Source: Campylobacterales bacterium
GTDB taxonomy: Bacteria; Campylobacterota; Campylobacteria; Campylobacterales; Nitratiruptoraceae
DNA length: 41,411 nt
Assembly (NCBI GenBank): GCA_027024145.1
Contig: JALVTF010000031.1
Span: 1-41,411, forward strand
Direction of reading: 5' to 3'
In this document: piece after piece, positions 1-41,411 of the stretch
Layout: each line of letters opens with the position of its first letter
Numbering within the stretch: position 1 is the first letter of the stretch
Translations under genes and position numbers: made by a program
Notes under the pieces: generated by a model
What the model saw: only the letters and a program-made list of their open reading frames with translations
Database searches by the model: none
Told to the model about the DNA's origin: nothing

Positions 1-1723
1 CACGCAGCTGTTCGATATCCACGGGACTTGGCGCATTGGTGAGCAAGCATTGCGCTTTTTGGGTCTTTGGAAACGCGATGACGTCGCGAATATTGTCACG
101 TTTTGCCAAGAGCATCACCAAACGATCAAGACCGATGGCGAATCCTCCATGCGGTGGAGCGCCGTATTGCAAGGCATCGAGCAAGAATCCGAACTTCTCG
201 CGTGCTTCCTCGTCGCTGATGCCAAGGATTTCGAAGATTTTCTTTTGGATCTCGGGTTTATGGATCCTGATGCTGCCGCCGCCGAGCTCCACGCCGTTGA
301 GGACTATGTCGTACGCTTCGCTAGTCATCGCTTCCACATCTTCGGTATCGACGTTTTTGGGCATCGTGAAGGGGTGATGGAGCGCTTTGATTTTGACTTC
401 GCCCTCTTCGATCTCGAACATCGGAAAATCGACGATCCAGACGAACTCATAGCGCCCATGGTCGATGAGACCGAGCTTCTTGGCCACCTCGGTTCTGAGG
501 CGTCCCATATAGTCGAGCACCGTCTTTTTGGGTCCTGCGCCAAAAAAGATGAGATCACCTTCCTTGACACCAGTGCGCTCGATGAGGGCCGCTTTTTCCG
601 TATCGGAGAGGAATTTTACGATAGGTCCTTGGAGCTCGCCGTCGGCTTTGACTTTGACCCAGGCCAGCCCTTTCGCACCGAATTTCGCCACGAAGTTCGT
701 CAGCTCGTCGATATCCTTGCGGCTGAGCGCCTCTGCACCCCCTGGGACCGGCAGTGCTTTGATGCGGTTGAGATTTTTGTACTGGGCGATATCGCGAAAG
801 ACCTTGAGCTCCGTGTTTTCAAAAATATCGATCACATCTACGAGCTCGAGACCGTAGCGCAAATCCGGTTTATCGCTGCCGTACTTTTCCATCGCTTCAG
901 AATAGGGCATACGGCGAAAGGGAGGATGCACTTCGATACCTGCGGCCTCGAAGACAGATTTGATGAGACCCTCTGCGATCTCGATCACTTCATCTTCTGT
1001 GCAAAAGCTCATCTCCACATCTATCTGGGTAAATTCCGGCTGTCTGTCGGCGCGCAGGTCTTCGTCGCGAAAACATTTGGCGATCTGGAAGTAGCGATCA
1101 AATCCCGCCACCATCAAAAGCTGTTTGAAAAGCTGCGGCGATTGGGGCAGAGCGTAGAACTCTCCTGGATAGAGGCGACTCGGCACCAGATAGTCGCGCG
1201 CGCCTTCTGGCGTGGATTTTGTTAGAATCGGTGTTTCCACTTCCAAAAAGCCGTGCATATCGAGATAATTTCTCGCAGCGATAGCCACTTTGGAGCGAAG
1301 ATGAAATGTATCAAACGCCTCTTTAGTGCGAAGATCCAAATAACGGTATTTGAGGCGAATCTCTTCGTTGACGTTGCTGTCACCTATGATAAAAGGCAGC
1401 GGTGCGCTCTCGTTTTCGATGGTGAGCTCATCCACCACCACCTCGATGGTACCCGTTTTGAGTTTGGGATTTTCGAGACCTTCACCGCGTTTACGCACTT
1501 TGCCTTTGGCGATTAGCACATACTCGTCGCGCACGCGTGTAGCGACCTTGTGTGCCTCTTCGCTGTCAGTTGGGTCGCACACGAGCTGGACGATGCCCGT
1601 TTTATCACGCAGGTCTATAAAAATGACGCCGCCGTGGTCGCGGTAGCTGTTTGCCCATCCGCATACGATGACCTCTTGGCCTACGTCCTTTTCGCTGAGT
1701 TGTGTACAGTAGTGGGTTCGCAA
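1..1723 (-). CDS. aspS: Aspartyl-tRNA synthetase; C-terminal end cut off by the window edge
   Basis: Reverse-complement translation from TTG at 1723: (M)[50 protein letters not shown]...YRYLDLR...[26 protein letters not shown]...[51 protein letters not shown], the class II AspRS signature. AAGGA precedes the TTG. Not in the ORF track, probably because it has no stop in the window. Confidence 0.95.
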
Positions 1724-1751
1724 GCTCTCATCCTTTGAAAATTTTGGGCTT

Positions 1752-1757
1752 ATTATA
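1752..1757 (-). promoter_or_regulatory. Putative -10 element (TATAAT) for aspS
   Basis: Reverse complement reads TTTTTGTATAATAAGCCC in the divergent aspS/nadK intergenic region. Confidence 0.55.
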
Positions 1758-1820
1758 CAAAAATAAATCTTAGAGCCCCTCAAGGGAGTATGGTAAAATA
1801 TACACAAAAAAAGAGAAGCC

Positions 1821-2663
1821 ATGAAGATAGCGTGTGCCGGAATTATCATAAAACCTGGTGGAAACGACCTGAAAGATATCTATACCGATATCGTCAAAGC
1901 CTTCGAAAAAGAGGGCATCAAAACCTATATCGACCGCTCCAGTGCAGAGATCATCGGTGAAAAGGGAGGCAAGAGTTTCGATGAGTTGTGTGCCACCTGC
2001 GACATTTTGGTCTCCGTGGGGGGTGATGGGACGCTTATTAGCGTCGCAAGGCGCAGCTACGCCTACCATCGTCCGGTACTGGGGATAAACGTGGGGACAT
2101 TGGGCTTTTTGACCGATGTCTATCCAGACGATATCGAGCAGTTTGTTAAAAAACTCAAAAAAGGCGAGTATCGCATCGATACGCGGATGATGATCGAGGT
2201 GTCGATTTTGGGCAAAAAAGAAAAGATAGTCGCATTCAACGATGTAGTCTTTACGAGACCCGCGGTATCGAAAATGATTCGCCTCGATGCCTTCATCGAA
2301 AATAATCTACTCAACAGCTACTACGGCGACGGACTCATCGTTTCCACTCCCACGGGATCGACGGCCTACAACCTCTCAGCCGGCGGTCCGGTGGTCTATC
2401 CCTTTACGGACGATTTCATTCTCACGCCCATCTGCCCGCACTCTTTGACACAGCGTCCTTTGGTACTGCCGGCGGATTTCGAGATCAAGGTGGTCACACA
2501 GAGCAAATCCGCACTCATCATCATAGACGGGCAGGATATGTACGAATTTACGCCAAAAGATATCGTCATGATCAAAAAGGCCGATATCGGAGCCAAACTG
2601 ATCCACCGCAAAGAGCGCAACTACTTCGACGTGCTGCGTGAAAAACTCAACTGGGGCAAATAG
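1821..2663 (+). CDS. nadK: NAD(+) kinase
   Basis: [12 protein letters not shown] and [14 protein letters not shown] motifs. Confidence 0.95.
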
Positions 2664-4190
2664 TTGATAGAGCGGCTGTATTGTAAAGATTGTGTCAGTT
2701 TCGAAGAGGTCTCTTTGGAGTTTCGGCCGGGACTCGTGGTCTTTACAGGACCGAGCGGAGCCGGCAAAAGTGTGCTTTTGGGTGTGATTTTGGCGCTTTT
2801 TGGGTATAGAAGCGTCGAAGCGAAGCTCAGCGAGATCCTCATCGCCAAAAAGCTCGATTTGGATACTTACGGCATAGAAAGCGACGAGATCAACGTGCTG
2901 CGCGCTGTAAAAAAGGAGAAAGTACGCTACTTTTTGAATACGCAGGCACTTTCGAAACGTACTGTGCAAGAGATTTTCGGATCGTATGTGAGCTACCTGC
3001 ACCAAAAAGATCAAGATTTCTTCAAAAGCGAGCATATCCTACGGCGCATCGACGAAGCTATAGACGATCCATCCTATCAGAGTTTGCTGCAAGACTTCGC
3101 ACAAAAATTTCGCAACTACAACAAGCTCCAAAGAGAGCTTGAAGAATTAGAAGCAAAAGAGCGCAACGTCCAAGAACATAAGGAGTTTTTGGAGTTTGAA
3201 ATAGCCAAGATAGAAAAGATCGCTCCCAAAGAGGGTGAGTACGAAGAGCTCATGCAGATAAAAAAGGAGCTGTCGAAAAAAGAGAAAATTACCGAGGCTT
3301 TGGCACGTGCTGAAGGTATCTTCGAATATGAGGGCGCCGTAAGCGAAGCGCTGGAGCTCTTGGGGGAAGAGAGCGAAGCTTTCACTGCGGCGTTGCAGGA
3401 GCTCCAAGAGATTTTCGCCACCCATCGTGCACGCTTGGAGGAGCTGGAGTTTGTGGATATCGAAGAGATCTTGGCACGCATCGAGGAGCTTTCGAGCCTG
3501 CGCAGGAAGTATGGCTCGATAGAGCAGGCTCTCGAGGCACTCCAAAGCAAAAAAGAAGAACTCGCTCGACTCGAGAATCTGAGCTTCGAAAAAGAGAAAC
3601 TCCACAAGCGTCGCAGCGAACTGCATGCACAGGTGCTCGAACTTGCGGATCAAATATCCCAAAAGCGTAGGCAGTATGCTGCGAAACTTTTGCAGCAAAT
3701 CAATGAATATTTAGCCGCTCTCAAACTCCCCGAAGCCAAAATCCGCTTCTTTTCACAGGAACTGGGAATACAGGGAATCGATAGGGTGGAGGTGCAGCTT
3801 GGCGATGTGCCTTTTGCGAAGATCAGTTCGGGTGAGTACAACCGTCTGCGTCTTGCGTTTATGGCTGCCCTTGGCAATAAAGACCAGGATGGCGGTGTCT
3901 TGATCCTTGATGAGATCGATGCCAACATCAGCGGAGAGGAGTCGATGGCGGTGGCCAAGATTCTCAAACGGCTGGCTCGCTCGTATCAGATCTTTGCTAT
4001 CTCGCACCAGGCACAGCTGGCTTCACAAGCGGATCAGCACTTTTTGGTAACGAAAGAGCAGGGTAAGAGCAGTGTCAAAGAGCTGCATGATAATGAGCGC
4101 GTAGCCGAAATCGCACGCATTATCAGTGGCGAACATATCACCCAAGAGGCCAAAGAGTTCGCAAAGAAACTTCTCAAGGAGCAGAGTTGA
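2664..4190 (+). CDS. recN: DNA repair protein RecN (SMC-like ATPase)
   Basis: Walker A GPSGAGKS, central coiled coil, SSGEYNRLRLAF and ILDEIDANISGEES signature/Walker B; TTG start directly abuts the nadK stop. Confidence 0.9.
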   Translation: MIERLYCKDCVSFEEVSLEFRPGLVVFTGPSGAGKSVLLGVILALFGYRSVEAKLSEILIAKKLDLDTYGIESDEINVLRAVKKEKVRYFLNTQALSKRTVQEIFGSYVSYLHQKDQDFFKSEHILRRIDEAIDDPSYQSLLQDFAQKFRNYNKLQRELEELEAKERNVQEHKEFLEFEIAKIEKIAPKEGEYEELMQIKKELSKKEKITEALARAEGIFEYEGAVSEALELLGEESEAFTAALQELQEIFATHRARLEELEFVDIEEILARIEELSSLRRKYGSIEQALEALQSKKEELARLENLSFEKEKLHKRRSELHAQVLELADQISQKRRQYAAKLLQQINEYLAALKLPEAKIRFFSQELGIQGIDRVEVQLGDVPFAKISSGEYNRLRLAFMAALGNKDQDGGVLILDEIDANISGEESMAVAKILKRLARSYQIFAISHQAQLASQADQHFLVTKEQGKSSVKELHDNERVAEIARIISGEHITQEAKEFAKKLLKEQS

Positions 4191-4957
4191 TTGTCGATAC
4201 ACATACGCATCTGGACCATCCTAAATTTTATGAAGATGTAGACGAGGTCATCGTGCGAGCGAAGCATGCTGGCGTAGAGCGCTTCATCATTCCAGGTGCA
4301 GATCCTAAGGATTTGCCAAGAGCCGTGGAACTTGCCCAAAAATATCCTGAGGTTTTCTTCGCCGTGGGCGTCCATCCGTATGATATTAATGCATATGAAA
4401 AACGATTTTTAGAAGAATACATCACACATCCCAAATGTGTGGCGGTAGGGGAGTGTGGACTTGATTACTACCGCCTCCCAAAAGATGATACGCAAAAAGA
4501 GGAGATAAAAAAGCGCCAAAAAGAGGTGTTTTTGGATCAAATCGCTTTAGCCAAAGAGTATGACAAGCCTCTCATCGTCCATATTCGCGAGGCCAGTGGC
4601 GACGCATATGAGATTCTTCGTTCAAATGCTCCCGAGCGTGGCGGAGTGTTGCACTGCTTCAATGCAAGTCCTATCCTTTTAAACCTTAAAGATCGCTTCT
4701 ATTACGGCATCGGAGGAGTGCTAACCTTTAAAAACGCTAAAAAACTTGTCGAAATCTTGCCGCACATACCGCTCAATCGGATACTCATCGAAACGGACGC
4801 CCCCTATTTGACCCCCGAACCCTATCGCGGCAAAAGAAACGAGCCTGCCTACACTCTCTACGTGGTTCGCAAGATTGCCGAACTTTTAAATAAGAGCCCA
4901 GAGGAGATAGAGGCACAAACTACTCGCAACGCTAAAGAATTGTTTGGACTCCAATAG
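4187..4957 (+). CDS. tatD: TatD-family metal-dependent hydrolase/DNase
   Basis: DTHTHLDH, GECGLDYYR, PLIVHIREA, LIETDAPYLTPEPYRGKRNEP; TTG start overlaps the recN stop. Confidence 0.93.
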   Translation: MIVDTHTHLDHPKFYEDVDEVIVRAKHAGVERFIIPGADPKDLPRAVELAQKYPEVFFAVGVHPYDINAYEKRFLEEYITHPKCVAVGECGLDYYRLPKDDTQKEEIKKRQKEVFLDQIALAKEYDKPLIVHIREASGDAYEILRSNAPERGGVLHCFNASPILLNLKDRFYYGIGGVLTFKNAKKLVEILPHIPLNRILIETDAPYLTPEPYRGKRNEPAYTLYVVRKIAELLNKSPEEIEAQTTRNAKELFGLQ

Positions 4958-4959
4958 GG

Positions 4960-4965
4960 TATAAT
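4960..4965 (+). promoter_or_regulatory. Putative -10 element (TATAAT) upstream of the lytic transglycosylase gene
   Basis: GGTATAATAATAAG about 30 nt upstream of the ATG at 4996, with an AAAAGGAG ribosome-binding site. Confidence 0.5.
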
Positions 4966-4995
4966 AATAAGATTTTATCCCCTAAAAGGAGCTCA

Positions 4996-6228
4996 ATGCG
5001 AGTAGTTGTGCTATTGTTGTTGATAGCCAATCTCATGTTTGGTGCTTACAGCGTGGATAGCGACTATCGGGTAGAGGAACATATCGTCTCCAGCCTCGAT
5101 CTCCCCGAATCTTTTGTGCAAACGAAGCGCTTCAAGAGATTTGCTAAAAAGTACGATATCTACAAAAAGATCCACCTCTTCGATCCCAAGGACGTCCAGA
5201 CCTATTTTATCCCCGATTTGGTGCGTATCATCGACGCCCAAAACGTACCGGACGTCTTTTTGTATATGGCCATGGCGGAGTCGCGTTTCGCCACGCATGC
5301 GCGCTCCAATAAAAGAGCCGTGGGCATTTGGCAGTTTCTGCCCGAAACGGCGAAACGATTCGGACTTCGTATCGACCGCTACGTGGATGAAAGACGCGAC
5401 CCGTACAAATCCACCAACGCGGCTATCCGCTACCTCAAATATCTGCACAAGATGTTCGGCAAATGGTACTTGGCTGCACTTGCATACAATGCCGGTCCCG
5501 GTGCCGTCAAAAAGGCGATACGAAGGGCGGGTACGGACGATGTGTTCGTGCTGCTCGATCCCAAAAAGCGCTATTTGCCAAAAGAGAGCAGGTTCTATCT
5601 CTATAAGATCGTCATGCTCGCTCTCATGGCGAACAACAGCGACTATCTCGTCAGCCGCGATCTGGGCTATATCATGACGCGGGGCGACGCCTACGACATC
5701 ATGCCCGTGGAGGTGCACGGCGGCGAGTATCTGGGCAATATCGCACGAGCCATCAACGTGCGCTACAGCTTTTTAAAAAAGCTCAATCCCCATCTTCGAA
5801 AAGCCATCACGCCTCCGTATGCATCCAAGTATTCCATCTACATTCCGCGTCTGAAATATTTCGCTTTTGCCAAACACTATAAACCACAGCCTTTTCGTGG
5901 TGTCGTGACACATACGGTGCGCAAGGGCGAGAGCCTCTATCTTTTGGCACGGCGCTACGGCGTGGGTGTGAAAACCATCATGCGCTACAACTCTTTGCAC
6001 ACTTCGCGCCTGCGTATAGGACAAAAGTTGATGATTCCTCTGCGAGCCTCTGAACAAGCGACCAAAGTGGCACGAAGAGGCAAAACGCATGTCTATCATG
6101 TCAAAAAAGGTGACACACTCTACGCCATCGCGAAGCGTTTCGGTGTGGATACTAAAAAACTGCGCGCATGGAACGATAAAAAGAGTGACATGCTAAAAAT
6201 CGGAGAGAGAATTGTTGTCCTACAGTAA
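4996..6228 (+). CDS. mltD: MltD-like lytic murein transglycosylase with C-terminal LysM repeats
   Basis: SLT fold MAESRFATHARSNKRAVGIWQFLPETAKRFGL...LAALAYNAGPGAVKKAI; two LysM repeats (HTVRKGESLYLLARRYGV, YHVKKGDTLYAIAKRFGV). Confidence 0.92.
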   Translation: MRVVVLLLLIANLMFGAYSVDSDYRVEEHIVSSLDLPESFVQTKRFKRFAKKYDIYKKIHLFDPKDVQTYFIPDLVRIIDAQNVPDVFLYMAMAESRFATHARSNKRAVGIWQFLPETAKRFGLRIDRYVDERRDPYKSTNAAIRYLKYLHKMFGKWYLAALAYNAGPGAVKKAIRRAGTDDVFVLLDPKKRYLPKESRFYLYKIVMLALMANNSDYLVSRDLGYIMTRGDAYDIMPVEVHGGEYLGNIARAINVRYSFLKKLNPHLRKAITPPYASKYSIYIPRLKYFAFAKHYKPQPFRGVVTHTVRKGESLYLLARRYGVGVKTIMRYNSLHTSRLRIGQKLMIPLRASEQATKVARRGKTHVYHVKKGDTLYAIAKRFGVDTKKLRAWNDKKSDMLKIGERIVVLQ

Positions 6229-7030
6229 ATTTGCCACAGTGGCGCTCGCGGCCCTCCTTTTTTGGGGCTGTTCGAGCAAAAACGAAGTACCGTATATACC
6301 TGCAAAACCGGCTCATCAGAGCTACGGCACACCTAAAGGCGGTGCGCGCATCCACAAAGCCACGATGCGCCCCTACACGGTCAACGGCGTGACATACTAT
6401 CCCACCGTCGTGGCGGTAGGCTGGAAGCAGCGAGGGATTGCGAGCTGGTACGGTCCCAATTTCCATGGCCACCAGACCAGCAACGGTGAGATATACAATA
6501 TGTACGAATACACCGCCGCCCACAAGACACTGCCCATGAACACCATGGTCAAAGTCACCAATCTGCGCAACGGCCGTTCTACGATCGTGCGCATCAACGA
6601 CAGGGGACCCTTCGTTTCAAACCGCATCATAGATCTCTCCTACGCCGCGGCGAAGGATCTGGGAATGATAGGCACGGGGACTGCACCGGTGGAGCTCGAA
6701 GTGGTGGGATTCGATTCGCATATTCAAAACGTCGCCGGCAAAACTCCGTCACAACGACCGGCTCCAAGTGTTACCCAAGCTCCCGTCCAGGAGGTGGTGC
6801 TCAGCGATTTTGCCGTGCAGATCGGCTCGTTTCGCCGCAAACGCGGTGCACAGATAACCAAAGAGCGCAACGCTCTCGTGGATGGCCGTTATAAAGCGAT
6901 AGTCAAAGAGTTTATCGTGGACGGTGCGCCGCTGTATCGCGTGTGGCTTACAGGATTTCGCAGCGAAGCCGAAGCGCGTGACTTTATAGCCCAGGGGCGC
7001 TATCCCGGCGCCTTCGTAGTAAGGAACTGA
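6212..7030 (+). CDS. rlpA: RlpA-like septal ring lytic transglycosylase, lipoprotein with SPOR domain
   Basis: Lipobox LLFWGC; RGIASWYGPNFHGHQTSNGEIYNMYEYTAAHKTLPMNTMVKVTNLRNGRSTIVRINDRGPF; C-terminal SPOR-like region FAVQIGSFRRKRGAQ. Confidence 0.92.
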   Translation: MLSYSKFATVALAALLFWGCSSKNEVPYIPAKPAHQSYGTPKGGARIHKATMRPYTVNGVTYYPTVVAVGWKQRGIASWYGPNFHGHQTSNGEIYNMYEYTAAHKTLPMNTMVKVTNLRNGRSTIVRINDRGPFVSNRIIDLSYAAAKDLGMIGTGTAPVELEVVGFDSHIQNVAGKTPSQRPAPSVTQAPVQEVVLSDFAVQIGSFRRKRGAQITKERNALVDGRYKAIVKEFIVDGAPLYRVWLTGFRSEAEARDFIAQGRYPGAFVVRN

Positions 7031-7031
7031 A

Positions 7032-7601
7032 ATGGTGCAAAAATCGCGCACGACCAAAGAGACCTCGATCCAGGTAGCATTCGCACCCTACGGGAGTGGC
7101 AAAGCCAAGATCGATACAGGCATAGGATTTTTCGATCATATGCTCGAGAGTTTTGCGAAACACGGCGGATTCGACCTGGAGGTGCATTGCAAAGGCGATT
7201 TGCATATCGATCAACACCATAGCGTGGAGGATGTGGGGATCGTACTGGGTGAGGCGTTTCATGAAGCCATTTTTCCCGTCCAAAACGTCGAACGTTTCGG
7301 TGATAGTGTGGTGGTGATGGATGAGACGGCTATAAGCTGTGCTCTGGATCTTTCCAATCGTCCCTACCTCGTCTACGAAGTTCTTTTGGAAGGCAAAATA
7401 GGCGATTTCGACGCCGAGCTTGTCGAAGAGTTCATGCGCGCTTTCGTATTCAATGCCAAAATCACCTGCCATCTGATACAACTGCGGGGCAAAAACAGAC
7501 ACCACATCGCCGAAGCCACTTTCAAGGCGCTGGCCGTAGCTCTCAAACGTGCCTTGCGACGTACCACAAGCGGCGTGCCGAGTACCAAAGGGGTGCTGTG
7601 A
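7032..7601 (+). CDS. hisB: Imidazoleglycerol-phosphate dehydratase
   Basis: DTGIGFFDHMLESFAKHGGFDLEVHCKGDLHIDQHHSVEDVGIVLGEA; HHIAEATFKALAVALKRAL. Confidence 0.96.
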   Translation: MVQKSRTTKETSIQVAFAPYGSGKAKIDTGIGFFDHMLESFAKHGGFDLEVHCKGDLHIDQHHSVEDVGIVLGEAFHEAIFPVQNVERFGDSVVVMDETAISCALDLSNRPYLVYEVLLEGKIGDFDAELVEEFMRAFVFNAKITCHLIQLRGKNRHHIAEATFKALAVALKRALRRTTSGVPSTKGVL

Positions 7602-8098
7602 TAGAGCTTTTGGTTTTGGATGTGGACGGATGCATGACCGATGGTAGCATCACCTATACCAACTCTGAAGACGAGCTCAAAAGCTTCAACGTCAAGGATG
7701 GTTTCGCGCTGGTGCAGTGGAAGCGTCTGGGCAAGAAACTCGCCATCATCACCGGCAGAGAATCAAAAATTGTCGCTATCCGTGCATTGGAGTTGGGAGT
7801 CGACTATCTTGAGCAAAATGTCAAAAGAAAAGAGGAGCGTCTGCGTGCCATCTGCGAAGAGATCGGTATCGGTCTGCACCAGGTAGCCGCTATCGGAGAC
7901 GATCTCAACGACTACAGACTTTTGCAAAGTGTCGGCATCTCGTTCGCGCCTGCCGATGCGTATGAGCTCATCAAAGAGAGTGTGGATGTGCTCCTTACGC
8001 GCCCTGGCGGCAAAGGAGCCGTGCGTGAGATGGTGGAGACGCTTCTCAAACGTGAAGGACTTTTCGAAGAGTATCTCGCTTTTTGGACGCAAATGTGA
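7598..8098 (+). CDS. kdsC: 3-deoxy-D-manno-octulosonate 8-phosphate phosphatase (KdsC-type HAD)
   Basis: LDVDGCMTDGSITY, IITGRESKIV, AAIGDDLNDYRLLQSVGISFAPADA; GTG start overlaps hisB stop. Confidence 0.9.
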   Translation: MIELLVLDVDGCMTDGSITYTNSEDELKSFNVKDGFALVQWKRLGKKLAIITGRESKIVAIRALELGVDYLEQNVKRKEERLRAICEEIGIGLHQVAAIGDDLNDYRLLQSVGISFAPADAYELIKESVDVLLTRPGGKGAVREMVETLLKREGLFEEYLAFWTQM

Positions 8099-8586
8099 GA
8101 ATCTTTTGGATTTTTGGAGCGCTTGCAAGTTTTATAGTTGTATGGATAGTGCTATTTAAGCCTTTCAATGTCCAAAAAATGCCAAAATCGCAAACCGAGG
8201 CAACCTTCAAGAATTTTCGCTACTATGAACTGACTCCCCAAAAAGTGCGCATCTTCGTGCAAGGAGATGTAGCCGTCAAAACTACGAACGGCCTCACGAT
8301 ACAAAATTTTCGCATGCTGCAAAATGGTGACACGCTCGAAGCGAAAAAAGGAGTCTATACACAAAACGCGATTCATCTTTTTGACGATATCCTCTACCGC
8401 CATGATGAATACAACCTCACCACCCAAAGAGCCTGGTACGACAGTGTAAATGAGATTTTACACATCACGACACCATTTACCATCACCGCGAAGCGCATGC
8501 AAGCTATGGCGCAAAAAGGCGTTCTTTATAGAAAATTGGGTACAATGAAAGCCCAAAGAGTACAAGCGACTATCGAAGAAGAGTGA
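8095..8586 (+). CDS. lptC: LPS export periplasmic protein LptC
   Basis: N-terminal TM anchor then a beta-rich LptC-like sequence; between kdsC and lptA. Likely start is GTG at 8095 (GTGA overlap with kdsC stop) rather than the 8083 TTG in the ORF track. Confidence 0.75.
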   Translation: MRIFWIFGALASFIVVWIVLFKPFNVQKMPKSQTEATFKNFRYYELTPQKVRIFVQGDVAVKTTNGLTIQNFRMLQNGDTLEAKKGVYTQNAIHLFDDILYRHDEYNLTTQRAWYDSVNEILHITTPFTITAKRMQAMAQKGVLYRKLGTMKAQRVQATIEEE

Positions 8587-8588
8587 GT

Positions 8589-9041
8589 ATGAAAAAAATC
8601 CTGTTTTTGTGTATGGCGACGCTCCTTTTTGCATCGAAGATGCAGATCACTTCACAGCGATTTGTGGGTGATCAGAAAAAACTTCTCTCCAAATTTATCG
8701 GCAACGTGGTGGTCACGCGTCTCAAAGATCGCCTCACGGCAGAGGAAGTGGATGTCTACTTCGATGCGAATAAAAAGCCCCAAAAAATAGTCTCTATCGG
8801 TAATGTACACTTTACTCTCTATGACAAAAATAACAAATACTACAAGGGCCAAAGCGACAAAGTGACCTATTTTCCCAAGAAGAAGTTCTACATTTTCGAA
8901 GGGCATGTACATATCACGCAATACCCTGACAATAAGCAGATTTTTGGACAGAAGATGCGCCTGGATCTGGTGCATTCCCATGTGGAAGTGGAAGGTGCTA
9001 GCAAAAAACCTGTGAAAATGATATTTGATATCCAAGAATGA
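8589..9041 (+). CDS. lptA: LptA/OstA-like LPS transport periplasmic protein
   Basis: Signal peptide MKKILFLCMATLLFASKMQITSQRFVGDQKKLLSKFIGNVVVTRLKDRLTAEEVDVYFD; OstA-like; adjacent to lptC. ATG at 8589 preferred over GTG at 8583. Confidence 0.82.
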   Translation: MKKILFLCMATLLFASKMQITSQRFVGDQKKLLSKFIGNVVVTRLKDRLTAEEVDVYFDANKKPQKIVSIGNVHFTLYDKNNKYYKGQSDKVTYFPKKKFYIFEGHVHITQYPDNKQIFGQKMRLDLVHSHVEVEGASKKPVKMIFDIQE

Positions 9042-9646
9042 TACGTCCAGTCAGTGCGAAATTTGTCACATCGGCTCCGTCCATAGAGCAGGCACCGCCG
9101 GCGAGCTTGAGCGAGGTGGCGTTTTTGGGTCGTAGCAATGTGGGTAAGAGTAGTCTGCTCAACGCCCTCGTGGATCGTAAGGGTCTCGCCAAAGCGAGTG
9201 CGACGCCGGGAAAGACGAAATTGATAAATTTTTTCGACGTGGAGTATAAAATAGGGGATGAACGTTATCCTCTGCGTTTCGTGGATCTTCCGGGCTATGG
9301 CTACGCAAAGACGAGCAAGAGCCTCAAGAGTGCGTGGCAAAAGAGTTTGACGCAGTTTTTGGCCAAGCGTGATGCGATCCGTGTCTTCGTCCACCTGGTG
9401 GATGCACGCCATCCAGAACTCGAGATCGACAAGCAAACGGACGCCTTTTTGGAGTCGATCAAAAAGGGCGATCAGAAGATCGTGCGTGTCTATACCAAGA
9501 TAGATAAACTCAAACAAAAAGATATCGCTCGCCTCAAAAAGCTCGATCCCGATGCGATTTTGGTTTCGTCGTTGAAAAAAAGAGGGATAGAGCGTTTGCA
9601 AAAAATACTCTTGGAGCACGTTTTTGGAAAAGATATTCTATCGTAA
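9038..9646 (+). CDS. engB: Ribosome biogenesis GTP-binding protein (YihA/YsxC/EngB)
   Basis: FLGRSNVGKSSLLNALV, ATPGKTKLINFF, FVDLPGYGYAKTSKS; ATGA overlap with lptA. Confidence 0.95.
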   Translation: MIRPVSAKFVTSAPSIEQAPPASLSEVAFLGRSNVGKSSLLNALVDRKGLAKASATPGKTKLINFFDVEYKIGDERYPLRFVDLPGYGYAKTSKSLKSAWQKSLTQFLAKRDAIRVFVHLVDARHPELEIDKQTDAFLESIKKGDQKIVRVYTKIDKLKQKDIARLKKLDPDAILVSSLKKRGIERLQKILLEHVFGKDILS

Positions 9647-10091
9647 ACCCAAACTTACCGATATCCCAGCGATGCAAGCGATCGTCGCAGATGCAGTCAA
9701 AGATGGAATCATCTTGCCACGCAGCGATGACGAGATAGCCACCAATATACGCTCCTACATCGTGGCCCAGAGTGGTGAAAAAATCGTGGGTTACGTGGCC
9801 TTGCACATTCATAGTATGCGACTGGCGGAGATTCGCAGCCTCATCGTCGATGCTTCATATCGCGGGCAGGGTATCGGCAAGGAGCTGGTGCGTCAAGCGC
9901 TCGAAGAGGGGAAAGCCCTTGCTGTCCAAGAGGTACTCTCGTTGACCTACGATAAGAAGTTTTTCGAACATTTAGGATTCCAAGAAATAGCAAAAGAGGA
10001 TATTCCGGAACATAAAATATGGCAAGATTGTATAAAATGCATACATTTTCCCGTCTGCAACGAAATAGCGATGATGAAAAAACTTTTCTAA
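9624..10091 (+). CDS. GNAT-family N-acetyltransferase, possibly an N-acetylglutamate synthase-type enzyme
   Basis: EIRSLIVDASYRGQGIGKELVRQALEEGKALAVQEVLSLTYDKKFFEHLGFQEI is the acetyl-CoA binding motif A; the C-terminal CIKCIHFPVCNEIAM pattern resembles short NAGS-like GNATs. Confidence 0.75.
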   Translation: MEKIFYRKPKLTDIPAMQAIVADAVKDGIILPRSDDEIATNIRSYIVAQSGEKIVGYVALHIHSMRLAEIRSLIVDASYRGQGIGKELVRQALEEGKALAVQEVLSLTYDKKFFEHLGFQEIAKEDIPEHKIWQDCIKCIHFPVCNEIAMMKKLF

Positions 10092-10501
10092 AAAATATAC
10101 TTGTTTTTGTCGCTCTTTTTCTCTACGAGACTCTAAGTACTATCTATCCCTATTTACCGCCGCTTTTTGGACTCGCGGGCTGGAGGATAGCCACTTCACG
10201 GGATCTGGGTGAGAAAATTTTGTGGTCGGTGTATCTTTACATCTATGAGACGGACCATGGCCTTGTGTGCTGTAACCTTCTTTTAGCGGCTCTTGGGGGT
10301 ATATTTTTCTATCGGCGATTGCGTCATTTTATCGGATGCTACAACTGTCTTAAAATCTTGCTGACGCTCTTTTTTTACCTGATAGCTGCGATACTGTTAA
10401 TCTTTTTGTCCTATATTTTCAATGCGCAGATCAATCCCGATATGACGTTGATTGTCTATTATCTCATTCTCGATATGGTCGTGGTGCTCTATGCGAAGTA
10501 A
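10019..10501 (+). CDS. Integral membrane protein upstream of PBP2, MreD-like by position
   Basis: Several hydrophobic segments (NILVFVALFLYETLSTIYPYL, LVCCNLLLAALGGIFFY, ILLTLFFYLIAAILLIFLSYIF, LIVYYLILDMVVVLY). In-frame starts only at ATG 10019 or 10037, both inside the upstream GNAT gene. Confidence 0.6.
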   Translation: MARLYKMHTFSRLQRNSDDEKTFLKNILVFVALFLYETLSTIYPYLPPLFGLAGWRIATSRDLGEKILWSVYLYIYETDHGLVCCNLLLAALGGIFFYRRLRHFIGCYNCLKILLTLFFYLIAAILLIFLSYIFNAQINPDMTLIVYYLILDMVVVLYAK

Positions 10502-12296
10502 GCTTCTTATACTCTTTTTTTTGCTTGTCTGGATAATCCTGCTCAGTCGCGTCTATTATATATCTATCAAGTCCAACAGCTACTACGAAACACTTGCTGA
10601 GCAAAACATGATAAAGACCGAATGGATCGTGCCTGTGCGCGGTGAGATTTTCGATCGCAACAACATTCCACTCGCTGTCAATACGATAGGTTTTAAGATT
10701 AAATTCGCTCCCCATCTCGAGCGCAAAAAAGATCTTGTGCATCTTGCACGCCTTGTGCATAGCTGCTTCGCGGATATCAATGCAAGCAAAATCATCAAAC
10801 GCTATCGCCGCTACGATTCACCTTACAATCACGATTTTATCGAGGTGGTGCATTTCATCCCCTATGCAAGGATGCTGCCGTTTCTTACGAAACTGCAGCT
10901 AAGCGGTCTCATCGAGATCGATCCGACGTTCAAGCGCTACTACCCTTTTAAAGATGTGGCCTCGCATGTTTTGGGATATGTCTCACGCACAAACGCGCAG
11001 GAAGCCCAAAAGGATCGCGTCGCGAAAATCACGGGAATCGTCGGCAAGAGTGGATTGGAGCGCTACTATAACGACTATCTCGAAGGAGAGCTCGGTTTCA
11101 AAAAGGTCAAAGTGACAGCGTTCAATGAAGAGATAGGTGTCTTGCAAAAAAAGCCTCCTGTGCAAAATCGCCATCTCTATCTCTCTCTTGATTTGCGCTT
11201 GCAAAAATTCATCCAATCGCTCTTTAAGGATAAATCTGGTGTAGCCATCGTGATGCAAACAGACGGCAGTATCCTCGCTGCAGGCAGTTTTCCCGAGTAC
11301 GATCTCAATATGTTTGCAAACGGGATATCTAAAGAAAAATGGCGCGCACTCATTACCGATCTCGATCACCCCTTTACCAACAAGCTGGTCCACGGGCTCT
11401 ATCCTCCAGGCTCCACTATCAAGATGGGCGTGGCGCTCGCTTTTTTGGATTCGCGCAAAATTACCCCATTTACCCCCTTTTACTGTAGTGGCGCTTTGAA
11501 GTTGGGACATAGGAAATTTCGCTGCTGGAAGCGGTGGGGACATGGGGAGGTGCGGCTGATAAAGGCGCTGCGAGAAAGCTGCGACGTCTACTTCTATGAA
11601 GGGAGTCTCAGAGTAGGAATCGACAAGATCGCACACGATTTGCACAAGATGGGTCTGGGGCGAAGGACGGGAGTGGATCTACCACACGAATTTATAGGAA
11701 TCATCCCAGATAAAGAGTGGAAAATGCGTAAATACGGTATGCCCTGGTACAAAGGCGAAACACTCGTCGCCGCGATCGGGCAGGGCTACGATCTGGTCAC
11801 ACCTATGCAGCTAGCGCGCTATACCGCACTTCTGGCCACCGGCAGGCTGCCCACACCCCATTTCGTGCGAGCTTTCGTAGACGAGAAATACCAGCCGCAA
11901 TTTCAAGATGTGCTCACACCACTCCAAAAGAGAATGCTTCCCTACATCCGTCGGGGAATGTATGAAGTGTGCAACGACCCCAGAGGTACTGCCACCAAAC
12001 ATCTCGATGTTCCCCTGCTTATCGCCGGCAAAACGGGGACCGCGCAGGTGGTGGGTATTCCGCAAGACGAGAAGAAGCGGATGAAGGAGAAGGATCTGGA
12101 GTACTACACCCGCTCCCATGCCTGGCTGACCACCTACGCTCCCTACCATCATCCCAAATATGTGGTCACGGTGCTGGTAGAACATGGCGGTCACGGTGGA
12201 GCCGCGGCCGGGCCGATCGTCTCGGCGATCTACAACAAAATGATAGAGCTTGGCTATTTCAGTGCGCGTGATAGAGTGCAAAAACGGCCAAAGTAG
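10491..12296 (+). CDS. mrdA: Penicillin-binding protein 2 (peptidoglycan D,D-transpeptidase)
   Basis: PVRGEIFDRNNIPLAVN, PGSTIKMGVALAF (SxxK), ESCDVYFYE (SxN-like), AGKTGTAQ (KTG box). Likely start is ATG 10491 (MRSKLLILFFLLVW) rather than TTG 10452. Confidence 0.94.
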   Translation: MRSKLLILFFLLVWIILLSRVYYISIKSNSYYETLAEQNMIKTEWIVPVRGEIFDRNNIPLAVNTIGFKIKFAPHLERKKDLVHLARLVHSCFADINASKIIKRYRRYDSPYNHDFIEVVHFIPYARMLPFLTKLQLSGLIEIDPTFKRYYPFKDVASHVLGYVSRTNAQEAQKDRVAKITGIVGKSGLERYYNDYLEGELGFKKVKVTAFNEEIGVLQKKPPVQNRHLYLSLDLRLQKFIQSLFKDKSGVAIVMQTDGSILAAGSFPEYDLNMFANGISKEKWRALITDLDHPFTNKLVHGLYPPGSTIKMGVALAFLDSRKITPFTPFYCSGALKLGHRKFRCWKRWGHGEVRLIKALRESCDVYFYEGSLRVGIDKIAHDLHKMGLGRRTGVDLPHEFIGIIPDKEWKMRKYGMPWYKGETLVAAIGQGYDLVTPMQLARYTALLATGRLPTPHFVRAFVDEKYQPQFQDVLTPLQKRMLPYIRRGMYEVCNDPRGTATKHLDVPLLIAGKTGTAQVVGIPQDEKKRMKEKDLEYYTRSHAWLTTYAPYHHPKYVVTVLVEHGGHGGAAAGPIVSAIYNKMIELGYFSARDRVQKRPK

Positions 12297-13185
12297 CCAA
12301 GAGAGCGATGCCGGCAGATTTGTTGTAGAGTTTCGTGGCGGTGATGAAAACGAGCATGAATGAGGCGATGAGTGCTGTGAGGATATCGAAGGCGTAGGCG
12401 TGCATATCGACGTTCAGAGGATGGACGACGGCTGCAGAGCCAAGAACGACAGTGAAGTTGGCTACGTTGGATCCGATGATATTGCCGATGCTCATGTCGG
12501 CCTTTTTATTGAGCGCTGCCACCACGCTTACTACAAGCTCAGGCAGGCTCGTACCGAAGGCTACGAGAAAAAGACCGATGACCCACTCGCTCACACCGAG
12601 AGTGCGCGCGATGTTGCTAGCACTTTGTACCGCATAGTCGGCTCCATAGACCACCAAAAGAAAACCCACGGCCAAGAGCAGCAGGGTAGGAGGCCAGTTA
12701 AACTTCTCCCTGGATAGCTCCTCGTCCACCTCTTCTGCAACAAGTGTAGGCTCGCCGGACAAAAAGAGCAGATAGCCGCCCATGAGAGCCAAAAACACTA
12801 AGCCCTCTATGCGTGAGACCTCGCCGTCATAGGCGATGAGCAAAAAGAGAAAAATGGGAAAGAGCGCCCATGCGCTATCCTTGCCGAAGATATCGCGCGC
12901 CGGTTTGATCTGTTTGGCAATCAAAAAGACGATACCCAGTACCAGTGTGATATTAATAGTCACGCTTCCTATGACGTTGGAGACGGCCAGGTCGCTTTTG
13001 TGATGAAAGCTCGCCGCAACACTCGCCGCCATTTCGGGCAAGGATGTGCCAAATGCGATGAGGGTGGCACCGATGACAAACTCGCTGATACCAAAATGCA
13101 GCGCTATTTTTTCCGCTTCTTTGATGATGAGATCGGCTCCCTTAATGAGAGCGGCCATAGCGATGATGAAGATGATATAGTCCAT
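12259..13185 (-). CDS. Calcium/sodium antiporter (YrbG-type CaCA family)
   Basis: Two alpha repeats: GISEFVIGATLIAFGTSLPEMAASV and GVSEWVIGLFLVAFGTSLPELVVSV; multiple TM segments. Confidence 0.92.
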   Translation of the reverse strand: MDYIIFIIAMAALIKGADLIIKEAEKIALHFGISEFVIGATLIAFGTSLPEMAASVAASFHHKSDLAVSNVIGSVTINITLVLGIVFLIAKQIKPARDIFGKDSAWALFPIFLFLLIAYDGEVSRIEGLVFLALMGGYLLFLSGEPTLVAEEVDEELSREKFNWPPTLLLLAVGFLLVVYGADYAVQSASNIARTLGVSEWVIGLFLVAFGTSLPELVVSVVAALNKKADMSIGNIIGSNVANFTVVLGSAAVVHPLNVDMHAYAFDILTALIASFMLVFITATKLYNKSAGIALLATLAVFALYHAH

Positions 13186-13604
13186 TACTCCTCCGTACGA
13201 ACGATCAGGCTTTTGGGAAGGCCGAATTTTTCGATAAGTTCTTGCTCTTTGGCGCGCATCTGGCCTTCATCTCTTTCATGGTCGTAACCCAAAAGATGCA
13301 AAAGCCCGTGGATAAAGAGCAGTGCCAGCTCCTCCTGGGGCGAGTGGCCGTAGTGTGTGGCTGCTTCATAGACCTTATCGACACTGATGACGATACTTCC
13401 AAGTGGAGCACCAGGGGTATCGGCATAGGGGAAGCTCAGCACATCGGTAGGCTTGTCGATGCCGCGATGGAGGCTATTGAGCTCGCGTATCTCTTCGTTA
13501 TCCACCAAGAGCAGTTCGATATCTTTGTCGGTGAGGCTTTGTGCGATAGTTTCTACAAGCTTGATGTCGAAATGGTGCGAGGTGTGATTATCCAGCTCGA
13601 TCAT
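13185..13604 (-). CDS. ybeY: rRNA maturation endoribonuclease YbeY
   Basis: HGLLHLLGYDHERDE metal-binding motif; DKPTDVLSFPY. Confidence 0.95.
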   Translation of the reverse strand: MIELDNHTSHHFDIKLVETIAQSLTDKDIELLLVDNEEIRELNSLHRGIDKPTDVLSFPYADTPGAPLGSIVISVDKVYEAATHYGHSPQEELALLFIHGLLHLLGYDHERDEGQMRAKEQELIEKFGLPKSLIVRTEE

Positions 13605-13626
13605 ACGAAGTCCGTTTTTTCATGCA

Positions 13627-13632
13627 ATTGTA
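13627..13632 (-). promoter_or_regulatory. Putative -10 (TACAAT) for ybeY
   Basis: Reverse complement of ATTGTA in the divergent ybeY/queC spacer. Confidence 0.4.
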
Positions 13633-13650
13633 CCACAAGCGGGAGTTTGC

Positions 13651-13656
13651 TACAAT
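13651..13656 (+). promoter_or_regulatory. Putative extended -10 (GCTACAAT) for queC
   Basis: TTTGCTACAATTAGCAAAAAAGGATGGCGATG; short leader before the AAGGA Shine-Dalgarno. Confidence 0.5.
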
Positions 13657-13674
13657 TAGCAAAAAAGGATGGCG

Positions 13675-14349
13675 ATGCGAAAAGCTCTGTGTATCATCAG
13701 TGGTGGCATGGATAGCGCCGTGGCTGCCTACATAGCCAAACGCGAAGGATACGAGATAGTGGCTGTGCACTTCAACTACGGCCAACGCACCGAAAAAAGA
13801 GAGCTGAAAGCCTTTCGCGATATCGCTGCGAGCTTGAATGCCAAAACGTACGAGATAGACCTCCCCTTTTTCAAACAAATCGGGGCTTCGGCGCTGACGG
13901 ACGAGTCACTCGCTGTCCCCACAGAAGGCATCAAACCCGGTATCCCCATCACCTACGTGCCCTTTCGCAACGGGATATTCTTAAGCATCGCTGCAGCCAT
14001 CGCGGAAAAAGAGGGAGCCGAGGCTATCTATATCGGAGTGGTGGAAGAGGATAGCAGCGGCTATCCCGACTGCAGAGAGAGTTTCATCCAGGCGATGCAG
14101 CGCGCCATCAATTTAGGCACCAAAGATGCTACGCATTTGGTGATCAAAACACCGCTCATTCATCTGAAAAAAGAGGATATCGTGGCGTTAGGAGCGAAGC
14201 TTGGCGTGCCTTTGGAGCTTACGTGGAGCTGCTATCAGAGCGAGGAAATGGCCTGTGGCGTGTGCGATAGCTGCAGACTTCGCCTCAAAGGCTTCGAAAA
14301 AGCGGGGATAGAAGATAAAATCCCCTATAAAACTACACCAGCTTCGTAG
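13675..14349 (+). CDS. queC: 7-cyano-7-deazaguanine synthase
   Basis: [22 protein letters not shown] (PP-loop), [18 protein letters not shown]-terminal Cys cluster [19 protein letters not shown]. The second ATG (13675) has better SD spacing than 13669. Confidence 0.95.
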
Positions 14350-15895
14350 CCTCTTCGCTTCTTTTGTCGGCGAACTCTACATGCACGAACTTTTCGCTTT
14401 TTGTTTTGAGCTCTTTGTTGAGGTGATCGAAAAACTCCTTTTTGATCTTTCTTTTCTGATCAGGAGCTACGAAAAGCAGACGTATTTGCGATTTGTGCGA
14501 AGGAAGCTGATAGACATGGAGCTCTTTGAAGCGGTTTTTGAGCTGCTTGAGAGGGGGCAGGAGAAAAGCCATGGGATTGTGCAAAAATTGCTCGCGTTTT
14601 GCTAATTTGGGATCGATGAAAGCTTGCAATCTCTTTGTTGAAAAGGTGCGATAGAAAAACTCGAAAATAAACGTCACTATCAAGACGATGAGAGAGGATT
14701 TGAGATTGTCGGGATGATGCAGGTAATTGTATCCTACCAGTACGGCTATGGAGACGAGGCAGAGGAGAAACGCGAAGAGGCTTATCCATTTGTTGGAGTC
14801 GGTCTCTTTGTAGAGTTTGAAATTGACATAGTTGACGCTGGCAAAAATGATTAAAAATCCCAAGCTCCCCGCGATGGAGATGTTTTCGAGATTGAACGTG
14901 ACGGCAAAGAACATCGAAAGTCCAGCCAGAATCAAGAGCCCTTCGCTTCCTTGCTTCCAGACGCGTCGCGTGAAGTTTTGGGGTAGTCCTCCCGTTTTGG
15001 CGATGAGGTAGCTCACACGCGCGCCGCCGTAGAGCGTGGCGTTGATAGCGGAGGAAGTCGAGAGCAGTGCGGCTATGCCAATGAGGATGAACCCGAAGTC
15101 TCCCAAAAATGGCTTGGCAGCCACGGCCAAAGCGAAGTCGCTGTACTTTTGGACCTGTTCGTAGGTTAGATTCGCTACGGCTACGGCGGCTACGAGGACA
15201 TAGACGATGATCGTGGTAACGACGGCTGCATAGTAGGCTCTGGGAAGATTTTTGGCCGGGTTTTCGATATCGGCTGCGGTGTTTGCGATGAGCTCAAAGC
15301 CCTCGTATGCGAGAAAAATGATGAGGCCTCCCGTCATGATTTTAAACACCGATTCGTAGTGCTGGGGAGAGAGTTTGCTAAAGTCGCCCGTGAAAAAGCC
15401 AAGACCTGCGAAGAAGAGCAAAATCGCCACCTTGACAAAGACCATGATGTCTTCGGTCTTGCCGCTTACGTAAGCGCCTAAGAAATTGAGCAGCGTAAAA
15501 AAGGCGAGAACGAAGATGATGAAGAGCTTTTTATAGAGCGCTATCTCGTGGCCGAAAAAGAGCGCATCGGCGTAGCTACCGAAGGCATAGGAGTATAGAG
15601 CCAGCATGATGATGTAGCTGGCAAGCAAGAGCGTATTGAGATAGGCGCTCAGAAGATTGTTGCCAAGACCCTGGACCAAAAACTCTACCGTACCCCCTTC
15701 GCTGGGGTAGCGCACTGAAAGTTTGGCATACGAATAGGAGGTGAGCAGTGCTATGAGGCCTGCGAACAAAAAGGCTATCGGTGCGGCACCGCGAGCGAGT
15801 AGTATCGTCAGTCCCAAAACGGCGAAGATACCGCCGCCAATCATGCCGCCTACGCCGATGGAGTAGGCCTCCCAAAACCCTATTTTCTTATCCAT
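14333..15895 (-). CDS. APC-family amino acid permease with a C-terminal soluble extension
   Basis: N-terminal [24 protein letters not shown] typical of APC transporters; about 12 TM segments; ends in a hydrophilic tail of roughly 100 aa ([40 protein letters not shown]...). Confidence 0.88.
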
Positions 15896-16976
15896 CGCGC
15901 ATTGTGAGGTAGTTTTTCAGACCCAAGCTCGTCCAAGCACGGTTGTGCATCCAGTATGGCTCGATATTGGCCCACACGCGCTTGAAGTCGCTCGATTTTT
16001 TGCTCTGCTCCTCTACGACTGCAAAGAGCGCTTTTTTGGCGGCTTCTACGATCTCTTCGGGCCAGTTGCGCAGCTGCACGCCAAGTTTTTTAAGTTCTTG
16101 CAGTGCTTTGGCGTTTTTATCTTGGAAGTTGTAGACCATTTTGGCGTTCATTTCATTGGCACAGCTGGTGATGAGGGTCTGCACATCTTTTGGCAGGCTC
16201 TCCCAGCGTTTTTTGTTGAAGGTAAGCTCTAAGACACTGCCCGGTTCGTGAAAGCCGCTGTAGTAGTATTTAGCCACTTTGTAAAATCCCATCTTGATAT
16301 CGAGAGCTGGACCCACCCATTCAGTGGCATCGATGGTACCGCGATCAAGAGCCGTGTAGATCTCACCTGCTGCCAAAAGGATGGCGTTGACGCCTAATTT
16401 CGCCATCACTTCACCACCCAGGCCGGGGATGCGCATCTTGAGCCCCTTGAGGTCATCGAGGCTCTTGATCTCTTTGCGAAACCACCCGCCCATCTGCACA
16501 TCGGTATTACCGCCAAGGAGGGGATAGAGATTGTATTTGCCATACATCTCGCGCCACAGTTCCAATCCTCCGCCATAGAGCATCCAGGCATTCATCTCGT
16601 TGGAGGTAAAGCCGAAGGGAAAGCCCCCAAAAAGAGCGAAGGCCGGGTTTTTGCCTTTCCAGTAGTAAGGTCCTGAGTGAAAGGCATCGATTTGCCCAGC
16701 ACTACAGGCATCGAAGACTTGGAGTGCGGGTACGAGCAGGTTTTTGGCAAAGACTTTGATCTTCACTTCCCCGTCGCTCGCTTCGGCAACGCGCTTGGCA
16801 AATTCGTCGACGCCTTCGCCCATGATGGGGAAGTTCGCCGGCCAGCTTGTGGCGAGTTTGAGTTCGATCTTTCGCTTTTTGGCGACGTTGAAGGCATGGA
16901 CCTCTTTACGCTTGCAGCCAGCGAGCATCGTGGCGGTGGCTGCGGCTGAGGCTATGAGAAAGGATCTTCTTTGCAT
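15888..16976 (-). CDS. TRAP transporter DctP-like substrate-binding protein, predicted lipoprotein
   Basis: MQRRSFLIASAAATATMLAGCKRK (twin-arginine-like motif plus LAGC lipobox); LATSWPANFPIMGEGVDEFAKRVAEASDGEVKIKVF, GGNTDVQMGGWFRKEIKSLDDLKGLKMRIPGLGGEVMAKLGV, ALDRGTIDATEWVGP. Confidence 0.9.
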   Translation of the reverse strand: MQRRSFLIASAAATATMLAGCKRKEVHAFNVAKKRKIELKLATSWPANFPIMGEGVDEFAKRVAEASDGEVKIKVFAKNLLVPALQVFDACSAGQIDAFHSGPYYWKGKNPAFALFGGFPFGFTSNEMNAWMLYGGGLELWREMYGKYNLYPLLGGNTDVQMGGWFRKEIKSLDDLKGLKMRIPGLGGEVMAKLGVNAILLAAGEIYTALDRGTIDATEWVGPALDIKMGFYKVAKYYYSGFHEPGSVLELTFNKKRWESLPKDVQTLITSCANEMNAKMVYNFQDKNAKALQELKKLGVQLRNWPEEIVEAAKKALFAVVEEQSKKSSDFKRVWANIEPYWMHNRAWTSLGLKNYLTMRDG

Positions 16977-16985
16977 GGCTATCCT

Positions 16986-18143
16986 TTAATAGAGTGCTGC
17001 GATGACCGCATAGGATGCAAAAAACATCAGGTGCGACACCCCTTCGATGTAGTTGGTCTCACCATTGTCCGTGGTTTTCCAAGCCAGGATGATTGTAAGC
17101 AGCAGAGCTCCGATTTGCAATGCGTTGAAATCGAGCGTAAAGGGAATATGATTGAAATAGCTGAGCGCCATGAGAGCCGGGACGGTGATGAGGATCGAGA
17201 CGGTGCTCGCTCCCATGGCGATGTTGATGACGCGCTGGATCTGGTCGTTTTTGGCGGCTTTGACGGCCGTGATGAGCTCGGGTGAGACGCTTATGATGGC
17301 GATGATGAGACCAGCGAGGCCTGCGTTGATGCCAAGATCGCTAAAAACAGCTTGAGAATCGTGCGCGAAGACTTCAGCCATGATGCCTACGCCAAAGATA
17401 AGTACGAACATCGCGATGAAATTGACCCAGTTGGGAAGTTTTTCGAAAAGATAATCATCTTCGTGCTCTTCGTCCTCGGCCAATTTCTTGCGCTTTTTGA
17501 GACGCAAAATACGGCTGCGGGCGGTGGATTTGAAAAAGTGGGAGTGGGTTTTGGTCTGAAAGATGTAGATGGTGATGTAGTATAAAAAGAGCATTGTGGA
17601 GATAATGATGCTTGCTTTCATGAGTTTCGTATTGCCATCGGGAGTGAACGCCAACAGGCTCGGCACCAACAAAGCGATGGAAGATATAAAAAGAATCGTG
17701 GTGTAGGTGCTCGATGTGTCTTCGTTGTGCTCTTGCTCGCTAAATGCGAGGCCTCCCACGAAGACGGCGAAGCCCAAAAGCACGTTCATATCGACGATGA
17801 CAGCGGATATGATACCGCTTTTGACAGTATTGAGGGTCTGGGGTGTGGCACTGTGACCACCAGCGGTGAGTATCATAAAAAGCAGCACGATCTCCACGGC
17901 TACCGCACTGAAGGTGAGGACGAAACTGCCGTATGGTTCACCCATGCGTTCGGCCAAGATTTCGGCTACTTCGCTGATGGTGACGGAGAGAGCCACGATG
18001 GAGAGTGCTGCGCTGAGTGTTGCCAGATAGTCATGATGTGTATGGTGCATGTAATATGCAGCGATCGCAGCGAGGATACCGAGGACGATATCCCAGTAGT
18101 CTTCCACATAGTCCCGAAAATCGGGGGAATAGTCACTTTGCAA
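16986..18143 (-). CDS. Calcium/proton antiporter (ChaA/CAX-like)
   Basis: VTISEVAEILAERMGEPYGSFVLTFSAVAVEIVLL and SVSPELITAVKAAKNDQIQRVINIAMGAS CaCA-type repeats; multi-TM. Confidence 0.85.
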   Translation of the reverse strand: MQSDYSPDFRDYVEDYWDIVLGILAAIAAYYMHHTHHDYLATLSAALSIVALSVTISEVAEILAERMGEPYGSFVLTFSAVAVEIVLLFMILTAGGHSATPQTLNTVKSGIISAVIVDMNVLLGFAVFVGGLAFSEQEHNEDTSSTYTTILFISSIALLVPSLLAFTPDGNTKLMKASIIISTMLFLYYITIYIFQTKTHSHFFKSTARSRILRLKKRKKLAEDEEHEDDYLFEKLPNWVNFIAMFVLIFGVGIMAEVFAHDSQAVFSDLGINAGLAGLIIAIISVSPELITAVKAAKNDQIQRVINIAMGASTVSILITVPALMALSYFNHIPFTLDFNALQIGALLLTIILAWKTTDNGETNYIEGVSHLMFFASYAVIAALY

Positions 18144-18155
18144 CGAGAATACTCC

Positions 18156-19106
18156 TTATAGCAATCTTCTCTCTTCGCGCTTGCGAGCGAGGGTGGAGAG
18201 ATCGAACTCCTCGCACAGGGCGAAGTGAAAGTCTGCATTATACAAAAAATGCGCAATCTTTTCTAAGCTAATTGTAGCAAAATTGCTTTGCCGGCAAGAA
18301 AATTGTACGAAAAGTTTTTTCGCCCAGGGGGCCTGGCACATTAAGAATTCATGCTCGAGCCCCAAAAGATGGCATGTAGGCTCTGTAATTATCACGCGCT
18401 GAGTTTTTCCAAACTCTACTTCATGGAAATTGGAGTCGATGAAGTGGGGACGAAAATGGCGAAAATGCTGCAAGCGCCAAAGATTGTATGCAAGGTCGAA
18501 TCTTCGCACCAAAGTGGCTACACGTCCCAGAGCGTGCACGAAAAGCGGTGAGATAGGGAGCCTTTCGTAGTAGGTATCGAAAAGGTGCAGGGATGTGGCA
18601 AAGAGATATTCCTGTTCGATACGCAGTGGCGTCGCATCGAGAGTTTCGGCTTGTAAAGCCAGCCTCGCAAAGAGTTCATGGGGTGCTGCGAATGCTTCAA
18701 GCGTGGGTGCCTGTAGCGCTTCGATCGCTTGGGGTAAAGAAGAGTAGAAATGCCATGCCGGGTCTAAAACCACGAGTCTTGCGATATCGAGCTCTATGTC
18801 ACCCAGGGCGAAGCGCTTGCATTTTTTTTCCAAAAGCAGATAGCGCAGTGTGCGAAGCATCGCCTGCTCGAGGTTTTCAGTCTCTATCCATGCAATTTCG
18901 GGATCGCTCATGGGAATTGGGGCTTCGCATACGATTGCGTAGGCGCCGTTGGCTATCGCGTCTTCGACGCTTTTGGGATCGGATGCGAAGAAGAGATCGC
19001 CTCTATGCACCTGTTTGGCATCTGTACTGAAGTGATATATTCGAGAGATGGAAGGGGTGTTGCGAAGTTTGGCACCCGTAAGGCCCAAGAAATTTTCGAG
19101 CCTCAT
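18156..19106 (-). CDS. Protein with a MurE/MurF N-domain-like N-terminus, function unknown
   Basis: RIYHFSTDAKQVHRGDLFFASDPKSVEDAIANGAYAIVCEAP resembles the substrate-binding first domain of MurE/MurF; no GxxGKT/S ATP motif in the remainder. Confidence 0.6.
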   Translation of the reverse strand: MRLENFLGLTGAKLRNTPSISRIYHFSTDAKQVHRGDLFFASDPKSVEDAIANGAYAIVCEAPIPMSDPEIAWIETENLEQAMLRTLRYLLLEKKCKRFALGDIELDIARLVVLDPAWHFYSSLPQAIEALQAPTLEAFAAPHELFARLALQAETLDATPLRIEQEYLFATSLHLFDTYYERLPISPLFVHALGRVATLVRRFDLAYNLWRLQHFRHFRPHFIDSNFHEVEFGKTQRVIITEPTCHLLGLEHEFLMCQAPWAKKLFVQFSCRQSNFATISLEKIAHFLYNADFHFALCEEFDLSTLARKREERRLL

Positions 19107-21013
19107 TGAACGGGTGTTCCCTCTTTTTTACGCGTTTTTGGTCCTATGAGTGTGAGTCCGTTTTCGTCGCGAGCGGCCAGAACCATCCCCTCACTGAGGA
19201 TCCCCATCAGTTTCGCCGGCTTGAGGTTGGCCACGACACACACTTGCTCGCCCACGAGCTCCTCAGGCTGATAGAACTCTTTGATACCGGCTACTATTTG
19301 GCGTGGTCGCTCTTCGCCCAAGTCTATTTGCAGTTTGAGGAGTTTCTTGCTTTTTGGGACCTCTTCGGCTTCTATGATTGTACCCACTTTGATGGATACT
19401 TTGAAAAATTCGTCGATGGTGATGACATTGTCTTGGCTTTTGGGTTGTGCCGGCTCTTTTTTAGGCTGACTCTTTTGCTCTTGCATGAGCGGTGTTTCGA
19501 TTTTTGGAAAGAGGGGTGGTACTTTTTTGATGGTGCAACGCTCTAAAAGCTCTCGATTTTCTATAAATTTTGCGAAACTCTCTTTGTCGATGGCAAATCC
19601 CAGAGCATCTGCGATGGTCTGTGTGGTTTTTGGCATCACAGGATGCAGTAGGAGCGCGACTTTGGCTAAAATGTTGGCTACAAGGGCTATAAGAGCCATC
19701 GCCTCTTCTTCTTTTCCCTCTTTCATCTTCGTCCAGGGGGTGTGACGATCGATCGCCTTGTTTGCGATGGTGAGAATCTTCCAAAGCTCTTCGAGGTAGC
19801 GGTGCCACTTCATCTCTTCGGCCAAAGCATCGAGACCCTCGATGATTTCTTGCATCGCTGCAAGCTCTTTAGCATGGAATTTTTCTACATCTTTGCTGTC
19901 GATGTGAAAGTCGAAATATTTCCCGCTCATACCGATGATACGGTTGAGCAGGTTGCCAAGATCATTGCCTAAGTCGTTGTTGATGCGATCGATCAGTGCC
20001 TTTTGGCTAAAGTCACCATCCTGGCCGAAAGGAACCTCTCTGAGCAAAAAGTAGCGAAAGTTCTCGAGGCCATAAGCATCTGCTACGGCTTTTGGGTCTA
20101 CCACGTTGCCTTTGGATTTGCTCATCTTTTCGCCGTTTCTGGTCCACCAGCCGTGTGTGGCGATATGTTTGGGAATAGCAAGATCCAGACTCATCAAAAA
20201 TGCAGGCCAGTAGACTGCGTGGAAGCGCAAGATATCTTTGCCTACGATATGGTAGTCTGCCGGCCAGTAGTGCATAAGCGCTTCATCCGTGCCATATCCC
20301 AGAGCAGTGACGTAGTTGAGCAGTGCATCGAGCCACACATACATCACATGCTTGGGATCATTGATGGACTCGGGCAGTGGGACGCCCCAGTTGAAGCTGG
20401 TGCGGGTGATGGAGAGGTCTTGCAGACCACCTTCGACGAAGCGAATCACCTCGTTTTTCTTCGATTTTGGCAAGACGAACTTCTCTTCGTTTCTATAGAG
20501 CTCCAAGAGTTTATCTTGGTATTTGGAGAGGCGAAAGAAGTAGCTCTCTTCTTTGACGATGCTCGTGGGTTTGCCGCAATCTGGACAAAACTCGCTGTCG
20601 ATGAGCTGCGATTCTGGGAAAAAGGATTCGCAGCTGATGCAGTAGTGCCCTTCATAGGTGCCTTTGTAGATGTCGCCTTTGTTGTACATGATTTCGAAGG
20701 CTTTTTGGACACCTTTGATATGGTCAGGATCAGTAGTACGGATGAATTTGTCGTAGCTAATTGCAAACTCGTCCCAAAGATTCCTGAACTTCGCACTGAT
20801 CTCGTCTGCATACTCTTTAGGGCTTTTGCCTCTTTTTTTCGCGGCCTCTTCGATCTTTTGGCCGTGTTCGTCGGTGCCTGTGAGAAAGAAAGTATCGTAG
20901 CCCCTGAGGCGAAAGTAGCGTGCCGCGGAGTCTGCGATGATGGTGGTGTAGGCGTGCCCTATGTGGGGCACGTCGTTGACATAGTAGATAGGTGTGGTGA
21001 TATAGCGTTTCAT
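19103..21013 (-). CDS. metG: Methionyl-tRNA synthetase with C-terminal tRNA-binding domain
   Basis: TTPIYYVNDVPHIGHAYTTIIADSAARY, KMSKSKGNVVDP, C-terminal VSIKVGTIIEAEEVPKSKKLLKLQIDLG. Confidence 0.97.
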   Translation of the reverse strand: MKRYITTPIYYVNDVPHIGHAYTTIIADSAARYFRLRGYDTFFLTGTDEHGQKIEEAAKKRGKSPKEYADEISAKFRNLWDEFAISYDKFIRTTDPDHIKGVQKAFEIMYNKGDIYKGTYEGHYCISCESFFPESQLIDSEFCPDCGKPTSIVKEESYFFRLSKYQDKLLELYRNEEKFVLPKSKKNEVIRFVEGGLQDLSITRTSFNWGVPLPESINDPKHVMYVWLDALLNYVTALGYGTDEALMHYWPADYHIVGKDILRFHAVYWPAFLMSLDLAIPKHIATHGWWTRNGEKMSKSKGNVVDPKAVADAYGLENFRYFLLREVPFGQDGDFSQKALIDRINNDLGNDLGNLLNRIIGMSGKYFDFHIDSKDVEKFHAKELAAMQEIIEGLDALAEEMKWHRYLEELWKILTIANKAIDRHTPWTKMKEGKEEEAMALIALVANILAKVALLLHPVMPKTTQTIADALGFAIDKESFAKFIENRELLERCTIKKVPPLFPKIETPLMQEQKSQPKKEPAQPKSQDNVITIDEFFKVSIKVGTIIEAEEVPKSKKLLKLQIDLGEERPRQIVAGIKEFYQPEELVGEQVCVVANLKPAKLMGILSEGMVLAARDENGLTLIGPKTRKKEGTPVQ

Positions 21014-21022
21014 ACACTCTCC

Positions 21023-21214
21023 TTAAAATTCAAATCCGCCGCCCTTGCCTTTGTTCATACTTAGATACACGGCGTCTACATATTCGTTGCGTACTTTGCA
21101 GCCGATGATCTCTTTGCACTTGAGGCAAGAGTCCACCTTTTTTTGCTCCTGGCACTTTTTGAGCTCTTTTGTCTTTTCAGCGAGCATCTGCTCGTAGCGA
21201 TCAAGCTTTTGCAT
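21023..21214 (-). CDS. Small conserved-type protein with helical N-terminus and four cysteines
   Basis: 63 aa: [63 protein letters not shown]; between metG and fbp, overlapping fbp start region. Confidence 0.7.
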
Positions 21215-22043
21215 AGTACTCTTTGACCTTGTCTATTTCGTAGCGGCTGCCAAAAAAGCAGGGTGTCGTTTCGTGAATGTCGCCGCATCCCAGTTCCAAA
21301 AGGCGTTTGCCGCTGTCATCGATGGCGTAGCCGCCGGCTTTTTCGTAGATATTGGCGAAAGGAAAGACCTCGAAGATTTTGCGCAGTTTTCCTTTGGGTT
21401 TGTCTTCGGTGCCGGGATAGCTAAAGAGGCCGCCTCCCTTGATGAGGATCTGATGCAGATCTGGCACCATCCCGCCGGAGTAGCGCAGGCGATACCCCTC
21501 GGCAAAGAGCGATTCTACTAACTCTTTATGGTGAGGGTACCAATATTTTTGTGTAGCACCAGGAGCGTTGAGCTTGCCTTTTTCGGCCAGTGCAAGCTCT
21601 TGCATAAAGACGAACTCCTCCCCCTCGAGCCTGAAGCGCTCGGCCTTGATAGTGGCTACCACCAACTCCGTGCGAGGACCGTAGACTACATAGGCGCTGG
21701 CCACGAGATCGGGACCTGTGAAGCTGCCTTCGTAGATGCCAAAAATCGATCCTACACTGAGGTTGACATCCACGAGGCTGCTGCCATCGAGAGGATCGTA
21801 TCCCACTAAGTACTTGCCTGATTCGTTGATAGTTAGGGGATCGCTCTTTTCTTCGCTGGCGATCGTTTTTACGGAAGTTGCGTGAGAGAGCTCCTCTTCG
21901 ATGATGGCGTCGCTGAGCACATCGAGTTTGAGCTGCTGCTCGCCGGAGCTGTTGGAGCTTTGGGCGTAGCCGAGTTCCTCTTCGTTGATCGCTTTGCGAA
22001 TGCGTATGGCACTGCGTTTGATAGCTTCGATGATTTCGGTCAT
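21201..22043 (-). CDS. fbp: Class I fructose-1,6-bisphosphatase
   Basis: [53 protein letters not shown]. Confidence 0.96.
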
Positions 22044-22044
22044 T

Positions 22045-22530
22045 TCACACCTCTTTCGCGTTTGCTTGGATCCAAGAGAGGATCTGTTTGGGGTCGTTGA
22101 GATCGAGTATTTCTATATGTTCAGGGATAGTGGCGCGATCTACGCTCTCATCAACTGCCACGGCCTGGATGTAGTCGAAGTAGCCAGGATCCACCTGCCC
22201 ACGAAAAACGCCGATGCGCGGCAGAGGCAGGTATTTGAGCCCTTCGACCAAAAGATAGTCGAAATTGCCCAGCATAGCGATTATCTCTTTGATATCGCGA
22301 TGGCGATGGGAAAAGTAGGTGGTGCGGGTAGGGGAGGTGACCACCACTTCCGCCCCCGTTTGGAAAAATTTGTAGCTGTCTTTGCCCTCTACGTCGAATT
22401 GCGCCTTATCTTTGGGGTCGTTTTTGACGATGGCGACACGATGCTGGGGCAGCAAGAGCTTGGCCACTTTGATGATGATAGTGGTTTTGCCACTGTTGGA
22501 GGGGCCTGTAAAGGCGACGGCTCTTCTCAA
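22045..22530 (-). CDS. mobB: Molybdopterin-guanine dinucleotide biosynthesis protein MobB
   Basis: [24 protein letters not shown]-loop; [21 protein letters not shown]. Confidence 0.9.
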
Positions 22531-22580
22531 GGGCTCCCTTTTTTTCTTGCTATTTTATCCAATAAAAAGTTAAGAGTAGC

Positions 22581-22586
22581 TATAAT
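22581..22586 (+). promoter_or_regulatory. Putative extended -10 (GCTATAAT) for the 22614 lipoprotein gene
   Basis: GTAGCTATAATGG about 28 nt upstream of ATG. Confidence 0.5.
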
Positions 22587-22613
22587 GGTGCAAAATCACC
22601 AAAGAGGACGACG

Positions 22614-23105
22614 ATGCTAAGAAAGCTGCTAATTGCTGGCATTTTTTTGCTGTTTGCAGGCTGTAGTTGCAAAACCACCAATTTTTTGGCTCCCGATAGA
22701 ACCTATAGTGAAGCACTACGCTATACGCAACAGGGAGATATCGCCATTTCGCTGGAAAACAAGGCTCTCATCATCGCTACCTACCTCAATCCTATCAAAA
22801 AAAGCACCAAAGGGGATGAGGAGTTTTTCGTACGCGTCTACATCGATAACGACATCGACGACCCCAAAAGAAGCGGCCTTTTTCATCCAGGCTACACGCT
22901 CACGCTCAACGGCAAAAAGCCACTTGCCATCAAAGCGGTGGATAAAAATAGCGAACTGGCAAAATCGATGCCGGCGGTGCTGCCTTGGTACAAGCTCTAC
23001 GTGGTGCGATTTGCGCACACCGAAGCTACTACTTTGCGATTGGAGTTTGCGAACGCAAAGTACGGCAAAGTGGTTTTAACCTACCCAAACTTTCTGTTAG
23101 ACTAA
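22614..23105 (+). CDS. Predicted lipoprotein, function unknown
   Basis: MLRKLLIAGIFLLFAGCSCKTTNF lipobox; isolated + strand gene between two - strand groups. Confidence 0.8.
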   Translation: MLRKLLIAGIFLLFAGCSCKTTNFLAPDRTYSEALRYTQQGDIAISLENKALIIATYLNPIKKSTKGDEEFFVRVYIDNDIDDPKRSGLFHPGYTLTLNGKKPLAIKAVDKNSELAKSMPAVLPWYKLYVVRFAHTEATTLRLEFANAKYGKVVLTYPNFLLD

Positions 23106-24624
23106 AGGGAAGCTGGAAGATCTTCGCATAGAGCGTGAAGTTCTCCATCACCTTCTTGCCATAGTGTCTATTTTGTCCGGATGGATTGAGTTCCATCGCA
23201 AGCACCGGATCGTATTTGCAAAATAGCTCGATGAGATTGCGTCTTGTAAATCCGATGCCTGCATTGTATGCGTAAGCGATAAGGAGCGGATGTACAAGAT
23301 GACGCTCTAAGTAATCGAGATGGTGATTTGCAAAGCGCACCGCCACATCTTCTTCGAACATCGAATCCAGATCAAAATCGCTTACATTGAGCTCTTTTGC
23401 CGTATGGCGTGCCAAAAAGGGCATAAACTGCAATGGCCCCAGGGCGTAGGAGTAGGAGATGGTGCCTGGGATGAAGAGGGACTCCTGACGCGCGAGGGAA
23501 TAGAGCAAAATTTTGCGCGAGGCGTTGGCATCACCGAGGAGCGATTCGTAGGGAGTGATGAGATACTCTTTTTTGTAGCCATCCATTTTGGTTTGGACGA
23601 TTGCATAGAGAGGCGCTCCCTCGATATTGTCAAATCTCTTTGCAAGAGCGGGGAGGTCTGGTTTTTTGGCTTTGCGAATGAGTTTGTAGAGCCTTGCGGC
23701 TTCGAAGGGGTCGCTGAGATTGAGGTCGCTGTGGCCTTGGGGTGAGAGCAAGGCGAAGTTTTGGAGGGGCTTTTTGAGCTTTTCGGCGGCCAAAATCTTG
23801 TAGATATCGATACCGGGAGTTGCCAGAATATCTGTCAGATACCTGCTATCGTGCGTGGTACGATAGAGCCAGTAACGCGCGCGGTTCTTGTGGCGGCGTT
23901 TTGTGGCTTTGGCGAGGGAAGCTCGCAAAAATTTGCCGGCCAGCGAGCCAAAATCGTGCTTGATGGCGTAGATGGCTATCCAAAAATTGGTCTGGGCGTC
24001 GAGTGTGTCGGGATCGAGCAAAAAGAGGTTGTAGCCGATGTTGCCCAGATCCTCCAGGACGATATGGCGCACGAAGGAGCGAAATCGCCACGATTTGGTG
24101 AAGCGACGCATCGTCTGTACATCTATTTCGTAATTGAAGTAGCGAGCGCGATTGTTCCAGCCTGCGGCGTTGAAGTAGTAGAGAAAATCGTTTTCGAGAG
24201 CACCGAAAAAGGGGTACTTGGTAGCAAGAGGCTGCAGTTTCTTGGCGATGGGAAATGCAGCGATCTTTTGGAGAAGTTCTTTGCGCTCATCTATCGGTAG
24301 CTGCAAAAATTTGGCTACGGAGATGGAAGCTGCGATGCAGGAGGGATCTTGGTCCGAAAGCTCCTGCGCTTTCATATCGAGGCACGCCACAATGTGCGAG
24401 ATGTTGGCATCGCCTCTTTTTTGCGCGTAGCGGCGCAAGATTTTGCGGTTGACATGGAAGCTCAGCTCCAGGGCTCTTTGGGCCTGGGCGGGGGTGATGT
24501 TTTGATCGAGGTAGCGCCAGATATAAAAATCTCTTTCTATGCTGCGGGGTTTGGAGGCCAAAAAATCGAGGGTGATCTGGCGCCCAAAAAGAAAAAGGGG
24601 CAAAAGAAGCAGCAGCAGCCTCAT
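23029..24624 (-). CDS. slt: Soluble lytic murein transglycosylase (Slt-type)
   Basis: LLYSLARQESLFIPGTISYSYALGPLQFMPFLARHTAKEL; ANHHLDYLERHLVHPLLIAYAYNAGIGFTRR; signal peptide MRLLLLLLPLFLFG. Confidence 0.9.
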   Translation of the reverse strand: MRLLLLLLPLFLFGRQITLDFLASKPRSIERDFYIWRYLDQNITPAQAQRALELSFHVNRKILRRYAQKRGDANISHIVACLDMKAQELSDQDPSCIAASISVAKFLQLPIDERKELLQKIAAFPIAKKLQPLATKYPFFGALENDFLYYFNAAGWNNRARYFNYEIDVQTMRRFTKSWRFRSFVRHIVLEDLGNIGYNLFLLDPDTLDAQTNFWIAIYAIKHDFGSLAGKFLRASLAKATKRRHKNRARYWLYRTTHDSRYLTDILATPGIDIYKILAAEKLKKPLQNFALLSPQGHSDLNLSDPFEAARLYKLIRKAKKPDLPALAKRFDNIEGAPLYAIVQTKMDGYKKEYLITPYESLLGDANASRKILLYSLARQESLFIPGTISYSYALGPLQFMPFLARHTAKELNVSDFDLDSMFEEDVAVRFANHHLDYLERHLVHPLLIAYAYNAGIGFTRRNLIELFCKYDPVLAMELNPSGQNRHYGKKVMENFTLYAKIFQLPFSLTESLGRLKPLCRTLRSQTPIAK

Positions 24625-24923
24625 CCAGCGAGCCTGTAGGCTAACTGCAGCATCAAACGCACAAAAAACATATCGAAAAACTGCAAAGCGATGATGAGAA
24701 TCAACGGTGCGAGGTCGATACCTCCAAAAACCGTGGGAATGTAGCGACGTATCCAGGCATAGACAGGCTCTGTGAGACGATAGAGCGTCTGGACGATCGG
24801 GTTGTAGGGGTCGGGGCGCACCCAGCTAATAAGCGCCGCGATGATGACGACCCAGATGTAGATATTGATCACCATATGGATGATTTGTGCCAAGGCTTGC
24901 AAGAATGTGGCTATCACTATCAT
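24621..24923 (-). CDS. YggT-family membrane protein
   Basis: ALISWVRPDPYNPIVQTLYRLTEPVYAWIRRYIPTVFGGIDLAPLILIIALQF. Confidence 0.9.
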   Translation of the reverse strand: MIVIATFLQALAQIIHMVINIYIWVVIIAALISWVRPDPYNPIVQTLYRLTEPVYAWIRRYIPTVFGGIDLAPLILIIALQFFDMFFVRLMLQLAYRLAG

Positions 24924-26215
24924 CGTAGTACCTCTTTGATGTGGTCTTTGAGATAGGGGTAGAGTGCAGAGATTTCTGGACCGTGCTGGGCACCTGTGAG
25001 GAGGATGCGCAGCGGTTTGAAAAAGCGCTTGCCTTTTAGGCCGCTGTGTTCCATAAGCTCTTTTTTGAAATCATCGAAACTTTCTGGAAGCTCCATATTC
25101 AAGATGATATCTTTTAATATGAGAGCCTCTTTGTCAAATTCGCCGAAATCGCGCTCTTTGCCAAAGATCGCATCGAGCTTGGCTTGGATCTCTTTGAGGG
25201 TGCTGGCCTCTTCGAGGTAGATGCGAGCAAGTCCCGCGAGGCTTGGATGAATCTCCAAAGCTTTTGCAAGTTCAGCGTCGCTAAGGCGTCTAAGATGCTC
25301 ACGGTTGATGAAGCGCAGCTTCTCGATATCGAACTTGGCAGGCGCTTTGGAGATGTTTGCCAGATCGAACCACTCTATCGCTTCATCGAGCGTAAATATT
25401 TCCGTGGGTGTTTTGTTGCCCAAAAGTATCAGATAGTTGGCGATAGCCTGGGGCAAGAAACCTTCTTCTAAAAGCCACTTGACGCTGGATGCCTTATCGC
25501 GTTTGCTCATCTTCTTGCCGTCACTGCTGAGAATGATGGGCAGATGCGCATAGGCGATCTCTTTGTCGTAGCCCAGCATCCTTCGCACGTGGATTTGCTT
25601 GGGCGTGTTGCTTACATGATCTTCGCCGCGGATGACGAGAGTAATATCGTAGAGCATATCGTCTACGGCACAGGCGAAGTTGTAGGTGGGGCGGCCGTCT
25701 TGGCGCAGTATCACGAAGCTGTCCACTTCGTTGGGAGCGAAGGTGAGCTTGCCTTTGATGATGTCTTCGAACGTGATTTCGGCTTGGGGCTTTTTGATGC
25801 GTACCACGAAAGGTTCGCCCCGTTTTTTGGCCTCTTCGATGCCGATGTGCTCGCATTTACCGCTGTAGCGGTAGGGATGCTTTTGCTCTTTGGCCTTTTG
25901 ACGTTCGGCTTCGAGCTCTTCGGGTGTGCAAAAACAGGCGAAGGCTTTGCCTTCTTCTAAAAGTTTGGCTGCGAAGTTTTGATGGAACGAAAAGTTGGCG
26001 CTTTGGTAGACCACCTCATCGTAGGTGATGCCAAAAGCATCGAGGATTTGGAGTATTTCTTTGTCTTTTCCTTCGATATTGCGCTCAGTATCCGTATCTT
26101 CTATGCGAATGATGAAGCGCTCGCCGCGCTGTTTTGCTACAATAAAGTTCAAAATCGCCACACGGAGATTGCCTATGTGCATATCGCCTGTGGGGCTTGG
26201 AGCAAATCTGAGCAT
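24920..26215 (-). CDS. gltX: Glutamyl-tRNA synthetase
   Basis: MLRFAPSPTGDMHIGNLRVAILN (HIGH), IILSSDGKKMSKRDKA (KMSKS). Start set at ATG 26215; the first 50 residues of the ORF-track call look like upstream non-coding sequence. Confidence 0.95.
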   Translation of the reverse strand: MLRFAPSPTGDMHIGNLRVAILNFIVAKQRGERFIIRIEDTDTERNIEGKDKEILQILDAFGITYDEVVYQSANFSFHQNFAAKLLEEGKAFACFCTPEELEAERQKAKEQKHPYRYSGKCEHIGIEEAKKRGEPFVVRIKKPQAEITFEDIIKGKLTFAPNEVDSFVILRQDGRPTYNFACAVDDMLYDITLVIRGEDHVSNTPKQIHVRRMLGYDKEIAYAHLPIILSSDGKKMSKRDKASSVKWLLEEGFLPQAIANYLILLGNKTPTEIFTLDEAIEWFDLANISKAPAKFDIEKLRFINREHLRRLSDAELAKALEIHPSLAGLARIYLEEASTLKEIQAKLDAIFGKERDFGEFDKEALILKDIILNMELPESFDDFKKELMEHSGLKGKRFFKPLRILLTGAQHGPEISALYPYLKDHIKEVLR

Positions 26216-26273
26216 TGCCTCCCTTTTTTTGATTTGTGCTATTGTATTATAAAATGCATAAAAAAGGAAAAGT

Positions 26274-27086
26274 TTGCAACGACGCTTGGTGAGCAATATC
26301 ATTTCGCGAGGTTTTGGCAAATTTGCCAGCCACAGATTCCACCCCGTTTTGCAAAAGTTTATCAACCGATCCTATGTGCAGCTCATGGGACTCGATATGG
26401 ATGAGTTTCGAGACCCCGCACATTATGAGTCGCTCAATGCCCTTTTTACACGCGCGCTTGCAAAGGATCGTCCTATTGAGGATGGGTGTATCGCTCCATG
26501 TGATGCTTTGGTGACAGAGTGCGGAAAACTCCAAAAAGATAGAGCCCTCCAAATCAAAGGAATGTCCTATAGTATCGACAGTCTCTTGCGAGAGTGCGAT
26601 GCATCGGTGGTTCATGATGGAGAGTATGTCAATTTTTATCTCTCGCCGCGCGATTACCACCGCTACCATGTTCCTTGCGATATGCGAGTACATCGGGTGG
26701 TGCATATCCCGGGCAAGCTCTACCCGGTCAATCTGCGGTTTTTGCGCAAGAAGTTCGATCTTTTCGTCGAAAACGAGCGGGTGGTGCTCGAGTGCAGTAC
26801 CCAAGGGGGAGGACGCTTTTTTATGGTGCTCGTAGGTGCGCTCAACGTGGGAAAAATGACACTCGTTTTCGAGAGCCGCCTCCAGACCAACCATACACGT
26901 GAGGTAGCCATTTTCGAGTACGAAGATCTACTCATGCAAAAAGGGGAGCTTTTGGGCTATTTCAAAATGGGCTCGACGATTCTGCTCTTTTTCGAACCGG
27001 GACTTTTTATCTCATCACTACAGCGTGGCGACAAGGTGCGCTACGGACAAAGAATAGGAGTGCTCCATGAAAAACAATCTCAATGA
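26274..27086 (+). CDS. psd: Phosphatidylserine decarboxylase
   Basis: YHRYHVPCDMRVHRVVHIPGKLYPVN and the GST pyruvoyl cleavage motif in YFKMGSTILLFFEPG; TTG start after AAAAAAGGAAAAG. Confidence 0.94.
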   Translation: MQRRLVSNIISRGFGKFASHRFHPVLQKFINRSYVQLMGLDMDEFRDPAHYESLNALFTRALAKDRPIEDGCIAPCDALVTECGKLQKDRALQIKGMSYSIDSLLRECDASVVHDGEYVNFYLSPRDYHRYHVPCDMRVHRVVHIPGKLYPVNLRFLRKKFDLFVENERVVLECSTQGGGRFFMVLVGALNVGKMTLVFESRLQTNHTREVAIFEYEDLLMQKGELLGYFKMGSTILLFFEPGLFISSLQRGDKVRYGQRIGVLHEKQSQ

Positions 27087-27366
27087 AGAGGTAAGGCCAG
27101 AAGATGTCCTTATCGTAGAAGCCGAAATACTGCCCGACGGACTGGGTGGCTGGGTGCTTCGCTGCCACAACACGGAAACGGGCGAAGAGAGGATGTGCAA
27201 AAGCATCGAAGAGTACAGCGACTTTTTGAATGCCTGCGTCTATACCACCAATAAGAGCAATTTCCAGGCCGTCTGGCTTGAATCACCCAAAGCCACACCT
27301 GCGATGATAGCTGACGTACGTGCACAATTGATGGCCTTTTATGAGAAAATGGAGGGCTCATTTTGA
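27067..27366 (+). CDS. Conserved-type hypothetical protein (99 aa)
   Basis: ORF overlapping the psd 3' end by 20 nt, good composition: MKNNLNEEVRPEDVLIVEAEILPDGLGGWVLRCHNTETGEERMCKSIEEYSDFLNACVY. Confidence 0.7.
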   Translation: MKNNLNEEVRPEDVLIVEAEILPDGLGGWVLRCHNTETGEERMCKSIEEYSDFLNACVYTTNKSNFQAVWLESPKATPAMIADVRAQLMAFYEKMEGSF

Positions 27367-27415
27367 TTCGATAAGAAAAATGTATTATAAAGGAGAGGAG
27401 CGCAAATGTTAAAAA

Positions 27416-27430
27416 TGATAATGATTATCA
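27416..27430. promoter_or_regulatory. Fur box (perfect 7-1-7 inverted repeat)
   Basis: TGATAATGATTATCA: TGATAAT-G-ATTATCA. Confidence 0.88.
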
Positions 27431-27439
27431 ATTTAAGAT

Positions 27440-27445
27440 TATACT
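27440..27445 (+). promoter_or_regulatory. Putative -10 (TATACT) of the porin-feoAB operon
   Basis: AAGATTATACTAAG 10 nt downstream of the Fur box, so the box would cover the -35 region. Confidence 0.45.
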
Positions 27446-27492
27446 AAGCTTATTTTCTCTACCATTGTAACCAGATTTTGGCAGGAGAGAGA

Positions 27493-28635
27493 GTGAAGAG
27501 AATTTCTGTACTGTTTTTGGCTATCGCTTTTGGATGGGCGCAGGAGTCGCTACGATCGGCACTTGGCAAAAACGAAGAGAAGCTCCATCTCCAAGGAGAG
27601 CTTCGTATAGGATGGATAGCCGCGACGAATACCAAAAGCACTTTCGCTGCAGGAGGCCATCTGCATGCCGCGACACCTTTTTGGCATGGTCTACGTGCAT
27701 CCTTGAGCATCTATAGCGTCAACGATTTTGGATGGGGGCCTTCGAGCGCCAATGAGGATTTTTTCGGCTCCGATGCAAAGGGTTACACCTTCGTAAGCGA
27801 AGCGTTTGTGGAGTATGATAGAGGTATCGAAGTCAAAATAGGGCGTCAAAACATCGAAACGCCTCATGCCGATAGCGACGACATTCGCATGGTACCAAAC
27901 TACTTCGAAGCCGTCACGGCCAAAGCTACCCTTCGGGGTACAACGCTGCAAGCTGGCTACATCACGCGCATGGCGGGTTGGGAGAATGGCGCAAATCCTG
28001 CAAAATTCGTACGCCTTGGAAAAGTTTTGGGGCTCGGGCAAAAAATCGACGGTATGGGCTATATGGAAGTGCAAGGCTCCGTGGCTGGCTATGCCTGGCA
28101 AATATGGGGATATAATTTGAGCGACGTAGCGCATATATGTTACATCGAAGCGGCCAAAGAGCTGGAATGGGGCGATGCAAGTGAGCATGTCACTTTACAG
28201 CTCGATGTGGCACGGGGTGCCGGAAGAAAATATATGGGATATCTCCATTCCAAAACGGCAGGCATCATATCGCAAACGACGTACAAAGAGTGGACATGGA
28301 CGCTTGCGGCCAATAAGGAGTATGGCAAAAGCGCAGCCTTCGGGAGTTTCGGGGGAGGGCCTTTTTTTACCTCCATGGAGGATCTGACCATAGATACACT
28401 TGCGAGCAAGGAAGCCAAAAGTTACGTCTTAGGAACGGAGTATGGATTTGCCAAAGGGAGTATAGGCGCTATGGCTGGAAGATTTTTTGATGGGAACTAC
28501 GATGCAAAAGAGTACGATCTCTATGCGAATGTGACGCTTCCCTATGGATTCGTAGGTGATTTTGTCTTTGCGAAGGTGGTCGCGCCTCAAGATCGCTACA
28601 TAGCACGATGCATCATCAAAAGGAGCTTTCAATGA
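27493..28635 (+). CDS. Outer-membrane porin-like beta-barrel protein
   Basis: Signal peptide (M)KRISVLFLAIAFGWAQ; alternating amphipathic/aromatic-rich barrel-like sequence with EAFVEYDRGIEVKIGRQNIETPHADSDDIRMVPNYFEAV, typical of Campylobacterota OprD-like porins; GTG start behind AGGAGAGA. Confidence 0.75.
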   Translation: MKRISVLFLAIAFGWAQESLRSALGKNEEKLHLQGELRIGWIAATNTKSTFAAGGHLHAATPFWHGLRASLSIYSVNDFGWGPSSANEDFFGSDAKGYTFVSEAFVEYDRGIEVKIGRQNIETPHADSDDIRMVPNYFEAVTAKATLRGTTLQAGYITRMAGWENGANPAKFVRLGKVLGLGQKIDGMGYMEVQGSVAGYAWQIWGYNLSDVAHICYIEAAKELEWGDASEHVTLQLDVARGAGRKYMGYLHSKTAGIISQTTYKEWTWTLAANKEYGKSAAFGSFGGGPFFTSMEDLTIDTLASKEAKSYVLGTEYGFAKGSIGAMAGRFFDGNYDAKEYDLYANVTLPYGFVGDFVFAKVVAPQDRYIARCIIKRSFQ

Positions 28636-28862
28636 AGCTGTCACAGATGCATATCGGCCAAAGCGGCATTATCCGCAAAGTGCGAGCCAATGAACCTATC
28701 AAAGGAAGACTCTTTGCCATGGGTATCACAAAAGGCAATCGCATAACGCTTCTGGATCATACTCTCAAAAAGGAGACTTTCGAAGTGGATGTGGAAGGTA
28801 CCCGTGTAGCGCTGCGAAAAGAAGAAGCGGATGCGATAGAGGTGGAAGATGAAAAAGATTAG
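28632..28862 (+). CDS. feoA: Ferrous iron transport protein A
   Basis: MKLSQMHIGQSGIIRKVRANEPIKGRLFAMGITKGNRITLL; ATGA overlap with the porin stop. Confidence 0.9.
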   Translation: MKLSQMHIGQSGIIRKVRANEPIKGRLFAMGITKGNRITLLDHTLKKETFEVDVEGTRVALRKEEADAIEVEDEKD

Positions 28863-30945
28863 AGCAGTGATGGTGGGACAGCCCAACGTGGGCAAGTCCT
28901 CTATCATAAACGCCCTTACAAACGCACGCTTGCACGTGGGCAATTTCGCGGGTGTCACCGTCGAAAAGAAAGAGGTGACTCTCACATACAAAGAGTATGA
29001 CATCGATATCGTGGATCTGCCCGGTATCTACTCCCTCAACGCCTACACACCCGAAGAGCAGGTGAGCAAGAACTATCTTCTCGATGAATCGTATGACGTG
29101 ATCATCAACGTAGTGGATGCCAACGTCTTGCAGCGCAATTTGATTTTGACGCTGCAGCTTTTGGATATGAATCCCAAAATGATCTTAGTTATCAATATGA
29201 TCGATGAGGTGGAAAAACAGGGCGGTATGATCGATGCCGTGAAGCTCTCCGAACTCATCGGCCGTCCTGTGGTCTTGGCTTCGGCGAAAGAGAGACGAGG
29301 CGTGGAAGATATCATCGAGATGCTCATCGACGAGTTCGAACGTCCCGACAGACAACGCAAAATCTACTACGACGAGCGTATCGAAGAGGAGATTGAGAGG
29401 TTGAGCGAGATCTTGCTCAAATCACCCAAATTTATAAGTGCCGATATGGCACGTTTTTTCGTGGTGCGCCTTTTGGAAAAAGACCCCGATATCTACAAAA
29501 TCGTCCACGATCTACCGATTTTTTTGGAGTTGCACGAAGAGCTTGGTAAGAGCATCCATCGTCTCAAACTGGGGTTCGATGAAGAGAGTGCAGCCGATAT
29601 CATCGCTAACGAGCGCAACGCTATCGCCAAATCGCTGGTGATGCAGTGTATGCAAGCACCCAAAAAGGCCTCACTCACCGACAAAATAGACAAAATCTTG
29701 ATCCATCCCATCTTTGGTCTGCCGATATTCCTCTTTTTTATGTGGGGGCTCTTTCAGCTCACTTTCGAGATAGGTTCGCTTCCTGTGGACTATCTCGACG
29801 CCACCTTTACCAACTTCGCCAACTGGCTCAAACAGATTCTACCACCCGGCGATATCAACGCCATCATCACCGATGGTATCGTGCCTGCGGTGGGATCGGT
29901 GATCATGTTCTTGCCCAATATCTTGATCCTCTTTTTGGGTATCAATCTTTTAGAACAGACCGGTTACATGGCCAGAGCCGCCTTCTTGCTGGATGGCTTT
30001 TTGAAAAAATTCGGCCTGCAGGGCAAGGCCTTCATCCCTCTTGTCAGCGGATTTGGCTGTACGGTGCCCGCCTATATGGCTGCACGTACCCTCAAAAATC
30101 CAAAAGATCGCCTCATCACTATGCTGGTGCTGGGATTTATGAACTGTAGCGCCAGACTCCCTGTCTATGTGCTGCTCATCGCCGCTTTTTTTCCTACCAC
30201 CAATGCGGGCAACGTGCTTTTTGCCATCTACATCAGCGGTGCGATTTTGGGACTCATCGTAGCGAAGATCCTTCGCATCGTGCTTTTCAAGGGAGAGCCG
30301 GAACCCTTCGTGATGGAGATGCCGCCCTATCGCTTTCCTTCTCTTAAAGCCCTCGGGATGGAGCTGTGGCTCAAAGCGAAGCTCTTTTTGAAAAAGGCGG
30401 GTACTTTCATCGCTGGAGCGGCGATGATTATCTGGTTTTTGAGCAATTTCCCGCACAATCCTCAGCTCATCAAGCAGTATGAGCAAAAAATCGCACAGGC
30501 TCAGACAAAAGAGCAAAAAGTAGCCCTCGAAAACGAGCTGGCTGCGAAAAATCTCGAATACAGCTTCATCGGTCGCATCGGCAAGATGATCGAGCCTGTC
30601 TTTGCACCCCTTGGATTTGACTGGCGCCTGAGCGTAGCGACTATCAGCGGACTGGCCGCAAAGGAGGTGGTGGTCTCTACCCTTGCCACTCTCTATGCCG
30701 TGGGTGATGCCGATGAGAAGAGCTCTACGTTGATAGAGCGTCTGAGGCAAAACATCGATTTTAAGACAGCGATAGCACTCATAGTGATCATCATGATATA
30801 CAGCCCTTGTGTGGCGGCCATGAGTACATTCTATGCCGAAGTGCCGCGGTGGGCATGGAGAGCGTTCTACACCATCTATCCCAATGTGCTCGCTTGGCTG
30901 TTGGCCTATAGTGTGTATAATATACTTGCGCTATTAGGTTATTAA
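28849..30945 (+). CDS. feoB: Ferrous iron transport protein B
   Basis: VGQPNVGKSSIINALTNARLHVGNFAGVTVEKKE, DLPGIYSLNAY, NMIDE; Gate motifs with GFGCTVPAYMAARTL and SPCVAAMSTFYAE. Confidence 0.97.
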   Translation: MKKIRAVMVGQPNVGKSSIINALTNARLHVGNFAGVTVEKKEVTLTYKEYDIDIVDLPGIYSLNAYTPEEQVSKNYLLDESYDVIINVVDANVLQRNLILTLQLLDMNPKMILVINMIDEVEKQGGMIDAVKLSELIGRPVVLASAKERRGVEDIIEMLIDEFERPDRQRKIYYDERIEEEIERLSEILLKSPKFISADMARFFVVRLLEKDPDIYKIVHDLPIFLELHEELGKSIHRLKLGFDEESAADIIANERNAIAKSLVMQCMQAPKKASLTDKIDKILIHPIFGLPIFLFFMWGLFQLTFEIGSLPVDYLDATFTNFANWLKQILPPGDINAIITDGIVPAVGSVIMFLPNILILFLGINLLEQTGYMARAAFLLDGFLKKFGLQGKAFIPLVSGFGCTVPAYMAARTLKNPKDRLITMLVLGFMNCSARLPVYVLLIAAFFPTTNAGNVLFAIYISGAILGLIVAKILRIVLFKGEPEPFVMEMPPYRFPSLKALGMELWLKAKLFLKKAGTFIAGAAMIIWFLSNFPHNPQLIKQYEQKIAQAQTKEQKVALENELAAKNLEYSFIGRIGKMIEPVFAPLGFDWRLSVATISGLAAKEVVVSTLATLYAVGDADEKSSTLIERLRQNIDFKTAIALIVIIMIYSPCVAAMSTFYAEVPRWAWRAFYTIYPNVLAWLLAYSVYNILALLGY

Positions 30946-30955
30946 AGGATCGATT

Positions 30956-31741
30956 ATGAAGAGGATTTTCGTTTCTTTGCTTTTCGTCTTCCTTTTTTTA
31001 GGATGTACGAAAAACCCCTATACACACAGAGAGCAGCTCATTCTCATTTCGCCGCAGCAAGAGCTTCGCATGGGGCTCAGTGCCGAACAGCAGATACTTC
31101 ACAAAGCCAGACTTTCCCACAATCCATACTATATCGCTATGGTCAATCGCGTCGCTTCTCGCATCGCGCGTGTGGCCGAGGCAGAGTTTCATCCCCACTA
31201 TCAATGGGAATTCCATGTTCTTGAGTCGAAAAAGATCAATGCCTTTTGTCTTCCGGGAGGCAAGATCTTCGTCTATACGGGGCTTTTGAAACTCGTAGAC
31301 AACGATGACGAACTGGCGGCCGTCATAGGCCATGAGGTGGCGCACGCCATTTTGCGACACGGTAGCGAGAGAGTCTCTATGGCGATGCTGGGACGCATCG
31401 GGCATGAACTGCTCGCACGTGGACTACAAGTATCGGGCCATCAATGGGGACCTCTGTATGATTTGGCATACGGTGTCACCGCCCAGTACGGTGTGCTCTA
31501 TCCCTTCAGCCGCAAATTCGAATACGAAGCGGACCAACTGGGACTCTATCTCATGTACAAGGCCTGCTACGACCCCAATCAAGCTATTCGTTTTTGGTAC
31601 AAAATGATGAAGGCGTCGCGCGTCCATATTCCAGAGCTTCTCTCCACGCACCCCTCGGATATGCACCGTATCGAAGCGCTCAAACGCTATATCGTCAAAC
31701 TGCGCCGCATTCCGCGTAACTGTCAAGCGAGAATTCAATGA
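30956..31741 (+). CDS. M48-family metallopeptidase, predicted lipoprotein
   Basis: LFLGC lipobox; HEVAHAILRHGSERVSM (HExxH); FEYEADQLGLYLM; 10 nt after feoB with an AAAGGA site. Confidence 0.92.
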   Translation: MKRIFVSLLFVFLFLGCTKNPYTHREQLILISPQQELRMGLSAEQQILHKARLSHNPYYIAMVNRVASRIARVAEAEFHPHYQWEFHVLESKKINAFCLPGGKIFVYTGLLKLVDNDDELAAVIGHEVAHAILRHGSERVSMAMLGRIGHELLARGLQVSGHQWGPLYDLAYGVTAQYGVLYPFSRKFEYEADQLGLYLMYKACYDPNQAIRFWYKMMKASRVHIPELLSTHPSDMHRIEALKRYIVKLRRIPRNCQARIQ

Positions 31742-31749
31742 ACTTTTGC

Positions 31750-31755
31750 TACAAT
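31750..31755 (+). promoter_or_regulatory. Putative extended -10 (GCTACAAT)
   Basis: TTTTGCTACAATCTCC upstream of the 31779 ORF. Confidence 0.5.
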
Positions 31756-31778
31756 CTCCCATTAAAAAAGGATAGCTG

Positions 31779-32210
31779 ATGGAGTGTGATTTTCCTCAAT
31801 ACAATGCCGGTATGGATGAAATCAAGGAGATTTTACAAAACGTCAAGACCATTGCCGTCGTAGGGCTCTCACCCAATCCCGCAAAAGATAGTCACAAAGT
31901 GGCTGCCTATTTGCAAAGCGTGGGCTACAAAATCGTACCCATCTATCCCAAAGAAGAGGAGATTCTTGGCGAAAAGGTGTACCGCTCTTTGGCAGAAATC
32001 CCCTTTGCCATCGATATGATCGACGTTTTTCGCAAGCCTGCGGCCGTGGGTCCCATCGTGGATGCGGCCATTGAGCGAGGAGATGTGAAAGTGGTATGGC
32101 TCCAAAAGGGCATCGTCAACAACGAAGCCGCCAAGAAGGCTCTGGATGCCGGGCTCAAAGTGGTGCAAAACCGCTGCACCATGGTCGATCACAAAACGCT
32201 CTTTGGGTAG
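31779..32210 (+). CDS. CoA-binding domain protein (YccU-type)
   Basis: IAVVGLSPNPAKDSHKVAAYLQSVGYKIVPIYP...DVFRKPAAVGPIVDAAIERG...VQNRCTMVDH. Confidence 0.9.
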   Translation: MECDFPQYNAGMDEIKEILQNVKTIAVVGLSPNPAKDSHKVAAYLQSVGYKIVPIYPKEEEILGEKVYRSLAEIPFAIDMIDVFRKPAAVGPIVDAAIERGDVKVVWLQKGIVNNEAAKKALDAGLKVVQNRCTMVDHKTLFG

Positions 32211-32213
32211 GCG

Positions 32214-33425
32214 ATGATAGCACTGCAAAAGATCGAAGAGGCACGCAGACGCATAGCCGATGTGGCCGTACAAACCCCTTTCGCGTACGCACCGATTTTG
32301 AGTAAGAAGTGCGGCTACGAGGTCTATCTCAAAAAAGAGAATCTCCAAGTCACCGGAGCTTTCAAGCTGCGTGGAGCTTTCAACAAGATCGCTACACTCT
32401 CCAACCAAGAAAAAGAGGCCGGTGTGGTCGCCGCCAGTGCGGGCAACCATGCCCAGGGTGTGGCTTTTAGCGCGCACCATTTTCATATCCCTGCCACCAT
32501 CGTAATGCCAGAATCGACACCTCTTACCAAAATCAACGGTGTCAAGGCCTACGGTGCCGAGGTGATCTTGCATGGTAAGAACTACGACGAAGCCTACGAA
32601 TATGCCGTAGAGTATGCAAAGCAGCATCATAAAACGTTCGTGCATCCATTTGCCGATGAAGAGGTGATGGCGGGGCAGGGGACTATCGCTTTGGAGATTT
32701 TAGAACAAGCACAGCAGCTCGATGCCGTGATAGTACCCATAGGCGGCGGAGGACTTATCGCCGGTATAGCGAGTGCCATCAAACAGATCAATCCCGCTAT
32801 CAAAGTGATCGGTGTCACTGCAGCTGGCGCCCCTGCGATGTACGAGTCCTTCCGCAAAGGCCGTGCCATAGATAGCACGGATGTACGCACCATTGCTGAC
32901 GGTATCGCCGTGCGAGACACTTCGCCCGTGACGCTGGATATTATCTTAGAGAGTGTCGATGACATCGTCCAGGTAGATGACGAAGAGATCGCCGATGCGA
33001 TTTTGTTTTTACTCGAAAACCAAAAACTCGTGGTCGAAGGTGCAGGCGCGGTAGGGGTGGCGGCCCTTTTGTACGACAAACTCGATCTACCTCCCCAAAG
33101 CCGCGTGGCCGTAGTGCTCAGCGGCGGCAACATTGACGTGACGATGCTCAGCGTCATTATCGAAAAGGGGCTTATTAAATCCTATCGTAAGATGAAGCTG
33201 ATCGTCACCCTCGTGGACAAGCCGGGGTCACTGCTCAAGCTTACCGAAATTTTCGCACAAACGGGAGCCAATATCGTCCAGATAGGATATGATCGTACCT
33301 CCGCTTCGTTAGCCTATGGCGATGCTAATGTCTCCATCGGCCTTGAGACCAAAGGCAAAGAGCATCAAGAAGAGATTAGAAGGCTCCTTACAGAGCATCA
33401 TTATCGATTCCATGAGGAGCGTTGA
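32214..33425 (+). CDS. ilvA: Threonine ammonia-lyase with C-terminal ACT domain
   Basis: LKKENLQVTGAFKLRGAFNKI (PLP lysine), ASAGNHAQGVAF, IPIGGGGLIAGIA-type motif, ACT region LIVTLVDKPGSLLKLTEIFAQTGANIVQIGYDR. Confidence 0.94.
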   Translation: MIALQKIEEARRRIADVAVQTPFAYAPILSKKCGYEVYLKKENLQVTGAFKLRGAFNKIATLSNQEKEAGVVAASAGNHAQGVAFSAHHFHIPATIVMPESTPLTKINGVKAYGAEVILHGKNYDEAYEYAVEYAKQHHKTFVHPFADEEVMAGQGTIALEILEQAQQLDAVIVPIGGGGLIAGIASAIKQINPAIKVIGVTAAGAPAMYESFRKGRAIDSTDVRTIADGIAVRDTSPVTLDIILESVDDIVQVDDEEIADAILFLLENQKLVVEGAGAVGVAALLYDKLDLPPQSRVAVVLSGGNIDVTMLSVIIEKGLIKSYRKMKLIVTLVDKPGSLLKLTEIFAQTGANIVQIGYDRTSASLAYGDANVSIGLETKGKEHQEEIRRLLTEHHYRFHEER

Positions 33426-34324
33426 TGGCGACGGGGATCGATATAGGTTCCAACTCTTTACGCGCCGTCAAGATTGATTGCGCTATGCATGAAAAGGTGG
33501 CCGAATATGAAAAAGTGGTACGGACGGCGGAGGGTCTCGATGCTACCGGCCGCATAAGCGATGGGGCGATAGAGCGCATCATCGAAGCTTTGAAAGAGGC
33601 GCAGGAGTGCATGGGAGGCTTCGGCAGGGTGCGCGCGGTAGCCACGGCGGCATTTAGAATGGCCAAAAACGCCCAAGAAGCGACAGAATGCATTGAGTCT
33701 GCAACGGGTATCCCTATCGAGATCGTCGATGCTGAGACGGAGAGTCTTTTGAGCGTGCGCGGGGTAGAGTATGGTCTGCGCGCCAAAAAGTATCCCACAG
33801 AGCGCTTCTTGATGGCGGACATAGGAGGTGCATCCACGGAAATCGTGATGAAGCATCGTGCCGATATTCTCTTTCGCTCTTTTCGTCTTGGCATTCTCAC
33901 CACCATCGAACGCTTTAGGACAAAAGAGGAGATCGTTTTCGGTATCCGTCGTCACATGAGCGATATCGAGGAGTTTTTGCGCGATCTCTTCGAGCTTTTT
34001 GGCAAACCCAAAATCTTCGTAGGAACAGGCGGAACTCCCGCGACTGTGGCCGCTCTTAAACTTGGACTTACCTATGAAACCTATGATGCAGCCAAGGTGA
34101 GCGGTGTTACAATAAGTAGCGATGATATAGAAAAAGCGTATACACAACTGATGAAGCTGCCTCCCAAAGAGCGTGCCAGACTCGTGGGTACGGGACGCGA
34201 AGACGCCATTATGGCAGGTCTCGTGATTTTAGGCGAACTGCTTCGCCGCGCAGGATACAAAGAGATGGTCGTCAGTGATGAAGGGGTGCGCGAAGGCGCG
34301 GCGCTTAGCCTATGTGGTTCGTGA
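33425..34324 (+). CDS. ppx: Ppx/GppA phosphatase family protein
   Basis: ATGIDIGSNSLRAVKID; LMADIGGASTEIVM; FVGTGGTPATVAALKLGL; ATG 33425 overlaps the ilvA stop (TGATG). Confidence 0.9.
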   Translation: MATGIDIGSNSLRAVKIDCAMHEKVAEYEKVVRTAEGLDATGRISDGAIERIIEALKEAQECMGGFGRVRAVATAAFRMAKNAQEATECIESATGIPIEIVDAETESLLSVRGVEYGLRAKKYPTERFLMADIGGASTEIVMKHRADILFRSFRLGILTTIERFRTKEEIVFGIRRHMSDIEEFLRDLFELFGKPKIFVGTGGTPATVAALKLGLTYETYDAAKVSGVTISSDDIEKAYTQLMKLPPKERARLVGTGREDAIMAGLVILGELLRRAGYKEMVVSDEGVREGAALSLCGS

Positions 34325-34334
34325 AAAAATTCGC

Positions 34335-34340
34335 TACAAT
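34335..34340 (+). promoter_or_regulatory. Putative extended -10 (GCTACAAT) for ilvB
   Basis: TTCGCTACAATTTGG 28 nt upstream of ATG 34368. Confidence 0.5.
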
Positions 34341-34367
34341 TTGGTAATTTATTTGGTAGGAGTATAG

Positions 34368-36062
34368 ATGGCTACAATGACCGGTGCGCAGATGGTTGTC
34401 GAAGCGATGCGCGAAGAGAATGTCGAGGTGGTTTTCGGCTACCCCGGCGGCGCGATCATGAATGTTTACGACGAAATCTACAAAAAACGCTATTTTCAAC
34501 ATATTCTCACCCGTCACGAACAAGCGGCTGTCCATGCTGCGGATGGTTATGCCAGAGCCACGGGCAAAGTGGGTGTGGCATTCGTCACCAGCGGCCCTGG
34601 ATTTACCAACGCCGTCACGGGACTTGCCACGGCGTACATGGACTCTATTCCTATCGTCGTCATCAGCGGTCAGGTGCCACTTTCCATGATCGGTACCGAC
34701 GCGTTCCAAGAGATCGATGCCGTGGGTATCAGCCGTCCTTGCACCAAACACAATTTCCTCGTCAAAAGTGCTGAAGAACTTCCTGAGATTTTGGCAAAAG
34801 CCTTCTATATCGCACGCACGGGACGTCCGGGACCGGTGCATGTGGATATCCCTAAAGATGTCACGGCGCAGATGGCGGAATTCAACTACCCAAAAGAGGT
34901 GAAGCTCGAAACATACAAACCCACTATCAAAGGCAATGCGCGCCAGATCAAAAAGGCCGTCGAAGCGATTGCTAAGGCCAAAAAACCGGTTTTTTATTTA
35001 GGTGGGGGCATCATTCACTCAAACAGCGCCGATCTCGTGCGCGATCTCGTAGCGGCCACACAGATTCCGGCAGTGGAAACGTTGATGGCCAGAGGAACAC
35101 TGCGCTACGACGATCCGATGCTTTTGGGCATGGTGGGCATGCACGGGACTTATGCAGCCAATATGGCCATGAGCGAAGCGGATCTTCTCATCGCTCTGGG
35201 ACCGCGTTTCGACGACCGCGTCACGGGGAAACTGAGTGAATTTGCCAAATATGCCAAAATCATCCACGTGGATATCGATCCCAGCTCCATCGGTAAGCTC
35301 GTACATGTGGATTACCCCATCGTGGGCGATCTCAAAGCGGTCCTCACCGAGCTCGTACCACAAGCCAAAGAGAAAGTCGATCCGGCGCGCTACGAATCGT
35401 GGCGTGAAATCCTCAAGCGCTACCAGGAGCTCCATCCTCTGACCTATGAAGATAGCGACGAAGTCCTCAAGCCAGAATGGGTCATCCAGCGTATCGGCGA
35501 AAAACTCAAAGGAAAAGCGCGCATCTCCACAGATGTGGGCCAGCATCAAATGTGGACGGCACAGTATTATCCTTTTACGCGTCCGCGCGAGTTCATCACC
35601 AGCGGCGGTCTGGGGACCATGGGATTTGGTTTTCCTGCTGCCATGGGTGTCAAGCGGGGCGTTCCCGATGAAATCAGCGTCAATATCAGCGGCGATGGAT
35701 CGATTCTCATGAATATCCAGGAGCTCATGACGGCTGTGGAAAATCGTCTGCCAGTGATCAATGTCATTCTCAACAACAACTACCTCGGTATGGTGCGCCA
35801 GTGGCAGACATTTTTCTATGATAAACGCTATGCAGAGACCGATCTATCGATGCAGCCAGATTTTGTGAAGCTTGCCGAGAGTTTCGGAGGGGTAGGGTAT
35901 CGCGTCAAAACCAAAGAGGAGTTCGATGCAGCCTTGGAGGATGCCATAAGCAAAAACGTCGTGGCCCTTATCGATGTCATCATCGATCGCTACGAAAACG
36001 TTCTACCGATGGTTCCGGCCGGTGGAAGTCTCTATAACATGCTTTTGGAATATAAGGATTGA
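34368..36062 (+). CDS. ilvB: Acetolactate synthase large subunit
   Basis: GAQMVVEAMREENVEVVFGYPGGAIMNVYDEIY, HEQAAVHAADGYARATGKVGVAFVTSGPG, TPP motif SGDGSILMNIQELMTAVENRLPVINVILNNN. Confidence 0.96.
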   Translation: MATMTGAQMVVEAMREENVEVVFGYPGGAIMNVYDEIYKKRYFQHILTRHEQAAVHAADGYARATGKVGVAFVTSGPGFTNAVTGLATAYMDSIPIVVISGQVPLSMIGTDAFQEIDAVGISRPCTKHNFLVKSAEELPEILAKAFYIARTGRPGPVHVDIPKDVTAQMAEFNYPKEVKLETYKPTIKGNARQIKKAVEAIAKAKKPVFYLGGGIIHSNSADLVRDLVAATQIPAVETLMARGTLRYDDPMLLGMVGMHGTYAANMAMSEADLLIALGPRFDDRVTGKLSEFAKYAKIIHVDIDPSSIGKLVHVDYPIVGDLKAVLTELVPQAKEKVDPARYESWREILKRYQELHPLTYEDSDEVLKPEWVIQRIGEKLKGKARISTDVGQHQMWTAQYYPFTRPREFITSGGLGTMGFGFPAAMGVKRGVPDEISVNISGDGSILMNIQELMTAVENRLPVINVILNNNYLGMVRQWQTFFYDKRYAETDLSMQPDFVKLAESFGGVGYRVKTKEEFDAALEDAISKNVVALIDVIIDRYENVLPMVPAGGSLYNMLLEYKD

Positions 36063-36538
36063 TGATGCATAGCAGTGAAAGAAGAGTCATTTCGGTTATC
36101 GTGCTCAACGAACATGGAGTCCTCTCACGTATCACGGGGCTTTTCGCGGCACGCGGCTACAATATAGAGAGTGTCACCGTCGCACCGATTCCCGGCAGCA
36201 AGTATTCTCGTCTTACCATCGTCACCAGCGGTAGCCCGCGGGTGATCGAACAGATCATCAAGCAGCTGCACAAGCTCATCCCCGTCTATAAAGTTATCGA
36301 GCATAGCGAGCTCGTGGAAAAAGAGATGGTGATGGCCAAAATACCTCTCGAAGAGCGCCTGGCGGATGTGGAGGCTCTGTGCCGCGCCTATAACGGCAAT
36401 ATCGTCAATATCGGCACCGATACCGCTATTATCATGGCTGCAGATGAGCCGAGCCGCATCGCCAATTTCATCAAAGCACTCAAGCGCTTCAACCCCAAAG
36501 AGATAGTCCGTAGCGGCGTCGTGGCTATTGAGAGATAG
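36062..36538 (+). CDS. ilvN: Acetolactate synthase small subunit
   Basis: RRVISVIVLNEHGVLSRITGLFAARGYNIESVTVAPI ACT domain; TGATG overlap with ilvB. Confidence 0.95.
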   Translation: MMHSSERRVISVIVLNEHGVLSRITGLFAARGYNIESVTVAPIPGSKYSRLTIVTSGSPRVIEQIIKQLHKLIPVYKVIEHSELVEKEMVMAKIPLEERLADVEALCRAYNGNIVNIGTDTAIIMAADEPSRIANFIKALKRFNPKEIVRSGVVAIER

Positions 36539-36539
36539 C

Positions 36540-37493
36540 ATGAAACTCAGTGATATTGCAAAAGAGTTCGGCCTGCGCCTCGTAGGTGAAGACAAAGAGA
36601 TTGCAGGGCTCGAGGCTCTCGATAAAGCTGGACCTGACGAGCTTTCCTTTTTGGAAAACAAAAAGTACCTCAAATCCCTTGCCACTACCAAAGCGGGTGC
36701 AGTGATACTCAAAGAGGAGCATCTTGGCTCCTTGCCAGATGGCACAAGCGCACTTATTAGCGACGAGCCCTACCTCACACTTGCCTATATCTCCAAACTC
36801 TTTGCTAAGCCACCCTTCGAGCAAGAGGGTGAAGCACCCAAAATCGGCAAAAACTGCACTATAGCCGAGGACGTGTACATCGGCTATGGAAGTATCATCG
36901 AAGAGAATGTGACATTGATGCCGGGTGTCGTTATCGGTGACAATGTTCGCGTGGGTGCCGGTACCCTTATCTATCCCAATGTCACCATTTATCGCGATTG
37001 TATCATCGGCAAAAACTGTATCATCCACGCAGGCACCGTGATAGGCAGCGACGGCTACGGCTTTGCTCACACCAAGGATGGGCGTCATATTAAGATATAT
37101 CAAAACGGTAACGTCATCATCGAAGACGATGTAGAAATAGGTGCCAACTGCACCATCGACAGAGCCGTTTTTGGCTCGACCGTGATAAAAGCAGGTACCA
37201 AACTGGACAATCTTATCCAAATAGGGCACAACAGCGAAATAGGCGAAAATGTACTTATGGCAAGCCAGGTAGGCATTTCGGGATCGAGCAAGTTGGGGCG
37301 CAATGTGGTCATGGGTGGCCAGAGCGCCACGGCAGGACATCTGAGCATAGGAGATTTCGCCGTCATCGCTGCGCGTGGTGGTGTGACCAAATCGATCCCG
37401 GGCGGCAAGACCTATGCAGGGTTTCCTCTCATGGAGCACAAAGCCTGGCTCAAGCTCCAAGCCATCCTCGCACGTATGGTCAAAAAGTCGTAG
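36540..37493 (+). CDS. lpxD: UDP-3-O-(3-hydroxyacyl)glucosamine N-acyltransferase
   Basis: Hexapeptide repeats; GSDGYGFAHTKDGRHIKIYQNGNVIIEDDVEIGANCTIDRAVFGSTVIKAGTKLDNLIQIGHN. Confidence 0.95.
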   Translation: MKLSDIAKEFGLRLVGEDKEIAGLEALDKAGPDELSFLENKKYLKSLATTKAGAVILKEEHLGSLPDGTSALISDEPYLTLAYISKLFAKPPFEQEGEAPKIGKNCTIAEDVYIGYGSIIEENVTLMPGVVIGDNVRVGAGTLIYPNVTIYRDCIIGKNCIIHAGTVIGSDGYGFAHTKDGRHIKIYQNGNVIIEDDVEIGANCTIDRAVFGSTVIKAGTKLDNLIQIGHNSEIGENVLMASQVGISGSSKLGRNVVMGGQSATAGHLSIGDFAVIAARGGVTKSIPGGKTYAGFPLMEHKAWLKLQAILARMVKKS

Positions 37494-37501
37494 CGACTTT
37501 T
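37483..37501 (+). terminator. Hairpin containing the lpxD stop codon, possible weak terminator/attenuator
   Basis: AAAAGTCG-TAG-CGACTTTT, perfect 8-bp stem, 3-nt loop; short T-run only. Confidence 0.4.
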
Positions 37502-37528
37502 GTAGCACTCCTTTTTGGCGTGCTATGT

Positions 37529-37534
37529 TATAAT
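37529..37534 (+). promoter_or_regulatory. Putative -10 (TATAAT) for the 37555 ORF
   Basis: GCTATGTTATAATGCAACAAAAAGGAGGCAAACATG. Confidence 0.55.
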
Positions 37535-37554
37535 GCAACAAAAAGGAGGCAAAC

Positions 37555-37851
37555 ATGGCAAAGACACATAGCGAAATCAGTCTTTTTCATCTGCTCGGTA
37601 CCAAAGACGGCGTCATCAGTGTCGCACATATTACAGAACCCTACGGCGAGGGGAGCGAATCGGTGGTGAGCATCGGTATCTCTCTCAAAGGCAATCCTCT
37701 CGATCCTGACTGGAAAGTGCATATTCCCTATGAAAATCTCGACGAGCTCATCGAAGCGCTGCAGTTAGCCAAGAAAGAGTTTGGTAAAGAGTACGTCCCA
37801 GGCCAGGAAGCCACACCGCTGGATACGGATGAAGGGACGGGAGGCGACTAA
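37555..37851 (+). CDS. Hypothetical protein (98 aa)
   Basis: Strong promoter-like -10 and AAAGGAGG ribosome-binding site; [77 protein letters not shown]. Confidence 0.75.
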
Positions 37852-39794
37852 GAAAGACGGCACTCTTTGGTGCAGTCCTCGCTGGTGGCGTAGTGGCCGC
37901 CAAGCTTACTCCAATCGATGGAAGGCTCCTTGGCCTTCATCGCTTCGTATTCCTCTTTTGTAATCTTCTCAAAAGGCATCTGCGGATAGACCTCTTCGTT
38001 TTTTGGAAGCAGTGTCGTGGATTTGAGCATCGGTAGATACTCTTTGAGGAGGCGTGCCAGGTCCTCGGGAGTGTAATGTTTGGGATCGAACTGGATGGTA
38101 TTGGAGACCATATTGTCCGACCACTCTCGCTGCAAAAGTGTGAGGATATTCATCTGCTCCCACACGCTCACATCGCCTATGGCTTTGGGATTGTCGTAGT
38201 GCACGGCAAACGAGAAGATGAGCGCCGAAGGATCGTAGATATCCTTTTCATGCGGAACGCCCGCGTCTGCGAGCATTGTGGCTAACGGCGTCTCTTTTCC
38301 TATACGTATACGCCGTCTGGCGTAGCGATAGAGGGGGTAGTGCATCCCGGGGCTGGTGCCTGCTAAGAGACTGATGGTGCCAGATGGTTTGACAGTGGTG
38401 ACTTTGAGTGAGACGGGTACACCCGCTTCGTGAGCCAGGGCTTCGTTGATACGGCGTACATGAGCGTATCCGGCGCGCAGCCACTGCAACAGCGTAGTGA
38501 GCCCACGTTTTTCGATAAAATCCGCCACACCCGAGACGCTGACTCCTATGCGCCTGTTGCGCGCTACGATGGCGTTGGTCTCGGTTCTGTGGGTAGGCAA
38601 GAGATTGACGGTGGAAGCATAGAAGGTGGCATACTCCAAAAGCTGGAGGAACTCTTGCAAAGAGGTACATTTTGGCAAAAAGACTTCTGCAAGATTACAG
38701 AGCTCGAAAGATTCCAGCGCTATTTCGCCACACGGGTTGCTTAGCCACGCCTTGTCCGCTATCTCTTGACCGAATCGTCCATACTTTTGCATATTCTCCA
38801 GGTGCAAAAATCCAGGCTCTCCATCTTTGTAGACATAGGGGGTGATAGCGTCGATAGCGTCGAAATCTTCGATATTTTTCAGTAGCACGGAGTTGTTGGA
38901 GACCCAGCCGATTTCGGCTCGCTCGGGATGTTTGGTGTAGTCTTTGAGTTCCAAGAACTCCTTGTCCTTTGGTGTGCCGATAGCGATCTGAGCAGAGCGG
39001 CGGATATTGCCCGAAACCACACAGACACCGATTTCGTTGAAGAGATCCACGATAGTACGCGTTTTACTGATTTTTCCGTCGATATAGGCATCGAAAATGC
39101 GTTCTATCGCTTTGTGGAGTTTTTTGAGAGGTTCTGGGCCCGCGGCGATGCCGCCGAAGGTCTTAAGCGGCGTGCCGGCAGGGCGGATACGCGAATAGTC
39201 GAAGGTATAGAAGGGTCCGCCTCGGGTGTAGGCTTCAAGAAGCAGCCGCACGGACTGCACCCAGCCCTCTTTGCTATCTTCGATGACGAGATGCTTGGGA
39301 TGGGCTTTATCGGGTTTTGTCGTTTTGCCCTCCCAGGCGGTATTGAACCCCACGCCGGCTCCCACCATCAGCATATCCATTGCCCAGTCTGCTGCGTGGG
39401 CGATATCAGTGGTATCGACAGCGGCGCAGTTATAGAGCGCAGCGCTGCCGCGTTCGTAGATGTAGCGCGTACCCATGGCCCAAAGCCCTCGTCCAGGCGG
39501 CAGCCATTTGAGCTTGGCCATCGCCAGCGCCATGGCGAGAGCCTTTTTTTGCCACCCCTCTTCATCGAAGGGAAGATGATGCTTGATGTAGTAGTCTTTA
39601 CGTATCGAAAAGATCCCTTCGATGGTGCGGATGATCACGTCGTGGAAGTCTTCGTTGGTGCCATCCTCCTTGATGCGGCTGTAGGATCGGTAGAAGATCA
39701 CCTCGCTAAAGAGTCCGAAGCCAAAGGCTACAGGCTCTTTACGGATGCGTTTTTTGGCCTCGGGAGAGAGGCTGAAGTAGTGCTCGACATACAT
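37848..39794 (-). CDS. nrdJ: Adenosylcobalamin-dependent ribonucleoside-triphosphate reductase (class II, RTPR/NrdJ-like)
   Basis: [51 protein letters not shown] (thiyl Cys plus Cys 11 residues later); [35 protein letters not shown]-terminal [10 protein letters not shown]. Confidence 0.88.
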
Positions 39795-39810
39795 GGTCAG
39801 GCCTTTATGG

Positions 39811-40977
39811 CTATTTGGATGCGACGAACTCCTCTATACGCCGGATTCCTTCCTCGATGCTACCAAGATCAGTGGCGAAGCTGAAACGAAAATACCCTTC
39901 GGCACCAAATCCCACGCCGGGCACTACAGCGACGCCTTTTTGTTCTAGTAGCTCTTTTGCAAACTGCATAGAGTCGCGCATCACGGCAGAGTGGTTGACA
40001 AAGAGATAGAATGCGCCGTCGGGTGAGAGTACCGATATGCCATCGATGGCGTTCAGAAGCTCCACGGCTCTGTCGCGACGCTGTTCAAACTGCCGGCGCA
40101 TCATCTCGATATCGCTCTCGATTGTCCCGTCGAGTCCGGGGATTGCCGCTTTTTGGGTGATGGAGTTGATGTTGGAGGTGCTTTGGCTCTGCAGCTTTTT
40201 CATAGCCTTCACAAGCTCCCTGTCTGCAGCCGCCAGATAGCCGAAGCGCCATCCCGTCATGGCTGCCGATTTACTCAGACCATTGATGGTAATAGTGCGC
40301 CTATACATATCCTCGCTAATGCTCGCTGCACTGGTAAAACGCACATCGCCATAGACCAGTTTTTCGTACATTTCGTCGCTGGCTACCAGCACATCGGTAC
40401 CTTCGAGTACCTGGGCGAGTGCTTCGAGTTCGGCTTTGGAGTAGACCGCACCTGTTGGGTTGGAGGGTGTGGTGAGGATGAGAAGCTTGGTCTTGTCGGT
40501 GATAGCGTTTTTGAGTTGCGCCGGTGTTATCTTAAACCCAGTACTCTCATCGGTAGGAATGATGATAGGGCGGCCACCTGCATATTTGACCAGTTCTGGA
40601 TAGGTTACCCAGTAGGGGGAGGGGATAATCACTTCGTCGCCCTCGTCGATGAGGACTTGTGTGAGATTGAAAAGGCTCTGCTTCGCTCCGTTGCTGACAA
40701 TCACCTGGTCGGGTGTATACTCCAAGTCGTTATCACGTTTGAGTTTGTCGATGATCGCTTCTTTGAGTTCGGGGATGCCATCGACAGCGGTATATTTGGT
40801 AAAACCGCTCTCGATCGCTTCGATGGCAGCTTTTTTTATCGCTTCGGGGGTGTCGAAATCTGGCTCACCTGCACTGAAACTGAGCACATCCTTGCCGCTT
40901 GCTTTGAGTTCTCTAGCCATTGAAGTGATAGCCATGGTAAGGGATTCGGAGAGTCTTTCGATTCGCCGTGAGAACAT
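39811..40977 (-). CDS. aspC: PLP-dependent aspartate/aromatic aminotransferase
   Basis: [78 protein letters not shown] (PLP lysine). Confidence 0.93.
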
Positions 40978-40978
40978 T

Positions 40979-41411
40979 TCAATCCTTTAGCTTCATAGAT
41001 TTGAGAAATTCTTGGTATATTGTATCCAATTCCTCCTCTTTTTTCAGAAGGTCTTTGTCTCCTTTGATGTAGGCGTGTTCGAGGAGTGCGAAACGCTTGA
41101 GGAGGTACTCGAAGAGCTCCTTGTCGATGTCGGGGAGCTTGTTGTGCGCAAGGCGTCCTTTGTCGAGTCCTTTGCGCACCACACGTGCTGGGATACCTAC
41201 TGCAGTACACTCATCTGGTACATCCTTAACTACGACAGAGTTAGCACCTATCTTGACATTGCGTCCCACGGTGATGTTGCCCAGCACCTTGGCTCCGGCA
41301 CCGATGACGGCACCTTGCTTGATGGTGGGGTGGCGTTTACCGTGGCTGAGGCTCACGCCTCCGAGAGTAACTTGCTGATAGATGGTCACATCGTCTTCTA
41401 TGACGGTGGTC
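40979..41411 (-). CDS. cysE: Serine O-acetyltransferase, C-terminal part; N-terminus lies beyond the window
   Basis: [65 protein letters not shown]; the frame stays open to the window end, so the ATG at 41389 is probably internal. Confidence 0.92.

Follow-up and report, generated by a model that had tools for sequence, protein, structure and literature searches.

How ferrous iron reaches the periplasm is usually answered by crediting general porins with the outer-membrane step, and a locus in which a porin gene stands immediately before feoA and feoB raises the question of whether the Feo system can have an outer-membrane gate of its own. The locus considered here comes from a Campylobacterales bacterium of deep-sea type, whose nearest named relatives place it with Nitratiruptor and whose draft genome amounts to 1.53 Mb. 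It lies on contig C31; this contig, 41,411 nucleotides in full, is referred to below as the window. Its relevant features are:

27416..27430, no strand: Fur box, a perfect 7-1-7 palindrome TGATAATGATTATCA, read from the sequence, with an aligned box in nearly all relatives
27440..27445, + strand: -10-like TATACT, read from the sequence; weak, missed by a promoter consensus scan
27493..28635, + strand: outer-membrane porin of the OprD/Occ superfamily, 380 aa from GTG, with signal peptide and predicted 18-stranded barrel
27847..27900, + strand: constriction loop L3, porin codons 119-136, conserved motif TPHADSDDIRMVPN
28321..28416, + strand: loop L7, porin codons 277-308, with the GGGPFFTSMEDLTID motif
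28632..28862, + strand: feoA, 76 aa, 4-bp overlap with the porin stop
28849..30945, + strand: feoB, 698 aa, with G domain, Gate and FeoB_C
30956..31741, + strand: M48 metalloprotease, BepA/LoiP-like

An earlier note on this sequence had described most of this arrangement, and its details hold: the 15-bp palindrome and the TATACT just 3' of it are where it placed them, the porin stop (TGA, 28633-28635) and the feoA start (ATG, 28632) share a 4-bp ATGA at 28632-28635, and feoA overlaps feoB by 14 bp (28849-28862). The porin frame opens at TTG 27478, but the likely start is the GTG at 27493, where there is an AGGAGA ribosome site and from which the protein would begin with a clean signal peptide (MKRISVLFLAIAFGWA/QE). 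In profile searches FeoA matches PF04023 and FeoB matches PF02421 and TIGR00437 (the latter at 609.5 bits against a cut-off of 315.65), such that the G domain, Gate and FeoB_C of a Feo system are all present alongside FeoA. The M48 metalloprotease, of a barrel quality control type, begins 10 bp 3' of feoB, and in 12 family loci it likewise comes after feoB; it is possibly a fourth gene of the operon. On the other side, between psd and the porin, a 99-aa protein (27067-27366) without a confident match in Pfam or NCBIfam is kept in 15 family loci. The same genome carries a second, diverged feoAB on another contig (C53, locus L132, 2293-4652), its FeoB 37% identical, with neither a porin nor a good Fur box (best 9/14).

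The palindrome sits in the 126-bp gap upstream of the porin, 9 bp from TATACT. It is the sole perfect copy of TGATAATGATTATCA in the 1.53-Mb genome, and in the window the sole match at two or fewer mismatches (0.16 expected). A promoter consensus scan, uninformative with 5 sites returned against 5.1 expected, did not pick out TATACT, for which reason we grade this -10 as weak; its -35 would fall within the Fur box, and Fur would therefore block the promoter. Between the porin start and the feoB start there is no second Fur box scoring at least 11/14. The components of a Fur regulon are in place, namely a Fur box over the putative promoter and a Fur protein gene on contig C95, one of two FUR-family genes in the genome. 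Taken together, the in-genome evidence points to one promoter shared by porin, feoA and feoB.

We propose that these genes form a Fur-repressed operon which probably encodes a two-membrane route of ferrous-iron uptake, consisting of an OprD/Occ-type channel and FeoAB. When iron is plentiful, Fur-Fe2+ would occupy the palindrome and all operon genes would be off; when iron is scarce, porin, feoA and feoB would be made together. The channel would let iron into the periplasm in small forms, of which Fe2+ itself is the likeliest. Entry through the barrel would be passive, and loops L3, L4 and L7 would assist it by forming a constriction that is acidic and bears methionines; FeoB with FeoA would then carry Fe2+ over the inner membrane in a GTP-dependent manner. 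We infer from the evidence that follows co-transcription, Fur binding and iron passage through the porin, and likewise a preference of the porin for Fe2+ over other cations.

By profile matches and predicted structure, the porin is a divergent channel of the OprD/Occ superfamily. It matches PF03573 (OprD) at 29.5 bits against a cut-off of 25; 62 of 63 porin homologues match this profile too (best 1.4e-34), and a PDB profile search returned solely OprD/Occ channels, with OpdC best at 2.5e-19. The earlier note had called the gene porin-like, and structure prediction gives an 18-stranded barrel of Occ/OprD-like fold (AlphaFold, pLDDT 90.2, pTM 0.85), with the top 33 PDB matches of the model all Occ/OprD or BenF-like. 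Two other identities were considered and rejected. Orthology with the OprB-type FeoP would call for OprB (PF04966), which the window porin does not match at E<=1 and which only one of the 63 homologues matches, weakly (0.002); a TonB-dependent receptor would have a plug domain and a 22-strand barrel, and the porin has no such Pfam match and 18 modelled strands. In common with the OprD/Occ proteins known from Pseudomonas and Acinetobacter (OccD1-3, OccK1-11, OccAB1-4) it has the 18-stranded barrel, the position of the L3/L7 constriction and PF03573, at a TM-score of about 0.7-0.8 and 11-18% identity.

Is the adjacency of porin and feoAB more than an accident of gene order? Tightly packed adjacent genes are common in small genomes, and an ordinary porin could come to adjoin feoAB by chance. 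The relatives compared are mostly metagenome assemblies. In a set of 60, a porin homologue from the same genus and family nearly always has feoA and feoB immediately after it. This contiguity is kept within the window's family at porin identities of 29-57% (FeoB 70-82%), and a porin is present in 17 of the 18 family loci having enough upstream sequence; the exception (L060, genome G013) retains a syntenic psd-orf99 / feoA-feoB-M48 order, with a Fur box directly before feoA. When 299 genomes were sampled evenly from the order, 130 had a strong porin match, and by a hand count among the matches listed, in which porin coordinates were compared with feoB matches and locus stretches, the porin lies beside feoA or feoB in at least 67 of these 130, representing 10 families. 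A further scan of named loci (GTDB genomes), in which motif conservation is partly by construction because the L3 and L7 motifs were its seeds, found 45 of 80 adjoining feo, 21 as porin-then-feoAB and 24 as feoB-feoA-then-porin (mostly Sulfurovum), with Hydrogenimonas and Sulfuricurvum among the carriers. The porin also occurs beside a second, diverged FeoB type (827 aa, L204) and, in a Thiotrichaceae gammaproteobacterium (L213), beside feo with a FeoB of 812 aa. Linkage to feo must have been gained or lost at least 13 times to account for its distribution over a tree of 84 porins, which argues for repeated association and not one inherited accident. This recurrence across 10 families, together with the Fur boxes on unlinked copies described below, makes chance neighbourhood vanishingly improbable, and we regard it as refuted; conservation beside feoAB, on which the earlier note had staked its reading, is borne out. 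Since the pairing has been gained or lost many times in relatives, the pore is probably a dedicated iron entry gate.

In five loci from Sulfurovum and its relatives (L177, L186, L182, L229 and L168), feoB-feoA has a different OprD-like porin on either side; those upstream fall mostly in separate paralogue clades that lack the acidic L3 motif.

Regulation was compared across relatives with a simple match count out of 14, applied to 300 bp upstream and with a threshold of at least 12/14. Such a Fur box precedes 18 of 19 porin-first operons, whereas among 270 genes that served as controls from these loci just 4 have one (Fisher 8e-24); it also precedes feoB in 19 of 20 feoB-first operons. Stand-alone porins carry it in 17 of 33 assessable cases (Fisher 2e-15 against the same controls), the other 16 lacking both feo and a Fur box in their vicinity, and in one genome (G226, locus L246) a Fur-boxed porin occurs with no FeoB match of ordinary strength. 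In relatives without the porin the same box stands before feoA. As boxes are found before linked and unlinked porins, the porin joins the Fur regulon irrespective of feo adjacency. The shared Fur control suggested by the earlier note is supported by a box kept in relatives, and many Fur-boxed porins stand alone.

Iron partners other than Feo are also found. In Paraglaciecola (L201, 3553-5389) and another gammaproteobacterium (L214, 5243-6990), the porin comes right after genes for a P19-type Fe2+ transport protein (PF10634) and a Fer4_5 membrane protein, the P19-type gene being preceded in both by a 12/14 Fur box; this is a second iron system, unrelated to Feo. Elsewhere, a porin homologue (L230, 4721-7038) lies in divergent orientation to ahpC and a Fur/PerR-family gene and carries a 13/14 box at its start, possibly a peroxide-response link. 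In Thiodiazotropha, a CbiM-type cobalt uptake component (L231, 2547-3248) is encoded upstream of a porin homologue, with few genes in between. One might then suppose that the channel serves another divalent metal (Mn2+, Zn2+, Ni2+ or Co2+) and is iron-regulated by happenstance, or that its box is of PerR or Mur type. The boxes of the Fur family are alike, the L230 homologue does adjoin a Fur/PerR-family regulator and ahpC, and Bradyrhizobium offers in MnoP a dedicated Mn2+ porin under a Fur-family regulator, in an unrelated operon. The repeated linkage is, however, to feoAB and P19, both iron systems, and we consider this supposition very unlikely.

The strongest conservation in the porin family falls on L3 (TPHADSDDIRMVPN, residues 119-136), L4 (MAGWENG) and L7 (GGGPFFTSMEDLTID), which are kept while the remainder of the porin diverges and are absent from OprD-like paralogues in the same phylum; this conservation was read from an alignment set that had not been seeded on motifs. 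In comparison with these paralogues, linked porins carry a net charge of -3.0 versus -1.0 on L3 and of -3.3 versus -1.75 on L7, and have as family-specific residues D127, E164, E296, D301, M133, M160 and M295. Acidic and methionine residues of the kind that the earlier note had thought worth seeking in the constriction are therefore conserved in L3, L4 and L7 of the predicted barrel, their place in the constriction following from loop assignment and not from measured coordinates. These loops bear on whether the porin is instead a non-selective general porin, induced in low iron for outer-membrane permeability and aiding Feo with no preference for Fe2+. Small cations generally pass porins. In E. 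coli, OmpC/OmpF suffice for Fe2+, and genetics places OmpC and FeoB in one Fe2+ pathway (PMC7315122), a likeness to the present case, although these are general trimeric porins, osmoregulated and outside any feo operon. Across the order, numerous feoAB loci with a Fur box lack a neighbouring porin, and Feo therefore works without it. Against such a general role, Occ-type channels are narrow and selective, the pore being constricted by inward-folded L3 and L7 (PMC3260308), and the L3, L4 and L7 motifs persist amid divergence and are missing from same-phylum paralogues; we hold a general porin to be rather unlikely. The suggestion in the earlier note that the porin belongs to a Feo system covering both membranes accordingly gains from linkage, Fur box and loop residues, but the porin is not an obligatory part of Feo.

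Ancestry suggests a different cargo. The closest solved relatives of the porin carry carboxylates, and not all of the acidic L3 is special to the family: several Occ proteins have residues equivalent to D129/D130, making the DD-x-R of L3 partly a general Occ feature, and we have trimmed a reading in which the whole acidic L3 was unique. Furthermore, R372 aligns with Arg381 of OccK1 (PMC3260308), the central residue of a basic ladder of three arginines near the constriction, of which this one position was aligned. The carboxylate heritage is therefore not fully erased, and it may be that the channel passes small iron-carboxylate complexes (e.g. with citrate-like ligands), from which iron would be released or reduced in the periplasm before reaching FeoB. 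The OprD/Occ fold and sequence match fit this, as does L201, where genes near the porin encode an ABC system and its solute-binding protein. Strongly acidic constriction loops, however, disfavour anionic complexes, and the dominant partner is FeoB, an Fe2+ transporter; iron-carboxylate passage is accordingly a doubtful prospect, and we continue to favour Fe2+ itself. What distinguishes the porin from Occ channels is a new L3 tip (H/D/S), the L4 and L7 motifs, and membership of an iron regulon, where Occ channels belong to carboxylate catabolism.

A Fur-boxed porin with feoAB is not in itself a new idea. In Geobacter sulfurreducens an OprB-family porin with a Fur box was found in 2004 before feoA-feoA-feoB2 and a ferrous-iron role proposed (PMC545781); the order of Fur box, porin and feoAB is alike, but that porin is of the OprB family (PF04966) and from one species, and the window porin is of OprD/Occ type and spread over many genera. 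Acidithiobacillus followed in 2008 with FeoP, the Fur-boxed, OprB-like porin of feoPABC (PMC2631029), in acidophiles and with feoC present; the window porin differs from it in having no OprB match. In A. caldus, FeoP is detached from feo yet still Fur-boxed (PMC2631029), much like the stand-alone Fur-boxed porins described here. Within the literature searched, there was no report of a feo-linked porin in Campylobacterota, nor of a feo porin of OprD/Occ type. New here are the different porin family, its breadth and repeated recruitment, the Fur-boxed copies that stand alone, the linkage to P19 and the loop signature, L3 DTPHADSDDIRMxPN with L7 GGGPFFTSMED, which allows annotation of a porin family otherwise known only as 'OprD'.

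It is tempting to go further and suppose that in Campylobacterota and some gammaproteobacteria a whole clade of OprD/Occ-derived channels has, independently of the OprB-type FeoP, become a dedicated, Fe2+-preferring outer-membrane part of Feo, a proposition for which we find the case evenly balanced. If true, a Feo system spanning both membranes would have evolved more than once. A recurrent, Fur-controlled operon channel with an acidic constriction would in any case offer an alternative to general porins that is testable in cultivable Sulfuricurvum, Sulfurovum and Nitratiruptor.
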